64,000 nt of DNA from Mycobacterium sp. Root265. Its GTDB lineage: Bacteria > Actinomycetota > Actinomycetes > Mycobacteriales > Mycobacteriaceae. Below are positions 1 through 64,000 of this stretch, piece after piece (the first letter of the stretch is position 1; each line of letters starts with the position of its first letter). Location: NCBI RefSeq assembly GCF_001428895.1, contig NZ_LMJA01000010.1, positions 1-64,000 of the forward strand. The letters run 5' to 3'. Under the pieces are notes generated by a model. The model ran no database searches and was not told the DNA's origin. It saw only the letters and a list, made by a program, of their open reading frames with translations. Both the position numbers and the translations under genes were made by a program.

Positions 1-2
1 AC

Positions 3-98
3 GACAACCCCAAGCCCTACGTCTGGACCAAAACCGCCGACCAAATCCTGGCCAGCATCGCCAACTACTGCACCCGAATTAATGACTCAGGACACTAG
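3..98 (+). CDS. IS630-type transposase, C-terminal end (partial)
   Basis: An open frame enters from the left edge and ends at TAG 96-98. The visible 31 residues include VWTKTADQIL and end in RINDSGH, a tail I recognise from actinobacterial IS630-family DDE transposases; the catalytic part lies outside the window. The stop shares the tetranucleotide CTAG with the stop of the convergent gene at 95-817, so no room is left for a terminal inverted repeat before the neighbour begins. This suggests a truncated or old insertion. The family call rests on a short tail only. Confidence 0.7.
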   Translation, partial: DNPKPYVWTKTADQILASIANYCTRINDSGH

Positions 99-817
99 CG
101 CACCGGCACGGGCTTACCGAACCGGGCCGCCACCCCGGGTGAGAACATCGCCGGCAGTCGGGCACCGGCCGGCCCGGCACCGCTCGCAACGACCAGATCG
201 TCACGCAGATGGTCGATCTCGGCCTCGTACAGCGGCCACTCGGTATGGCCGTTGGGCACCCACCAGGTGCGCCCCGCCTTGCGGGTGTGCGCACCCCACC
301 GCGCGGTCAGCCACACCTGCAGCGGCGTCGGCTGCAGCGGCGCACCGATGGTCACGTTCAGCGTGCTGCGCAATCCCCTTCGCGGCCAACGTCGCACGCT
401 CGCGTAGCTGATCCGGTCACCGGTGCGGGTCACCCGCATCTTGGCCCATGTGTAGGGCACCCCCAGCCCGATCCGCGTCAGCGGCACCACAGCCAGCCGC
501 TGGGTCTCCAGCGAGCGGAACAGCACGCCGTGCCGCCCGGCGTCATCCACCGAGTACAACCGGACGTTGGTCTCGGCGAAGGCGCCGAAATACGGCAGCG
601 GCACCCGGTCCCCCAGTGCGGTGCGGCGCATGACGAACGGGATGAGCCCGACGTAGGTGAAACCGTCGTCGAAGACGTCCGGACGTGTCCCCTCCGGAAA
701 CAGGTGCGCCACGGCATCCGGGCGTACCGGCCAATGCAGGAAGGTCAGATCACCCCAGAACTGGCCGACCAGCACCGGCCGCGGCAGCGGTGGTGCGACG
801 ACGGAAAGACCGGCCAC
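95..817 (-). CDS. DUF2071 (YqjF-like) family protein
   Basis: A 240-residue soluble protein with a GTG start. I recognise the overall DUF2071/YqjF pattern: an N-terminal GQFWGDLTFLHWPV segment, a central YVGLIPFVMR and a YFGAFAETNVRLY block, and a C-terminal stretch ending FSPGVAARFGKP. The family is distantly related to acetoacetate-decarboxylase-like folds and has no firm function, so none is given. No signal peptide or membrane segment is visible. The gene is divergent from the methyltransferase at 845 with 27 bases between starts and overlaps the transposase tail by 4 bases at its 3' end. Confidence 0.75.
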   Translation of the reverse strand: MAGLSVVAPPLPRPVLVGQFWGDLTFLHWPVRPDAVAHLFPEGTRPDVFDDGFTYVGLIPFVMRRTALGDRVPLPYFGAFAETNVRLYSVDDAGRHGVLFRSLETQRLAVVPLTRIGLGVPYTWAKMRVTRTGDRISYASVRRWPRRGLRSTLNVTIGAPLQPTPLQVWLTARWGAHTRKAGRTWWVPNGHTEWPLYEAEIDHLRDDLVVASGAGPAGARLPAMFSPGVAARFGKPVPVR

Positions 818-832
818 TCCGTCATCGTGGCA

Positions 833-838
833 TAGGCT
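833..838 (+). promoter_or_regulatory. -10 element for a leaderless start (TAGGCT)
   Basis: TAGGCT fits the actinobacterial TANNNT -10 and stands 6 bases before the GTG at 845. Transcription would therefore start at or near the start codon, and no Shine-Dalgarno sequence is present. Inferred from spacing only. Confidence 0.5.
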
Positions 839-844
839 GGCCGG

Positions 845-1609
845 GTGTCAATCTGGTCTGCGGGACGGTATGAGGCCGTCGCCCAACGCATCGCGCCCAT
901 CTCCGCCCAGCTGATCGAGACCGTGGACCGGTTGCGCCCGCTCGACGGTGCCGTCGTCGCCGATCTGGCCTGCGGTACCGGTAACGCCGCGCTGGCCGCG
1001 GTCGCGGCGGGCGCGCAGGTGACCGGTGTGGACCTGACCCCCGAGCTGCTGGCCATCGCCGCCGACAAGGCCGGCGGCGACGCGGTGCAGTGGGTCGCCG
1101 CGGACGCTTCGGCCACCGGGTTGCCCGACGCGGGTTTCGATGCGGTGGTGTCCAACATGGGCATCATCTTCGTGGAACCGGTCAGCCAGGTCGCCGAGAT
1201 CGCGCGGCTGCTGCGCCCGGGTGGCTTTCTCGGGTTCTCCACCTGGGTGCGCGACACCGACAATCCGTTCTTCAACCCGATCATCGATGTGCTGGGTACG
1301 CCGCCGGCCGCGCAGTACAGCCCCGACCAGTGGGGCGAACCCGATATCGTCACCACCCGGCTGAGCGATGATTTCGACGAGATCTTCATCGAAAACGGCA
1401 AGCACGCGTGGGAATTCGGCTCGGTGCAGGACGCCGTCGTGTTCGTCACCGATGAGTCCCCGATGCACGTGGACCTGTTCACCCGCTCCGACGAGGAAAC
1501 CTGCGTGCGACTGACCGAGGCGTTCACCGCGGCGTTCGAGCGTTACGCCACCGCCGACGGAGTCACCTTCGACGCGTCCTATGCGGTGGTGGCGGCGCGG
1601 CGCCGCTGA
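845..1609 (+). CDS. class I SAM-dependent methyltransferase
   Basis: A 254-residue protein with a methyltransferase-11 core. Motif I is VADLACGTGNAAL (about residues 38-50), followed by the acidic VTGVDLTPE at the end of strand 2 and a late LLRPGGFLGFSTW post-motif. The substrate is not evident; the architecture is that of a free-standing small-molecule or lipid methyltransferase. The GTG start is supported by a -10 at 833-838. The stop TGA (1607-1609) abuts the convergent gene's stop with no spacer, forming the palindrome TGATCA. Confidence 0.85.
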   Translation: MSIWSAGRYEAVAQRIAPISAQLIETVDRLRPLDGAVVADLACGTGNAALAAVAAGAQVTGVDLTPELLAIAADKAGGDAVQWVAADASATGLPDAGFDAVVSNMGIIFVEPVSQVAEIARLLRPGGFLGFSTWVRDTDNPFFNPIIDVLGTPPAAQYSPDQWGEPDIVTTRLSDDFDEIFIENGKHAWEFGSVQDAVVFVTDESPMHVDLFTRSDEETCVRLTEAFTAAFERYATADGVTFDASYAVVAARRR

Positions 1610-3082
1610 TCACTGCGCCTGATAAAGGATCCCGCGACCGATCGCGTCGCGGACCTCGGGCAGCGCCGCCTCGGCGAGCGCGTCGGCGTCCACGCCGTGG
1701 TGCGCGGCGAGCAGGGCGATGAGGGTGCCCAACGGCACTTCCCCGCGGCAGCCCGCCAGCAGTGCGCTGAGCACCTCGTCGACACCGATCACCGCGCCGG
1801 GCCCACCCGGTCGCCGCACCGCGGCGCCGACCTGCTGCCAGCCCTCGGGCCCCGGCAGGGACTGCTGCTCCAAAAAGACCGGCGCCGTGGACAACCGTGC
1901 CGCCAGCAGGGCCTCGTCGCCGGTGTCGCGTAGGTAGTCGCGGCGGGCGAAGAAGGCCTCCACCTCGGTGCCGGTGACGAGTTCGTCTGCACCGGTGATC
2001 TCTTCGAGGATCTGCTCGGGCGCCTCGCCGTCGCGGGGCCTCCGCAGCGAGATCAGGCCCATGCCGATCCCGGTGATGCCCTGTTCGGCGAACCAGTCCA
2101 GCCAGGCACCGCCGCGCCGGGCCGTCTGGTCCGGGCTCTCCCCGGCATCGGCCAGCCACAGCGACACGTAACTCACCGGGTCGGCCAGCTCGCGCTGCAC
2201 CACCCAGGCGTGCAGGCCGGTGTCCGCCAGCCAGTCCCGCACACGGTCGCGCCAATCACCCTCGCGGACAATCCAGTTCGCCATGATCTGAGCCGTGCCA
2301 CCGGGGTTGAGGTAGTCACCGACCTGTTCGATCAGACTGCGACACAAACCGTCCCCGGCCACACCGGAATCGCGGTAGATGTAGTCGCTGACACCGGAGC
2401 CGATCACGAACGGCGGGTTGGACACGATGAGGTCGAAACGCTCCCCCGCCACCGGCTCGAACAGACTGCCGGACCGTAGATCCCAGGACATCCCGTTGAG
2501 GCGTGCGGTGGCCGCGGCCAGCTTCAGCGCCCGCTCGTTGGTATCGGTGCCGACGATCTCGTCGCAGTGCCCGTCCAGGTGCAGGGCCTGAATTCCGCAG
2601 CCGGTGCCCAGATCCAGGGCGCGGCGCACCGGCGTGCGGATGACGGCGCGGGCCAGCGACATCGAGGCGCCGCCGATCCCGAGCACGTGGTCGCGCCGCA
2701 GCGGTGCGCCGCGCAGGGCGGCGTCCTGATCGGAGACGACCAGGAAGTCGCGGGCGCCGTCGGAATGCGGGCGGATGTCCAGTGCCGCCCGCACGGTGCC
2801 GTCGGCCACCTCCAGCACGCCACCGGCCACCAACGCGTCCAGCGGTACCCGGGTGAAGACCTCGTGCAGATGCCCCCGGGGCACCTCGGCGCCGAGCAGG
2901 AACAGCCGCACCAGCGTCGACAACGGGTCCGCCGCGGTCGCCCGCAACGCCGGCCACCACACACCCCGGCCCAGAGCGGCGTGCACGTCGGCGCCGAGTA
3001 GTTCGGCGACACCGTCCACGGTGTAACCGGCCGCCCGCAGATCGGCGCCCAGGGCGTCGAGCACCACCGGGCCGAGGGTCAA
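1610..3082 (-). CDS. class I methyltransferase, N5-glutamine-methylase-like, with N-terminal extra domain
   Basis: About 490 residues. The N-terminal third (residues 1-150) resembles the DUF7059-type domain found before such methylases in actinobacteria (from memory). The methyltransferase core has ALDLGTGCGIQALHL as motif I and FDLIVSNPPFVIG as the catalytic NPPF motif, typical of enzymes that methylate amide or exocyclic nitrogens. Target unknown. The open frame continues upstream to about 3871, but that part overlaps the SRAP gene in another frame. The start chosen is TTG at 3082, which overlaps the SRAP stop as TTGA and implies translational coupling. Confidence 0.75.
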   Translation of the reverse strand: MTLGPVVLDALGADLRAAGYTVDGVAELLGADVHAALGRGVWWPALRATAADPLSTLVRLFLLGAEVPRGHLHEVFTRVPLDALVAGGVLEVADGTVRAALDIRPHSDGARDFLVVSDQDAALRGAPLRRDHVLGIGGASMSLARAVIRTPVRRALDLGTGCGIQALHLDGHCDEIVGTDTNERALKLAAATARLNGMSWDLRSGSLFEPVAGERFDLIVSNPPFVIGSGVSDYIYRDSGVAGDGLCRSLIEQVGDYLNPGGTAQIMANWIVREGDWRDRVRDWLADTGLHAWVVQRELADPVSYVSLWLADAGESPDQTARRGGAWLDWFAEQGITGIGMGLISLRRPRDGEAPEQILEEITGADELVTGTEVEAFFARRDYLRDTGDEALLAARLSTAPVFLEQQSLPGPEGWQQVGAAVRRPGGPGAVIGVDEVLSALLAGCRGEVPLGTLIALLAAHHGVDADALAEAALPEVRDAIGRGILYQAQ

Positions 3083-3873
3083 AACAGTCCCGCTTCGGGC
3101 TCGACAGCCTCGATCAGTTCCGGGCCGTTGTTGCGGACGCTGTTCACCAACCGCGACACCTCCCGGATCTCGATGCGGTCCAGATCGCCGTGCCCGCGCA
3201 ACAGGCCCTCGTCGATCGGGGCATCGGGATCCAGCCAACGGTCCCAGTCCGGCGCGCTGATGGTCAGTGGCATCCGGTCGTGGATATCGGAGAGCTGCGC
3301 GGCCGAGTCGGTGGTGATGATGGTGCAGCTCACCAGCGGCGGCACGTCCTTGTCGGAGTCCTTGGGCCGCCAGGTGGACCACAGCCCCGCCATGAACAGC
3401 GGCTCGCCGTCGGCGGCGAACATGTAGAACGGCGTCTTGGACGCCTTCTTGCCGTCCCCGGCGGGGTGGGGCTTCCACTCGTACCAGCCGTCCATCGGGA
3501 CCAGGCACCGCTTGCTCTTGGCCGACCCTCGGAACGCCGGTGAGGTGGTCAGCGTCTCGGAGCGCGCGTTGATCAGCAGCGGGCCCTTCTTGGTGTCGGG
3601 GCCGCCGTCCTCGCCGGTCTTGACCCAGGGCGGAATCAGGCCCCAGCGCATCGAACGGAGCCGGCGCGTCGCCTCGCCATCGGGTTCGCCCTGGGGCGAG
3701 CGAAGCGACGGGGAGGAATGATCGTGCCGTCTGACCACGGTGCTGATGGTCGTGGTCGGCGCCACGTTGAAGTTGGGTCCGCCGTCCTTGACCGCCTCGA
3801 CGGTCTCGTCGAGCGCCTTGATCTTCTCCGCCAACAACGCCGGGTCGGTGGTCACCGCAAATCGCCCACACAT
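3079..3873 (-). CDS. SRAP (HMCES/YedK) abasic-site DNA-protein crosslink protein
   Basis: 264 residues. SRAP proteins bind abasic sites in single-stranded DNA through the N-terminal cysteine and shield them. The expected residues are present: Cys2 (MCGRF), Asn102 and Arg104 in LINARSET, Glu132 in GWYEW, and His198 in IHDRMP. The ATG at 3873 is required so that Cys2 follows the removed methionine. Residues about 53-61 (SSPSLRSPQ) are encoded by a copy of a short intergenic repeat and look like an in-frame insertion; the homologue I remember from M. tuberculosis lacks them. The gene is divergent from aroA with 19 bases between starts. Confidence 0.9.
3691..3714 (-). repeat. short interspersed repeat, copy inside the SRAP gene
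   Basis: The minus-strand sequence TCCCCGTCGCTTCGCTCGCC followed by CCAG (24 bases) is identical to the two units at 18728-18751 and 18758-18781. Here it lies in the SRAP reading frame and codes for SPSLRSPQ without breaking it. Confidence 0.85.
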
Positions 3874-3892
3874 ACCAGGCAGGATAGAGGCC

Positions 3893-5167
3893 GTGAACAA
3901 CTGGCCGGCACCCACGACGACCGGACCCGTGAACGCCACGGTGGCGGTACCCGGGTCGAAATCGCTGACCAACCGCGCTCTGGTGCTGGCCGCGCTGGCC
4001 ACCACCCAGGGGACGACCACCATCAGCGGCGCATTGCGCAGCCGCGACACCGACCTGATGATCGATGCGGTCCGGGCGCTCGGGGTGAGCGTGACCGGTG
4101 ACGGCACCGAGTTGACCGCCGGCGGCGCCATCTCCCCGGCCGCGGGCACCCGCATCGACTGCGGGCTGGCCGGCACCGTGCTGCGGTTCCTGCCCGCCGT
4201 CGCCGCGCTGAGCACCGGCACCGTCGTCTTCGACGGCGACGAGCAGGCCCGGGCCCGCCCGATCGCCCCGCTGCTCGACGCGCTGCGCGGCCTCGGGGTC
4301 CGCATCGACGGCGACGGGTTGCCGTTCGAGGTGCGCGGTGACGGTTCGGTGCCCGGCGGTGAGGTCCGCATCGACGCGTCGGCGTCATCGCAGTTCGTCT
4401 CGGGACTGTTGTTGGCCGGGACCGCCTTCCGTGACGGTCTGAGCGTCGTGCACACCGGCGAGTCGGTGCCGTCGGCGCCGCATGTGGCGATGACGGTGTC
4501 GATGCTGCGCAGCGCCGGTGTCACCGTCGACGACAGCACGCCCAACCGCTGGCGGGTCGCCCCGGGCGTTGTCGCCGCCCGGCACTGGGACATCGAACCC
4601 GACCTGTCCAACGCGGTGCCGTTCCTGGCGGCCGCCGCCGTCACCGCGGGCACCGTGCGGATCAGCCGCTGGCCCGCGAACAGCATCCAGCCCTCAGGGG
4701 CGATCCTGGATCTGCTGTCCCGGGTGAATATCGTTGCCGAGCACACCGATTCGTACCTGCAGGTGCAGGGCGCACCGAGTTACGGCGGCATCGACATCGA
4801 CCTGCATGATATCGGCGAGCTGGCCCCGGCGGTCGCCGCGCTGGCCGCGCTCGCCACTGCCGGTTCGGTGTCCACGCTGCGCGGTATCGCCCACCTGCGC
4901 GGTCACGAGACCGATCGGCTGGCGGCGCTGAGCGCCGAGATCAACGGACTGGGCGGGCAGTGCGTGGAGACGCCGGACGGTCTGCAGATCACCGCGACAC
5001 CGTTGCACGCCGGGGTGTGGCGGTCCTACGCCGATCACCGGATGGCCACCGCCGGCGCGATCGTGGGGCTGCGGGTCGCCGGTGTGGAAGTCGAGGACAT
5101 CGCGACGACGTCCAAGACACTGCCCGACTTCCCGGGGATGTGGACCGACATGCTGGGCACGATTTGA
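3893..5167 (+). CDS. aroA: 3-phosphoshikimate 1-carboxyvinyltransferase (EPSP synthase)
   Basis: A 424-residue EPSP synthase, which joins shikimate-3-phosphate and phosphoenolpyruvate in the aromatic amino-acid pathway. Visible family signatures are [15 protein letters not shown] near the N-terminus (phosphate and PEP contacts), [22 protein letters not shown], the substrate loop [12 protein letters not shown] and the late [11 protein letters not shown]. The length is normal. The GTG at 3893 is chosen because it gives the expected N-terminus; the frame is open upstream but lies opposite the SRAP gene. The stop overlaps the rsgA start as TTGA. Confidence 0.97.
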
Positions 5168-6150
5168 AATCTCGCGAGTACGACGAGTCCGATGTCCGGG
5201 TCCGCCCGGGCAAGGGGTCGCGTCCGCGCACCAAGACCCGGCCCGACCATGCCGACGCGGCCGAGGCGATGGTCGTCACCGTGGACCGCGGCCGGTGGGG
5301 CTGCGCGCTGGGCGGCGACCCGGAACGCCATGTGACGGCGATGCGCGCCCGGGAGCTGGGCCGCACCCCCATCGTCGTCGGCGACGAGGTGAGCATCGTC
5401 GGTGATCTGTCCGGCAAGCCGGACACCCTGGCCCGCATCGTGCGCCGCGGCGAGCGCCGAACGGTGTTGCGCCGCACCGCCGATGACACCGACCCCGCCG
5501 AGCGGGTGGTGGTGGCCAACGCCGATCAACTGTTGATCGTGGTGGCGCTGGCCGATCCGCCGCCGCGCACCGGGTTCGTGGAGCGAGCGCTGATCGCCGC
5601 GTACACCGGTGGGCTGGCACCGATCCTGTGCCTGACGAAATCCGATCTGGCCGACCCGGAACCGTTCGCGGCGCAGTTCGCCGACCTGGATCTCCAGGTG
5701 GTGACGGCCGGGCGCGACGACCCGCTCGACGTGGTGGCGCCGTTGCTGACCGGGAAAGTGACCGTGCTGCTGGGGCATTCCGGGGTGGGTAAGTCCACCC
5801 TGGTGAATCGTCTTGTGCCCGCGGCGGAACGGGCCACCGGGGACGTGTCCGGTGTCGGCAAGGGCAAGCACACGTCGAGCCAGTCGGTGGCGTTACCGCT
5901 GCTGGAATCCGGCTGGGTGATCGACACGCCGGGCATCCGGTCGTTCGGCCTGGCCCATGTCAGCGCCGATGACGTGGTGCAGGCCTTCTCCGATCTGGCC
6001 GAGGCCGTCGACGAATGTCCGCGCGGCTGTGGGCATCTGGGCCCGCCGGCCGATCCGGAATGCGCGCTGGACACGTTGACCGGGCCCGCCGCGGGACGTG
6101 TCGCCGCGGCCCGGCTGCTGCTCGCCACCCTCAACGAGGCCGGTTATTGA
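5164..6150 (+). CDS. rsgA: ribosome small-subunit-dependent GTPase RsgA
   Basis: A 328-residue circularly permuted GTPase that acts in late 30S subunit maturation. Order of elements: an OB-fold part (about 30-100), then G4 CLTKSDL, G1 [10 protein letters not shown] and G3 [10 protein letters not shown], ending with a C-terminal zinc-knuckle region with CPRGCGH and a later Cys. The start is taken as the TTG at 5164 that overlaps the aroA stop (TTGA), because the protein then begins just before the conserved [11 protein letters not shown]. It forms a two-gene operon with aroA. A strong hairpin follows at 6174. Confidence 0.95.
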
Positions 6151-6173
6151 TCGCGAGGGTGCGTAAACGCCGA

Positions 6174-6215
6174 ACCGCGAGCGGCATGTCTGGAACAGAC
6201 ACGCACGCTCGCGGT
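6174..6215. terminator. nested perfect inverted repeat between convergent rsgA and desaturase genes
   Basis: Outer arms ACCGCGAGCG (6174-6183) and CGCTCGCGGT (6206-6215) and inner arms TGTCTG (6187-6192) and CAGACA (6196-6201) are both perfect, with a 3-base loop. The site lies between two convergent stops, so a bidirectional terminator is likely. No T-run follows, as is common in mycobacteria. Confidence 0.6.
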
Positions 6216-6228
6216 AAGGGTAGATAAT

Positions 6229-7476
6229 TTATGCGGCGATCTTGCCCTGCCGCCAGCCCCGCACGGTGGCGATCGCGGTCTTCAGACCGCGGCGCTTACC
6301 GGTGGCGGGATCGGTGACACCGAAACCTTCCAACTCGTCGAACATCCGCTCGCTGCGGGTCTCCGGCGCGTTGTCGCGGGTGTCGGTGAGGAACTTGTCC
6401 GGCAGCGACAGCTTGGCGATGGTGCGCCAACTCTTGCCGTACTGCACGAGGAACGGCCCCGTGGTGTAGGGCAGGTCGTACTTGTCGCACAGCGCGCGCA
6501 CCTTGATCGAGATGTCTCGGTACCGGTTGCTCGGCAGGTCCGGGAACAGGTGGTGCTCGATCTGGTAGGACAGGTTGCCGCTCATGAAGTCCAGCACCCG
6601 GCCGCCACTGATGTTGGCGCTGCCCAGCATCTGGCGCAGGTACCACTGGCCGCGGCTTTCGCCGACCATGTCGGTCTTGGTGAATTTCTCTGCGCCGTCC
6701 GGGAAATGGCCGCAGAAGATGATCGCGTTGGTCCAGATGTTGCGGATGATGTTGGCCACGACGTTGGCCTTCAACGTGGACTTGTAGGTTGCTCCCGGCG
6801 ACAGCGAGGTCAGCGCGGGCCACAGCACGTAGTCCTTGGCCACCTGGTGGCCGGCCTTCACACCGAACTCTTTGACCCGGACCATCGTCGCCTTGCGGTC
6901 GTCGCGGCCCATGAAGATCTTGCCGAGCTCCAGGTGCTGCAGACCGATACCCCACTCGAACAGCACCGCGAGCATGGTGTTGTAGAACAGGTTTCCCAGG
7001 TTCATCGGCTTCCACCGCGCGTCGCGGGTAACCCGGATGACGCCGTAGCCCACATCGTCGTCCATGCCAAGAATGTTGGTGTACTTGTGGTGCATGAAGT
7101 TGTGGGTGAAACGCCAGTGCTTCGATGCCCCGGTGGTATCCCACTCCCAGGTCGAGGAGTGGATCTCGGGATCGTTCATCCAATCCCACTGACCGTGCAT
7201 GACGTTGTGGCTGATCTCCATGTTCTCGATGATCTTGGCCACGCCCAGGGTCGACGCCCCCGCCCACCAGGCGGCCCGGTTCGAGCTTCCGGCAAGGAGC
7301 AGGCGGCCTGCGATCTCCAGCGCACGCTGACCCGCGATCGTCCGGCGGATGTAGCGCGCATCGTTGGCGCCCCGCGAATCTTCGATGTCCTGACGGATCG
7401 CGTCGAGCTCAGCACCCAGCGTTTCGATGTCCGCATCGGTGAGATGCGTGAACGCCGGTACGTCGGTAATAGCCAC
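6229..7476 (-). CDS. desA3: membrane fatty acid (acyl-CoA) desaturase, DesA3-like
   Basis: A 415-residue integral membrane diiron desaturase. The three histidine clusters are present: HNVMH (90-94), HNFMHH (125-130) and QIEHH (about 313-317). In mycobacteria this enzyme introduces the stearoyl-CoA delta-9 double bond and takes electrons from the reductase encoded by the gene just upstream (family knowledge). The GTG start at 7476 has a strong Shine-Dalgarno AAGGAGG at 7485-7491. The 68-base gap to the reductase gene holds a pair of TACG-N4-CGTA palindromes, so the desaturase probably has its own regulated promoter besides read-through. Confidence 0.9.
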   Translation of the reverse strand: MAITDVPAFTHLTDADIETLGAELDAIRQDIEDSRGANDARYIRRTIAGQRALEIAGRLLLAGSSNRAAWWAGASTLGVAKIIENMEISHNVMHGQWDWMNDPEIHSSTWEWDTTGASKHWRFTHNFMHHKYTNILGMDDDVGYGVIRVTRDARWKPMNLGNLFYNTMLAVLFEWGIGLQHLELGKIFMGRDDRKATMVRVKEFGVKAGHQVAKDYVLWPALTSLSPGATYKSTLKANVVANIIRNIWTNAIIFCGHFPDGAEKFTKTDMVGESRGQWYLRQMLGSANISGGRVLDFMSGNLSYQIEHHLFPDLPSNRYRDISIKVRALCDKYDLPYTTGPFLVQYGKSWRTIAKLSLPDKFLTDTRDNAPETRSERMFDELEGFGVTDPATGKRRGLKTAIATVRGWRQGKIAA

Positions 7477-7498
7477 TTATCGGCCCTCCTTCCGTTCC

Positions 7499-7525
7499 TA
7501 CGATACCGTAACCTACGCAACCGTA
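7499..7525. promoter_or_regulatory. tandem TACG-N4-CGTA operator pair before the desaturase gene
   Basis: TACGATACCGTA (7499-7510) and TACGCAACCGTA (7514-7525) begin 15 bases apart; an overlapping longer palindrome is GTAACCTACG/CGTAGGTTAC at 7508-7531. The same pair with the same 15-base pitch precedes the reductase gene (8706-8732). Probable binding site for a dimeric regulator of TetR type; the regulator is not identified. Confidence 0.6.
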
Positions 7526-7544
7526 GGTTACCTGCCAGTAAAGT

Positions 7545-8699
7545 CTATGCGTCCAGCTTGCAGTCGCCGGATGCCGCGGAGATGCAGGTCTGCACCCTGG
7601 TCCCCGGTTCGTGCTCGACGCCGGTCCGCAGGTCCCGCACGTGCCCCTCGACCAGACCCACCACACACGACTGGCAGATACCCATCCGGCAGCCGAACGG
7701 CATCTGGATGCCCGCGCCCTCGCCGGCTTCCATCAGCGATGTCGCGGCGTCGGCCGCCACGCTCTTGCCGCTGCGCTCGAAGGTGACGGTGCCGCCGGTG
7801 CCGTGCGGTGCGGCGCGGGTGACCGCGAAACGCTCCAGGTGCAGATGGGTGGGCAGACCCGCCTCGGCCCAGACCCGCTCGGCGTCGTTGAGCATGGCCT
7901 CCGGGCCGCACGCCCAGGCCTGGCGGTCACGCCAGTCGGGCACCACCTCGTCCAGGCGGGACAGATCCAGCCTGCCCTGGGTGCGCGTGGTACGCAGTTC
8001 CATCCGGTAGCCCGGGTGGGCGTCGTGCAGTTGCTTGAGCTCGTCGGCGAACATCACGTCGGCCTCGGTGGGCGCGGAGTGCACGTGCACGATGTCGGTG
8101 ATCTGGTCGTGGCGCTGCAGGGTGCGCAGCATCGACATGACCGGGGTGATGCCCGACCCCGCGGTCAGGAACAGCACCGAAGCCGGCGCCGGGTCGGGCA
8201 TGACGAAGTTGCCCTGCGGTGCGGCCAGCCGCACGATCGTGCCGGGCTCCACGCCACCGACCAGGTGGGTGGACAGGAAGCCTTCCGGCATGGCCTTCAC
8301 GGTGATGGTGATGGTGCGCGCCCCGCGCTTGTCCTGACCCCCGCGCAGCGGGGTCGAGGTCAGCGAATAGGAACGCCAGCGCCAGCGGCCGTCGACCAGC
8401 AGGCCGATACCGACGTACTGGCCGGGCTCGTAGTCCAGCGAGAAGCCCCAGCCCGGCTTGATGACCAGCGTCGCCGAGTCCTCGGTCTCGCGGCGCACCT
8501 CGATGACCCGGCCACGCAGTTCGCGTGCCGACCACAGCGGGTTGGCGAGCTTGAGGTAGTCGTCCGGCAGCAGCGGCGTCGTGATGCGGCCGGCGATGGT
8601 GCGCAGCGCATGCCAACCGCGGTGACGATCGGCCCCCGCGATGGTGGGGCGGACGGTGTCGGCAACTTTCGCCGAGACCTTTATTTCACTCTTGGCCAC
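7545..8699 (-). CDS. ferredoxin-type reductase (FNR-like flavoprotein with C-terminal 2Fe-2S domain), desaturase partner
   Basis: 384 residues in three parts: an FAD domain with [11 protein letters not shown] (flavin-binding RxYS), an NAD(P)H domain with [14 protein letters not shown], and a C-terminal plant-type ferredoxin domain with CRMGICQSC and a distal Cys in TRVQTCIS. This is the known electron donor type for the DesA3 desaturase (Rv3230c family, from memory). The GTG start at 8699 has no ribosome-binding site; a TACCGT -10 sits 7 bases upstream, overlapped by a palindromic operator, so the mRNA is probably leaderless and directly repressible. Confidence 0.9.
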
Positions 8700-8705
8700 G
8701 CAACC

Positions 8706-8732
8706 TACGGTACCGTAACTTACGCATGCGTA
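8706..8732. promoter_or_regulatory. tandem TACG-N4-CGTA operator pair over the reductase promoter
   Basis: TACGGTACCGTA (8706-8717) and TACGCATGCGTA (8721-8732) are two perfect 12-base palindromes spaced as at 7499-7525. The first contains the minus-strand -10 TACCGT (8707-8712). A 16-base segment, TACCGTAACTTACGCA at 8711-8726, matches 7504-7519 at 15 positions. Confidence 0.65.
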
Positions 8733-8765
8733 GTGAATTTATGCCCAGGTTGGATGCGACTTACG

Positions 8766-9263
8766 TCACAGCAGCTCGAGCAGGAATGGCAACTCCTGCG
8801 GGGCGTACCAAGCCAGGTCGTGGTCCTGAGCGTCACCCACAGCAAGCTCCGCATCCTCGTCTCCGAGGTCGGCTTCGTCGACCACCCCGACGGCGGTCAG
8901 CACCGCGGGCTCCGCCGCGGCGTTGTCCACATAGGCGGCGACGACGTCGGCCACGGGCACCGGACCGGCCAGGCGCACCACCGCGTCGTCGAGATCGGGC
9001 CGGGCCGTCGCCTCGGCGACATCGACGACGAGCACCGCACGCCGGGGCGGCAGACTCGACTCCCCCTCGGCGGCCAGCAGGCGCAGCGATGCCAGCGCGG
9101 CCTCACGCAGGGCCACCTCGGCCAGCTCGTCGTCATCGCCTTCGGCATAGGACTCGCGCAGCGCCGGGGTGACCGCGAACGCGGTGCCGCTGCGGGCATG
9201 GATCAGCCCGTCGGCCACCAACTGCGCCAGCATCGCCAGGGTGGCCGGTATGTAGACACGCAC
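8766..9263 (-). CDS. DUF6912-like conserved actinobacterial protein
   Basis: A 165-residue acidic, alanine-rich cytosolic protein starting MRVYIPATLAML. I recognise it as the Rv3231c-type protein (DUF6912 from memory), for which no function is established. No catalytic motif or membrane segment is visible. The GTG start at 9263 is supported by TAACCT 6 bases upstream; the first three bases of that element are the TAA stop of the transporter gene. Position next to desaturase genes is conserved in M. tuberculosis as I remember it, but the functional link is unknown. Confidence 0.75.
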   Translation of the reverse strand: MRVYIPATLAMLAQLVADGLIHARSGTAFAVTPALRESYAEGDDDELAEVALREAALASLRLLAAEGESSLPPRRAVLVVDVAEATARPDLDDAVVRLAGPVPVADVVAAYVDNAAAEPAVLTAVGVVDEADLGDEDAELAVGDAQDHDLAWYAPQELPFLLELL

Positions 9264-9269
9264 CAGGCG

Positions 9270-9275
9270 AGGTTA
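9270..9275 (-). promoter_or_regulatory. -10 element (TAACCT) that includes the upstream stop codon
   Basis: TAACCT is read on the minus strand 6 bases before the GTG at 9263. Its TAA (9275-9273) is the stop codon of the BCCT gene. This predicts a leaderless transcript starting at the gene boundary. Confidence 0.5.
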
Positions 9276-11036
9276 GCCGTCGGCGCGCTCCTTCGGAGCC
9301 ACGGTCGCCTCGGCGTCCTCGGCATCCGGGTCGGCGTCGGGATCCTTCTCCACCGAGATGACGAAGTCGTCACCGTGCGCGGTGACACCGGCGATCACCG
9401 CCGAGTTCACCGCGGCCGCGGCGTACTGGCGGCGCACCATCATCGGGTCCTGGCGCAGGTCCTTCACCAACGCCACCGCCAGCCCGATCATCACGAGCAC
9501 GAACGGCAGCGCCGCCACGATGGTGATGGTCTGCAGCCCGGTCAGCGCGTCGGAGCCACCCACCAGCAGCATGACCGCGGCGACGGCACCGGTGGCGACA
9601 CCCCAGAAGACGACGGTCTTCTTGTGGGGCTCGATGGTGCCGCGTTCGGACAGCGATCCCATCACGATGGACGCGGCGTCGGCGCCGGAGACGAAGAACA
9701 CCGCGACCAGCAACATCACCACCACGGTCGAGACGGTGGCCAGCGGATACTCGGCGAGCAACCCGAACAGCTGGCCCTCGACAGTGCCCTCACCGGCCAG
9801 GTCGGCCCCTTCCTGCTGAGCCTTCATCGCCGCGCCGCCGAACACGCAGAACCACACCAGCGACACCAGGCTGGGCACCAACAGCACCCCGGTCACGAAC
9901 TGCCTGATGGTGCGCCCGCGGGAGATCCGCGCGATGAACATGCCGACGAACGGCGTCCAGGAGATCCACCAGGCCCAGTAGAAGACGGTCCACGAACCCA
10001 GCCAGGCCTCCGTCTCGGCGCCTTCGGCACCGGTACGGGCCGACATCATCGCCAGGTCCTGAAAGTAGCTGCCGATCGACGTCGGAATCAGGTTGAGGAT
10101 GAAAACCGTTGGCCCGACGATGAATACGAACGTTGCCAGCAGCAGGGCCAGCACCATGTTGAAGTTGGACAGCCACTGGATGCCGCGCGCGACACCGGAG
10201 ACCGCGGACAGCACGAACGCACAGGTGAGCACCGCGATGATGCCGATCAGGACCGCGTTGCCGGCCTCGCCGATGCCGCCGACGATCTGCAGGCCGCTGC
10301 GAATCTGCAACGCGCCCAAGCCCAGTGACGCCGCCGACCCGAACAGCGTGGCGAAGATCGCCAGCATGTCGATGACCTTGCCCCAGCCGCCGTGCGCGCG
10401 ATCGCCGATCAGCGGCTCGAACGCCGCGCTGATCAACTGGAACCGGCCCTTGCGGTACACGCCGTAGGCGATGGCCAGCCCGACCACCGCATAGATCGCC
10501 CACGGGTGCAGCGTCCAGTGGTACAGCGTGGTGGCCATTGCCTTCTGGACGGCCTCGGGGTTGCCCTCCGCGCCGGTACCCGGCGGGGGTGACACCAGAT
10601 GCGAAAGCGGTTCGGAGACACCGAAGAACATCAGACCGATACCCATACCGGCGCTGAACATCATGGCGATCCAGGACACCGTGCGGAACTCGGGTTCCTC
10701 GTCGTCGCGGCCGAGCGGGATGTTGCCGAACTTACCGAGCGCGATCCACAGCACGAACAGCACGAACGCCGACGCCATCAGGGTGAACAGCCACCCGGTG
10801 TTGGACATCACCCACCCAAGGGCGTTACCGGATGCGGAGGCCAGCGACGCGGTGTCGAGGAACCCCCAGACCAGGAATCCGACGGCGATGGCCGCCGTGA
10901 CACCGAAGACCACGAGGTCCAGGCGGCCCTCTTTGGCCAGCGCCTCCTCGTCGATCGGCACGTCGAGAATCGGGTGCGGTATGACGTCAAGCTCGGGCTT
11001 GACACCGGCTTCTTCGCTAGGCGAATTAATAGACAT
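9273..11036 (-). CDS. BCCT-family transporter (betaine/choline/carnitine type)
   Basis: 587 residues with about 12 hydrophobic segments between residues 45 and 520. The hallmark GMGIGLMFFGVSEPLSH is present; the GMGIG form is typical of sodium-coupled betaine carriers such as BetP. The conserved tryptophan-rich segment is seen in AWWISWTPFVGMFIARISRGRTIRQF. The C-terminal tail carries acidic and charged residues (DPDADPDAEDAE) that could act in osmosensing as in BetP, which is inference. Substrate specificity cannot be read with certainty. It has replaced the ppk2 position of M. tuberculosis, if my recollection of that order is right. Confidence 0.92.
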   Translation of the reverse strand: MSINSPSEEAGVKPELDVIPHPILDVPIDEEALAKEGRLDLVVFGVTAAIAVGFLVWGFLDTASLASASGNALGWVMSNTGWLFTLMASAFVLFVLWIALGKFGNIPLGRDDEEPEFRTVSWIAMMFSAGMGIGLMFFGVSEPLSHLVSPPPGTGAEGNPEAVQKAMATTLYHWTLHPWAIYAVVGLAIAYGVYRKGRFQLISAAFEPLIGDRAHGGWGKVIDMLAIFATLFGSAASLGLGALQIRSGLQIVGGIGEAGNAVLIGIIAVLTCAFVLSAVSGVARGIQWLSNFNMVLALLLATFVFIVGPTVFILNLIPTSIGSYFQDLAMMSARTGAEGAETEAWLGSWTVFYWAWWISWTPFVGMFIARISRGRTIRQFVTGVLLVPSLVSLVWFCVFGGAAMKAQQEGADLAGEGTVEGQLFGLLAEYPLATVSTVVVMLLVAVFFVSGADAASIVMGSLSERGTIEPHKKTVVFWGVATGAVAAVMLLVGGSDALTGLQTITIVAALPFVLVMIGLAVALVKDLRQDPMMVRRQYAAAAVNSAVIAGVTAHGDDFVISVEKDPDADPDAEDAEATVAPKERADG

Positions 11037-11089
11037 GGTCGATCCATCACATCGCGATCAGCGGACCGAGTCAACTTCCGCGCCGGGCG

Positions 11090-12499
11090 TCAGCGCGTTG
11101 ATTCCAGCAATTCGTCCAGAGATTCGCGCAACAACGCCGGCAACACATCCACGTCGCTCATGGCGTCCCGATCGGCGTTGATACCGAAGTACAGCATGCC
11201 GTTGTAGGAGGTCACCGCTATCGCCAGCACCTGGTTGGTCAGCAGCGGCGGTACCGCGTAGGACTCCAGCAGCTTGGTCCCGGCAATGTACATCTGCTTC
11301 TGCGCGCCGGGGACGTTGGTGATCAGCAAATTGAACTGGCGGGCCGAGAAACTGGTCGCCACCCGGATACCCATGGCGTGCAGGGTCGGCGGCGCGAATC
11401 CGGACAGCGTCACGATGGTGCGGGCGTCGACCAAACTCGCAGCGGTGGAATGCGATTCGGTGGCATGCGCGATCTGGGACAGCCGCACCACCGCGTTGCC
11501 CTCCCCGATCGGCAGATCGACCAGGAACGGCGACACCTCGCTGATGGCCTGACCCGGCCCGGCCGAATCGATCTCGGAATCGGGATACACCGAGTTCGGG
11601 GCCATCGCGCGGACCGTCGAGGTCGCGGTCACCGGCTCACCGCGCGACAGCAGCCAGTTGCGCAGCGCGCCGGCCACCACCGCCAGCACCACATCGTTGA
11701 CATCGCACTCGTAGCGCGCCCGCAGCGCGCGGTAGTCCTCCAGCGGGTGCGCAGCAACCGTGAACCGGCGGTTGCGGGACACCGTGGCGTTCAGCGGGCT
11801 GCTCGGCGCGGTGCCGCGGGCCACCGTGCGCGCCACGTCCGCGATGCGGCGCCCGGCGTCCACGAGCGCGCCGGCGTTGGTGGCCATCTCCTGCACCGAC
11901 GCGCGCACCGCGGCGGCCTGCGCGGTGGGCCGGGTGACCCACTCCCCGAGTGCGGCCACGAACAGCTGCGAATCGCTGGGTTCGCGCGCGGGGATCCAGA
12001 TGTCCTCACCGAACTCCGGCGCCTTCGGGGTGCGGTCGGCGATGACGTGCCCGATCTCCAGTGCCGACATGCCGTTGACGAGTGCCTGATGCGACTTGGT
12101 GTAGATGGCGATCCGGTTGCGGGTCAGGCCTTCGACGATGTACATCTCCCACAGCGGACGGGACTTGTCCATCGGCCGGGAGCCGATCCGGGCGATCAGA
12201 TCATGCAGTTGCGCATCGCTTCCCGGCGAGGGCAGCGCCGAGCGCCGGACGTGATAGGTGATGTCGAACTCGGTGTCGTCGATCCAGACCGGACGGGCCA
12301 ACCCCAGGCTGACCTCGCGAACCTTCTGCCGGTAGCGCGGAATTTGCGGCAACCGCCGCTCGACGGTGGCCAGCACCGACTCGTAGCTCAGCCCGCCGCG
12401 CGGCTTGCGCACGATCGACAGCGACCCGACGTACATGGGGGTCGAACTGTTCTCCAAGCGGTAGAACGCCGAGTCGGATGCCGACAGTCTCGTCACCAT
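11090..12499 (-). CDS. WS/DGAT-type acyltransferase homologue with altered active-site motif
   Basis: A 469-residue protein of the wax ester synthase/diacylglycerol acyltransferase family: N-terminal LSASDSAFYRLENSSTPMYVG, central region around residues 130-150, and a late PLLTNQVLAIAVTSYNGMLYFG. The canonical HHxxxDG catalytic motif reads HQALVNG here (second His to Gln, Asp to Asn), so classical activity is doubtful. It may correspond to the Tgs3/Rv3234c position in M. tuberculosis. A plausible ribosome-binding GGGGAGGA precedes the ATG at 12499. Divergent from the Rv3235-family gene. Confidence 0.85.
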   Translation of the reverse strand: MVTRLSASDSAFYRLENSSTPMYVGSLSIVRKPRGGLSYESVLATVERRLPQIPRYRQKVREVSLGLARPVWIDDTEFDITYHVRRSALPSPGSDAQLHDLIARIGSRPMDKSRPLWEMYIVEGLTRNRIAIYTKSHQALVNGMSALEIGHVIADRTPKAPEFGEDIWIPAREPSDSQLFVAALGEWVTRPTAQAAAVRASVQEMATNAGALVDAGRRIADVARTVARGTAPSSPLNATVSRNRRFTVAAHPLEDYRALRARYECDVNDVVLAVVAGALRNWLLSRGEPVTATSTVRAMAPNSVYPDSEIDSAGPGQAISEVSPFLVDLPIGEGNAVVRLSQIAHATESHSTAASLVDARTIVTLSGFAPPTLHAMGIRVATSFSARQFNLLITNVPGAQKQMYIAGTKLLESYAVPPLLTNQVLAIAVTSYNGMLYFGINADRDAMSDVDVLPALLRESLDELLESTR

Positions 12500-12668
12500 C
12501 GCGACAGCGTCCTCCCCTCACCCGGTGCGGATTCCCCGTCACCGTATCCGCCATCGTCCACTGCGCGCATCACGGGTGCACGGGAGCCCCGTCCAGCCGT
12601 GCGATCATCAATATGACTGTGCCTCTCCAGCAGCCGTCCCGTCCGTTTCCGTGCCCGCTGGAGAGCCC

Positions 12669-13177
12669 GTGTCACATGTCAGCAACCCCATCCGCCAGGT
12701 AGCCGCCGCCGCGCATTCCGCGGTGACATCGCCGATCATCGACTGCGAGCCCCCGGTGCGCGGTGCCGGACGCCCGGCGCCGCATCCACCCACCCTGCGC
12801 CCGCGCCCGCCCCGGCAGCCGCGACTGCCCGCGGTTGTCGGTGAGGTTGCGGCGCCGCCCGCGGCGGTGATGTTCGCCGATGCCACCCTGCGCCGCGTGC
12901 TGGAGGTGGTGGACCGGCGCCGTCCGGTGACCCAGCTGCGCGGCTTGCTGGCACCGTCGTTGATCGACATGGCGCAAACGCTGGCGCGGGTCCCGCAGGC
13001 CGGCGGCGCGGCGGTGCTGCGCCGGATCCGGCTGCGCAGCGTCGGTGCGCCGGCGGACGGGGAGGTGAACGCCGCCGAGGTGTTCGCCACCTATACGCGC
13101 GGGCCTCGGGTGCGGGCCATCGCCGCCCGCGTCGAACTCGTCGCGGGACGGTGGCAGGTGGTGGCGCTACAGATCGG

Positions 13178-13181
<4 letters not shown>
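12669..13181 (+). CDS. Rv3235-family protein, function unknown
   Basis: About 170 residues. The first 70 are proline- and arginine-rich and look disordered ([11 protein letters not shown]); the C-terminal 90 form a compact domain with [21 protein letters not shown] and a final [17 protein letters not shown] recognise the C-terminal domain as the actinobacterial Rv3235 family, repeatedly found beside secA. The GTG at 12669 is chosen by similarity of the start of the conserved part; in-frame starts lie upstream as far as 12525. Its TAG overlaps the secA stop in a shared CTAG. Confidence 0.75.
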
Positions 13182-15961
<2,780 letters not shown>

Positions 15962-16113
15962 GCTATTTCCCCTGTGGGTTGATGAATAGTGTCGGCGGGT
16001 CGACGCAACGGACCGAACGTGGTCGCTGCACACCTACCTGCCGCTAATCCATCGTAGGCGACCCGCCGAAATCGCTGCCTGAAAGTCTGCTGCGGGCGCG
16101 CCAGGACATGCGA

Positions 16114-16143
16114 CGAGCCCCCGGCTTCGCAGCCGAGGGCTCG
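16114..16143 (-). terminator. hairpin downstream of hpf
   Basis: CGAGCCCCCGGCT / AGCCGAGGGCTCG with loop TCGC and a single mismatch in 13 pairs. It begins 16 bases after the hpf stop in the direction of transcription and before secA, so it probably ends the hpf transcript. Confidence 0.6.
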
Positions 16144-16158
16144 TGCATGGGCGGCGGC

Positions 16159-16830
16159 TCAGGCCAGCCGGATGAGTCCGTAGTCGTAGGCGTGCCGGCG
16201 GTAGACCACCGACGGCCGGTCGGTTTCCTTGTCGTGGAACAGGAAGAAGTCGTGCCCGACAAGTTCCATCTCGTAGAGAGCGTCGTCGATGCTCATGGGC
16301 GTGGCTTCATGGTCCTTGGTGCGCACGATGCGCCCGGGTTCGTGGGCGGGTTCGACGGCGAACGGGTCGTGTGGTGCGGGTTCGTCGACTGCTGCCAGCT
16401 CCGCGGTGGCCTCGTGTACCGAGACGGGTGTCTTGTCCCCGTAGTGGATCTTGCGACGATCCTTGCTGCGGCGCAGTCGTGCTTCGAGTTTGCTTGCCGC
16501 CGACTCCAGGGCCGCGTAGAAGCTGTCTGCGCACGCCTCGCCACGCACCACCGGGCCGCGCCCGCGTGCGGTGATCTCGACGTGTTGACAGTTCTTGCGC
16601 TGGCGCCGGTTCTTCTCATGATCGAGTTCGACGTCGAACAGGTAGATGGTTCTGTCGAAACGCTCCAGCCGCGACAACTTCTCCGAGACATAGACCCGGA
16701 AGTGGTCGGGAACCTCGACGTTGCGTCCCTTGACGACGACGTCGGCGTTGAGCACCGGCGCATCGGTCGATCGGTCGTGGTCGTCGAGGACCATGGTGGA
16801 GCTGTTGGTTTCCACGGAATTCGTTGACAT
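16159..16830 (-). CDS. hpf: ribosome hibernation promoting factor, long form
   Basis: 223 residues. Residues about 25-125 are the ribosome-binding HPF/YfiA domain (VVVKGRNVEVPDHFRVYVSEKL, LFDVELDHEKNRRQRKNCQHVEI), followed by a charged linker and the C-terminal dimerisation domain with EPGRIVRTKDHEATPMSIDDALYEMELVGHDFFLF ending HAYDYGLIRLA; these are shown in pieces of one continuous chain. Long-form HPF dimerises stalled 70S ribosomes in stationary phase or hypoxia. The ATG at 16830 gives the expected length; the frame stays open to 17133 but upstream residues are not family-like. No good ribosome-binding site is seen. Confidence 0.95.
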   Translation of the reverse strand: MSTNSVETNSSTMVLDDHDRSTDAPVLNADVVVKGRNVEVPDHFRVYVSEKLSRLERFDRTIYLFDVELDHEKNRRQRKNCQHVEITARGRGPVVRGEACADSFYAALESAASKLEARLRRSKDRRKIHYGDKTPVSVHEATAELAAVDEPAPHDPFAVEPAHEPGRIVRTKDHEATPMSIDDALYEMELVGHDFFLFHDKETDRPSVVYRRHAYDYGLIRLA

Positions 16831-17129
16831 GCTTGACAACTCGTTTCTGTCGGAAGTCGCACGCGCATCACGTGCCCGGATCGTCACAAATACGCCGTCG
16901 GGACGTTGCATGTCGCTGCGCCCGCCGGCGTCAGGTGTCGAGTAATCACCTCCAACCGCACTAGGCAGTCCCGGTATCGCACGGGCGCCCGTACCGGGTG
17001 CCGCCGTGAGAAACACGGGTTGTTGGACCCGACGGTAGTCCGTGTTCACCTGACTGTGCCACCAATTTCGCAGACCTGTTTTGAAGTCTTCATCTGCCAG
17101 CAATAGAGCAGGCTGATTTCCCGGCCGTT
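16831..17129. other. 299-base region between the comF-like gene and hpf
   Basis: No gene is supported here. It must hold the hpf promoter and leader. The hpf frame is open throughout, which leaves a longer N-terminus possible, but codons there give an arginine-rich sequence unlike HPF. No clear operator or hairpin was found. Confidence 0.4.
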
Positions 17130-17762
17130 TCATGCATCGGTCAGCGCCAGCACCGCGTGCACGTCCACACCCGCTGTTTGCAGGGCACGCACCGACTCAC
17201 AGGCGGTCGCGCCGGTGGTGACGACGTCGTCGACCACGACCGCCGGTCCGGTGACCGGCCGTGTCAGCCGCACCCGCCCGGCCAGATTGCGTTGCCGGTC
17301 CGCGCTGGACAGCCCCACGGAGTCCCGGGCGAAACCGGTCAGCCGCAGTGCACGCACCACCGTGATGCCGGGGAGATCCGCGGTCGCCGCGAGTGCCATC
17401 CGGGTCACCGGGTCACCGCCGCGTCGGCGCGCGGCCATCCGCCGGGTCGGGGCGGGCACCACCGTCAGCGGTGCGCCGAGCAGTCCCCAGTCCAGCAGTC
17501 GGGCCAGGCCGGTGTGCAGGGCGCCGGCCAGTGGCGTGATCAGGTCGGCCCGGCCGTGTTCCTTGACCGCGACGATCGCCTGCCGGCGCGCGGCGGCGTA
17601 CCGGCCCAGCGACAGCACCGGCACCCCGGGGTCCAGGCGCGGTGTCACCAGGCGTGGCTCGGCCGCGCCCGCGACCAGCGTCCCCGCGCAGGCCGGACAC
17701 CACCGCGTCGAGGGCGCACCGCAGCCGCCGCACTCCAGCGGCAGGATCAGGTCCAGCAGCAT
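17130..17762 (-). CDS. ComF/GntX-like phosphoribosyltransferase-domain protein
   Basis: 210 residues. A zinc-ribbon start (ECGGCGAPSTRWCPACAG, four cysteines) precedes a type I phosphoribosyltransferase fold with the PRPP loop VVVDDVVTTGATACES near residue 175. Homologues include ComFC, needed for natural DNA uptake in competent bacteria, and GntX; a role in DNA metabolism is possible in mycobacteria but unproven. The ATG at 17762 places the zinc motif about 10 residues from the N-terminus as usual. It lies upstream of hpf on the same strand, 299 bases away. Confidence 0.88.
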   Translation of the reverse strand: MLLDLILPLECGGCGAPSTRWCPACAGTLVAGAAEPRLVTPRLDPGVPVLSLGRYAAARRQAIVAVKEHGRADLITPLAGALHTGLARLLDWGLLGAPLTVVPAPTRRMAARRRGGDPVTRMALAATADLPGITVVRALRLTGFARDSVGLSSADRQRNLAGRVRLTRPVTGPAVVVDDVVTTGATACESVRALQTAGVDVHAVLALTDA

Positions 17763-17808
17763 GCGCCCAGTTTCGACCGGAGGTCCGACAGATCCGGCCG
17801 CCCACCTT

Positions 17809-17869
17809 GGCGAAACTCGCGTACCCGTCGTGAAACCGCCGCGCGAACGACGGGTACGCGAGTTTCGCC
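17809..17869. repeat. perfect 23-base inverted repeat between divergent genes
   Basis: Left arm 17809-17831 (GGCGAAACTCGCGTACCCGT followed by CGT) is the exact reverse complement of 17847-17869, with a 15-base spacer GAAACCGCCGCGCGA. It lies between the starts of the comF-like gene and the short-chain dehydrogenase, where a terminator is not expected. Confidence 0.9.
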
Positions 17870-17900
17870 GACAATCGACGGCCACCGTTGCCGTTACCGA

Positions 17901-17906
17901 TAGCAT
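17901..17906 (+). promoter_or_regulatory. -10 element for leaderless SDR gene (TAGCAT)
   Basis: TAGCAT stands 6 bases before the ATG at 17913, leaving no room for a Shine-Dalgarno sequence. Predicted leaderless start. Confidence 0.5.
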
Positions 17907-17912
17907 TTCGGC

Positions 17913-18713
17913 ATGTTCAACGGCAAGCAGGCCATCGTGACCGGCGCAGGATCCGGGATCGGCGCCGCGCTGTGCCGCGCCCTGACCGCGGCGGGCGCCG
18001 AGGTGGTGTGCACCGACATCGACGACGCCGCGGCGGCGCGCACCGCCGAACCGCTCGGCGCCCGGTGGCGCCGGCTCGACGTCGCCGATGCGGCCGCGGT
18101 CGCCGACTGTGTCACCGAGGTCGTCGACCGTGCCGGGCGGATCGACCTGCTGTTCAACAACGCCGGCATCACCTGGGGCGGTGACACCGAACTGCTGACC
18201 CTCGATCAGTGGAACGCGATCATCGACGTCAACATCCGCGGGGTGGTGCACGGGGTGGCCGCCGCCTACCCGGTGATGGTGAAACAGCGCCACGGCCACA
18301 TCGTGAACACCGCGTCGATGGCCGGGCTGGCCGCCGCCGGCCAGATCACCAGTTATGTGATGAGCAAGCACGCCGTCGTCGGGCTGTCCCTGGCGCTGCG
18401 CTCAGAGGCCGCCGGCCACGGGGTCGGAGTGCTGGCCATCTGCCCGACCGCGGTCGAGACGCCCATCCTGGACAAGGGCGCGGTCGGCGGGTTCGTCGGC
18501 CGCGATTTCTACCGGATGGGCCAGCGCAGCACCACGTTCGCCTCCGCCGACGACCTGGCCGCCGACACCCTGCGCGCTATCGAACGCAACAAGGCGTTGC
18601 TGGTCTGGCCCCGGCAGGCCCGGATGGCGTGGCGGTTCGCCCGGTACGCACCGGGGTTGTTACAGCGCATGTCGATCGGGTTCGTCGAAAAGCAGCGCGC
18701 CGCACAGCGTTAG
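17913..18713 (+). CDS. short-chain dehydrogenase/reductase
   Basis: 266 residues of the classical SDR fold. The cofactor motif is VTGAGSGIGAAL (about 9-20), Asp39 in CTDIDD after strand 2 suggests NAD(H), NNAGITWGG is the structural NNAG, and the catalytic set is Ser in VNTASMAG and YVMSK (Tyr-xxx-Lys). The C-terminal extension after residue 200 carries a basic patch (WPRQARMAWRFARY) of the kind seen in SDRs that work at membranes. The substrate is unknown. It is convergent with lpqB, with two repeat units between. Confidence 0.92.
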   Translation: MFNGKQAIVTGAGSGIGAALCRALTAAGAEVVCTDIDDAAAARTAEPLGARWRRLDVADAAAVADCVTEVVDRAGRIDLLFNNAGITWGGDTELLTLDQWNAIIDVNIRGVVHGVAAAYPVMVKQRHGHIVNTASMAGLAAAGQITSYVMSKHAVVGLSLALRSEAAGHGVGVLAICPTAVETPILDKGAVGGFVGRDFYRMGQRSTTFASADDLAADTLRAIERNKALLVWPRQARMAWRFARYAPGLLQRMSIGFVEKQRAAQR

Positions 18714-18714
18714 C

Positions 18715-18781
18715 GCCCCAGAAATCTTCCCCGTCGCTTCGCTCGCCCCAGAAATCTTCCCCGTCGCTTCGCTCGCCCCAG
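18715..18781 (+). repeat. tandem 30-base repeat (two full units) between SDR gene and lpqB
   Basis: Two identical 30-base units (18715-18744, 18745-18774) and a 7-base remainder. Each contains TCCCCGTCGCTTCGCTCGCC. The array fills the whole gap between the SDR stop and the lpqB stop. The same core occurs inside the SRAP gene (3691-3714) and in a variant form at 43901-43965. Confidence 0.95.
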
Positions 18782-18783
18782 GA

Positions 18784-20556
18784 TCAACCCGGTAGCACCG
18801 GCAACGCACCCGCGATCATCAACGGGCGCACCTCCGACCAGGTGAGGTCATCGTCGGCGGCCGAACCGGACAGCTGCAGCACCCCGCGCCGGTCGGCGAC
18901 GTACACCGTCGACGGGTTCGCCGCCACCACCGTCACCGGGCCCGCCAGGTTGCCGCTGGGTCCGTCGGAGTTCACGCCGTCGAGGTTGACGTAGGACACC
19001 GGATGGGCGCCGTCGGTGCGGGTGACCACGATATCGTCGCCGGTGCGCCAGGACAGTGACACCGCGGTGTCCCCCAGCCCGAAGCCGAGCCGGCGCGGGT
19101 AGGTCAGCGCGTACCCGCCGCCTGGTGTCTGCTCGACGCTCGCCAGGATCACCCGCCCGTCGATCACCATCGCCGCCCGGGTGCCGTCGCGCGAGAGCTG
19201 CAGTTCGGTCATGGCGCCGGGGAACTTGGCCGACAGCGCGGTCGAGTCCACCGGAATGCGCGCGGGTTGCCCCGAGGCGTCCTGCAGCACCCGGACCACG
19301 TTGACGCCGTCGACCACGATCCAGATGGCGTCATCGAGCGACCAGCTGGGCCGGGTCAGGGTGCGGCCGTCGAGTGCCTGGCCGGCGGCGCCCCCGATCG
19401 GGCCGATCCACAACGAGGAGGCCATGTCCGGCGCACCGGGCCGCAGCACCATCACCGAGGCCACTTCCTGCCCGGACCGCGACAGCGCCGCCGACACCTG
19501 GTCGGGCATCTGCCCGAACGGGCCCGGCACCCGGGGCGCGCGCTGACCGTCCAGCGACACCAGCGATCCACCCACCAGGGCGTGCAGGCCCGCGCCGGCG
19601 CCGTCGGCGGCACCGGGATCGCTGGCCGCCACGTCGGCGGTGTCCCAACCCTCGGCGAAGCGGTCGTCCAGCGCCGCGCCGTCCACATTGATGACGTACG
19701 GGCCGTTGATCCCGGCCCGCGACAGGGTCCAGATGATCTGCGCGGCAAGCAGTTGCCGGGTGTGCGGGTCGGTGGTCGACAGGTTCTCCAGCTCGATGCG
19801 GGCCCCGCCGTAGCCGCGGCCCACCCCGGTCTTGCTGCCGTCGGCGCGGGTCACCGGGCCGCGCAGCCGCAGCGGTGCGGCCAGCAGGTTGCGCACGGTG
19901 CGCGCCATCTCCGGTCGCGGTCCGGCGATCAGCTTGCTCATCAGCTCGGTGGCCAGCTGATCGGAATCGGAGACCGCGACGTAGCGCGGGTCCGGCACCA
20001 CGGTGTTGCCGGTGGGGTCGGTGAAGTACAGGGTGTTGCGCTTATAGGTCTGCTGAAACTGCTGCCAGTCCAGGAAGACCCCGTTGGGCAGCCGGTCGAT
20101 GCGCCAGCCCCCCGGGGTCTTGACCAGTTCGATCGGGCCCGGGTCCGGCAGTGCCCCTTCGGCCGTCTCGAACACTCCGAGCTCGGACAGTGAGCCGAGG
20201 ATATCGGCCTGCATGCTCACCGTGACCAGGTCGGGCCGGCGCGTCTCGGTGAAGACGACCCGGTCGATCAGCAGCGCACTGCCGGCGTCGTCCCAACCGC
20301 GCGAAGCGGATTCGGTGAGGAACTGCCGGGCGGCCAGGTGCCGGTTGGCGGGATCGGCGGTGGCCTTGAGGAATTCGCGCAGCAGCACATCGGGTTCCAT
20401 GCCCGGTGTCGGCGTGGGCAGGCTCGGTGGCGCGGGCCGTTCGACGGTCCCGAGCGCTTGCGGCGCCGAGGAACTCGGCACCCCGGCACAACCGGCGGTC
20501 GTCACGGCGAGCACGGTGGCCACGGCCAGACAGAGAACTCTCAGGGCGCGTGTCAT
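18784..20556 (-). CDS. lpqB: lipoprotein LpqB, accessory to the MtrAB system
   Basis: 590 residues with a signal peptide and lipobox VTTAGC (Cys about 23). The mature part has the GerMN-like domain (about 60-270) and a C-terminal beta-propeller-like region with repeated strands. In mycobacteria LpqB interacts with the extracellular part of MtrB and influences MtrA phosphorylation (family knowledge). The ATG at 20556 overlaps the mtrB stop as ATGA. The gene closes the mtrA-mtrB-lpqB operon and is convergent with the SDR gene. Confidence 0.96.
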
Positions 20557-22232
20557 ACGCCCTCCGACTCGCGGTCGCGCCGGAGCGCGGGATCCTTGAC
20601 CCGCGCCTGCGGTCCGGTGGATCCGCCCGAGATCCCGGGCGGCTTGAGCGGCAACGGACTCGTGGTGACCTTGTGGCCGCGAACCAGCGGCAGGGTCAGC
20701 CGGAAGCAGGCGCCCTTGCCGGGCTCACCCCACGCCTCCAGGCGGCCCTGGTGCAGCCGGGCGTCCTCGATGCTGATGGCCAGCCCGAGCCCGGTGCCGC
20801 CGGAGCGGCGCACCCGCGACGGATCGGAGCGCCAGAACCGGCTGAACACCAGCTTCTCCTCACCGGGACGCAGCCCCACACCGTGGTCGCGAACCGTGAC
20901 GGCGACGGTGTCCTCGTCGGCGGCCATCCGGATCTCCACCGATTTGCGCTCGGCATGGTCGATGGCATTGGCGATCAGGTTGCGCAGGATGCGTTCCACC
21001 CGGCGCGGATCGACCTCGGCAATCACCCCGTCGCTCGGCATGTCGACATCGAGCTGCACACCGGCGTCGGCCGCGAGGTGACCGACGTTGTCCAGCGCGC
21101 TCTGCACGGTGGAGCGCAGATCGACCGCCTCCACCGCGAGTTCGGCGACACCGGCGTCGTGGCGGGAGATCTCCAGCAGGTCGGCCAGCAGGGTCTCGAA
21201 GCGGTCGAGCTCGTTGACCATCAGTTCGGTCGAGCGGCGCAACGCCGGATCCAGATCGTCGCTGTGGTCGTGGATCAGGTCGGCCGCCATCCGCACCGTC
21301 GTCAGCGGGGTGCGCAGTTCATGGCTCACGTCGGAGGTGAAGCGGCGCTGCAGGTTTCCGAACTCCTCGAGCTGGGTGATCTGGCGGGACAGGCTCTCGG
21401 CCATATCGTTGAAGGAGACCGCCAGCCGCGCCATGTCGTCCTCGCCGCGCACCGGCATGCGTTCGGTCAGATGCCCCTCGGCGAAGCGCTCGGCGATCCT
21501 GGATGCCGAGCGCACCGGCAGCACGATCTGGCGGGCCACCAACAGCGCGATCGCCGCCAGCAGCCCGAGCAGCACGATGCCGCCGGTGGCCATGGTGCCG
21601 CGCACCAGGGCGATGGTGGATTCCTCGTTGTTCAACGGGAAGATCAGGTACAGCTCAAGATTGGTGACCGACGAGGTGCTGGGGCTCCCGACGATCAGCG
21701 CCGGCCCGGAGAACCCGTCGGTGTGCACGGTCGCGTACTGGTAGCTGACCTGACCGGCCTGCACGAAATCGCGCAGTGCATCGGGCACCTGCTGCACCGG
21801 GCCCGCGGCGGTCGCCGCGCGGGGGCCGTCGCCGGGCACGACGAGCACCGCGTCGTAGGCGCCGGCCAGCCCTGGTCCGGCATCGGCCTTGCGATCGATG
21901 AGGGTGTTGCGGGCCAGCTGCAGGCTGCTGTCCAGCGAGCGGGTCTCCTCGCCGCCGACGATGCCGCCGACGGTGTCACGGGCGCGTTCGATCTCCTCGG
22001 TGGCGGCGCGCACCTTGACTTCCAGGATGCGGTCGGTGATCTGGCTGGTCAGTACGAAGCCGAGCACCATGATGACGGCGAGCGACAGTCCCAGAGTCAG
22101 GGAGACCACCCGCAGTTGCAGGGACCGGCGCCAGGCATAGCTGACCGCGCGGCCCACCGCGCCCAGCCCGCGCAGCATCGGGGACGGTCCGCGGAAACGG
22201 CTGCGGACCCGACGTCGCGTACCCCAGATCAC
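20553..22232 (-). CDS. mtrB: sensor histidine kinase MtrB
   Basis: 559 residues. Two membrane segments (about 45-65 and 210-235) bracket an extracytoplasmic domain; a HAMP region follows ([22 protein letters not shown]), then the phosphoacceptor [15 protein letters not shown], the N-box [14 protein letters not shown], and G-boxes [13 protein letters not shown] and [10 protein letters not shown]. MtrB phosphorylates MtrA and links division and wall turnover. The GTG start is 28 bases after the mtrA stop. It is almost collinear with the M. tuberculosis protein as I remember it. Confidence 0.97.
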
Positions 22233-22260
22233 GAGCGCCGCCCAGCCGCGGGCCCACCGA

Positions 22261-22947
22261 TCACGGAGGTCCGGCCTTGTATCCCACTCCTCGAACGGTC
22301 AGTACCACCTGCGGGTTCTCCGGGTCGGTCTCGACCTTGGCCCGGAGCCGCTGGACATGCACGTTCACCAACCGGGTGTCCGCCGGATGTCGGTAGCCCC
22401 ACACCTGCTCGAGCAGCACATCACGAGTGAACACCTGGCGCGGTTTGCGCGCCAGTGCCACCAGCAGGTCGAACTCCAGCGGTGTCAGCGAGATCTGCTC
22501 ACCGGCGCGGGTGACCTTGTGCGCGGGCACGTCGATTTCGATGTCGTGGATGGACAGCATCTCGGCGGGCTCGTCGTCGTTGCGCCGCAACCGGGCCCGC
22601 ACCCGGGCCACCAGTTCCTTCGGCTTGAACGGCTTCATCACGTAGTCGTCGGCACCGGACTCCAGGCCCAGCACCACATCGACGGTGTCGGTCTTGGCGG
22701 TCAGCATCACGATCGGCACGCCGGAGTCGGCGCGCAGCACGCGGCAGACGTCGATACCGTTCATGCCCGGCAGCATCAGGTCGAGCAGCACGAGATCGGG
22801 CCGCAATTCACGGACGGCGGTCAGCGCCTGGCTGCCGTCTCCGATGACAGCGGTGTCGAAACCCTCCCCACGAAGCACGATGGTGAGCATCTCAGCCAGC
22901 GAGGGGTCGTCATCGACGACCAGGATCCGTTGCCTCATGGTGACCAT
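22261..22947 (-). CDS. mtrA: response regulator MtrA
   Basis: 228 residues, an OmpR/PhoB-type regulator. The receiver has VDDD (11-14), the phosphoacceptor Asp56 in [13 protein letters not shown], Thr/Lys switch residues in MLTAKTD and MKPFKPKE. The winged-helix effector domain carries [23 protein letters not shown] and ends [14 protein letters not shown]. MtrA controls dnaA, ripA and other division genes. The ATG at 22947 is in the usual position, with a second Met at residue 4. An inverted repeat GGTGAC/GTCACC overlaps the start codon and could be an autoregulatory site. Confidence 0.98.
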
Positions 22948-22956
22948 GGTGTCACC
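22939..22956. promoter_or_regulatory. inverted repeat over the mtrA start codon
   Basis: GGTGAC (22939-22944) and GTCACC (22951-22956) flank CATGGT. GTCAC-type half sites are known in MtrA targets, so autoregulation is possible, but the arms are partly coding. Confidence 0.3.
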
Positions 22957-23053
22957 ACAAGGCGATAAAACCCGGGTGCCACGCGGGGTTCGCGGGCTTA
23001 TCGGTCGATGTCAGGCGATGCGGTCGAGGATCGCGCGACGGCGGGTGCCTCGG

Positions 23054-23677
23054 CTAGAGCTTCGCGGCCAGCGCGACCGGGTCCGCGTCCGGGGGCACCA
23101 CAATCCACTCCCCCGCCCAGTTCGCGGCGGCCAGCCCGGCATAGGCCGCGGCGGTGCGCTGCTGCAGACCGCGGTCACGTTCATAGGCATCGCGGGCCCG
23201 GTCGGCTTCCTGTTCGGCCCGTTGCCGCGCCCGCCGGTCGGCCAGCTCTACCGAAACATCGAGCAGCAGTTGATAATCCGGCCTGGGCAGCGCGAACCTG
23301 TCGAACTCCAGGCCGTACACCCAGTCCACGACCGCACCGTCGATGCCCTGATGCAGCCGCGCCGCGCTGTAGGCAGCGTTGGAGGCGACGTAGCGGTCCA
23401 GGATCACGACGTCGTGGGTGGCCGACAAGCGTTCGATCTCGTCCTTGGCCCCGGCCCGGTCCAGCGCGAACAACGCCGCCATCGCGTACACCGAGTCGGT
23501 GAGATCGCCGTGCTTGCCGTGCAGCGCCTCGGCCGCCAGGTCGGCGTGCACCGAGGCTCCGTAGCGCGGGAAGGCCAGTGTGGTGACCGACTTCCCCCCG
23601 GCTTCGAACGCCGCGCGCAACCCTTCGGTCAGCGTGCGCTTGCCCGCACCGTCCAGGCCTTCGATCACCATCAGCAC
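23054..23677 (-). CDS. tmk: thymidylate kinase
   Basis: 207 residues, a dTMP kinase. The P-loop is GLDGAGKRT (7-15), the DR(Y/H) motif is DRYVASNAAYSAAR, and the lid region is rich in Arg (RRARQRAEQEADRARDAYERD). It matches mycobacterial TMPK in length and in the GLDGAGKRTL loop. The GTG start at 23677 has no ribosome-binding site; TAGGCT lies 6 bases upstream, and its TAG is the stop of the upstream TPR gene. The 106-base gap to mtrA probably contains the mtrA promoter. Confidence 0.96.
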   Translation of the reverse strand: MLMVIEGLDGAGKRTLTEGLRAAFEAGGKSVTTLAFPRYGASVHADLAAEALHGKHGDLTDSVYAMAALFALDRAGAKDEIERLSATHDVVILDRYVASNAAYSAARLHQGIDGAVVDWVYGLEFDRFALPRPDYQLLLDVSVELADRRARQRAEQEADRARDAYERDRGLQQRTAAAYAGLAAANWAGEWIVVPPDADPVALAAKL

Positions 23678-23683
23678 GCTGGG

Positions 23684-23689
23684 AGCCTA
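23684..23689 (-). promoter_or_regulatory. -10 element (TAGGCT) that includes the upstream stop codon
   Basis: Minus-strand TAGGCT stands 6 bases before the tmk GTG. Its TAG (23689-23687) is the stop codon of the TPR membrane protein gene. Predicted leaderless internal promoter. Confidence 0.5.
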
Positions 23690-24514
23690 TGCCCCGGTCA
23701 TCCAGCCCAACACGGTCAGGCCCACCACCGCGAACAGCAGCAGCGGCCCCGCGACACCGGCGATGCCTGTCGCCCCGGCGACGACGGCCACACCGACGAT
23801 CGCCGCCGCCCCCAGAAACAGCAGCCGCACCACCAGCAGCCGCGCGCTGCCCAACACCGCCCGCAACGTGGGGCCCGGGACGGTGCGCACGGTCCACGCG
23901 ATGGCGACGAGCAACGGCACCGTGAGCAGGGCCGCGACCACCCGCGGCAGCGCGGTCGACACACCGTCGTCGCGCAGGGCACCCACCACGATGAGCGCCG
24001 AGGCCAGCAGGACCACCGCCGCGGTCGCCCAGCGCAGCACGCGGGTGAGCGCCAGCGCGATGTTTCCCAGCGCCAGCGGCGCAAGTGTCGGGTCCAGTCG
24101 AGTGGCATCCAGCAGCCCGCGCACCGCCTTGGTGGTGGTGCCCATCCGCAGTCTGCCGACCGCGAGGTTGTGCACCGCCAGCGCATGATCGGGTTGCAGG
24201 CGCAACGCCTGCAGGTAGTCGGCCTCGGCCGCACGGGCACCCGACAGTGAACGCTGCAGGTCCCCGCGCAGCACCAGCGCATCCGGCGAGGCCGGACTGA
24301 GCCGCAGCGTCTGGTCGACGACCGCCAGCGCGTCGCGATCGCGCCCGGATTCGCGCAGCAGGCTGGCGTAGGTGTACTGCGCCAGAGGCGAATTCGGATG
24401 GCCGGCGGCCGTCTGCCAGGCCAGCATCAGCGCCTCGGCAACACGACCCTGCCCGTAGAGCGCCAATGTCCGGGTGTGCATCGCGTCCTCGTCGCCGGGT
24501 GCGGAATCACTCAC
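23687..24514 (-). CDS. TPR-domain protein with C-terminal membrane segments
   Basis: 275 residues. Residues about 10-145 form tetratricopeptide-like helical pairs (ALYGQGRVAEALMLAWQ, YASLLRESGRDRDALAV, ADYLQALRLQPDHALA). Four hydrophobic segments fill residues 160-270. No enzyme motif is present. I do not recognise a named family; a membrane-tethered scaffold is an inference. The GTG start lies inside an 8-base overlap with the upstream gene (GTGAGTGA), so both are co-translated. Confidence 0.7.
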   Translation of the reverse strand: MSDSAPGDEDAMHTRTLALYGQGRVAEALMLAWQTAAGHPNSPLAQYTYASLLRESGRDRDALAVVDQTLRLSPASPDALVLRGDLQRSLSGARAAEADYLQALRLQPDHALAVHNLAVGRLRMGTTTKAVRGLLDATRLDPTLAPLALGNIALALTRVLRWATAAVVLLASALIVVGALRDDGVSTALPRVVAALLTVPLLVAIAWTVRTVPGPTLRAVLGSARLLVVRLLFLGAAAIVGVAVVAGATGIAGVAGPLLLFAVVGLTVLGWMTGA

Positions 24515-25193
24515 CGACGAACTCCGTCAGTTTGGCTTCCACCGCGGCCTTGTCCGGCGAGCCGAAGATTTTCGGTGACTCGCGGTCGAAGAACGAGATG
24601 TACGGGCAGTCATCCGACGGCCCGGGAACCGTTCCGAGGTTTTCGACCAACGCGCCCGTGCGCGCCTGGCGCAGTTCCACGGTGTACTCCACGGAGTACC
24701 GTCCGGCCTCATACAGCTCGCCCCCGGATTCGACATCGCAGGTTCCCTCTTTGACCTCGGTACCGGGCTTCCTCGACACACAGGCGACGGTGTCGACCTT
24801 CGTCAGATCGGTGCCGACGAGGAACGGGGCGTCACCGGTGAAGGTGATCGTGGTCCACGCGCCGAGACCGTCGTCATCCGCGAACGCCATGATGGTGTGC
24901 GGCCTCTCGAAGGAGCGGGCGTTGCTCACCGAGCCGGCGCGGCAGACGATCTCGAAATCGGTGGGGCTGTGTGCGACCCGTGCGTTGGCAGCACGCTCGT
25001 CGTCGCTGACCTCGGCGCGGTCGGCAGCGGCGATCATGAGACCCGCGAACCCGGCAACGCAGACCGACACGATCACCGACAGCACGATGAGCAGACCGCG
25101 GTTGTTGGACGGAGGCGGCGGGACTGGCGCAGCCCAGTAAGGCGGGCCCTGCGGCGGCCAGCCGGGTGGCGGGCCCTGTGGTGGCACACTCAC
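24507..25193 (-). CDS. proline-rich single-pass membrane protein, unknown
   Basis: 228 residues: a proline/glycine-rich cytoplasmic N-terminus (PPQGPPPGWPPQGPPYW), one membrane helix (about 40-62), and a 165-residue outer domain with four cysteines (IVCRAG, VACVSR, GTCDVE, DDCPYI) that could form two disulfides. This layout is common among mycobacterial surface proteins, but I do not recognise a family. The GTG at 25193 is chosen because GGAGGGGG stands about 9 bases upstream and the proline-rich tail begins there. It overlaps the TPR gene by 8 bases. Confidence 0.7.
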   Translation of the reverse strand: MSVPPQGPPPGWPPQGPPYWAAPVPPPPSNNRGLLIVLSVIVSVCVAGFAGLMIAAADRAEVSDDERAANARVAHSPTDFEIVCRAGSVSNARSFERPHTIMAFADDDGLGAWTTITFTGDAPFLVGTDLTKVDTVACVSRKPGTEVKEGTCDVESGGELYEAGRYSVEYTVELRQARTGALVENLGTVPGPSDDCPYISFFDRESPKIFGSPDKAAVEAKLTEFVGE

Positions 25194-25301
25194 GTTGCCG
25201 ATCCCCCTCCGTCCGAGGGGTATTCGTCCCGCACCGACGGCTCCCCCGATGTCCCAGCCTAAGTCACCCGGAAGGAAGGGCAGCACACCAATTCGGGCGG
25301 G

Positions 25302-26609
25302 TCAGTACTGCCCGCAGTTCGGCGCCGTCGGCACCCCGTTGAACCGGTCGGCGACCCACTGCAAGGCAGGTTCACCGTCGACCGCCATCGGCAGCGCGTG
25401 GTTGATCACCAGCTTGTTGAAGATCGGCGGACCCTCGTTGGTGCGGAACTCGATGTCGCTGCCCTTGGCGCACCAGTCCTTGCCGAGTTGCACCACCGGC
25501 GCGTAGGGCACCAGCGGGTCATAGCGGTTGCTGTTGAGCAGCACCGGGGCATTGGGTTTCAGCGTGCCGAGCTTTTGCAGATCGAAGATCCCGCGGAACT
25601 GCGGGTCGTTCAACAGCTCCGGGATGGGATGGTTGAAGTAGGGCTGCAGGTGCCGGAACATGAACTTCGCGACCGTCTCCCCGACACACTGATCCCTGGT
25701 CTTGTCGACGAAGTCCATCCCGCGCGGGGTGAGCAGCGCCCGGATCTTGGGCGCGGCCTCCGGGTAGCCCTGCATGACGCTGTTGAGCGCGTAGCCGATC
25801 ACCCCGACCAGCGCACTGCCGTCGGCGTACGGGATCAGGTCGACAAGGTCGGCGGGCGGGGCACCGGCGTAGGTGCCGACGATGTTGAGTTCGGGGGCAT
25901 AGGCGACGGCCAACTCGGCGGCCGAGGCTGCCGCGCCGCCGCCCTGCGAGTAGCCCCAGAAGGCAACGGGCCCACCGGGTGTCAGCGAAGTGCCCGGCAA
26001 CTTGCCGGCGGCTCGCGCCGCGTCGAGCATGGCGTGTCCCTGGGACAGCCGGTTGACGTAGGTATGCGTCGTACCGATGGTGCCCAGACCCTCGTAGTCG
26101 GTCATCAGGACCGCAAACCCGCGGTTCACCATGGTGTTCACGAACCCGGACTCGTAGTTGACCATGATGTCCAAATATGGCGACCAGTGGATGCCCTGGT
26201 TGAACTGCCGCGACGGTGCGCACTGGTCGCCCTGCCCCTGCGTTCCGGGACCGAACACGATCAGCGGGCGCGGGCCCTGTCCCGGCCAGGCGTTGAACGG
26301 CTCGAAGTAGGTGCCGGTCACCACATTCGGATTGCCTCGGCCGTCCGTGCTGCGGTACATGACGCGCGTGCCAGTGGCATTGAGCCTGCCGACCTGACCG
26401 GACGGCTCGATCACCAGCCGGGACGGCTCGGTGCGGACGAGGTCGCCGGGCGGGACGTCCGGCAACGGATTCGGTGGTGTGTAGAAGGCGGTGTACTCGT
26501 CCTCGTTGTAGTACGGATACCAGTCGTCGGCGTGCGCCAAACCAGTTGTGAGACAACTGATGACAAACCCCAAAGACACCACGACGAACACAGCCCCGGC
26601 CCGAATCAC
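25302..26609 (-). CDS. secreted lipase of the LIP (secretory lipase) family
   Basis: 435 residues with a Sec signal peptide (cleavage likely after GLAHA, about residue 27). Alpha/beta-hydrolase of the fungal/actinobacterial secretory lipase type: oxyanion-side GPGTQGQGDQC, nucleophile GYSQGG (Ser about 205), acid in NSNRYDPLVPY, and His in KLVINHALPMAVD. Six or more cysteines in the mature chain fit an exported protein. Substrate unknown, probably acyl esters at the envelope. It stands alone, unlike the four paralogues at 54-64 kb, and has the signal-peptide rather than anchored form. Confidence 0.88.
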   Translation of the reverse strand: MIRAGAVFVVVSLGFVISCLTTGLAHADDWYPYYNEDEYTAFYTPPNPLPDVPPGDLVRTEPSRLVIEPSGQVGRLNATGTRVMYRSTDGRGNPNVVTGTYFEPFNAWPGQGPRPLIVFGPGTQGQGDQCAPSRQFNQGIHWSPYLDIMVNYESGFVNTMVNRGFAVLMTDYEGLGTIGTTHTYVNRLSQGHAMLDAARAAGKLPGTSLTPGGPVAFWGYSQGGGAAASAAELAVAYAPELNIVGTYAGAPPADLVDLIPYADGSALVGVIGYALNSVMQGYPEAAPKIRALLTPRGMDFVDKTRDQCVGETVAKFMFRHLQPYFNHPIPELLNDPQFRGIFDLQKLGTLKPNAPVLLNSNRYDPLVPYAPVVQLGKDWCAKGSDIEFRTNEGPPIFNKLVINHALPMAVDGEPALQWVADRFNGVPTAPNCGQY

Positions 26610-26791
26610 TACCGGACAGTAACAAACGGGTAGCCGAATGGCTACGGATTCATCACATGTCGTTCACGGGCGCAGATGTAACGGCGTTTGGTGGCCGACC
26701 TGGGCCGATACCGCCGGGATTTGCTCAGCCGGTGGTCGCTCCCCCGATCCCGGCACCGCCGAGCTACCGACTTCGTTGTGTGGTCCGGTCG

Positions 26792-26893
26792 GTCGATGCT
26801 GGTCGCCCCCGGCGCGAGCGTTGCCGACTCCCGGTCCAGGAACGCCCACCCGGCGGGCCGGATTCGGCGGGAACCCACCGCAAGGAGTTCGCC
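26792..26893 (-). pseudogene. remnant copy of the C-terminus of the lipoprotein gene at 28843
   Basis: In one minus-strand frame, 34 codons read GELLAVG...WAFLDRESATLAPGATSID. Aligned without gaps to residues of the intact lipoprotein encoded at 28846-28947 (GELLDSG...YAFLDRAAATLVLQATSLG), 16 of 34 residues are identical. There is no start or stop of its own; it begins a few bases after the M20 hydrolase stop. It is a decayed or foreign fragment, not an expressed gene. Confidence 0.7.
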
Positions 26894-26898
26894 CTGGA

Positions 26899-28167
26899 TC
26901 AGGACGGCGCCAGCCAGGCCAGCGCAGCCACCACCAGCGCCTGGGTGCCGGTGTCGAGGGTGGGCTGCACAGCCGGGGCGAAACTCGGCGAGTGGTTGAC
27001 CGGAATGTCCTCGTTGACCCGGCCGCCTTCGAGGGCCTGCCGGAACGCCGCCGGGTCGATACCGCCGATACCCCAGTACGAGTACGGCACGCCCAGGGCC
27101 GACGGGATCTCGCTGAAGTCCTCGCTGCCCGCTCCTTGCGGCAGCTCCCGGCACCGGTCACCGAAGAATGCCTCGAATGCTCCACGCACTCGCCCCGTCG
27201 TTTCAACATCGTTGTCGGTCAACGGAAATCGATCGAACATCTCGAACTCAGGGTCCCGCGGGGACCCGGCGGCCGCACATTCGGCGGTGACGATCCGGCG
27301 GATTGCCCCGATGACCGCAGCCCGCGTCTGTTCGCTGTAGGTGCGGATGTTGAGCAGGAGGACCGCGCGGTCCGGGATCACATTGCTCTTGCTCCCGGCC
27401 TGCACGCTTCCGACGGTGAGCACGGCAGTTTCAGTGGGGGCGATCTCGCGGGAGACGACCGTCTGCAGCCGCACGATGATCATCGCCGCGAGTACCACCG
27501 GATCGATCGTGGCCTGCGGCATCGACCCATGCCCGCCGCGGCCGTGCACGGTCACCCGGATGCTGTCGGCGCCGGCCATGAATGGGCCTGCATGGGTACC
27601 GATCAACCCCGCCGGCAGTGGCAGGACGTGCTGAGCGAACGCGACGTGCACTGCGGGAAGCAGGGCGGCGAGGCCGTCGTCGACCATGGCGCGTGCACCG
27701 TCGGCAGTTTCCTCGGCGGGCTGGAACAGCGCCACCACTGTGCCCGCCCAATGATCGGCACCGTCCGCGAGCAGCTGGGCCGCGCCGAGAAGAGCGGTGA
27801 CGTGCACATCGTGCCCGCAGGCGTGCATCACCGGAACCTGGTTGCCATCGCCGTCGGTGGCAAGGACGGTGCTGGCGTAGTCGAGACCGGTGTCCTCGCG
27901 CACCGGCAACGCGTCCATGTCCGCACGGAGCAGCACGGTGGGACCGGGCCCGTTGCGGAGTATCCCCACCACACCGGTGCCGCCGATCCCGTCGTGCACC
28001 TCATATCCGCAGGCGCGCAACCGCTCGGTGACGCTGTGGGCAGTACGGGTCTCTTGATGCGACAGCTCTGGATGTTCGTGCAGTCGGCGGTACAGGTCCT
28101 CCTGCCAGGCGCGGACCTGATCCATACCGCCCAGGACGGCGTCGGTGGCGCGCGCTGACGGCATCAC
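26899..28167 (-). CDS. M20-family amidohydrolase (aminoacylase/hippuricase type)
   Basis: 422 residues of peptidase family M20D. Metal ligands are seen in MHACGHDVH (His-Asp pair), the catalytic and bridging glutamates in FQPAEETADGA, His in AFAQHVLPLPAG and the late VNHSPSFAP. The lid domain includes GRGGHGSMPQATIDPV. Such enzymes hydrolyse N-acyl amino acids or indole-amino acid conjugates; the substrate is not predictable. It is divergent from the TRIC gene by about 21 bases around a GGTATACC palindrome. Together with that gene it is bracketed by two copies of a lipoprotein gene end, which suggests joint acquisition. Confidence 0.9.
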   Translation of the reverse strand: MMPSARATDAVLGGMDQVRAWQEDLYRRLHEHPELSHQETRTAHSVTERLRACGYEVHDGIGGTGVVGILRNGPGPTVLLRADMDALPVREDTGLDYASTVLATDGDGNQVPVMHACGHDVHVTALLGAAQLLADGADHWAGTVVALFQPAEETADGARAMVDDGLAALLPAVHVAFAQHVLPLPAGLIGTHAGPFMAGADSIRVTVHGRGGHGSMPQATIDPVVLAAMIIVRLQTVVSREIAPTETAVLTVGSVQAGSKSNVIPDRAVLLLNIRTYSEQTRAAVIGAIRRIVTAECAAAGSPRDPEFEMFDRFPLTDNDVETTGRVRGAFEAFFGDRCRELPQGAGSEDFSEIPSALGVPYSYWGIGGIDPAAFRQALEGGRVNEDIPVNHSPSFAPAVQPTLDTGTQALVVAALAWLAPS

Positions 28168-28173
28168 CGATGC

Positions 28174-28181
28174 GGTATACC
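28174..28181. promoter_or_regulatory. palindromic GGTATACC between divergent M20 and TRIC genes
   Basis: TATACC is read in both directions: 7 bases before the TRIC ATG on the plus strand and 6 bases before the M20 GTG on the minus strand. It could serve as a shared -10 for two leaderless transcripts, although the last base is not the usual T. Confidence 0.35.
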
Positions 28182-28188
28182 TCGTGTC

Positions 28189-28815
28189 ATGCCGACCGAA
28201 ACGCCGTTGCTGCTGGCGCTCGACCTTGCCGGCACCTTCGCGTTCGCACTCAACGGCGCGCTCACCGCGGTACGCGCCGAACGGCTCGACATCTTCGGTG
28301 TCATCACGCTCGGCATGTTCACTGCGCTCGGCGGCGGGACCATCCGCGATGTCCTGCTCGGCGCACTGCCGCCGGCGACGTTCGTCGACTGGCGCTACCT
28401 GGCCGTCGCGGCGAGCGGTGGCCTGATCGCATTCGCACTCAGCCGCAGACTCGACCGCCTGACCCTACCGATCACGGTGCTCGACGCCATCGGGCTGAGC
28501 GTATTCTCGGTGCTGGCCGCCTATAAGGCACTGGACTTGGGTTTCGGTGTCCCACAAGCGATCATCGTCGGCACCGTGACCGCAGTGGGTGGCGGCACCA
28601 TCCGCGACGTGATGATCGGGCGGATTCCCACCGTCCTGCGCAGCGAGCTCTACGCCATTCCGGCCCTGATCGGCGCGGGGTGCGCCGCCGCAGGCCACAG
28701 CCTGGGGCATCACGGCACCGTTGCCGCACTCAGTGCCGCCACGGTCTGCTTCGTGATCCGGATGGTGGGGGTGCGTTTCGACCTCCATGCTCCGCGTCCG
28801 CCCGGCCAGCGCTGA
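28189..28815 (+). CDS. TRIC-type (YadS/UPF0126) membrane channel protein
   Basis: 208 residues with six or seven hydrophobic helices. The family hallmark, an internal duplication with glycine-rich kinks, is plain: TALGGGTIRDVLLG (about 46-59) and TAVGGGTIRDVMIG (about 131-144). Bacterial TRIC proteins are trimeric monovalent-cation channels; some members of this family have also been linked to glycine uptake. It starts with ATG at 28189. It is convergent with the lipoprotein gene at 28843 with 27 bases between stops. Confidence 0.92.
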   Translation: MPTETPLLLALDLAGTFAFALNGALTAVRAERLDIFGVITLGMFTALGGGTIRDVLLGALPPATFVDWRYLAVAASGGLIAFALSRRLDRLTLPITVLDAIGLSVFSVLAAYKALDLGFGVPQAIIVGTVTAVGGGTIRDVMIGRIPTVLRSELYAIPALIGAGCAAAGHSLGHHGTVAALSAATVCFVIRMVGVRFDLHAPRPPGQR

Positions 28816-28842
28816 TAGACAGCTGCGGGTTCGGCGCGCGGG

Positions 28843-29316
28843 TCAGCCGAGGCTGGTCGCCTGCAGCACGAGCGTGGCCGCGGCTCGGTCCAGGAACGCG
28901 TACGTGCTGGTCGAATCGGAGGAGAACCCGGAGTCCAGGAGTTCGCCGGTGAGGAACGGGCCGGGCGGCACCTCGGCGGAAAGTGCGTCCTGAACGTTCG
29001 GTGCGCGACCGGTGTCGGTCGGCTTGAACTGGGTCACCATGGCATCGGCCACGGTCGGCGAGAGCTTCACGACGGCGTCCGTCCAGCGCACCGCGGCGTC
29101 GGCGTCTCCCCCGGCCGGGTCGCCCCACTGCAGCCAGGCCACCGATACGGGCGCGCCGATACCGGGAAACACCTTGGCCAGGCCTGGGATGTCGCGATGG
29201 ACGTCGGTCGGCGGAGGTGGCGCGTGCGGAGCCGCCACCTCCTGCGACGGAGTGGAACAGCCGGTCGCCACGGCGGCACAGAGGGCCGCCGTGGCGATAC
29301 CGCGCAGAATCCGCAC
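28843..29316 (-). CDS. small lipoprotein, unknown
   Basis: 157 residues with a signal peptide and lipobox VATGC (Cys about 20), then a proline-rich spacer (APHAPPPPTD) and a compact domain of about 110 residues. No family recognised. The GTG start lies 5 bases after the ahcY stop, so it is probably cotranscribed at the end of the ahcY unit. The last 34 residues have a diverged second copy at 26792-26893. Confidence 0.75.
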   Translation of the reverse strand: MRILRGIATAALCAAVATGCSTPSQEVAAPHAPPPPTDVHRDIPGLAKVFPGIGAPVSVAWLQWGDPAGGDADAAVRWTDAVVKLSPTVADAMVTQFKPTDTGRAPNVQDALSAEVPPGPFLTGELLDSGFSSDSTSTYAFLDRAAATLVLQATSLG

Positions 29317-29321
29317 AGGGA

Positions 29322-30782
<1,461 letters not shown>

Positions 30783-30904
30783 GTGGATAGAGCCCCTTAT
30801 TTATCGTGTTCTGAATCAGCGTTGCCCAGCTCGCACAGCTGTGCGCGGGCGACACCGGTGGCCTGCGGGCTCGCGGGACAGGCACTTCTTCAGCGCTCTG
30901 CCAG
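30783..30904. other. ahcY leader
   Basis: 122 bases between the TetR stop and ahcY. It contains the 12-base palindrome GCACAGCTGTGC and other GC-rich arms and ends in an AT-rich segment near the ribosome-binding site. It does not match the SAH or SAM-IV riboswitch patterns I can recall, so no riboswitch is called. Confidence 0.35.
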
Positions 30905-31537
30905 CTACCGGGTGTCTATGACACCGTACCGCTCTGCGAACGGTGTCATGAGCCTAGCCAGATCCCTGGCCACATCGTGGTCGGCTTCGGGCGGCATGGA
31001 GACGTAGCTCATGGCCAGCCGGACGATGGCCCGGGCCAGCACCCCGGAGTCCTCGTCGCTGGCCTTTATCCAGCTGTTCTGGAAGGTTTCGGTCAGCCGC
31101 TGCGAGCACCGGGTGATGATCGGCCCGCTGTCGGTGGTGATGATCTGCAGCAGATCGGGCTTGGCTTCCCCGTTGAGCAGCGAGATCACCAGCGGATCCG
31201 ATGCCGACTCCATGAAGAACGCGCGGAAACCCTCCAGGAAGGCTTCATAGACGCGGCCGACGTTGTTGTTGATCGCGGCATCGACGGCGTTGACCAGGCG
31301 GTCGGCCAGCCGCAACGCATATCCCTCGGCCAGCCCCTGCCGCGATCCGAACTCGTTGTAGATGGTCTGACGGCTGATACCGGCCGCCCGCGCCACATCG
31401 GTGAGGGTAATCGAGGACCAGTCCCGCACCAGCAGCATGTCCCGCATGCCATCGAGGATCGAGTCACGCAAGAGCACCCGCGACGCCTCGGCGTAGGGCA
31501 CACGCGGTGCCGTACGCCGGGGCGAGGGTGCGCTCAT
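30905..31537 (-). CDS. TetR-family regulator of the alkane operon
   Basis: About 210 residues. N-terminal helix-turn-helix: ITLTDVARAAGISRQTIYNEFGSRQGLAEGYALR; the remainder is a helical ligand domain. As last gene of alkB-rubA-rubB-tetR it is the usual local repressor of alkane hydroxylase in mycobacteria and Dietzia (AlkX/Rv3249c type, family knowledge). The start is ambiguous: ATG at 31537 gives a normal length, while a GTG at 31582 overlaps the rubB stop as GTGA and would add 15 residues. Its probable operator is the palindrome at 33239-33259. Confidence 0.9.
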   Translation of the reverse strand: MSAPSPRRTAPRVPYAEASRVLLRDSILDGMRDMLLVRDWSSITLTDVARAAGISRQTIYNEFGSRQGLAEGYALRLADRLVNAVDAAINNNVGRVYEAFLEGFRAFFMESASDPLVISLLNGEAKPDLLQIITTDSGPIITRCSQRLTETFQNSWIKASDEDSGVLARAIVRLAMSYVSMPPEADHDVARDLARLMTPFAERYGVIDTR

Positions 31538-31578
31538 AGCCGCGACCCTATAGCTTCGCGCCGCGGTTGCGCTGACTG

Positions 31579-31758
31579 TCACGGCCGGGCAACCTCGATC
31601 ATCTCGAAATCTGTTTTGGCCGCCCCGCAGTCCGGGCAGCTCCAGTCCTCGGGGATGTCATCCCAGCGGGTACCCGGGGCGATCCCGTCCTCCGGCCAAC
31701 CCTTCTCCTCGTCGTACTCGAATCCGCACTGCACGCAGACGAACAGCTTGTAGTCCAT
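31579..31758 (-). CDS. rubB: rubredoxin RubB
   Basis: A 59-residue rubredoxin starting [20 protein letters not shown]. Two knuckles, CVQCG (8-12) and CPDCG (41-45), bind one iron. It carries electrons to AlkB. GAGAGG stands about 11 bases before the ATG, and an AT-rich stretch (TATATAT) lies in the 30-base gap after rubA, which could be an internal promoter. Translated directly from the bases; too short for many gene finders. Confidence 0.95.
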
Positions 31759-31788
31759 GTTCGGGATTCCTCTCTCATATATACGGTT

Positions 31789-31962
31789 CTAATTCCCGTC
31801 GCCCTGGACCTCGAAGTCGACCTTCTCCCGGACCGCACAGTCCGGACAGGCCCAGTCATCGGGAATGTCGACCCATCCGGTACCGGCCGGAAAGCCTTCG
31901 CGCGGAGCACCTTTGGCTTCGTCGTATACGAAATCACAACCGGGGCAGCGGTAGGCGCTCAC
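31789..31962 (-). CDS. rubA: rubredoxin RubA
   Basis: A 57-residue rubredoxin beginning with GTG (SAYRCPGCDFVYDEAKG) with iron-binding CPGC and CPDC knuckles and the AlkG-type WVDIPDDWACPDC. The GTG overlaps the alkB stop as GTGA, which fixes the start and couples translation. Two non-identical rubredoxins after alkB match the arrangement in M. tuberculosis. Confidence 0.95.
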   Translation of the reverse strand: MSAYRCPGCDFVYDEAKGAPREGFPAGTGWVDIPDDWACPDCAVREKVDFEVQGDGN

Positions 31963-33185
31963 CGGGCGGCCCCGTACTTGGCCAGTACCTTGTCGCGCAT
32001 CCGCGGGTGAATGTTCACCTTGGTGATGTCGCCGTCGTAGTGGGCCAGCACGCGGTGATCCATCACCTTGCGCCACAGCGGCGGGAAGTAGGTCAGCCCG
32101 ACCATGGACGCGTAGCCGCTGGGCAGATTCGGTGCGCCCTCCATGCTGCGCAGGGTCTGGTAGCGACGCGTCGGGTTGGCGTGGTGATCGCTGTGCCGCT
32201 GCAGGTGATAGAGGAACAGGTTGGTGACGATGTGGTCGGAGTTCCAGCTGTGCTCGGGAGCGCAACGCTCGTAGCGTCCGCTGGCGGTCTTCTGCCGCAG
32301 CAGCCCGTAATGCTCCAGGTAGTTCACCGTTTCCAGCAGTGAGAAGCCGAAGACCACGGAGAGGATGACGTAGGGCAGGACGGCGACTCCGAAGACCGCG
32401 ATGATGGCGCCGTACAGCACCACCGACATCGCCCAGGCGTTCAGCACATCGTTGGACCAGTGCCATTTGCTCTTACCGGCCCGCTCCAGTCGCTTGGCCT
32501 CCAACTCCCAGGAGGACTTCAGGCTGCCCCACACGCTGCGCGGCAGGAACTCCCAGAACGTCTCGCCGAAGCGCGCGGAGGCGGGGTCCTCCGGGGTGGC
32601 GACCCGAACGTGGTGACCACGGTTGTGCTCGATGAAGAAGTGGCCGTAGCAGGTCTGCGCCAGGGTGATCTTGCCCAGCCAGCGCTCGATGGACTCCTTC
32701 TTGTGGCCCATCTCGTGCGCGGTGTTGATGCCGACGCCGCCCATCATGCCGACCGAGAGCGCCAGGCCGATCTTGGCCGGCCAGCCCAGGGAGCCGTCGA
32801 AGCCGAGCCAGCTCAGATCGGCCGCGGTGAACAGGTAGGCCCCCAGCACCAGGGTCAGATACTGGAACGGGATGAAGCTGTAGGTGCAGTAGCGGTAGTA
32901 CTTGTCGTTCTCCAACCGCTCCATCAGCTCATCGGGCGGGTTCTCGCCGTCGGGTCCGAACCTGCGGTCCAGCAGCGGCAGCACGAGGTAGACCAGGATC
33001 GGTCCGATCCAGAACGGCACCTGCGCCGCCGCGTGCCAACCGAGCTCGTTGAGCGCCCAGACGATCGGGAGCATCACCAGCACCGCCGTCGGCACGATCA
33101 GCCCCATCAACCAGAGATACCGCTTGCGATCCCGCCATTCGACCGCCGGCGCATTCTGTCCATCCACATCGATCTGCGATGTCAT
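31959..33185 (-). CDS. alkB: alkane 1-monooxygenase AlkB
   Basis: 408 residues, an integral membrane diiron hydroxylase that converts medium-chain alkanes to 1-alkanols. Histidine clusters: HEMGHK, EHNRGHHVRVATPEDPAS (with the NRGHH signature), LQRHSDHHANPTRRYQ and the NYLEHYGL motif. Six hydrophobic segments precede and separate them. The ATG at 33185 is preferred over the GTG at 33194 because AGGAGG at 33194-33199 is correctly placed for it. First gene of the alkB-rubA-rubB-tetR operon. Confidence 0.97.
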   Translation of the reverse strand: MTSQIDVDGQNAPAVEWRDRKRYLWLMGLIVPTAVLVMLPIVWALNELGWHAAAQVPFWIGPILVYLVLPLLDRRFGPDGENPPDELMERLENDKYYRYCTYSFIPFQYLTLVLGAYLFTAADLSWLGFDGSLGWPAKIGLALSVGMMGGVGINTAHEMGHKKESIERWLGKITLAQTCYGHFFIEHNRGHHVRVATPEDPASARFGETFWEFLPRSVWGSLKSSWELEAKRLERAGKSKWHWSNDVLNAWAMSVVLYGAIIAVFGVAVLPYVILSVVFGFSLLETVNYLEHYGLLRQKTASGRYERCAPEHSWNSDHIVTNLFLYHLQRHSDHHANPTRRYQTLRSMEGAPNLPSGYASMVGLTYFPPLWRKVMDHRVLAHYDGDITKVNIHPRMRDKVLAKYGAAR

Positions 33186-33224
33186 CTGCCACACCTCCTG
33201 TGAGTGCCATCACTACTGGCGTTG

Positions 33225-33259
33225 ACTATAGAACTTAATTTGTCTCGCGTCTAGACAAA
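33225..33259 (-). promoter_or_regulatory. alkB promoter with overlapping TetR-type operator
   Basis: Minus-strand -10 TATAGT at 33225-33230, with the sequence 17 bases upstream inside the palindrome TTTGTCT (33239-33245) / AGACAAA (33253-33259), spacer 7. A repressor at the palindrome would cover the -35. The likely ligand is the TetR protein encoded at the end of the operon. Confidence 0.6.
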
Positions 33260-33378
33260 ACATATCTATTTGTAAACACAGCTGGCCGCGAGCGTGCACT
33301 CAGCGCACGGAAAAGTCGTCAAAGAAGATCTCGATGCACCGTCGGCGCATACGCGCGACAGCAGATGCGCAGCGGTGG

Positions 33379-34605
33379 CTAGATGCCGACCGTGGTCCGG
33401 AACAGCTTGCTCGGCCGGTCCGCGACCAACCGGATGGGCCCGTCATCGGCGGCCACCCAGGCCGCGGCGCCGCGCTCCAGGGTCACCGCGACATCCTTGG
33501 CGCGCACCTGCACCGTGCCCTCGGTGCACAGCAGCACCTGCGGCCCGTCGTGTTCGGCGGGGGCGTCGACCTCACGCCCGACCTGGTCCTCGGTCACCTG
33601 CAGCACCGACACCGCGAATTCCGGGGCCGGGGTGTCATAGATCAGTTCCGCGCCGCCGCGGATGGCCCGCGGCAGGATCACCGAATCATCGGCGGGCGTG
33701 AAGTCCAGCACCCGCAGCAGTTCGGGCACGTCCACGTGCTTGGGTGTCAGCCCGCCCCGCAGGACATTGTCGGAGTTCGCCATCACCTCGACGCCCACCC
33801 CGTGCAGGTAGGCGTGCAGGTTGCCGGCGGGCAGATAGATGCCTTCGCCGGGTTGCAGGGTGATGCGGTTCAGCAGCATCGCGGCCAGCACACCGGCGTC
33901 GCCGGGATAGCGTTCGCCGAGTTCGAGGATCGTCTTGGCCTCCGCCTGGAAGGTCGTCTCGCCCGAACGGATGTAGTTGATCGCACCGTCGAGCACCGCA
34001 GGCACCAGCACATCGAGTGCGGGCTGCGGTGCGGTGATCCAGGTGGTGAACAGCGCACGCAACCCGTCGGCGTCGGACTGGCCCTTGAGCAACGAGATGT
34101 AGGGATCCAGTTCGGTGACCGCCAGCGCCCGCATGAACTCCGCACTGCGTTCGGCGGGCCGGAATCCCGCCAGCGCCTCGAACTGCCCGAGCGCGACCAT
34201 CAATTCCGGTTTGTGGCTGGCGTCCCGGTAGTTGCGGGTCGGCGCCGTCACCGGAATGCCCAGCCGCTCTTCGCGTTCGAATCCGTGCACCGCCTGCTGA
34301 CTACTGGGGTGAGCCTGCAGCGACAATGGTTCGTCGGCGGCCAGCACCTTGGCCAGGAACGGCAGGGCGTCACCGAACCGGGCCCGCGACCCGGCGCCGA
34401 GCTGGCCCTGCGGGTCGGCGCTGATCATGTCCAGCAGCGAGCGCTCACCGTCATCGGTCGCACAGTGTGCGGGATCGCCGGGATGCGCGCCGAGCCACAG
34501 CTCCGCCTCGGGATGTTGTGTGGGACTTGGTCTTCCGGTGAACTCGGCAATCGCTGTGCGCGACCCCCACGCGTACTTCCGGACAGCTCCTCGGAGCAGA
34601 TTCAC
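33379..34605 (-). CDS. manA: mannose-6-phosphate isomerase, type I
   Basis: 408 residues. Type I phosphomannose isomerase fold: KYAWGSRTAIAEFTG, zinc ligands in SLQAHPSSQQAVHGFEREE, HKPELMVAL (QFEALAGFRP follows), and the active-site block GEGIYLPAGNLHAYLHGVGVEVMANSDNVLRGGLTPKHVD, quoted in parts. It interconverts fructose-6-P and mannose-6-P, the entry to GDP-mannose, LAM and lipomannan synthesis. GTG start, 4 bases after the TobH-like stop, in one run with manB upstream. Confidence 0.96.
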   Translation of the reverse strand: MNLLRGAVRKYAWGSRTAIAEFTGRPSPTQHPEAELWLGAHPGDPAHCATDDGERSLLDMISADPQGQLGAGSRARFGDALPFLAKVLAADEPLSLQAHPSSQQAVHGFEREERLGIPVTAPTRNYRDASHKPELMVALGQFEALAGFRPAERSAEFMRALAVTELDPYISLLKGQSDADGLRALFTTWITAPQPALDVLVPAVLDGAINYIRSGETTFQAEAKTILELGERYPGDAGVLAAMLLNRITLQPGEGIYLPAGNLHAYLHGVGVEVMANSDNVLRGGLTPKHVDVPELLRVLDFTPADDSVILPRAIRGGAELIYDTPAPEFAVSVLQVTEDQVGREVDAPAEHDGPQVLLCTEGTVQVRAKDVAVTLERGAAAWVAADDGPIRLVADRPSKLFRTTVGI

Positions 34606-34609
34606 ACCC

Positions 34610-35680
34610 TCAACCTCGCACCAGTCGTAAGTACACGGCCGTCATCTCCAGGCGCACCGCCACCGTCGCCAGCTGCTGCTCGGGACGGACGCCGCCGACC
34701 TTGGTCGCGCTGTCGGGCACGTCGTCGGCACTGACCACATCGAGGTCGGCAAAGCCTTCGGTGCGTGCCACCACCACAGGCCGCTGCTCATCGGAGGTCA
34801 GCACCACGGTGCGTACCCGCGACGGCAGCGGGCCGTCGAGTTCCTCGTCGTGGAACAGCGCGGTCTCGTAGTCGACGGGCGCGATGTTCAGCGGGCTCAA
34901 CGCGCCCAGCGCATCGGTCAGACCGACTGCGGCCACCACCTGACGCGCGACCCGCAGCAGCACCGCCGCGCTGTGCTGGGCCAAGGCCAGCGTCGCCTCG
35001 CTGTCGCCGGCCAGCACGACCTCGCGCCCGGCCAGCCGCTCGGCCAGACTCTTGGCGGGATTGGTGAACAGTTCGCGCGCCGCGCTGTTGCGCAATGCCT
35101 CGGCGTCCAGTTCGTCGGCCAGCGCCCCGATGTCGACCCGGACGGCCTTGTCGACGACGGCCAGCACCGCCACACCGGCAGCCAGGTAGCGGGTCAATCC
35201 GAATTCGTCGGGGACCGGCAGCCGCGGCGCCAGCACCGCCGCGCGCCCGGCGGTCACATCGCGCAGCGGCCCCTCGTGCGGTGCGACGAGCACGACCCGC
35301 GCTCCGCGGCGCACCCCGGTCGCCGCGGCCGTCACCAGCACGGGATCGCCCGCGTCGGCACCGGCCACCACCACGACGTCCAATGCGCCGGTCCACGGCG
35401 GCAGCTCGGAAGCGACCACGATCGGGACCCCGCTGGCCGCACCGAGAGCGGCCGCCAGCAGTGCGCCCGCCGCGCGCGCCGGGCCACCGTCGGCGACCCA
35501 GATCAGCGTGCGGGGTGGCGTGTCCGAGCGAAGCAGCTCCAGGGCGCCCTCGTCGACGGACGCCGCCGTGGCGCGCACCTGGGCGCCGGCCATGGCAGAT
35601 GCGCGTAGCAGACCTTCCCGGTCGGCAGCCAGCAACCCCTCGACATCGTCGAGGTCGATGGTGGCAGCCCGGGAGGTCAC
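34610..35680 (-). CDS. TobH-like / SIS-domain-like protein (Rv3256c type)
   Basis: 356 residues, alanine- and valine-rich, with a Rossmann-like pattern (TLIWVADGGPARAAGALLAAAL, VVVVAGADAGDPVL, VVLVAPHEG). It resembles the bifunctional phosphoglucose/phosphomannose isomerase-like C-terminal domains, and is often named TobH by similarity to a tobramycin-cluster protein. Catalytic residues are not obvious. Always between manA and manB in mycobacteria, so a role in mannose-phosphate metabolism is likely but unproven. The GTG start overlaps the manB stop as GTGA. Confidence 0.8.
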   Translation of the reverse strand: MTSRAATIDLDDVEGLLAADREGLLRASAMAGAQVRATAASVDEGALELLRSDTPPRTLIWVADGGPARAAGALLAAALGAASGVPIVVASELPPWTGALDVVVVAGADAGDPVLVTAAATGVRRGARVVLVAPHEGPLRDVTAGRAAVLAPRLPVPDEFGLTRYLAAGVAVLAVVDKAVRVDIGALADELDAEALRNSAARELFTNPAKSLAERLAGREVVLAGDSEATLALAQHSAAVLLRVARQVVAAVGLTDALGALSPLNIAPVDYETALFHDEELDGPLPSRVRTVVLTSDEQRPVVVARTEGFADLDVVSADDVPDSATKVGGVRPEQQLATVAVRLEMTAVYLRLVRG

Positions 35681-37089
35681 AGAACCGACTCGCTACCCGA
35701 CTCACTCCGTGCGGCGATCAGTTTCGCCACCTGCTCCACCACCTCGTCGACCTCTTCGGTGGTGCGGGCCTCGACGTTGAGCCGCAGCAGCGGCTCGGTG
35801 TTGGAGGTGCGCAGGTTGAACCAGCGCCCGTCGCCGAGGTCGACGGTGACCCCGTCGAGATGATCCAGGGACTGGATCCGGCTGCCGAAGGTGGTCAGCA
35901 CGGCGTCCACGCAGCCGGGCGCATCGGCGACGGTGAAGTTGATCTCGCCGGACTCCTCGTAGCGCTGGTAGTCGGCCATCAGCTCCGAGAGCGGGCGCTG
36001 CTGCTCACCGAGCGCGGCCAGCACGTGCAGGGCGGCCAGCATGCCCGAGTCGGCGCCCCAGAAGTCGCGGAAGTAGTAGTGCGCCGAATGCTCGCCGCCG
36101 AAGATGGCGCCGGTCTCGGCCATCAGCCCCTTGATGTAGGAGTGGCCCACCCGCGAGCGCACCGCGGTACCGCCCCGCTCGACGATCAATTCCGGCACCG
36201 CGCGCGAGGTGATCAGGTTGTGGATCACGGTGGCACCGATCTCGCGGCCCAGTTCGCGGGCCGCCACCAGCGCGGTCACCGCGGACGGCGAGATGGGCAG
36301 ACCTTTCTCGTCGACCACGAAGCAGCGGTCGGCGTCACCGTCGAAGGCCAGTCCGATGTCCGCTCCGGTGGCCAGCACGTGGGCCTGCAGGTCGACGAGG
36401 TTGGCCGGATCCAGCGGGTTGGCCTCATGGTTGGGGAAGGTGCCGTCGAGTTCGAAATACAGCGGCAGCACCGTGATCCCGGGAATCGCCTCGAGCACCG
36501 CGGGCGTGGTGTGTCCCCCCATGCCGTTTCCGGCGTCGACGGCCACCCGCAGCGGGCGCAGTTCCGACAGGTCGACCAGCGAGCGCAGAAAATCGCCGTA
36601 CTCGGCGAGCACATCGCGGTCGGTGATCGCGCCTGCGGCACCGTCGTGCGCGGGCACACCGTTGATGACCTCATCGCTGATGGTCAGCAGGCCGGTGTCC
36701 TTGCCGACGGGCTTGGCACCGGCGCGGCACAGTTTGATGCCGTTGTAGGCGGCCGGGTTGTGGCTGGCGGTGAACATTGCGCCAGGGCAGTCGAGCAGAC
36801 CCGAGGCGAAGTACAGCTGGTCGGTCGAAGCGAGCCCGATCCGCACCACGTCGAGCCCCTGGGCGACGACACCCTCGGCGAACGCGTCGGACAGAGCCGG
36901 CGAGCTGGCCCGCATGTCGTGTCCGATCACCACGGTGTCCACCGACCCGGTCGCGTCCTCATCGCGCACCAGACGGGCGAATGCGCCGCCGACGTCACGG
37001 ACGAATGCGTCATCGATCTGTTCTCCGACCAGGCCCCGCACGTCATAGGCCTTGATGACAGCGTGGACAGCCTCAGCGGGCCGAGACAT
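35677..37089 (-). CDS. manB: phosphomannomutase/phosphoglucomutase
   Basis: 470 residues. The alpha-D-phosphohexomutase domains appear in order: KAYDVRGLVGEQ (1), active-site MFTASHNPAAYNGIK with the phosphoserine (about 103-112), metal loop AFDGDADRCFVVDE, substrate loop GGEHSAHYYFRDFW, and the C-terminal phosphate loop RTSNTEPLLRLNVEA. It converts mannose-6-P to mannose-1-P. ATG start. Head of the manB-tobH-manA run. Confidence 0.96.
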   Translation of the reverse strand: MSRPAEAVHAVIKAYDVRGLVGEQIDDAFVRDVGGAFARLVRDEDATGSVDTVVIGHDMRASSPALSDAFAEGVVAQGLDVVRIGLASTDQLYFASGLLDCPGAMFTASHNPAAYNGIKLCRAGAKPVGKDTGLLTISDEVINGVPAHDGAAGAITDRDVLAEYGDFLRSLVDLSELRPLRVAVDAGNGMGGHTTPAVLEAIPGITVLPLYFELDGTFPNHEANPLDPANLVDLQAHVLATGADIGLAFDGDADRCFVVDEKGLPISPSAVTALVAARELGREIGATVIHNLITSRAVPELIVERGGTAVRSRVGHSYIKGLMAETGAIFGGEHSAHYYFRDFWGADSGMLAALHVLAALGEQQRPLSELMADYQRYEESGEINFTVADAPGCVDAVLTTFGSRIQSLDHLDGVTVDLGDGRWFNLRTSNTEPLLRLNVEARTTEEVDEVVEQVAKLIAARSESGSESVL

Positions 37090-37233
37090 GGCTCTCCTCG
37101 CTCTCTGTGTACGGGGAATCGGGAACTGCTCTGCCCACTCAGCCTAGTGTCTCGGCACGACAGCCGCGGCAGGTCCCGTGAGCGCGCGCGAAACGGCCGA
37201 CCCGGGTGCTGCCGGCGCCGGAGATGAGCGGAA

Positions 37234-37665
37234 CTACTCGGAGTTCGGTTCGGGATCCGGGAGGACCCGCAGATGACCGCGACGGCGGCCGTTGGGTTCC
37301 GGGCGACGCACCGGCGGGGCCATCAGCGATCCGCCGGACACCCCGGTCGAGGGGTCGGAGAATCCGGCGGTCACGCCGTTCACCAGAGCCTGCACGCCTT
37401 CGTGGCCCTCGCGGACCGCGTCGGCGAGGGCACTCAGATCGTCCTCATCGGGATGAGACGGCAGCGGACCGGCGTGGCGGACCAACTCCCATCCGCGGGG
37501 AGCGGTGATCCGACCGGCATGCACGACACACAAATCCCAGGAATGCGGCTCGGACACGGTCGCCAGAGGTCCGACGACGGCTGTCGAGTCCCGATAGACG
37601 AAGGTCAGCGTCGCCACGGCGTAGTGCGGGCACCCGGGCCTGCAGCAGCGACGGGGAGCGTTCAC
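37234..37665 (-). CDS. DUF3499 family protein
   Basis: 143 residues with a GTG start. The N-terminal CCRPGCPHYAVATLTFVYRD and the later WDLCVVHAGR provide cysteine and histidine positions for a small zinc-binding domain, as in the DUF3499/Rv3258c family; the C-terminal 60 residues are proline/arginine-rich. No function is known. It sits upstream of manB (144 bases) and is divergent from the zincin-like gene at 37754. The open frame continues upstream but overlaps that divergent promoter, so the shorter start is used. Confidence 0.85.
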   Translation of the reverse strand: MNAPRRCCRPGCPHYAVATLTFVYRDSTAVVGPLATVSEPHSWDLCVVHAGRITAPRGWELVRHAGPLPSHPDEDDLSALADAVREGHEGVQALVNGVTAGFSDPSTGVSGGSLMAPPVRRPEPNGRRRGHLRVLPDPEPNSE

Positions 37666-37740
37666 GCAGGGAAGATTATCGTGCGGCGACGCCGGGGGCC
37701 TCCGGACACGCGCGCGCCGCGGCGCCCGATCTCCAACCGT

Positions 37741-37746
37741 TACCAT
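37741..37746 (+). promoter_or_regulatory. -10 element (TACCAT) for leaderless zincin-like gene
   Basis: TACCAT is 7 bases before the GTG at 37754, with no Shine-Dalgarno sequence between. Predicted leaderless start. Confidence 0.5.
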
Positions 37747-37753
37747 CTCCTGC

Positions 37754-38218
37754 GTGGCGCAGCGTAACCATCGGGGTTCCCGGCGCGGCCGTGGAATGCG
37801 CGGGTCGCTGCTGCCGCCGACGGTGCCGGGCTGGCGCAGCCGGGCCGAACGATTCGACATGGCGGTGCTGGAGGCCTACGAGCCGATCGAGCGGCGGTGG
37901 CACACACGGGTGTCGACGTTGGACGTGGCGGTCGATGAGATCCCGCGCATCGCGCCCAAGGATCCCGACAGTGTGCAATGGCCGCCGGAGGTTGTCGCCG
38001 ACGGGCCGATCGCGTTGGCCCGCCTGATCCCGGCCGGGGTAGACGTCCGCGGCAATTCCACGCGGGCGCGAATTGTCTTGTTCCGCAAGCCGATCGAACG
38101 GCGCGCCAAAGACACCGACGAACTCGCCGATTTACTACATGAGGTGTTGGTGGCTCAGGTGGCCACCTATCTGGGCGTGGAGCCCAACGTCATCGACCCT
38201 TCGGCCGAGGACGAATAG
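37754..38218 (+). CDS. zincin-like metallopeptidase-family protein with incomplete motif
   Basis: 154 residues of the small PF06262-type family (Rv3259). A basic N-terminus (RNHRGSRRGRGMRGS) is followed by a domain with WHTRVSTLDVAVDEIPRI and the helix DLLHEVLVAQVATYLGVEP where the zinc HExxH would be. Only HE is present (HEVLVA), so zinc binding and peptidase activity are doubtful. It faces whiB2 tail to tail, with a hairpin between. Confidence 0.82.
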   Translation: MAQRNHRGSRRGRGMRGSLLPPTVPGWRSRAERFDMAVLEAYEPIERRWHTRVSTLDVAVDEIPRIAPKDPDSVQWPPEVVADGPIALARLIPAGVDVRGNSTRARIVLFRKPIERRAKDTDELADLLHEVLVAQVATYLGVEPNVIDPSAEDE

Positions 38219-38247
38219 CACGTTGCGACCGGGCCGGCCGCAACGTG
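38219..38247. terminator. hairpin between convergent zincin-like gene and whiB2
   Basis: CACGTTGCG (38219-38227) and CGCAACGTG (38239-38247) are perfect 9-base arms with an 11-base GC-rich loop. It begins right after the plus-strand stop and lies just downstream of the whiB2 stop, suiting both transcripts. Confidence 0.65.
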
Positions 38248-38253
38248 CCCGCG

Positions 38254-38649
38254 TCAGATGATGCCGCGCTTGAGGCGACGGCGCTCCCGCTCGGACAGGC
38301 CGCCCCAGATGCCGAAGCGCTCGTCATTGGCCAGCGCGTACTCCAGGCACCGGTCCTTGACTTCGCAGCCCTGGCAGATGCGCTTGGCCTCGCGCGTCGA
38401 GCCGCCCTTCTCAGGGAAGAACGCCTCGGGGTCGGTCTGCGCACACAGACCGCGCTCCTGCCACTGGTCGTCGTCCTCGAACGACTCGGGCGCCAACTCG
38501 ATACGGTCGGGCACCAAGCTCAAATTCGGGCGCACAACCAGTTCGCTTGTCGCCGGATCGGTAGTGGTGTGCGGTGCACTGTCCACTGAACCGAGCATCC
38601 GGTCTTCGAACCGGAGCGCGCGGTCGAGATCGACCTGCTCAAAAGACAT
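38254..38649 (-). CDS. whiB2: WhiB2 (WhmD) iron-sulfur regulator of cell division
   Basis: 131 residues. Four cluster cysteines (GLCAQTD, RICQGCEVKDRC), the GIWGG turn in ERFGIWGGLSERERRRLKRG, and the basic tail for DNA binding. WhmD is essential for septation in M. smegmatis. The ATG at 38649 has GAGGAGG about 6 bases upstream, so the longer open frame is not used. The 346-base upstream region carries a LexA-type box and a second palindrome. Confidence 0.97.
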   Translation of the reverse strand: MSFEQVDLDRALRFEDRMLGSVDSAPHTTTDPATSELVVRPNLSLVPDRIELAPESFEDDDQWQERGLCAQTDPEAFFPEKGGSTREAKRICQGCEVKDRCLEYALANDERFGIWGGLSERERRRLKRGII

Positions 38650-38774
38650 GTTCCGCCTCCTCACCTGATTATTTTCCCCGTTGTTGCCGATCGGGGCCCC
38701 TGCTGAATCACGGATCGCCAAACCCCTCCAGCACTGCCCCAGCTATCACTATTGTGATGTCAGGCCATCCGGAT

Positions 38775-38790
38775 TCGAACATACGATCGA
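38775..38790. promoter_or_regulatory. LexA-type SOS box upstream of whiB2
   Basis: TCGAACATACGATCGA matches the mycobacterial SOS consensus TCGAAC-N4-GTTCGA at 11 of 12 positions. It lies 126 bases before the whiB2 start. LexA binding is inferred, not shown. Confidence 0.5.
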
Positions 38791-38981
38791 ATCCCGGTCT
38801 GCGGCACCGAAACCGGCGGGCGAACCACGAAATGACACTGATGTGATTAGACACGCGTTAGCTGCCACGGTCAAGCGGAATGGCCAGTTTTCATACCATC
38901 TCGTGACATAGATCCGGCGTGTCCACGCACCGGCGTGTTCCCCACACCCCGGGCGGCGACACCGAAGAATGCTGCAGGGCC

Positions 38982-38987
38982 TAGGGT
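38982..38987 (+). promoter_or_regulatory. -10 element (TAGGGT) for leaderless fbiA
   Basis: TAGGGT is 8 bases before the fbiA GTG at 38996, predicting a transcript starting at the start codon. Confidence 0.5.
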
Positions 38988-38995
38988 CTGAGGGC

Positions 38996-39994
38996 GTGAA
39001 GGTCACAGTTCTGGTCGGCGGCGTGGGTGGCGCCCGCTTCCTCCTCGGCGTCCAGCATCTGCTGCAACTCGGGCAGTTTGCCGACGTGGGCGCCGAATCC
39101 GAAGCGCCCACTCAACACGAGCTGACCGCCGTCGTCAACGTGGGAGACGACGCCTGGATGTTCGGCGTGCGGATCTGTCCGGACCTCGACACCTGCATGT
39201 ACACCCTGGGCGGCGGCATCGACCCGGAACGTGGCTGGGGTCACCGTGACGAAACGTGGCATGCCAAGGAGGAACTGGCCGCCTACGGGGTGCAGCCCGA
39301 TTGGTTCGGTCTCGGCGACCGCGATCTGGCCACCCATCTGGTGCGCAGTCAGATGCTGCGCGCGGGATATCCGCTCTCTCAGGTCACCGAGGCGCTGTGC
39401 GCCCGCTGGGCGCCCGGCGCCCGGCTGCTGCCGGCCAGCGACGACCGCAGCGAAACCCACGTCGTCGTCACCGATCCCGAAGGCGAACGCAAGGCCATCC
39501 ACTTCCAGGAGTGGTGGGTGCGCTACCGCGCCAAGATCGAAACGCACAGCTTCGCCTACGTCGGCTCCGACAAAGCCACCGCCGCACCCGGTGTGGCCGA
39601 GGCCATCGCCGAGGCCGATGTGGTGCTGATCGCCCCGTCCAATCCGGTCGTCAGCATCGGTTCCATCCTCAAAGTCGGCGGAATCCGCGGCGCGCTGCGT
39701 TCCACCGCGGCACCCGTCATCGGCTACTCGCCCATCATCGCGGGAAAGCCGTTGCGCGGGATGGCCGACGAATGCCTTTCGGTGATCGGCGTCGAATCGT
39801 CCTCGGAGGGTGTCGGGAAACACTTCGGCGCGCGCACCGGTGTCGGCATCCTGGACGGCTGGCTGATCGACGAGGGCGACGCCGCCACCATCGAGGGTGT
39901 CGAGGTCCGCCAGGCCCCCCTGCTCATGACCGATCCCGCGACCACCGCCGAAATGGTGCGGGCCGGGCTGCAATTGGCGGGCGTCGCGCTGTGA
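38996..39994 (+). CDS. fbiA: coenzyme F420 biosynthesis FbiA (2-phospho-L-lactate transferase type)
   Basis: 332 residues. FbiA joins the activated phospho-lactate/phosphoenolpyruvate nucleotide to the deazaflavin Fo to give F420-0 (dehydro-F420-0 in mycobacteria). N-terminal [19 protein letters not shown], then [33 protein letters not shown] and [15 protein letters not shown] are the CofD/FbiA blocks. The GTG start gives the M. tuberculosis length and is supported by the -10 at 38982. The stop overlaps fbiB as GTGA. Confidence 0.97.
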
Positions 39995-41349
39995 GCCCCG
40001 AACACGGCAGCGCGGAGCACGGGACGGCTGCGTCCATCGAGATCATCCCGGTGACCGGGCTCGGCGAATTCCGGCCCGGTGACAATCTCGCCGCGGCGAT
40101 CGCCGGCGCGGCCGAGTGGTTGCGCGATGACGACGTGGTGGTCATCACCAGCAAGGTGCTCTCCAAGACCGAGGGCCGAATCGTCACCGCGCCCACCGAC
40201 CCCGAGCAGCGGGACATGCTGCGCCGCAAGCTCATCGACGACGAGGCCGTGCGGGTGCTGGCCCGCAAGGGCAAGACGCTCATCACCGAGAACGCCATCG
40301 GGCTGATCCAGGCCGCCGCCGGGGTGGACGGATCCAACATCGACGCCGCCGAACTCGCCCTGCTGCCGGTCGACCCGGACGGCAGTGCCGCGGCGATCCG
40401 GGACGGTATCGCAACGCATCTGGGCGTGCGGGTAGGCATCGTCGTCACCGACACCATGGGACGAGCCTGGCGCAACGGGCAGACCGATGTCGCGATCGGT
40501 GCGGCCGGGTTGACGGTCCTGCACGGCTACGCCGGCGCGCAGGACCCGCACGGCAACGAACTCGTGGTGACCGAGATCGCGGTGGCCGACGAACTCGCCG
40601 CCGCGGCAGATCTGGTGAAGGGCAAGCTGACCGGCATCCCGGTGGCGGTGGTGCGCGGGCTCACGCTGCGCGACGACGGCTCCAACGGCCACACCCTGGT
40701 CCGCAGCGGCGAAGAGGACCTGTTCTGGCTCGGCACCGCCGAGGCGATCGAATTGGGCCGCAGACAGGCCCAATTGCTGCGCCGCTCGGTGCGGCAGTTC
40801 AACGCCGAGCCGGTCGCCGCCGCACTCATCGAGGAGTCGGTCGCCGAGGCGCTGACCGCACCGGCACCGCATCACACCCGCCCGGTGCGGTTCGTCTGGG
40901 TGCGCGATCCGGACACCCGGACCCGGCTGCTCGATGCGATGAAACAGCAGTGGCAGCACGATCTGAGTGCCGACGGCCGCTCCGAGGACGAGGTGTCGCG
41001 CCGGGTGGCGCGCGGCCAGATCCTCTACGACGCCCCCGAACTCGTCATCCCGTTCATGGTTCCCGATGGCGCACACAGCTATCCGGATCCAGAGCGCACC
41101 GCGGCCGAGCACACCATGTTCACGGTGGCGGCCGGCGCGGCGGTACAGGGTCTGCTGGTGGCACTGGCGGTCCGTGGTGTCGGCAGCTGCTGGATCGGCT
41201 CGACGATCTTCGCCGCCGAGATCACCCGCCGCGAGCTGGGTATCGAAGAAGACTGGGAACCGTTGGGCGCCATCGCGATCGGCTATCCCGCCGAGGACAC
41301 CGGACCCCGTGACCCGGCGCCCACCGACGGGTTGCTGATCCAACGATGA
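39991..41349 (+). CDS. fbiB: coenzyme F420:L-glutamate ligase / dehydro-F420-0 reductase FbiB
   Basis: 452 residues in two domains. Residues 1-245 are the CofE-like gamma-glutamyl ligase ([50 protein letters not shown]). Residues 250-452 are an FMN nitroreductase-fold domain ([40 protein letters not shown]) that reduces dehydro-F420-0. The fused form is the mycobacterial arrangement. Its stop overlaps the Nudix gene start as ATGA, so fbiA-fbiB-nudix form one tightly coupled operon. Confidence 0.97.
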
Positions 41350-41876
41350 GCCTGCACGCCTCCGTCGTCGATCTGCTGTCCCGATGGGATGCACCAGATC
41401 CTGAACAGGACGCGTTGCGCCACGCGGTGCTGGCCTTCGTGCTGGCCCGGCCCGACGCCTGCGCGCGGTCCTGCGAGCCCGGCCACGTCACCGCCTCGGC
41501 ACTGGTCCTCGACCACCGCGGCGAACACGCCCTGCTCACCCTGCACCCGCGGGTGGGCCGGTGGCTGCAGCTCGGTGGGCACTGCGAGGAGTCCGACAGC
41601 GATATCACCGCGGCGGCGCTGCGTGAGGCCACCGAGGAGTCGGGTATCGACGGGCTGCGTATCGACCCGGACATGGTTGCGCTGCACGTGCATCCGCTGA
41701 CCTGCTCACTCGGTGTGCCGACCCGTCATCTGGATCTGCAGTTCGTCGCGCACGCACCGGCCGATACCGAATTCGTGCGCAGCGATGAATCGTTGGATCT
41801 GCGGTGGTGGCCGCTGGACGCGATGCCGCAGGACGACCCGGCGCTGGTGGCGCTGGCGAAGGCCGCGCAGGCCTGA
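41346..41876 (+). CDS. Nudix hydrolase
   Basis: 176 residues. Nudix box [25 protein letters not shown] (quoted in two parts: [15 protein letters not shown] and [10 protein letters not shown]) fits GX5EX7REUXEEXGU. The N-terminal 45 residues form a helical extension. Translationally coupled to fbiB (ATGA), so it may clean up or recycle a nucleotide intermediate of F420 synthesis, which is inference. Convergent with manC, 16 bases between stops. Confidence 0.9.
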
Positions 41877-41892
41877 TCGGTCCGGTCCGCCC

Positions 41893-42981
41893 TCAGACGT
41901 CGGTGGAGTAGCGGATCCCGCCGTCGGGGATGGTGACCCCCGGCCACACCCGGGCGCCGCGCAGCAGCTCGCAGCGGGCCCCGATATCGGCACCGTCGCC
42001 GATGACACCGTCGCGGATGAGCGCCCGCGGGCCGATGCGGGCGCCGAACCCGATGATGGACCGTTCGATGACGGCCCCGGCCTCGACCCGGACCCCGTCG
42101 AAGATGACCGCACCGTCCAGTCGGGCTCCGGCGCCGATCTCGGCACCGCGGCCGACCACGGTCCCGCCGAGCAGCAGCGCGCCGGGTGAGACGGCCGCAC
42201 CGTCGTGGATGAGGAACTCGCCGCGCTGATGCTGCAACGCGGGCGACGGGGCGATACCGCGGACCAGGTCCGCCGATCCCCGCACGAAATCGTCGGGGGT
42301 GCCCATATCGCGCCAATAGCTGGCGTCGACGTACCCGCACACCTTCTGTCCCTCGGTGAGCAGCGTCGGGAACACCTCGCGCTCCACCGACAGAGCCCGG
42401 CCCTTGGGGATCTGGTCGATGATCTCGCGGCGGAAGACATAGCAGCCGGCGTTGATCTGATCGGTCGGCGGATCCTGGGTCTTCTCCAGGAAGGCGGTGA
42501 CCCGGCCGTCGGCGTCGGTGGGCACGCACCCGAAGGCGCGCGGATCCCCGACCCGCACGAGATGCAGGGTCACATCGGCCTGATGGCCGGCATGGCAGTT
42601 CAGCAGGGCGCCCAGATCGGCGCCGGAGAGCACATCGCCGTTGAACACCAGTGCGGTGTCGTGGCGCAGCTTGCCGGCCACGTTGGCGATACCGCCGCCG
42701 GTGCCCAGCGCCTCCTCCTCGACGACGTACTCGATCTCCAGACCGAGTTTCGATCCGTCACCGAAGGCCGCTTCGAACACCTCGGCCTTGTAGGAGGTGC
42801 CCAGCACGACATGCTGGATACCGGCCGCGGCGATCCGCGACAGCAGGTGGGTGAGGAACGGCAGCCCGGCCGTCGGCAGCATCGGTTTGGGCGCCGACAG
42901 GGTGAGCGGGCGCAGTCGGGTGCCCTGCCCGCCGACCAGGATGACCGCATCCACGTTCGCCGGATCGAGTGTGCTGGCCAT
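41893..42981 (-). CDS. manC: mannose-1-phosphate guanylyltransferase (GDP-mannose synthase)
   Basis: 362 residues. Nucleotidyltransferase domain with AVILVGGQGTRLRPLTLSAPKPMLP (activator and nucleotide loop), FNGDVLSGADLG (metal Asp) and FLEKTQDPPTDQINAGCYVF; a left-handed beta-helix of hexapeptide repeats fills residues about 260-350. The M. tuberculosis counterpart is often called manB, a name also used for the phosphomannomutase. Makes GDP-mannose for mannans and lipoglycans. Starts directly after the wbbL stop, so the two are coupled. Confidence 0.94.
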   Translation of the reverse strand: MASTLDPANVDAVILVGGQGTRLRPLTLSAPKPMLPTAGLPFLTHLLSRIAAAGIQHVVLGTSYKAEVFEAAFGDGSKLGLEIEYVVEEEALGTGGGIANVAGKLRHDTALVFNGDVLSGADLGALLNCHAGHQADVTLHLVRVGDPRAFGCVPTDADGRVTAFLEKTQDPPTDQINAGCYVFRREIIDQIPKGRALSVEREVFPTLLTEGQKVCGYVDASYWRDMGTPDDFVRGSADLVRGIAPSPALQHQRGEFLIHDGAAVSPGALLLGGTVVGRGAEIGAGARLDGAVIFDGVRVEAGAVIERSIIGFGARIGPRALIRDGVIGDGADIGARCELLRGARVWPGVTIPDGGIRYSTDV

Positions 42982-43860
42982 TCAGAGCCGCCCTTTCGCC
43001 TGTTTACGTCGAGAGTTCCGGACCACGAGACCGGCTCGGGTTGCCAGCGCACCCCTGATCGTCCACCTCAACGGGGCCTGCCACCAGCGCGAATGACGGT
43101 CAGCCAGGAAAGTGTAGGTGCTGCGGTGGTGGGCCGCCAGATTCTTCGCGGGATCGCGCCCGGTCGAATGTCCCTTGTCGTGCAGGATCTCGGCGGTCGG
43201 CACATAGATGTTCTGCCGGCCCGCCCGCTCCAGCCGGTCGCCGAGGTCGACGTCCTCCATGTACATGAAATAGCGCTCGTCGAAACCGCCGATGTGGGTG
43301 AACGCGTCGCGGCGCAGCAGCAGGCAGGCGCCGGACAGCCAGCCGACCGGACGTTCCGTGGGGACCAGCCGTTCCTGCCGGTAGGCCGCCGTCCAGGGGT
43401 TGGTCTTCCAGACCGGGCCGACCACGGCGTGCATGCCGCCGCGGATCAGGCTGGGCTGATGCCGGGCCGAAGGGTACACCGAGCCGTCCGGATCGCGGAT
43501 CAGCGGACCGAAGGCACCGGCCTGCGGCCACCGCTGCGCGGCCGCCAGCAGTTCGTCGATGCTGCCCGGGCCCCACTGCACATCGGGGTTGGCCACGATG
43601 AACAGCTCACCGTCGGTCACGAAGGCATCGACGGCGCGGTTCACGGCGGTGCCGTAACCGAGATTGCCGCCGGTGCGCAGCAGCCGGACGTTCGGATATC
43701 GCTCGACCGCCTCCTCGGGGGCGCCGTCGGTGGAGCCGTTGTCGGCCATGATCACCGTCACCGGCCGGTCGGTGGCATGCGCCAGCGAGGCCAGGAAGCG
43801 ATCCAGATGGGGGCCCGGTGAATAGGTCACCGTCACGACCTTCAGTTCGTCAGTCACCAC
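42982..43860 (-). CDS. wbbL: rhamnosyltransferase WbbL
   Basis: 292 residues, a GT2-family enzyme that adds rhamnose to GlcNAc-PP-decaprenyl to form the linker between peptidoglycan and arabinogalactan; essential in mycobacteria. Seen: VVTVTYSPGPHLDRFL, MADNGSTDGAPEEAVERY, NLGYGTAVNRAVDA, VANPDVQWGPG (DxD-like), SGACLLLRRDAFTHIGGFDERYFMYMEDVDLG in parts. Two adjacent GTG codons (43860, 43857) compete as start. A TACCCT -10 at 43890-43895 would give a leader of about 20 bases. Confidence 0.95.
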   Translation of the reverse strand: MVTDELKVVTVTYSPGPHLDRFLASLAHATDRPVTVIMADNGSTDGAPEEAVERYPNVRLLRTGGNLGYGTAVNRAVDAFVTDGELFIVANPDVQWGPGSIDELLAAAQRWPQAGAFGPLIRDPDGSVYPSARHQPSLIRGGMHAVVGPVWKTNPWTAAYRQERLVPTERPVGWLSGACLLLRRDAFTHIGGFDERYFMYMEDVDLGDRLERAGRQNIYVPTAEILHDKGHSTGRDPAKNLAAHHRSTYTFLADRHSRWWQAPLRWTIRGALATRAGLVVRNSRRKQAKGRL

Positions 43861-43900
43861 GCCCAGCCAGTTCGTCGCCCACGCTGCAGAGGGTAACCAT

Positions 43901-43965
43901 TCTTCCCCCCGTCGCTACGCTCGCCCCGGATCCCGTCCTCCCGTTCGCTACGCTCGCCCCGGATC
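43901..43965 (+). repeat. two variant copies of the short interspersed repeat between wbbL and rmlD
   Basis: Units at 43901-43930 and 43936-43965 share GTCGCTACGCTCGCCCCGGA or TTCGCTACGCTCGCCCCGGA with a CCGGATCC-type edge. They differ from the 18.7-kb copies by CTACG for CTTCG. The pair occupies most of the 106-base gap. Confidence 0.8.
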
Positions 43966-43966
43966 C

Positions 43967-44821
43967 TCAAGGCAGTGCCGTCAAGGCGGCATCCAGCCCA
44001 TCCCGCCAGGACCGCATCGGGCTGTGGCGGGCGTCATAACGCGCGGTCGACAGCGCCGAGTAGACCGGACGCGGTGCGGGCCGCGGATGCCGGTCGGTAC
44101 TCACCGGCCGGACCCGCTGCGGGTCGGCGCCGATCCCGGCGAACACCGCGCAGGCGAGCTCGTAGCGGCTGGCCGGGCCGGTGTTGGCCACGTGCAGCAG
44201 CGATGCGGGCGCCGGATCGTCGGCGATGAGAAGCAGCGCGCGGGCCAGGTCGGCGACATAGGTCGGCGATCCGGTCTGATCGGCCACCACGTCCACGTGC
44301 TCGCGTTCGGACTCCAGTCGGCGCATCGCGGCGACGAAATCGTTGCCCGTCCCGGTGTACACCCACGCGGTACGCACGACGGTCGCCTCCGGCAGCACGT
44401 CGTGCACCTGCTGCTCCCCCGCGAGCTTGCTGCGGCCGTAGACGCTGCGGGGCCCGACAGGGTCGTACACCTCGTAGGGCCGCGGGGCTCCGCCGAAGTC
44501 CCCGCTGAACACGTAATCGGTGGAGATGTGGATCAGCCGGGCGCCGTTCGCTGCGCAGACGCGCGCGACATTGCCTGCGCCGGTGGCGTTGACGGCGTAC
44601 GCGCGGGCCTCTTCGGTCTCGGCGACATCGACGGCGGTCAGGGCCGCGCAGTTGATCACCACGTCACCGGGGGCGACGATATCGGCGCCGGCCGCCGGGT
44701 CGGTGATGTCCCACTGCGACGACGTGCACGCGAGCAGATCGCGTCCCTGGGCGGGGAGTGCACCGCCCAGGAACCGGCCGACCTGCCCGCCCGCGCCGGT
44801 GATGACGATTCGGGCAGGCAC
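43967..44821 (-). CDS. rmlD: dTDP-4-dehydrorhamnose reductase
   Basis: 284 residues, extended SDR. Cofactor motif ITGAGGQVGRFLGG (about 7-20), active-site YGRSKLAGE (YxxxK), and STDYVFSGDFGGAPRPYEVYDPVGPRS typical of RmlD. It makes dTDP-rhamnose, the donor for WbbL encoded downstream. GTG start. It follows the glycosidase gene with 6 bases between, so rmlD, wbbL and manC can be read as one unit. Confidence 0.95.
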   Translation of the reverse strand: MPARIVITGAGGQVGRFLGGALPAQGRDLLACTSSQWDITDPAAGADIVAPGDVVINCAALTAVDVAETEEARAYAVNATGAGNVARVCAANGARLIHISTDYVFSGDFGGAPRPYEVYDPVGPRSVYGRSKLAGEQQVHDVLPEATVVRTAWVYTGTGNDFVAAMRRLESEREHVDVVADQTGSPTYVADLARALLLIADDPAPASLLHVANTGPASRYELACAVFAGIGADPQRVRPVSTDRHPRPAPRPVYSALSTARYDARHSPMRSWRDGLDAALTALP

Positions 44822-44827
44822 AACCGG

Positions 44828-45880
44828 CTATCCGGCGAGCACGCCCGCGGCGACCTTCGGCTGCCAGTCCGAGGTGAGCAGCGCGCCGTAGTTGGCCTCA
44901 CGGTCGTTGCGGTTGGAGCTGTCCAGGTCACGCACGGCGTGGATGAAGGCCGGTCCGGCCCACCCGACGGCGGCGGCCGCCCCGAGCACGTCGACGATCT
45001 GCTTGGCCTGCTCCTGCTGGCTCACACCGTCGCCGGGGATGTCGCTGGTGGACGCGCCCATCTCGGTGAGCCAGATCTTCTTGCCGCCGTCGCCGTTGGC
45101 CGCCATCACGTCATGCATGCGCAGCACATCGGACCACCCGTTGTTGCTGTCGGCGGCCAGGCCACCCGGGAAGACATAGGGGTGCGCGGCGGCCGCGTCG
45201 AAGGAACCCTTTGCGCCCGCGGCGTACATCTGCTGCAGGAATCCCGGGGGCGAGTCCGGGCCCTCCAGCGGGCTGAGCCCGGCGGCGACGACGGTCGCGC
45301 CCGGGTTGGCGCCCTTGATCGCGGGATAGGCGGCCTTGAGCATGTCGGTGTACCGGACGGCCTTGTTGTCGGCGAAGCCCATGAACAGCGGCAGGTTCGG
45401 CTCGTTCCAGACCTCCCAGGCGTTGATCCGGCCGGCGTAGCGCTTGGCCGCGGCCGCGGTGAAAGCGCCGAAATCGCCGTAGTTCTTGGGCGGCGACGAC
45501 GGGAACAGCAGCTGCGCACCCTCGGTGCGGGCCCAGAACGGGGTATTGGAGATCAGCCCGAGGACGCGCAGACCGTTCGCACTCGCGGCATTGACCAGGC
45601 TGTCGAAGTAGCCCCAGTTGTATTCACCCGGACCGATCCCGACGATGCCCCAGTCCAGCGGGAGCCGCACCCAGCTGCCGCTGGTCTTGGCGACCGCGGC
45701 GATCTCGCGGGCGGAATCACCCGGGTTTCCGGTGGCCCAGGTGTACCCCTGGGCGAATCCGTAACCGTCGGCGGGGGCCACCACCGCGTTCGCGGTGGCC
45801 GGGCTGACCGTGACCATCGACACCACCAACGCGACCATTACCGCCGCGCGGCCCAAAGCCCTGACCCAAGTTTTCCGCAT
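44828..45880 (-). CDS. secreted clan GH-A glycoside hydrolase (GH5/GH39-like)
   Basis: 350 residues with a signal peptide (cleavage likely after PATANA, about 30). A TIM-barrel glycosidase: WVRLPLDWGIVG, INAWEVWNEPNLP with the acid/base Glu, and KKIWLTEMGAS with the nucleophile Glu, the clan GH-A pair. The exact family cannot be set by eye. Between rmlD and an LCP ligase, it may trim a wall polysaccharide such as arabinogalactan or a capsular glucan (inference). The ATG at 45880 is preferred to a TTG nine bases upstream. Confidence 0.85.
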   Translation of the reverse strand: MRKTWVRALGRAAVMVALVVSMVTVSPATANAVVAPADGYGFAQGYTWATGNPGDSAREIAAVAKTSGSWVRLPLDWGIVGIGPGEYNWGYFDSLVNAASANGLRVLGLISNTPFWARTEGAQLLFPSSPPKNYGDFGAFTAAAAKRYAGRINAWEVWNEPNLPLFMGFADNKAVRYTDMLKAAYPAIKGANPGATVVAAGLSPLEGPDSPPGFLQQMYAAGAKGSFDAAAAHPYVFPGGLAADSNNGWSDVLRMHDVMAANGDGGKKIWLTEMGASTSDIPGDGVSQQEQAKQIVDVLGAAAAVGWAGPAFIHAVRDLDSSNRNDREANYGALLTSDWQPKVAAGVLAG

Positions 45881-46083
45881 ACCGTTCAAGTTACCGGACC
45901 TCTCATGTGCTCATCGACCGAACGCCCAGCCCAGACGGGTGAACGCCGCTGTCGGCCGATGACAACTCGTACGCCATCTGTCGTTCGCTGAGCCGCCATC
46001 GTTACCGCGGGGGTCCCAGCACATCCGGCACCGCGGAAGTTGGCACGCCGACGCGCTTCGGCGGACATCGATGCTCCGGCCAG

Positions 46084-46089
46084 TAGCCT
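46084..46089 (+). promoter_or_regulatory. -10 element (TAGCCT) for leaderless LCP gene
   Basis: TAGCCT lies 6 bases before the ATG at 46096; no ribosome-binding site is present. Confidence 0.5.
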
Positions 46090-46095
46090 GGGCTG

Positions 46096-47595
46096 ATGCA
46101 AAATCGGCTGACCAGAACGGTCGGCGTCATTGCCGCAGTGGCGGTGGTGGTGTCCACTGGCGTGGCCTGGAGCACCGTGCGGTCGTTCGAGGACGGCATC
46201 AACCACGTCAATTCCGCCGCTCTCGGCGGGGGCGGCGAGGACGGCGCGATCGACATCCTGCTGGTCGGCGTCGACAGTCGCACCGATGCCCACGGGAACC
46301 CGTTGTCGGCCGAGGAATTGGCCACCCTGCGGGTCGGCGACGATGTCGCCACCAACACCGACACCATCATCCTGGTGCGCATCCCGAACAACGGGAAGTC
46401 GGCCACCGCGATCTCCATCCCCCGCGACACCTACGTCGAACTGCCGGATGACCAGGGAAAGATGAAGATCAACGGCGTGTACGGCGACGCGCGGCTGGCC
46501 ACCATGAAGCAGCTCATCGAGGTCGAGGGCATGGACCCGCTCGAGGGTGAGAAGCGAGGCACCGAAGCCGGCCGGGAGGCGCTGATCGAAACGGTCGCGC
46601 ATCTGACCGGTGTGACCGTCGATCACTACGCCGAAATCGGGCTGCTGGGCTTCAGTTTGATCACCGACGCGCTCGGCGGCGTCGATGTCTGCCTCAAAAA
46701 CCCGGTCTACGAACCTCTTTCCGGCGCCGATTTCCCGGCCGGCTGGCAGAAACTGGACGGTGCGAGGGCGTTGAGCTTCGTGCGGCAGCGCCACGATCTG
46801 CCGCGCGGCGATCTGGACCGGGTCACCCGCCAGCAGGCGGTGATGGCATCGCTTGCCCATCAGGTGATCTCCGGTAAGACGCTGTCCAGCCCGGCCACCC
46901 TGGGCCGGTTGCAGACCGCCGTGCAGCGCTCGGTGGTGCTCTCCGATGGCTGGGACATCATGGATTTCGTGGAGCAGCTCCAGGAGATCGCGGCCGGTTC
47001 GGTCGCCTTCGCCACCATTCCGATCCTGCGCGAGGACGGCTGGAGCGATGACGGCATGCAGTCCGTGGTCCGCATCGACCCGGACAGCGTCAAGGAATGG
47101 GTGAGCGGTCTGCTGGACGAACAGGAGCAGGGCAACACCGAGAAGGTGGCCTACTCCCCCGACAAGACCACCGTCGACGTGGTCAACGACACCGATGTCG
47201 GTGGTCTGGCCGCCGCCGTCTCCGAGGTGCTGACCGGCGGCGGCTTCACCCCCGGCGCCGTCGGCAACCACGAGGGTGACGGGGTGGCCAACAGCCAGGT
47301 ACGCGCGCCCAGCGTCGATGACCTTGGCGCGCAGGCTGTTTCGAAAAGCCTGGGCAACCTGCCTGTCATCGAGGACCCGTCGATGGCACCCGGCACCGTG
47401 CAGGTCGTGCTGTCCGACGATTACGCGGGCCCCGGTTCGGGCCTGGAAGGCACCACGCCATCGGCCGATCCCGCGTCCACCGAGTGGTACCAGGGCTACG
47501 AAGGCGAGGATCTGATCTCCTCTTCCGAGGACGCACCCCCGCCCCCGTCGCCGATCATCACCGCCGGCTCCGACGACCCCCAGTGCGTGAACTGA
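46096..47595 (+). CDS. lcp1: LytR-CpsA-Psr (LCP) wall-glycan ligase with LytR_C domain
   Basis: 499 residues. N-terminal membrane helix (8-27), then the LCP domain with ILLVGVDSRTD, NTDTIILVRIP, ISIPRDTYVELPD, KINGVYGDA, GALSFVRQRHD-type RARLSFVRQRHDLPRGDLDR block (here ARALSFVRQRHD), and a C-terminal LytR_C domain (about 350-445) followed by an acidic, proline-rich tail. Mycobacterial Lcp1 attaches arabinogalactan to peptidoglycan. Its place beside rmlD-wbbL matches this. Leaderless start predicted. Confidence 0.95.
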   Translation: MQNRLTRTVGVIAAVAVVVSTGVAWSTVRSFEDGINHVNSAALGGGGEDGAIDILLVGVDSRTDAHGNPLSAEELATLRVGDDVATNTDTIILVRIPNNGKSATAISIPRDTYVELPDDQGKMKINGVYGDARLATMKQLIEVEGMDPLEGEKRGTEAGREALIETVAHLTGVTVDHYAEIGLLGFSLITDALGGVDVCLKNPVYEPLSGADFPAGWQKLDGARALSFVRQRHDLPRGDLDRVTRQQAVMASLAHQVISGKTLSSPATLGRLQTAVQRSVVLSDGWDIMDFVEQLQEIAAGSVAFATIPILREDGWSDDGMQSVVRIDPDSVKEWVSGLLDEQEQGNTEKVAYSPDKTTVDVVNDTDVGGLAAAVSEVLTGGGFTPGAVGNHEGDGVANSQVRAPSVDDLGAQAVSKSLGNLPVIEDPSMAPGTVQVVLSDDYAGPGSGLEGTTPSADPASTEWYQGYEGEDLISSSEDAPPPPSPIITAGSDDPQCVN

Positions 47596-47596
47596 C

Positions 47597-48307
47597 GTGA
47601 CGACCGTCAGCGCGGCACTGCTGGACCCGTTGATCAAACGGGACCCGGTCGGCCCGCGGATCACCTATTACGACGACGCCACCGGCGAGCGCATCGAGGT
47701 GTCCACGGTGACACTGGCCAACTGGGCCGCCAAGACCGCCAACCTGCTGCGCGACGAACTGGGGGCCGGCCCGGGCAGCCGGGTCGCGGTGCTGCTGCCC
47801 GCCCACTGGCAGACGGCCGCGGTGCTGCTCGGCACCTGGTGGATCGGTGCCGAGGTGGTGTTCGGCCGGCCGGATACCACCGATATCGCGCTGTGCACCG
47901 CCGATCGCCTGGACGAGGCCGACGCGGCCGCCGGGATGGGGGAAGTGATGGCACTCTCCCTGGATCCGTTCGGTAAGCCGGTGCCCGACCTGCCCATCGG
48001 GGTGACCGATTACGCAACCTCGGTCCGCGTGCACGGCGACCAGATCGTCCCGGAACGGGCGCCCGGCGCGGCCCTGAACGGCCGGTCCGCCGCCGACGTG
48101 CTCGCACTGGCCGCCGACTCGGCCAGTGCGCAGGAACTGACCGACTCCGACCGGGTGCTCTCCACCGCGCGCTGGGACACCGACGACGACCTGATCCGGC
48201 ATTTCCTCGCCGTGCTGTCGTCGGGCGCGTCACTGGTTCAGGTCGCCAACGCCGATCCGGCCGTGCTGGACCGGCGACGCGAGATGGAAAAGGTGAGCCG
48301 GGGGTAA
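47597..48307 (+). CDS. TIGR03089-family protein (AMP-binding-like N-domain)
   Basis: 236 residues resembling only the N-terminal part of acyl-CoA ligases: TYYDDATGERIEVSTVTLANWAAKTANLLRDEL then VAVLLPAHWQTAAVLLGTWWIGAEV. The ATP/AMP-binding and C-terminal lid motifs of active ligases are absent, as in the TIGR03089 family (Rv3268), so catalysis is unlikely. GTG start one base after the LCP stop; cotranscribed with it. Confidence 0.85.
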   Translation: MTTVSAALLDPLIKRDPVGPRITYYDDATGERIEVSTVTLANWAAKTANLLRDELGAGPGSRVAVLLPAHWQTAAVLLGTWWIGAEVVFGRPDTTDIALCTADRLDEADAAAGMGEVMALSLDPFGKPVPDLPIGVTDYATSVRVHGDQIVPERAPGAALNGRSAADVLALAADSASAQELTDSDRVLSTARWDTDDDLIRHFLAVLSSGASLVQVANADPAVLDRRREMEKVSRG

Positions 48308-48384
48308 TTCGTCCGATCGGCGGCTATATCAAATACCCTGGGCGTCAATATTGTCCTCGCATAGGCCAAACGGCCTCGGATGAG

Positions 48385-48390
48385 TACCCT
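48385..48390 (+). promoter_or_regulatory. -10 element (TACCCT) for leaderless methyltransferase gene
   Basis: TACCCT stands 7 bases before the GTG at 48398. An ATG at 48413 is an alternative start, but its upstream GGTGGGAA is a weak ribosome-binding site. Confidence 0.45.
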
Positions 48391-48397
48391 GTGACAG

Positions 48398-49198
48398 GTG
48401 GGAAGCATCGCGATGAAATTCGCTGCATATCGGCATTTGGGCCATCGACGGGTGCAGGGCTATACGGAATCGTCGGCCATCGGGTTGCTGCATGCCGTCG
48501 ATCAGTACCAGCGCGACGCCGGGATCAATGGCCCCATCGCCGAGATCGGCGTGCATCACGGGCAGCTGTTCATCGCGATGAAGCTCCTGCAGCAACCGGG
48601 TGAGGCGGCCATCGCCATCGACCTGTTCGAGGACCAGGAGTCCAATATCGACAAGTCCGGTCAGGGCGACCGGGACCGCTTCCTGCACCACCTCGACCAG
48701 TGGACCGACCGCACCGGCCTGGTCATCCATCAGGGTGACTCGACCGCGATCGTGCCCGGCGACATCGCCGCGATGTCGAACGTGCGGATCTTCTCCGTCG
48801 ACGGCGGACACACCCAGGAGATCGTGCTCAGCGATATGCGGCTGGCCGAGAAGAGTCTCGTCGACGGCGGAGTGGTGATCGCCGACGACGTGTTCAACCA
48901 GCAGTGGCCCGGCGTGTGCGTCGGCACCGTGCACTACCTGGAGCAGGGCGGCGCGCTGGTGCCGTTCTACATCGGCTACAACAAGGTGTTGTTCACGCAG
49001 CCCGAGCATGCCGAGCGCTACCGCCGCACCCTGGACGCGGCCTACGCCGACCGGACCATGACGGCGGTTTTCGAATCCACCTTCGTCGGCCACCCGGTCA
49101 GCGTGCTGGTGCCGGTGCCCAAGCACCCGGTGCACATCGCGCGGCGCAGCGAGACGGTCCGCAACACCTACCAGAAGGTCGCCAAGCTCATCCGCTGA
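48398..49198 (+). CDS. SAM-dependent methyltransferase (Methyltransf_24/CmcI-like)
   Basis: 266 residues. The order PIAEIGVHHGQLFIAM (motif I region), AIAIDLFEDQESNIDKSGQGDR, VRIFSVDGGHTQEIVLSDMRLAE and GGVVIADDVFNQQWPGV resembles class I methyltransferases that modify sugars, with SVDGGH and ADDVF as probable metal/acceptor-site motifs (as in cephalosporin or macrocin O-methylases). A role in O-methylating a surface glycan is an inference from the family and from the wall-glycan neighbours. Convergent with fadE25 across a long hairpin. Confidence 0.82.
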   Translation: MGSIAMKFAAYRHLGHRRVQGYTESSAIGLLHAVDQYQRDAGINGPIAEIGVHHGQLFIAMKLLQQPGEAAIAIDLFEDQESNIDKSGQGDRDRFLHHLDQWTDRTGLVIHQGDSTAIVPGDIAAMSNVRIFSVDGGHTQEIVLSDMRLAEKSLVDGGVVIADDVFNQQWPGVCVGTVHYLEQGGALVPFYIGYNKVLFTQPEHAERYRRTLDAAYADRTMTAVFESTFVGHPVSVLVPVPKHPVHIARRSETVRNTYQKVAKLIR

Positions 49199-49206
49199 TA
49201 CGCCAA

Positions 49207-49255
49207 TGGCCAGTTATTACACGCCTTTTCGCGAAAAGCGTGCAATAACTGGCCA
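49207..49255. terminator. long hairpin between convergent methyltransferase and fadE25 genes
   Basis: TGGCCAGTTATTACACGCCT at 49207 and following bases pair with 49233-49255 (GAAAAGCGTGCAATAACTGG then CCA) apart from two or three mismatches or bulges. AT-rich compared with the surroundings, and placed right after both stops. Confidence 0.65.
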
Positions 49256-49267
49256 CTCGGCGCAAAC

Positions 49268-50428
<1,161 letters not shown>

Positions 50429-50464
50429 CTGGATCTCCTCGCTACTCGTCAGTAACTTTAGCGG

Positions 50465-50992
50465 TTAATCCGCGCCACCCAGTAGCCGGTCCCGCAGTGC
50501 GGCGTCCTTTGCCAGCACCATCTTCTCCAGGTCGGCCTGGAATGCCTCGATCCGGGCGCGCAGCGCGGGATCGAACGCCCCGAGAATCCGCACCGCGAGC
50601 AGGCCGGCATTGCGGGCACCGCCGATGGACACCGTGGCCACCGGCACCCCGGCGGGCATCTGCACGATGGACAGCAGCGAATCCAACCCGTCCAGGCGCG
50701 CCAGCGGGACCGGTACCCCGATCACCGGCAGCGGGGTCGCGGCGGCGACCATGCCGGGCAGGTGCGCCGCGCCGCCCGCACCGGCGATGATCACCTGGAT
50801 GCCGCGGCCCGCCGCGTGCTGGGCGTAGTCGAGCATCCGGGCCGGCGTGCGGTGCGCCGAGACGACACCGATCTCGAACGGGATCTCGAACTCCGCGAGC
50901 GCGGTGACGGCGTCCTCCATCACCGACCAGTCGCTGTCGCTGCCCATGATGACCCCGACCCGCGGGCCGGGCACGGTGTGCGCTTCGGTCAT
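50465..50992 (-). CDS. purE: N5-carboxyaminoimidazole ribonucleotide mutase, class I PurE
   Basis: 175 residues. PurE hallmarks: [29 protein letters not shown] (catalytic His), [17 protein letters not shown] and [21 protein letters not shown]. It rearranges N5-CAIR to CAIR after PurK. The ATG at 50992 comes one base after the purK stop, so the shorter N-terminus is chosen over the longer open frame reaching 51028. Operon purK-purE. Confidence 0.97.
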
Positions 50993-50993
50993 G

Positions 50994-52217
50994 TCAGTGC
51001 CCGTCCCATCCATCCGTCCACTGCGCATGCGACAGCCAGTGTGCTGCGCGCTGCGCTCTTTCCCTCAGTGCGCCAACATATTCCGGGTCATCGGCCGATC
51101 CGCCGGGTGCACCCACCAGATTCACGTGCCCAATCTTGCGGCCGGGCCGCTCCCCCTTGCCGTACAGGTGCACCTTCGCGTCCGGCATCCGCCCGCACAG
51201 GTGGTGCACCCGCTCGTCCATCGACATCCGCGGCGTCTCGGCGGCACCGAGCACATTGCCCATCACGGTCACCGGGGCCAGCGCCGCGGTATCGCCGAGC
51301 GGATAGTCCAGCACCGCCCGCAGGTGCTGTTCGAACTGACTGGTGCGGGCGCCGTCCATGCTCCAGTGCCCCGAGTTGTGCGGGCGCATCGCGAGCTCGT
51401 TGACCAGGATCTCGCCGGTCTCGGTTTCGAACAGCTCGACTGCCAGCACGCCGACGACCCCGAGTTCGGAGGCCAGCCGCAGGCCCAGCGCCTCCGCGCC
51501 GGCCGCGATCTCGCGAGGCAGGCCCGGCGCCGGTGCGATGACCTCCACGCAGATGCCGTCGCGCTGCACGGTCTGCACCACCGGCCAGGCCGCGCCCTGC
51601 CCGAACGGGGACCGGGCCACCAGCGCGGAGAGCTCGCGGCGCCATGCCACCCGCTCCTCCAGCATGACCTCGACACCGTCGGCCAGATACCCGGCGACCG
51701 CCTCCCTGGCGTGCGCAAGATCGCGGGCCAGCACCACGCCGCGGCCGTCATAGCCGCCACGCACCGTCTTGACCACCACCGGACGGGAGGTCCGCGCGGC
51801 AAAGGCATCGACATCGTCGACGGTCCGCACCGCGGAGTAGGCCGGGATGGGTGCGCCCAGGGCCTCCAGCCGGCGGCGCATCACCAGCTTGTCCTGGGCG
51901 TGGATCAGGGCCTGCGGCGGCGGCGCCACCGTGACGCCCTCGGCGACGAGCTGTTCCAGATGCTCGGTCGGCACGTGTTCGTGGTCGAAGGTCAGCGCGG
52001 CGACCCCCTGCGCGGCGCGCCGCAGTGCGTCCAGGTCGGTGTGGGCACCGATCACCACATCGGGTGTGACCTGAGCCGCAGGATCGTCGGGCCCGGCGGC
52101 CAGCACCCGCAGCGTCTGCCCCAGCGCGATGGCGGCCTGGTGGGTCATTCTGGCGAGCTGGCCCCCGCCGATCATCGCGACGGTGGGCGCTCGGGAGTCA
52201 CTGGGCGTTCGGGGCAC
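50994..52217 (-). CDS. purK: N5-carboxyaminoimidazole ribonucleotide synthase
   Basis: 407 residues, ATP-grasp. [18 protein letters not shown] at the N-terminus, [24 protein letters not shown] (ATP loop), [13 protein letters not shown], and late [29 protein letters not shown] (metal and product residues), quoted in one family order. The GTG at 52217 is chosen about 12 residues before the conserved start; the open frame upstream overlaps the gtrA-like gene antisense and is not coding. Divergent from that gene. Confidence 0.96.
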
Positions 52218-52311
52218 GGCACATATGTTGTCATGTCCCGGGTGACCTCCATACGGGACGACCGGTACCGGCAGTGACCTGCACAGGTTCACGTTGGGCA
52301 GGGAGTTTCCG

Positions 52312-52317
52312 TAGACT
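52312..52317 (+). promoter_or_regulatory. -10 element (TAGACT) for leaderless gtrA-like gene
   Basis: TAGACT is 8 bases before the GTG at 52326. It favours this GTG over a TTG nine bases upstream that would lie inside the promoter. Confidence 0.5.
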
Positions 52318-52325
52318 TGATCCTC

Positions 52326-53036
52326 GTGTCCTTCGCTGATGCCACGATTGCGCGGCTTCCCCGCCCGATCCGGCCCTTCGCCGAGCGGCACCATGAGCTC
52401 ATCAAGTTCGCGCTCGTGGGCGCGACGACTTTCGTCATCGACTCCGCGATCTTCTACACGCTCAAGCTGACCGTCCTGGAGCCCAAGCCGGTGACGGCCA
52501 AGATCATCGCCGGCATCGTGGCGGTCATCGCGTCCTACATTCTCAACCGGGAATGGAGCTTCAAGGACCGCGGCGGCCGCGAACGCCACCATGAGGCGCT
52601 GCTGTTCTTCGGGGTCAGCGGCGTGGGCGTGGTGCTGGCCATGGCCCCGCTGTACTTCTCCAGCTACGTGCTGGGCCTGCGGGTGCCCGAGGTGTCGCTG
52701 ACGGTGGAGAACATCGCCGACTTCATCTCGGCCTACGTCATCGGCAACCTGCTGCAGATGGCCTTCCGGTTCTGGGCGTTCCGCCGCTGGGTGTTCCCCG
52801 ACGAGCACGCGCGCAACCCGGAGAAGGCCCTGGAGTCCACCCTCACCGCCGGCGGTATCGCCGAGGCCTTCGAGGACCATGCCGAGCACCACGGTCAGGT
52901 CGGTCAGAGCGCCGGGCGCGGCTTCGACGAGAACGGCGCCGGCGACGAGAACACCGTCACCCCGCTACGCCGACGGGTCCGCGACACCGATCAGCTCGGC
53001 GATTCCTCGGAGTCGAGGGTGTCGAAGACTTCGTGA
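52326..53036 (+). CDS. GtrA-family membrane protein
   Basis: 236 residues. Four hydrophobic helices between residues about 25 and 150 with the GtrA pattern (HELIKFALVGATTFVIDSAIF at the first helix, SYILNREWSFKDRGG, QMAFRFWAFRRWVF). GtrA proteins are thought to move polyprenyl-phosphate sugars across the membrane or serve wall arabinan synthesis. The hydrophilic C-terminal 80 residues (EHARNPEKALES, DHAEHHGQVGQ) are unusual in length. Its 3' end overlaps the convergent PH-domain gene by 46 bases. Confidence 0.9.
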   Translation: MSFADATIARLPRPIRPFAERHHELIKFALVGATTFVIDSAIFYTLKLTVLEPKPVTAKIIAGIVAVIASYILNREWSFKDRGGRERHHEALLFFGVSGVGVVLAMAPLYFSSYVLGLRVPEVSLTVENIADFISAYVIGNLLQMAFRFWAFRRWVFPDEHARNPEKALESTLTAGGIAEAFEDHAEHHGQVGQSAGRGFDENGAGDENTVTPLRRRVRDTDQLGDSSESRVSKTS

Positions 53037-53509
53037 TAGAGCAGGGAGTGCACCTGCTCGACGCGCGGAATGTCGTAGAACTCCAGCGGATCCTGTGACG
53101 CGGACTCGATGATCAGCGTGCCGGTGCGCAGCATCCGGTCCAGTACGCCGTGCTTGAACTCCACGCTGTTGATCCGGGCCAGCGGGATGTCGATGCCGCT
53201 ACGGGTCAGCAGGCCGTGGCGGAACATCACCCGGCGGTCGGTGATCACGAAATGCGTTGTCCACCACGTCAGGAACGGCCACAGGGTGAGCCATCCGACC
53301 AGCACCAACCAGAGCGCGGCGATGACACCGAAGATGATCCGCTTGGCATTGTCGTCCCAATCGGTCTGATTGACCCAGCCGGCACCGAACGCGGCCAGCG
53401 CACTGGCCAGCAGCAGCACCAACGCGGGAGCGAGCAGCCGCTTCCAGTGCGGGTGCCGGTGCAGCACCACATGCTCGTCTCTGGCCAGCACGTTCTCCGG
53501 ATAGCCCAC
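52991..53509 (-). CDS. bacterial PH-domain (DUF304/YdbS-like) membrane protein
   Basis: 172 residues. Two hydrophobic segments (about 25-45 and 58-82) precede a bPH2 domain with THFVITDRRVMFRHGLLTRSGIDIPLARINSVEFKHG and a final TLIIESASQDPLEFYDIPRVEQV. The role is unknown; membrane-associated PH domains of this type are widespread in actinobacteria (Rv3278c). The GTG at 53509 is 10 bases after the birA stop. The last 15 codons overlap the gtrA-like gene on the other strand. Confidence 0.87.
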   Translation of the reverse strand: MGYPENVLARDEHVVLHRHPHWKRLLAPALVLLLASALAAFGAGWVNQTDWDDNAKRIIFGVIAALWLVLVGWLTLWPFLTWWTTHFVITDRRVMFRHGLLTRSGIDIPLARINSVEFKHGVLDRMLRTGTLIIESASQDPLEFYDIPRVEQVHSLLYHEVFDTLDSEESPS

Positions 53510-53519
53510 GGTGTGGACT

Positions 53520-54323
53520 CTACTCAAACACCTCACCGGATAGCGGGCGCAAATGCACAATATCGGCCGCGGCGATGACCTCGGTGCCCGCGCCGGTGTC
53601 GATGCAGAGCCGGCCCTGCGCGTCGATGGCCGTGGCGGTGCCGACGATCTCCTTGCCGCCGGGCAGCAGTGCGCGCACCGGTCGGCCCAAGGTGGCGCTG
53701 CGTTCCCGATAATCCGTCAGCAGCGCCGCGGCCTCCCCGGCCTGCCAGGCCTGGATGCGGGTGGCCAGCTCGCCCAACAGGATCCGGGCGATCTCGGTGC
53801 GTTCGGCGCTCACCCCGAGTGCGCGCACCGAGGTGGCGTGGGGCTGGCCGATCTCCTCGGGCAGTACCGCGACATTCAGGCCGATGCCCAGCACCACGAC
53901 CGGTTTGGGCGAGGCCACCTCGGCAAGGATGCCTGCGATCTTGGCGCCGTCGATCAGGACGTCGTTGGGCCATTTCACGCCGGCCCGGATGCCGACGGCG
54001 GCCAGGGTGTCGGAGACCGCGACACCGGCCAGCAGTGGCAGCAGCCCCCACTGTTGTTCGTCGACGCCTTCGGCGGAGATGGCCACCGACACGATGACCA
54101 GTCCGCGCGGCACCGCGGTCCAGGCGCGTCCACCCCGTCCGCGCCCGGCGCTCTGATGCTCGGCGAGCAGCACCGCTCCGGCGATGTCCTCACCGGCGGC
54201 GGCCCGCGCGATCAGATCGGCGTTGGTCGATCCCGTCTCCTCGACGATGTCGAGGCGGTGCCACGGCGCGCGCAGATCGGCGCGCAGGGCGTCGACATCG
54301 AGGGGTAGCCGGTCAGCAGTCAT
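53520..54323 (-). CDS. birA: biotin--[acetyl-CoA-carboxylase] ligase
   Basis: 267 residues, class I biotin ligase lacking the DNA-binding N-terminus, so it is an enzyme only. VEETGSTNADLIARA, the biotinyl-AMP loop QSAGRGRGGRAW, VKWPNDVLIDGAKIAGILAE and VVVLGIGLNV are all present, plus the small C-terminal SH3-like domain. It biotinylates acyl-CoA carboxylases needed for lipid synthesis. ATG start; it overlaps the LIP esterase stop upstream by 11 bases. The accD5 gene that I remember beside birA in M. tuberculosis is not in this window. Confidence 0.96.
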   Translation of the reverse strand: MTADRLPLDVDALRADLRAPWHRLDIVEETGSTNADLIARAAAGEDIAGAVLLAEHQSAGRGRGGRAWTAVPRGLVIVSVAISAEGVDEQQWGLLPLLAGVAVSDTLAAVGIRAGVKWPNDVLIDGAKIAGILAEVASPKPVVVLGIGLNVAVLPEEIGQPHATSVRALGVSAERTEIARILLGELATRIQAWQAGEAAALLTDYRERSATLGRPVRALLPGGKEIVGTATAIDAQGRLCIDTGAGTEVIAAADIVHLRPLSGEVFE

Positions 54324-55578
54324 TTCGCACCGGCTGATCAGCGAAAATCTTTGTCATCCAATCCAGTTGGCTCGCGAGATCGACACCCGCGTGCCCCTTG
54401 TCCGGTTCGAACTGCACTGTCACCGTTCCTCCCATGGCGCATGCGCGCTGAATGGCCGCTGCCGTCCACGCCGCGTCGACAAGGGTATCGGCCCCGCCGT
54501 ACCAGACCGATAGCGGCGCCGACAGTGGGCGCTGCGGAAGTGCCCAGTCCCGCAGCAGCTGTCGCAACTGGTCGGCCGCGGCCACCGACTGCGGTGCGAC
54601 ATCGTGCTGGCGCAGATGTTCTGCGGCACTCTGCCGTTCGTAGATCTGCGGCGCCTGGCACGCGGTGATGACCGACCAGTACTGCGCGCCGGCCCCGGCC
54701 CGGAAGTCGTCACGGTTGAGTTCCGGATGAAGCCGCGCGAGCGATTCGACGATGACCGGCATGGCCAGCAGTTGGTCGGCGGTCAGTTCACCGCGCAGCG
54801 ACTTATCCGCGAAGCCACTCACGTCTGCGGCCGGCGCGGCCGCGACCGTCCCGAGCAGCTTCAGTTCGGGGGCGTACACCGAGGCCTGTTCGTTGGCGGC
54901 CCAGGTGGCCGCGCCGCCCTGCGAGTGGCCGAATCCCAGCCACTTGGTGGACACCTCGGGGAAGGTGTGGCGCAGCGCCCGCACGCTGTCGATCATGTTC
55001 AGCCCGGCGGTCCTGGCATCCAGGTACGGGTGAATCCCCTTGGCGCCCAGTCCTTGGTAATCGGGCACCGCCACCGCGAAACCGCGGTCGATGAACGGTG
55101 TCACGAAGGCCAGCGCGCCGAGCATGGTGTCCGACCGCGACGGGGCGCAGGGATTGTCGATGCCGACGGTGCCGTGGCCGATGGCCACGATGGGCCAGCC
55201 GCCCGGCGGCGGGGCGCTTTTGGGGGTGAACACCGAACCGGAGACCACGGTGGGCGCGCCGGTGTCACCGGATGTCGAGCGGTACAGCACCCGCGCCGCG
55301 CGCAGATCGCGGGCCTCCACCCGCCGGGTCACCCCGGGCATGGTGGTGGCCGTGACCAACGAGCCGGGTCCGGCGTCGGTGAGGTCGGCGGTGTCGATGG
55401 CGACGGGCGCTCCGCCCGAGGACGGGAAGCTGTTCAGGAATTCCAGACCCAGCGGCACGGCGAACGGCAATAGTGCACGGCCGAGCAGGATCTGGGCGAG
55501 GACGACGACGAAGATGGTGACGGCGACGGCGGTGCGTTTGAGCCAACGCGGCCTGTCGTTGCTCCGGGAAAGCCGCAC
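54313..55578 (-). CDS. membrane-anchored secretory-lipase (LIP) family esterase, copy 4
   Basis: 421 residues. One N-terminal membrane anchor (about 15-40), then an exported alpha/beta-hydrolase: GHGTVGIDNPCAPS near the oxyanion hole, nucleophile GHSQGG, Asp in YGGADTLVD, and His in PDKGHAGVD. It shares long blocks with the copy at 57993 (SLARLHPELNRDDFR, DSVRALRHTFP), so the two are recent paralogues. It follows the sugar-transferase gene by 58 bases and overlaps birA. An acyl esterase or transacylase acting outside the membrane is likely; substrate unknown. Confidence 0.85.
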   Translation of the reverse strand: MRLSRSNDRPRWLKRTAVAVTIFVVVLAQILLGRALLPFAVPLGLEFLNSFPSSGGAPVAIDTADLTDAGPGSLVTATTMPGVTRRVEARDLRAARVLYRSTSGDTGAPTVVSGSVFTPKSAPPPGGWPIVAIGHGTVGIDNPCAPSRSDTMLGALAFVTPFIDRGFAVAVPDYQGLGAKGIHPYLDARTAGLNMIDSVRALRHTFPEVSTKWLGFGHSQGGAATWAANEQASVYAPELKLLGTVAAAPAADVSGFADKSLRGELTADQLLAMPVIVESLARLHPELNRDDFRAGAGAQYWSVITACQAPQIYERQSAAEHLRQHDVAPQSVAAADQLRQLLRDWALPQRPLSAPLSVWYGGADTLVDAAWTAAAIQRACAMGGTVTVQFEPDKGHAGVDLASQLDWMTKIFADQPVRNDC

Positions 55579-55636
55579 GTCCCTACGCTACCGGACGTCC
55601 GTCACGGGACTGCGAAGCGAAAGCGACCCGGGTGGG

Positions 55637-57169
55637 TCAGTAGGCGCCGGTGCCGCCCAGCACGGTGCGCACGGTCTTGAGGGCGATCAGCAGATCACCG
55701 CTGATGGACCAGTTCTCGACGTAGGACAGATCCAGGCGCACCGAGTCGTCCCAGGACAGATCGGCGCGACCGCTGACCTGCCACAGGCCGGTGATACCCG
55801 GCAGCACCAGCAGACGGCGACGGACCTGGTCGGTGTAGGCATCGGCTTCGCACGGCAGCGGCGGGCGCGGGCCCACCACGCTCATGTCCTTGCGCAGCAC
55901 GTTGATGAACTGGGGCAGTTCGTCGATGCTGTAGCGGCGCAGGATCCGGCCCACCGCGGTCACCCGGGGGTCGCGGCGGATCTTGAACAGCACGCCGCCG
56001 TCCATCTCGTTCATGTCGGCCAGGCCGGCGACCAACTTGTCGGCGTTCTCCACCATGGTCCGCAGCTTGATCATCTGGAACGGCTTGCCGTCCAGGCCGA
56101 TGCGCTCGGACATGTAGAAGATCGAGCCACGGCTGGTGAGCTTGATCGCGATGGCGCTGACCAGCAGCAGCGGGAATGCGGCGGTGAGCACGGCGAGCGA
56201 GACGAAGATGTCGAAGGCGCGCTTCTGCACCTTCGTCGTGCCGCTGTACTGCGGCTTCTCGACGTGGATGAGGTTCAGACCGGCGACCGGGCGCATGGTC
56301 AGGCGCGGACCGGCCACATCGACCATGCCCGGTGAGACCACGAGGTCGACGCCGAGGCGATCGAGATCCCAGGACAGCTCGCGCACGCCCTCGGGGCCGA
56401 GGTGCTCGGTGGTGGTCAGTGCGACCGTGTCGGCGTTGGCCTTGGCGATCGCCTCTTCCACCTGATGCTCGTCGCCCAGGATCGGCAGTGGGCCGACGCC
56501 GGGCACGTCGAGCGTGCCGCCACCGACGCGGCCGGTGAGGCAGACACCCACGACCGAGTAGCCGTAACCCCAGGCGCGGTCGAGGGACTGGACCAGGCTG
56601 CGCACCGCGGCCGCGTTACCGACCGCCACCACAGCGTTGACGCACTGTCCGCGCTTGCGGTACCAGCCGAGGACCCGGCGGCAGGCGGCACGGCCCAGCA
56701 CCAGGAACACCAGACCGAGCGGGAAGGCCAGCGCCAGGTAGCCGCGCGCGTACTCCGGCCGGAAGATCATCAATGTGACGGCGACGACGCCGATGGTCGC
56801 CAGCGTGGCCGAGAGCACCCGTCGGTACTCCTCGATGCCGGCACCGACGATGCGCGGGGACCGGCTGCGGTAGGCCGTCAGCAAACCCAGCCAGATCAAG
56901 CCGAAGATCACCGACAGCAGGCCGAAGTACTTGGTGAGCGGATCGAAATCGGTAACTGGGCGCCCCAGGCGCACCATCTGGGCGCACGCCATGGCAGCGC
57001 CCACGACAACGACATCGGTGACCAACAGCGCCAACCCGTAGCGCCGCTGCCACTGCAGTCCGTCGTGGTCGCGGGCGGGCGCCGCGCTCACCAGAGCGAT
57101 CGGCGCTTCCGTCTCTCTCACCAACGTCACGTGCGCGTCCACCTTCGTTTGCTGCACCGGTCCAAGCAT
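55637..57169 (-). CDS. polyprenyl-phosphate sugar-1-phosphate transferase (WbaP/CpsE type)
   Basis: About 510 residues. Four N-terminal membrane helices (about 55-180), a Rossmann-like CoA-binding-type middle domain, one more helix, and the C-terminal bacterial sugar transferase domain with KRAFDIFVSLAVL, MIKLRTMVENAD, KIRRDPRVTAVGRILRRYSIDELPQFINVL and MSVVGPRPPLPCE, SGRADLSWDD, YVENWS. It loads the first sugar phosphate onto decaprenyl phosphate to start a polysaccharide repeat. The ATG at 57169 is used; the frame opens up to 57229, and neither has a good ribosome-binding site. Preceded by an 823-base gene-free region. Confidence 0.92.
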   Translation of the reverse strand: MLGPVQQTKVDAHVTLVRETEAPIALVSAAPARDHDGLQWQRRYGLALLVTDVVVVGAAMACAQMVRLGRPVTDFDPLTKYFGLLSVIFGLIWLGLLTAYRSRSPRIVGAGIEEYRRVLSATLATIGVVAVTLMIFRPEYARGYLALAFPLGLVFLVLGRAACRRVLGWYRKRGQCVNAVVAVGNAAAVRSLVQSLDRAWGYGYSVVGVCLTGRVGGGTLDVPGVGPLPILGDEHQVEEAIAKANADTVALTTTEHLGPEGVRELSWDLDRLGVDLVVSPGMVDVAGPRLTMRPVAGLNLIHVEKPQYSGTTKVQKRAFDIFVSLAVLTAAFPLLLVSAIAIKLTSRGSIFYMSERIGLDGKPFQMIKLRTMVENADKLVAGLADMNEMDGGVLFKIRRDPRVTAVGRILRRYSIDELPQFINVLRKDMSVVGPRPPLPCEADAYTDQVRRRLLVLPGITGLWQVSGRADLSWDDSVRLDLSYVENWSISGDLLIALKTVRTVLGGTGAY

Positions 57170-57992
57170 GCTGACTAAGACTATCGCTTTGTTTCCTGCT
57201 TCTTGCAACATTTCGGCCCAAATATCCACCCTTCGGCTGACGCCGGCGCAAATTCGCCGGTGGATATGATCTTGATTTGCCGGATCTGGCCGCGCGGGTG
57301 AGTCGGTAAAAACTGACGCCCGCGACGATTTGACCTGGTAATTAAGCCTAAGCCGAGTCTGTTAATCCCATGTACTCATGGGTTATCGCCGGGGTTGCCG
57401 ATGCGTTACACCTGAATCAAGATCTTCCGGCGCCCGGCGAGTCGGCCGAAGAGCCATTGCTGAAACTGCGCTTGCGTGCAAGGTTCCGACGTTTTATGGC
57501 TTAGCCGCGGCACACACCACCGGCAACCTGCCCAGACCTCCCGGCGATCGGCGACGGCCCGATGGGCATTCCGGTATGACGTTGCGAGAAGTCGCTGGCC
57601 GCCGGCACGGGAGTGCTTGCAATCGCGAACATGTCCTACCCGCCGTGACCAGCGGCCAAACGCCGGACCAGCCACGCAGACGGACCGGACCGTGCGAATG
57701 GCGTCGCGCACCATTGGCGCAGCGGCCCACCCACCTATTCACTTCGGCATCATCCGCCCCAATATGAATGGCACATTCGTGCCATTCCTCATTCGCCATT
57801 CCTCGAATAGCGAATCGCAGCGCTGCGAGGACACCGAATTGACAGTGCCTGACACATCGGTTTGCCGGGTAACAGGCACATCACGGCGACTTCGCTGCCG
57901 GGGTCCGGGGCAATGCCCCTGCCGGGCCGTAGGAGGGCGCCAGGAGGGAGTTCGCGCCGGTGCGGCGGCACGACCGGGTACCCGTAGCAGGA
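57170..57992. other. 823-base region without a supported gene
   Basis: Only short frames with no family signal. Near the sugar-transferase start it is AT-richer, with inverted repeats CCGGCG-CAAATT-CGCCGG (57243-57260) and CCCATG-TACT-CATGGG (57367-57382), both possible regulatory sites or leader hairpins. Near the LIP stop are GTGCCTG/CAGGCAC (57845-57879) and GGGGC-AAT-GCCCC (57907-57919), candidate terminators for the operon that ends at 57993. It thus separates two transcription units of the polysaccharide cluster. Confidence 0.5.
57907..57919 (-). terminator. small GC hairpin downstream of the LIP/acyltransferase operon
   Basis: GGGGC-AAT-GCCCC, 74 bases past the stop at 57993 in the direction of transcription. 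Short stem, so weak support. Confidence 0.3.
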
Positions 57993-59246
57993 CTAACCGC
58001 AGGCGGTGGCGGCGGCTTCACCTACGGGGCGCTCGATCGGCAGCCCCTCGAGCCGTTCGGCCAGCCAGCCCAGCTGGTCGGCGACCTCAAGGTCGCCGTG
58101 GCCCTTGTCGGGCTGGAAATCCCACGTCACCGTGCCGCCCAGCTCGCAGGCGCGGGCCAGCGCGTCCGTCGTCCAGCGCGGGTCGATGTACTCGTCCTCA
58201 CCGCCGTAGACGACCGACATGGGTGCGGCCAGCGGCTGCTGCGGCAATGCCCACTGTCGAAGATAGGCCCGCAACTGATCGGCGGCTTCCGGCGTCCGCG
58301 GCTTCACGTCATCGGATCCGAGTCGGTCGATCACGGCTTCCCGGGTGTGCACCGCATCGCCGGAACAGGCGATCAGGATGTCCCAGTTCTCGGCGGCGAC
58401 ACCGTGCCGGAAATCGTCCCGGTTGAGCTCGGGGTGCAGCCGGGCCAGCGATTCGACGACGAGGACCAGCGCCGCCACCTGCTCCTTGGTCAAGGTGCCG
58501 TCCACGGACTTGTCGACCAGCCCCGCGATATCGGCGACCGGCGCCAGCGCGAGCACCCCGCGCGGAGGCATCTCCGGGGAGTACGTCCCGGCCTGCTCCC
58601 CTACCGCCCAGGCCGCGCCACCGCCCTGCGAGCCCCCGAGTGCGGCCCACCTGTCCGAGACATCGGGGAAGGTGTGCCGTAACGCCCGCACCGAGTCGAT
58701 CATGTTCAGCCCGGCGGTCTTGGAATCCAGATAGGGATGGATTCCCGGTGATCCGAGTCCCTGGAAGTCGGCGAGGGCCACCGCGAAACCGAGCTCGGTC
58801 AACTTGACCACCCAATCGGTCAGCCCCAGCAGCGTCGCCGACATCGACGGGCCGCACGGCTCGTCGATGCCCAGGGTGCCGTGACCGAAGGCGACCACCG
58901 GCCATCCGCCGGCCGGGGCGCCCCCGCTGGGCGTGAACACCGCAGCGGACACCACCGTCGGCTCTCCGCTGTCGCCGTTGGTCGAGCGGTACACGACCCG
59001 GGCCGAGTTCAGGTCGGAGCCTTGCGGGCTGCGGCTGAATTCGGGCATCGTCATCGCACTGACCAGAGAGCCGGGGCCGCTGCCCGTCAGGTCGGCGCCC
59101 TCGATGGGTGTGGGCAGCACCGTCGCGGGCGGCTTAGTCGACAGACCCACCGTCTGGCGGGCGGCCGGGGACACCGCCAGCACCACCGCGGCAACCAGGA
59201 TCAGGACGGACAGCACAATGCCGGCCGGCAGCAGGTATCGGCGCAT
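57993..59246 (-). CDS. membrane-anchored secretory-lipase (LIP) family esterase, copy 3
   Basis: 417 residues, N-terminal anchor (about 5-27). Catalytic features: FGHGTLGIDEPCGPS, nucleophile GGSQGGG, Asp in YGGEDEYID, His in PDKGHGDLE. Closely related to the 54313 copy. The ATG at 59246 overlaps the acyltransferase stop (TGATG), so it is translated from the same message and probably acts on the same product. Last gene of the operon. Confidence 0.87.
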   Translation of the reverse strand: MRRYLLPAGIVLSVLILVAAVVLAVSPAARQTVGLSTKPPATVLPTPIEGADLTGSGPGSLVSAMTMPEFSRSPQGSDLNSARVVYRSTNGDSGEPTVVSAAVFTPSGGAPAGGWPVVAFGHGTLGIDEPCGPSMSATLLGLTDWVVKLTELGFAVALADFQGLGSPGIHPYLDSKTAGLNMIDSVRALRHTFPDVSDRWAALGGSQGGGAAWAVGEQAGTYSPEMPPRGVLALAPVADIAGLVDKSVDGTLTKEQVAALVLVVESLARLHPELNRDDFRHGVAAENWDILIACSGDAVHTREAVIDRLGSDDVKPRTPEAADQLRAYLRQWALPQQPLAAPMSVVYGGEDEYIDPRWTTDALARACELGGTVTWDFQPDKGHGDLEVADQLGWLAERLEGLPIERPVGEAAATACG

Positions 59247-60532
59247 CAACTCTTCCGGAACCGCTTGACGAGGCCCAGACCCGGGCGCTCCACGGCGTAG
59301 TAGGTGATGGTCGACAGCAGGATCGTCACGACGGCCACCACCGCAACATTACGGAACATGCCGCTCCAGGAGTCGCCGGCGGCCAAGTCGTAGCGGCCCA
59401 GCAGCAACAGCACCGGGTAATGCCACAGGTACACCGACAGCGAGATCATCCCGACGAAATAGAACGGTTTGAGGTCGAGGAACCGCGCGATCGGGGAATC
59501 CTTGCCGCGGGCCAACGGCAGGACGACGATCGCGATGAACACCGCGGAGACGAAACCGATTCCGGCAGTGGCGAATACGGTGCCCTTCACGGCGAGCACG
59601 AGTGCCACGGCGAAGGACACCAGCAGCAGCGGGAAACACAGGAAATGGATCCGCCTGGCCGCCGGGACGGAAATCACGCCCTGTTCGATCGCGACGAACA
59701 GGATCGCGGCGAACATCCCGTAGGCGAACAGGTCCGCGTTGGTGATGAAGCTGCGCATGAACACCGCAGCCCAGGTGGGTCCCCAGTTCTGCATCATGAC
59801 GGTGTCCGCGCCGGACGCGGTGAACACCAGCGGGGCGAACAGTCGGCCGATGACCCCGACCGCCAGCAGGATGGCCGGTGCCAGGCAGGCCAGCACCAGC
59901 GGCTTGACGTCGGTGCGCTTACGCAACGCGAAGAGCAGGAAGCCCAACAGCGGCAGCACCGCGTAGAACGCGATTTCCAGGGTCAGCGACCAGGACGGGC
60001 TGATACCGGTCTGCACGTAGTCGGGAATGTAGGTCTGCGTCAGCGTCAGATTCGCCAGCAGTTCCCAGGGATCGGTGATCATCCCGGTACCGGCGTCGGT
60101 CCCGTGCGGCTGGATCGCCGAATTCTGCACATACGCCACCTGCAGCACGAAATTGCAGATCAGGAAGATCGTCAGATATCCGGGGAAGACCCGGAAGAAC
60201 CGGTGCAGGGCGTACTGCTTGGTATCCGGCATGGCCGCCTTCGACCGGTCCTTGGTGAGGCGCCGGATATAGGGCAGGAACAGCAGGAAACCGCTGAGCA
60301 CGAAGAACAGGATGAGCGCCAGGCCGAGCACACCGAGGAAGGCCTTGTCGTGGGTGACCGGCGAATAGCTCAGCGCCACATGGCCCATCACCACCGCCAG
60401 ACAGCCCAACCCGCGGATGCCGTCGAGGCCGATGATCCTGGTGTGCGTCGGCGAACTGGCGAGCACCTGGGATTCGATGCCCGGCACACCGGAGGCCCCC
60501 GCGCCCCCGTGCGCCGCGTTGGTTTCTGTCAT
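59246..60532 (-). CDS. acyltransferase-3 (OafA/YrhL-like) membrane protein
   Basis: 428 residues with ten or more membrane helices. The acyltransferase-3 pattern is seen in RIIGLDGIRGLGCLAVVMGHVAL (with the His after the first helix), FFVLSGFLLFLPY, RFFRVFPGYL and SPSWSLTLEIAFYAVLPLL, ending SVYLWHYPVLLLL and YYAVERPGL. These proteins transfer acetyl, succinyl or longer acyl groups to sugars of surface polymers and glycolipids. ATG at 60532 preferred to an arginine-rich upstream extension. Neighbouring esterases suggest turnover of the same acyl groups. Confidence 0.93.
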   Translation of the reverse strand: MTETNAAHGGAGASGVPGIESQVLASSPTHTRIIGLDGIRGLGCLAVVMGHVALSYSPVTHDKAFLGVLGLALILFFVLSGFLLFLPYIRRLTKDRSKAAMPDTKQYALHRFFRVFPGYLTIFLICNFVLQVAYVQNSAIQPHGTDAGTGMITDPWELLANLTLTQTYIPDYVQTGISPSWSLTLEIAFYAVLPLLGFLLFALRKRTDVKPLVLACLAPAILLAVGVIGRLFAPLVFTASGADTVMMQNWGPTWAAVFMRSFITNADLFAYGMFAAILFVAIEQGVISVPAARRIHFLCFPLLLVSFAVALVLAVKGTVFATAGIGFVSAVFIAIVVLPLARGKDSPIARFLDLKPFYFVGMISLSVYLWHYPVLLLLGRYDLAAGDSWSGMFRNVAVVAVVTILLSTITYYAVERPGLGLVKRFRKS

Positions 60533-60575
60533 GAGCGTTCTCCGGTCGCGGTGGTCAGCGGCGTCGTCTCGACGA

Positions 60576-61835
60576 CTAGGTGGTCTTGAGGATCGACGGC
60601 CCGCCCTCGACCCCACACGTACTGTCCGCCGGTGCGTCGTCGAACCGCTTCATGATCCAGTCCAGCGACACGATGGGGTCGAAATCACCGTGTCCCCGGC
60701 CGCCAGCGATGAAGGATGCCACGGTGTCGCCCATCTCGCAGGCTCTTCGCACCGCTTCGGTGGTCCACGCCACCGGGACCACGTCATCGGCGTCCCCGTG
60801 CACCACGAACATCGGCGCGCTGGCCGGGGCGCGGGGCAGACCGCTCATCTGATTGAGGTACCCGCGCAACGTGTCGAGGGCCTCGGGGGTCGCGGGGCGC
60901 AGATCCTCCGGCGGAATCTGCTCGGCCACCGCGAGCCGGTCCTCGGTGGCGTCGGTGGAACACCCGGCGAGCAGATCCCACTTCTCTTCGACCAGGCCGC
61001 GCCGGTAATCGTCCAGCTTGAAACCGGGATGCGCATTCTGCAACGACGACAGGATGAGCACCATGGCGATCCGCTGCTGCGGGGACAGGATGCCCTCGGC
61101 GGCCATATCCGCAAGACCGGTGATGTCGGCCGCGGGCGACACGCTCACCGAGCCGATCAGCCGGGTGTCCTGCGCGCCGTAACCGGCGATCAATTCGTTG
61201 GCGGCCCAGGACGCCTGGCCGCCCTGGGACACCCCGAAGGCGACCCATCGCTCCGAGGAGTCCGGCACCAGCTTGCGGGCCGCACTGGCCGCGTCGACCA
61301 TGTTGTAGCCGGCCGTGGTGGCATCCAGATAGGGGTGGTAGCTGTCGATGGTGCCCAGCCCCTGGTAGTCCGGCACCACCATGACGTAGCCGAGGGTGAC
61401 CAGCGCGCGGACCGCCTCGGCCGCGCCCAGCAGGGTCGGTGACAGCGACGGCGCGCAGTCCGACAGCACGCCGGTGGTGCCGTGCCCGAACACGATGACG
61501 GGCCAGCCCCCCTCGGGCGGGGGGCCCGCCGGGGCGAACACGCTGCCCGACACGACCTGAGAGCTGCCGTCGACCCCGGAGGTCGAGTTGTAGGTGATGC
61601 GGGCGGCGACGGAGGTGACCCGCAGCAGCCGGCGGTCGATGGTGGGCAACCGGGTGGCGCTGACGAGCGCGCCCGGACCGGTGGCCGAATAGTCGGCGGG
61701 CAACTGGATTTCCGAGACCACCGCGGCCGACGGGCCGGGGTCGGGCTCCGAGCAGCCCGCGACCACCAGCGCGAGCGCCAGCAGCGAACTCGCCAGCGCC
61801 TTGCGGGTCGTCCTCGTCGAGATTGTGTGTGCCAT
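60576..61835 (-). CDS. LIP-family esterase, lipoprotein, copy 2
   Basis: 419 residues. Signal peptide with lipobox VVAGC (Cys about 28), so the enzyme is lipid-anchored outside the membrane. FGHGTTGVLSDCAPS, nucleophile GVSQGG, Asp in HGDADDVVP, His in GRGHGDFD. It is more distant from the anchored pair but has the same PAADITGLAD block before the cap. It starts 7 bases downstream of the chain-length gene stop. Confidence 0.87.
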   Translation of the reverse strand: MAHTISTRTTRKALASSLLALALVVAGCSEPDPGPSAAVVSEIQLPADYSATGPGALVSATRLPTIDRRLLRVTSVAARITYNSTSGVDGSSQVVSGSVFAPAGPPPEGGWPVIVFGHGTTGVLSDCAPSLSPTLLGAAEAVRALVTLGYVMVVPDYQGLGTIDSYHPYLDATTAGYNMVDAASAARKLVPDSSERWVAFGVSQGGQASWAANELIAGYGAQDTRLIGSVSVSPAADITGLADMAAEGILSPQQRIAMVLILSSLQNAHPGFKLDDYRRGLVEEKWDLLAGCSTDATEDRLAVAEQIPPEDLRPATPEALDTLRGYLNQMSGLPRAPASAPMFVVHGDADDVVPVAWTTEAVRRACEMGDTVASFIAGGRGHGDFDPIVSLDWIMKRFDDAPADSTCGVEGGPSILKTT

Positions 61836-61842
61836 CGAGCTC

Positions 61843-62589
61843 CTAAGACCTGGGGGGCTCGCCGCTGGACGACGTGTACGAGTTGGCGACCTGGCGGAGT
61901 TGGCCGCCGGTCAGCACCTCATCACGGGCCAGTCCCAACGCCAGCACCAGCACCAGGCTGAGGGCGAAGCCGACGCCGGTGGCCACCAGCAGCGTGTTCG
62001 TCATATCGGGTTGGACCTCGTGGGCGACGGTCGCCGGATCGACGGCCACGAGTTCGGCCACCGGCCCGGTGTACTGGATCGGGTCGGTGGGTTTGGCCTC
62101 GACGTATTCCAGCTCGCCCGACATCTTCATCAGCACGGAGGCGAGCGTGTTGATGGTGTCGATGGTGGTCTGCGGATCGGTGCCCGTCACCCCCACCCGC
62201 AGCAGTGCCGACGATGGCCTGCCGAACCGCGACAAGCCGTAGGGCTCCCAGGTTGCGGTGACCTTGGCCGCGAGTTCGCTTGGCGTCAGCGGCAATCCGA
62301 GTTGTTCGATGGTCCGTTCGCTGATCACCGAGGACTGCGCCAGCGACACGTAGGTGGACATCCGGCTGTTGGCCCCGATGCCGCCGGCGTAGGCCGAATA
62401 GGTGCCGGGGTCACCGGCGACCTGCGCGAACAGCAGCACCGACGCCGTGTAACTGCGTTCGGCGGTGAGCTTCTGGATGCCGAACGCCGCGGCGGGCGCC
62501 AGCAGCGTGGCCACCAGGATGATGACCCAGCCCCGGGCAGCGATCCTCAGGTAGTCCCGTGCCCGTGGCACGTCGACCGGCGCCCTCAA
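61843..62589 (-). CDS. Wzz/YveK-like polysaccharide chain-length (co-polymerase) protein
   Basis: About 248 residues: an N-terminal helix (about 15-40, RIAARGWVIILVATLLAPAAAF), an outer domain (SYTASVLLFAQVAG, TYVSLAQSSVISERTIEQLGL) and a C-terminal helix (about 208-230). This matches the Wzz/KpsE/YveK membrane-adaptor layout without a kinase domain. It sets chain length or gates export of a polysaccharide. The TTG at 62589 overlaps the upstream esterase stop (TTGA); a GTG 18 bases further in is the alternative. Confidence 0.85.
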   Translation of the reverse strand: MRAPVDVPRARDYLRIAARGWVIILVATLLAPAAAFGIQKLTAERSYTASVLLFAQVAGDPGTYSAYAGGIGANSRMSTYVSLAQSSVISERTIEQLGLPLTPSELAAKVTATWEPYGLSRFGRPSSALLRVGVTGTDPQTTIDTINTLASVLMKMSGELEYVEAKPTDPIQYTGPVAELVAVDPATVAHEVQPDMTNTLLVATGVGFALSLVLVLALGLARDEVLTGGQLRQVANSYTSSSGEPPRS

Positions 62590-63836
62590 TTTCTGCTCAG
62601 GCAATCGTTGGGCGGCGGGTCGGCGCCGTCGAGGCGGTCCATCAGCCAGGGCAGGGTGAACCCGCTGTCCAGGTCGGCGTGGCCCTTGCCCGGGCCCTTG
62701 CGGATCTCGATGTAGCTGCCCATCGCGCAGGCCCGGTCCAGTGCCTTCTCGAACCACGTCTCGTCGACCAGCATGTCCTGGGTGCCGTAGCCGACGACCA
62801 TCGGTGTGGTGTTGGGGGCTTGTGGCACAGCGATTTCCGCGAGCCGCTCACGCAACCAGACGACGTCCTCGTAGGTCGCAGGCCGCAGGTCCTCGTTGGT
62901 CATCAGCCCGCGCACCCTGGCGATGTCGTCGAAGTTGGGCGGGATGCAGTCCAGGAGTTGATCCCAGTTCTCGGCGGTGGTGCCGCGCCGGTAGTTGTCC
63001 AGATTCATCTCCGGGTTGAACCACTTCAGCGACTGCAGCGCGAACACGAGCGTCACCCGCTGATCGGCGGTCAGCGTGCCGTTCCAGGCGGCGTCGGCCA
63101 ACCCGGACATGTCGGCGGCCGGCGCCATCGCGACGGTGCCGAGCAGATTGAGTCCCTGACCGTAGGTGGTGGCCTGTTCGGCGGCCGCCCAGACCGCCAG
63201 GCCGCCGGCGGAGTGACCGTAGGACAGCCAGCGGTCGCTGGTCTCGGCGCCGACCCGACGGGCGGCACGGACCGAGTCGATCACGTTGTAGCCGTAGGTC
63301 TTGGCGTTGAGGAACGGGTGCTGGTAGCCCTCGACCCCGGCACCCTGGAAGTCCGAGACGGTGACCAGGAAGCCGGACCGGACGAAGACCGACATCGTCC
63401 ACGCGTTCAACGGCAGGCTGCCGTAGAGGCTGCTCGCGCATTTGTTCAGCACACCCTTGGTGCCCTGGCCGAAGGCCAGGATGGGCCAGCCGCCCTTGGG
63501 CGGGTCGCCCGGCGGGATCGCCACCGCACCCGAGACCTCGGTGGGCTGCCCGTCCACCCCGGAGGTGGATCGGTAGACCACGCGCATGTAGGTGGCGTCG
63601 TCCTGGTTGAGCAGTTCACTGCCGCTCATCGGTTCGACGGACACCAGCGAGCCCGGCCCGTCGTCGTTCATATCCGGCGGTGGCAGCCGCGGTTTGCCGT
63701 CGAAGGGCGGGGTGAAGGTCTTGATCGCGACAGTGTCCGAGCCCGGAGGGGGCGCGGGGGCCTCCGCCGGTGCGCACGAGGTCACCAGCACGACGGTCAC
63801 GAACAGGACCGCCGCACCACGAATCAGACTCGGCAC
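62586..63836 (-). CDS. LIP-family esterase, lipoprotein, copy 1
   Basis: 416 residues from the GTG at 63836. Lipobox LVTSC (Cys about 20). FGQGTKGVLNKCASS, nucleophile GHSAGG (Ala where the other three copies have Gln), Asp in YGTQDMLVD, His in GKGHADLD. Shares AENWD and PAADMSGLAD blocks with the other copies. An arginine-rich upstream extension of the frame overlaps the preceding gene's end and is not used. Coupled to the chain-length gene by TTGA. Confidence 0.87.
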   Translation of the reverse strand: MPSLIRGAAVLFVTVVLVTSCAPAEAPAPPPGSDTVAIKTFTPPFDGKPRLPPPDMNDDGPGSLVSVEPMSGSELLNQDDATYMRVVYRSTSGVDGQPTEVSGAVAIPPGDPPKGGWPILAFGQGTKGVLNKCASSLYGSLPLNAWTMSVFVRSGFLVTVSDFQGAGVEGYQHPFLNAKTYGYNVIDSVRAARRVGAETSDRWLSYGHSAGGLAVWAAAEQATTYGQGLNLLGTVAMAPAADMSGLADAAWNGTLTADQRVTLVFALQSLKWFNPEMNLDNYRRGTTAENWDQLLDCIPPNFDDIARVRGLMTNEDLRPATYEDVVWLRERLAEIAVPQAPNTTPMVVGYGTQDMLVDETWFEKALDRACAMGSYIEIRKGPGKGHADLDSGFTLPWLMDRLDGADPPPNDCLSRN

Positions 63837-63840
63837 GCCG

Positions 63841-63999
63841 TCATCCCGAGGTGTGCGATGAGGTCTGCGACCTCGCGGTGCGGCTGTCGGTTTCTTCCTC
63901 GGCAGCGGCCGCGGAGTTGCCGGAGGCGTGGGCACCGCCCTGGTGCTTGCGGTCCGAAGAGAGCTCACGACGGTGTCCCGGCTCGCAGGTGGCGACCAC
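63841..63999 (-). CDS. C-terminal end of an unidentified upstream gene (partial)
   Basis: A minus-strand frame enters from the right edge and ends at TGA 63843-63841. The 52 visible residues are hydrophilic and low in complexity (SSDRKHQGGAHASGN, AAAAEEETDSRTARS), a disordered tail. Function cannot be told. It ends 4 bases before the esterase start, so it is probably part of the same operon and, by the pattern here, another polysaccharide gene. Confidence 0.6.
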   Translation of the reverse strand: MVATCEPGHRRELSSDRKHQGGAHASGNSAAAAEEETDSRTARSQTSSHTSG

Positions 64000-64000
64000 G

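Follow-up and report, generated by a model that had tools for sequence, protein, structure and literature searches.

The window analysed here, a stretch of 64,000 nucleotides from Mycobacterium sp. Root265, ends inside a Wzx/Wzy-type exopolysaccharide (EPS) cluster. In this organism the cluster is bordered by accD5 on one side and birA on the other, and it extends ~8 kb past the window end, where the further genes encode Wzy, GTs, an acetyltransferase and a flippase-like protein. On the minus strand, four genes of family PF03583 (LIP) alternate with four late polysaccharide genes, as a first-pass annotation of the window had described. The features are:

63841–64000 (whole gene 63841–65337 of the contig), minus strand: BYK, 3′ end of a gene for a Wzz plus BY-kinase-like co-polymerase; PF02706 and AAA_31 over cut-off
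62586–63836, minus strand: LIP1, lipoprotein-like PF03583 protein, GTG start; profile score, Ser/Asp/His present, GQGT replaces GHGT
61843–62589, minus strand: Wzz-like chain-length protein without a kinase domain; start TTG at 62589 or GTG at 62571
60576–61835, minus strand: LIP2, lipoprotein-like PF03583 protein; profile score and motif reading
59246–60532, minus strand: AT3, membrane acyltransferase PF01757; 86.4 bits against a cut-off of 31, with relatives elsewhere
57993–59246, minus strand: LIP3, PF03583 protein with an N-terminal hydrophobic anchor; profile score and structure model m66c1adaa837c
57529–57882, minus strand: remnant of a decayed SASA (PF03629) carbohydrate esterase gene; tblastn
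55637–57157, minus strand: WbaP-type priming enzyme (polyprenyl-phosphate sugar-1-phosphate transferase); further in-frame starts lie upstream, up to 57229
54313–55578, minus strand: LIP4, PF03583 protein with an N-terminal hydrophobic anchor; profile score
53520–54323, minus strand: birA, housekeeping gene bordering the cluster; TIGR00121 over cut-off

The gene beside LIP1 that the first pass had left without a name turns out to be BYK, whose Wzz plus BY-kinase-like reading frame continues beyond the window. The described overlaps are correct (TTGA at LIP1/Wzz, TGATG at AT3/LIP3), but ~0.8 kb rather than a short gap separates LIP3 from the sugar transferase gene, and the fourth pair may therefore be a separate unit. 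In other species this gap is occupied by a SASA gene. The remnant found here is 26% identical over 129 aa to one relative (tblastn); when 39 relatives were used as queries, matches turned up in 3 of 17 gaps, against 0 hits for a reversed-protein control. LIP4 overlaps birA by 11 bases and lies closer to birA than to WbaP, a point against the functional reading favoured below. A search of Rfam over 53000–64000 returned zero matches.

Genome-wide, eight LIP matches were found at E ≤ 0.001, four of them within the cluster. Since 2 of the 70 type orders of four plus four genes alternate strictly by chance, a single locus is weak evidence; it is the recurrence in other genera that argues for more than chance.

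All four LIPs exceed the PF03583 cut-off of 23 bits (LIP1 53, LIP2 58, LIP3 39.5 and LIP4 77.3 bits) and contain the Ser/Asp/His triad, with LIP1 carrying Gln in the GHGT motif where the other three have His. Lipobox-like motifs were read in LIP1 and LIP2, and a single N-terminal hydrophobic stretch in LIP3 and LIP4; the predicted export anchors and intact catalytic positions first proposed for all four thus hold. The predicted fold is a CAL-A type alpha/beta-hydrolase, at 15–18% identity to secretory lipases of the family such as Candida antarctica lipase A (CAL-A) and Xanthomonas LipA. With these PF03583 secretory lipases they share the profile, the predicted fold and, in the window, Ser/Asp/His. 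Unlike them, the cluster proteins have N-terminal anchors and occur as several paralogues per glycan cluster, and LIP1 lacks the triad in many relatives. Searching plasmids by tblastn with LIP2 as query yielded 73 records, each aligned over less than 80% of the query and below 60% identity.

Membership of the Wzx/Wzy pathway was assessed gene by gene. The WbaP priming transferase scores 214.7 bits for Bac_transf and exceeds the TIGR03025 cut-off. Wzy matches PF04932 (O-antigen ligase family, Wzy_C; 36.8 bits against 31.7), a family that does not separate polymerase from ligase, and has zero NCBIfam matches. BYK passes both PF02706 (37.2 bits against 25.5) and TIGR01007 (111 bits against 108.05), while the separate Wzz reaches 19.5 bits for PF02706, under the cut-off of 25.5, and is 33% identical to BYK over 150 aa. 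The flippase-like protein is under every cut-off, the best score among four relatives being 17.2 bits for PF01943 against 28.2. The locus has in common with Wzx/Wzy-dependent exopolysaccharide and capsule clusters the priming transferase, GTs, Wzy, Wzz with a BY-kinase-like co-polymerase, and acyltransferases. It stands apart in its lipase-fold proteins, of which three to four, and as many as seven, are encoded among the late genes, and in its co-polymerase, which lacks the kinase lysine and in most cases C-terminal tyrosines too.

The computed core order BYK-LIP1-Wzz-LIP2-AT3-LIP3 was found again in five genera among the loci examined, including named Mycolicibacterium and Rhodococcus genomes (those among the matches listed); the Rhodococcus carriers include Rhodococcus sp. 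Leaf278, R. yunnanensis and R. ruber IEGM 1391. Scattered LIPs without linkage to the glycan genes, which the first-pass annotation had named as counting against its reading, were not seen in these loci; the LIPs stand behind the same genes. In 60 loci, a LIP is the next gene after BYK in 60/60 cases, after Wzz in 54/54, after AT3 in 49/59 and after WbaP in 24/51, compared with 0/155 for Wzy, Wzx-like, GT and acetyltransferase genes. These counts are not independent: LIP and AT3 searches supplied the loci, each of the 60 was required to contain a LIP, and close relatives are numerous among them. Not counted are the window's own locus and those clusters whose BYK and AT3 ended up on separate stretches. 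Three loci (L111, L113 and L114) were removed as copies of L053, L079 and L100; L115–L117 may duplicate other genomes in the set, and near-identical species were all kept.

The cluster is patchy: within the genus, 55 of 397 genomes gave an AT3 match, some of them only in a LIP-free context. The genus search gave 70 AT3 places (60 newly taken, 5 already in the set, 5 left out), and a further search contributed 20 of 54 places, chosen towards genera other than that of the window. Among the 60 stretches newly taken in the genus search, AT3 lies in the cluster with LIPs in 38, in another context without LIPs in the stretch in 21 (by look probably an Mce operon), and in a second cluster type in one (L110). 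In this second type, two or three consecutive LIPs come after BYK, uninterrupted by Wzz or AT3. The AT3 clusters of L110, L206 and L207 had at one point been taken to lack LIPs, and that of L210 to have only one; wider stretches, with BYK and then two or three LIPs, proved this wrong. Strict alternation thus recurs in relatives but is one arrangement only, next to tandem LIPs and the BYK-LIP-LIP(-LIP) type. The sequences of LIP1, LIP2 and LIP3/4 cluster by position, and export signals are likewise position-specific, which fits the earlier suggestion that each LIP acts at a different stage. LIP4, absent from some loci, is nested in LIP3 as a younger copy of it.

BY-kinases are marked by a Walker A lysine and a C-terminal tyrosine cluster. 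The closest solved relatives of BYK by sequence are the CapAB kinases (E 4.6e-24 to a CapA1/CapB1 chain). While BYK is thus sequence kin to BY-kinase co-polymerases such as CapAB and Wzc, none of 63 BYK proteins beside LIP1 has the Walker A lysine, with Arg present in the window organism. C-terminal tyrosines are missing from 60 of the 63 and number one in the other three (window organism: 0 in the last 45 residues). Four more BYK proteins (L110, L206, L207, L210) also appear to lack the lysine, but align loosely there; the BYK-like protein L180, from a different cluster, has it. Judged by its sequence, the co-polymerase beside LIP1 looks like a dead tyrosine kinase. In the usual system a phosphorylation cycle sets chain length; here chain length is therefore probably set in some other way.

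The neighbouring LIP shows a parallel feature. Catalytic residues are lost in 24 of 66 LIPs behind BYK in the loci examined, in more than one lineage, and LIP1 with lost residues is under purifying selection in the clade tested (LIP1 of L199, whose end reads into another frame, was set aside). While the general proposal of a polysaccharide cluster with an acyltransferase and dedicated LIPs bearing export signals is supported, the assumption that every LIP is an esterase finds no support in view of these losses, and LIP1 need not act by catalysis.

We consider it fairly probable that this is a Wzx/Wzy EPS locus whose polymer is O-acylated and then processed by membrane-tethered LIPs, with LIP1 working alongside the co-polymerase. 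O-acylation would be carried out by AT3 and the hexapeptide acetyltransferase, after which the tethered LIPs would work on the polymer outside the cytoplasmic membrane. LIP2, LIP3 and LIP4 would be enzymes of the CAL-A/LipA kind, removing or moving acyl groups on lipid-linked or nascent polymer, each kept next to the step in which it acts (that of the chain-length protein, of the acyltransferase or of the priming transferase). LIP1 would act together with BYK, and in some lineages may now be a non-catalytic partner, probably glycan- or acyl-binding.

The positions of the LIPs may instead reflect inherited order rather than function, as suggested by tandem LIPs, the BYK-LIP-LIP(-LIP) arms, the WbaP-LIP adjacency in only 24 of 51 cases and the loci without LIP4. 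An ancestral three-LIP locus would have passed down by descent and gained its fourth LIP by duplication, with interleaving carrying no function beyond one regulon. The nesting of LIP4 in LIP3 and the consecutive LIPs of the second cluster type fit this account, which we regard as unlikely but the most serious competitor: gene order is kept across five genera despite protein identities down to about 30–50%, and also outside the accD5-birA site in stretches from other genera, while other cluster genes move, flip or are absent.

Somewhat less likely still, the LIPs could be transacylases rather than hydrolases, taking fatty acyl groups from a donor in the envelope and attaching them to the polymer, to give a fatty-acid-containing EPS as in Rhodococcus. 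Rhodococcus loci have the cluster, and the portions of a 2026 review drawn on here describe ester-bound palmitic and stearic acid on Rhodococcus EPS without naming the genes for attachment (PMC12786566); the term 'gene cluster' is absent from that review. The predicted LIP fold is that of CAL-A, which, like its homologue, the Starmerella bombicola lactone esterase, transesterifies in water according to the part of the source cited (PMC11210130). The latter enzyme is dedicated to one glycolipid pathway, but it is fungal and acts on a low-molecular glycolipid. Against transacylation, cluster-bearing loci and chemically studied strains (R. erythropolis PR4 and R. rhodochrous strains among those with analysed fatty-acid EPS) are linked at genus level only, descriptions of the Xanthomonas relative call it a short-chain lipase/esterase, and cluster-positive R. 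ruber IEGM 1391 gave little EPS carbohydrate in the data excerpted (2.3 mg per litre, median 8.9; PMC12298843).

Our literature search, with subscription journals mostly outside its scope, recovered no recognised description of lipase genes within an EPS cluster of mycobacteria or rhodococci. The locus offers candidate genes for EPS fatty acylation, material for comparison from five genera, and a natural experiment in which the same LIP position occurs with and without catalytic residues beside a dead-looking kinase. Should acylation or chain length prove to be under LIP control, the surface properties and biofilm of these bacteria could be probed directly by genetics, and the components of polysaccharide export would come to include lipase-fold proteins. 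An improbable extension of the favoured EPS-processing reading holds that polysaccharide export is controlled in a new way, lipase-fold lipoproteins having replaced the lost kinase switch: LIP1, partly pseudoenzymes, would read and LIP2–4, as transacylases, would write acyl groups on the growing chain, the acylation state setting chain length and anchoring a fatty-acylated capsule in the mycomembrane, with the same machinery making the fatty-acid EPS of Rhodococcus.

A reading of the LIPs as secreted lipases of general function or as esterases that scavenge nutrients, in the cluster by accident, is very improbable given the unbroken BYK-LIP and Wzz-LIP adjacencies and an anchor type that tracks position, even though related single LIPs sit elsewhere, beside pta-ackA-like genes and a PF00756-type esterase or beside a Na/H exchanger. 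The pta-ackA-like neighbours had raised acetate release as a LIP function; this was dropped because the LIPs beside them lack the triad and the neighbours themselves were identified only by look.

In the window organism the cluster reads on the minus strand, upstream first, as the end of BYK (a Wzz and BY-kinase-like co-polymerase), LIP1, Wzz, LIP2, AT3, LIP3, a gap of ~0.8 kb, WbaP, LIP4 and birA. This gene order confirms the four-fold alternation of polysaccharide genes and LIPs described in the first-pass annotation. All four LIPs pass the Pfam PF03583 cut-off, LIP2-4 share 39-40% identity with LIP1, and the Ser, Asp and His positions, which had been read as intact, are indeed retained in each. 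In the GHGT motif of LIP1, Gln replaces His, as it does in all 15 LIP1 proteins of its clade (window LIP1 included). Four of the eight LIP matches genome-wide lie within the polysaccharide cluster. Past the window end follow a divergent Wzy gene, three GT4 genes, a hexapeptide acetyltransferase and a flippase-like protein.

Features in the window and in L015, the fetched stretch running beyond its end
L015:3841-5337 (C10:63841-65337), minus strand: BYK gene
57529-57882, minus strand: remnant of a decayed SASA (PF03629) esterase gene, lying in the gap between LIP3 and wbaP (26% over 129 aa, tblastn)
25302-26540, minus strand: fifth LIP gene (PF03583, 181.7 bits), outside the polysaccharide cluster and adjoining an M20 peptidase gene
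L015:12484-16878, minus strand: genes for a KshA-like Rieske oxygenase, a FAD-binding protein (KstD-like by look) and an AMP-ligase, farther out after the flippase-like protein, between the EPS cluster and accD5 (named by look)

The KshA-like/FAD/AMP-ligase set is kept in one related locus (L020) and was not seen at that place in three others (L023, L025, L039).

A profile of the window LIPs was searched in 60 genomes of the genus and 200 of the order, and an AT3 profile matched 55 of 397 genomes of the genus and 52 of 401 of the family (5 of 31 genera). Gene calls in the loci reached by these searches came from a codon-usage script, and gene names from BLAST against the window organism's proteins. 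Within the window's genus the core order BYK-LIP1-Wzz-LIP2-AT3-LIP3 was found repeatedly, in most cases at the birA site. It recurs in Rhodococcus (among the matches listed, Leaf278, ruber IEGM 1391 and yunnanensis) and in three further genera (g4, g74, g76), all lying away from the birA site within the extent of the stretches. A few loci of these three further genera deviate, with Wzz not called or with a GH39-like gene or second LIP inserted. In the loci examined, LIP genes were not scattered or unlinked to the glycan genes. A set of 60 loci had AT3, BYK and a LIP on a single retrieved stretch, a LIP requirement biased towards the claim; here a LIP came directly after BYK in 60/60, Wzz in 54/54, AT3 in 49/59 and WbaP in 24/51 cases. 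In these loci no LIP directly followed a Wzy, Wzx-like, GT or HexAT gene (0/155). Wider fetches of three LIP-free stretches with BYK at the edge (L110, L206, L207) and of L210 revealed two or three LIPs behind BYK. The arrangement of known families is real and conserved but patchy. No published description was found in the literature searched, and the locus is, as far as found, a previously undescribed variant of the Wzx/Wzy-type locus.

Strict alternation is less telling than two underlying rules. First, a LIP lies behind the co-polymerase lacking the kinase lysine in every locus where this position is visible. In an alignment of the BYK kinase domain to CapA1/CapB1 (E 4.6e-24), Arg occupies the Walker A Lys position; across 63 BYK beside LIP1 this position holds Arg (55), Ala (5) or Thr (3), and never Lys. 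The last 45 residues lack Tyr in 60 of the 63, and the C-terminal tyrosine is absent from the window organism's BYK, which narrowly passes TIGR01007. Lys is present in the BYK of another rhodococcal cluster (L180). Autokinase activity of BYK is predicted to be absent or poor.

Second, the BYK-following LIP is the one tending to lose catalysis. The triad is intact in 56/56 LIP2 behind Wzz, 49/50 LIP3 behind AT3 (the exception being truncated at a contig end) and 25/25 LIP4 behind WbaP. Among cluster LIPs not adjacent to BYK, the sole loss seen concerns an additional copy of LIP2 in L102. Behind BYK, 39 LIP1 are intact and 21 have lost the triad, with one frame-shifted row set aside. Overall the triad is lost in 24 of 66 BYK-adjacent LIP1, comprising these 60 rows, the window LIP1, L211 and L212 (intact), and L213, L214 (= L210) and L215 (= L040) (lost), and leaving out two intact LIP1 behind a short BYK piece. 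In a tree of LIP1 proteins from which the catalytic columns had been left out, 20 losses fall in one clade of the window's genus and two g76 rows form a separate event, the third change being the frame-shifted L199; the L213 and L214 losses rest on one loose alignment each and are absent from this tree. Triad-less LIP1 genes are under purifying selection (omega 0.06-0.19; seven pairs, each within the clade of 20), and so seem to be retained for a role other than catalysis.

Among non-cluster LIPs, all seven in L029-L032, L034, L035 and L050 have lost the triad, and six adjoin a PF00756 esterase relative. Such single LIPs (in L029, at 8777-9988) and PF00756-type esterase genes form pseudoenzyme and esterase pairs, some near pta-ackA-like genes (by look).

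The tree of LIP copies proposed by the first-pass annotation was built with 111 proteins, and the copies sort by position. All 27 BYK-following LIPs fall in one group (SH-aLRT 100), and 25 of 27 Wzz-following LIPs in the LIP2 group (85); the exceptions are a LIP3 type in the rearranged stretch G035 and L042, a LIP1 behind a short BYK piece. A further group (99) combines LIP3 and LIP4, the latter forming a nested group of its own (99). This nesting indicates that three LIPs are old and that LIP4 arose later by copying of LIP3; in the window's genus LIP4 is seen at the WbaP/birA position. Predicted export signals likewise track position, with a lipobox in 54/61 LIP1 and 49/60 LIP2, and a hydrophobic N-terminus without one in 46/50 LIP3 and 25/25 LIP4.

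The interval between LIP3 and WbaP holds a SASA esterase gene in other species, frequently together with a DUF218 gene. With 39 relatives as queries (two being copies), 3 of 17 gaps matched at E 1e-3 or better in a small search space, and reversed-protein controls gave no matches in the gaps. Given the remnant, the ancestor of the window clade probably had one further esterase gene here.

We hypothesize that the product may be a fatty-acid-bearing EPS as in Rhodococcus, where polymers carrying palmitic and stearic acid in ester linkage are described, several of them containing fucose (PMC12786566). GDP-mannose-dehydratase-like genes accompany the Rhodococcus loci (named via a locus gene itself named by look). 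No chemically studied Rhodococcus EPS strain was connected to the cluster; R. ruber IEGM 1391, whose record contains it, is described as yielding little EPS carbohydrate (PMC12298843).

Relatives of these genes also occur in other contexts. In a second EPS cluster type (L211:115-5303, L212, L213, L214), two or three consecutive LIPs come after BYK, on an arm divergent from that holding Wzy and AT3; the BYK-adjacent LIP of L213 and L214 has lost catalytic residues. AT3 relatives without LIPs lie in another operon, probably of Mce type by look (L075, L076, L084, L088 and others). A LIP gene ends another kind of polysaccharide cluster in L028, which has a PF01943 flippase, and in L043 and L046, likened to L028 by look.
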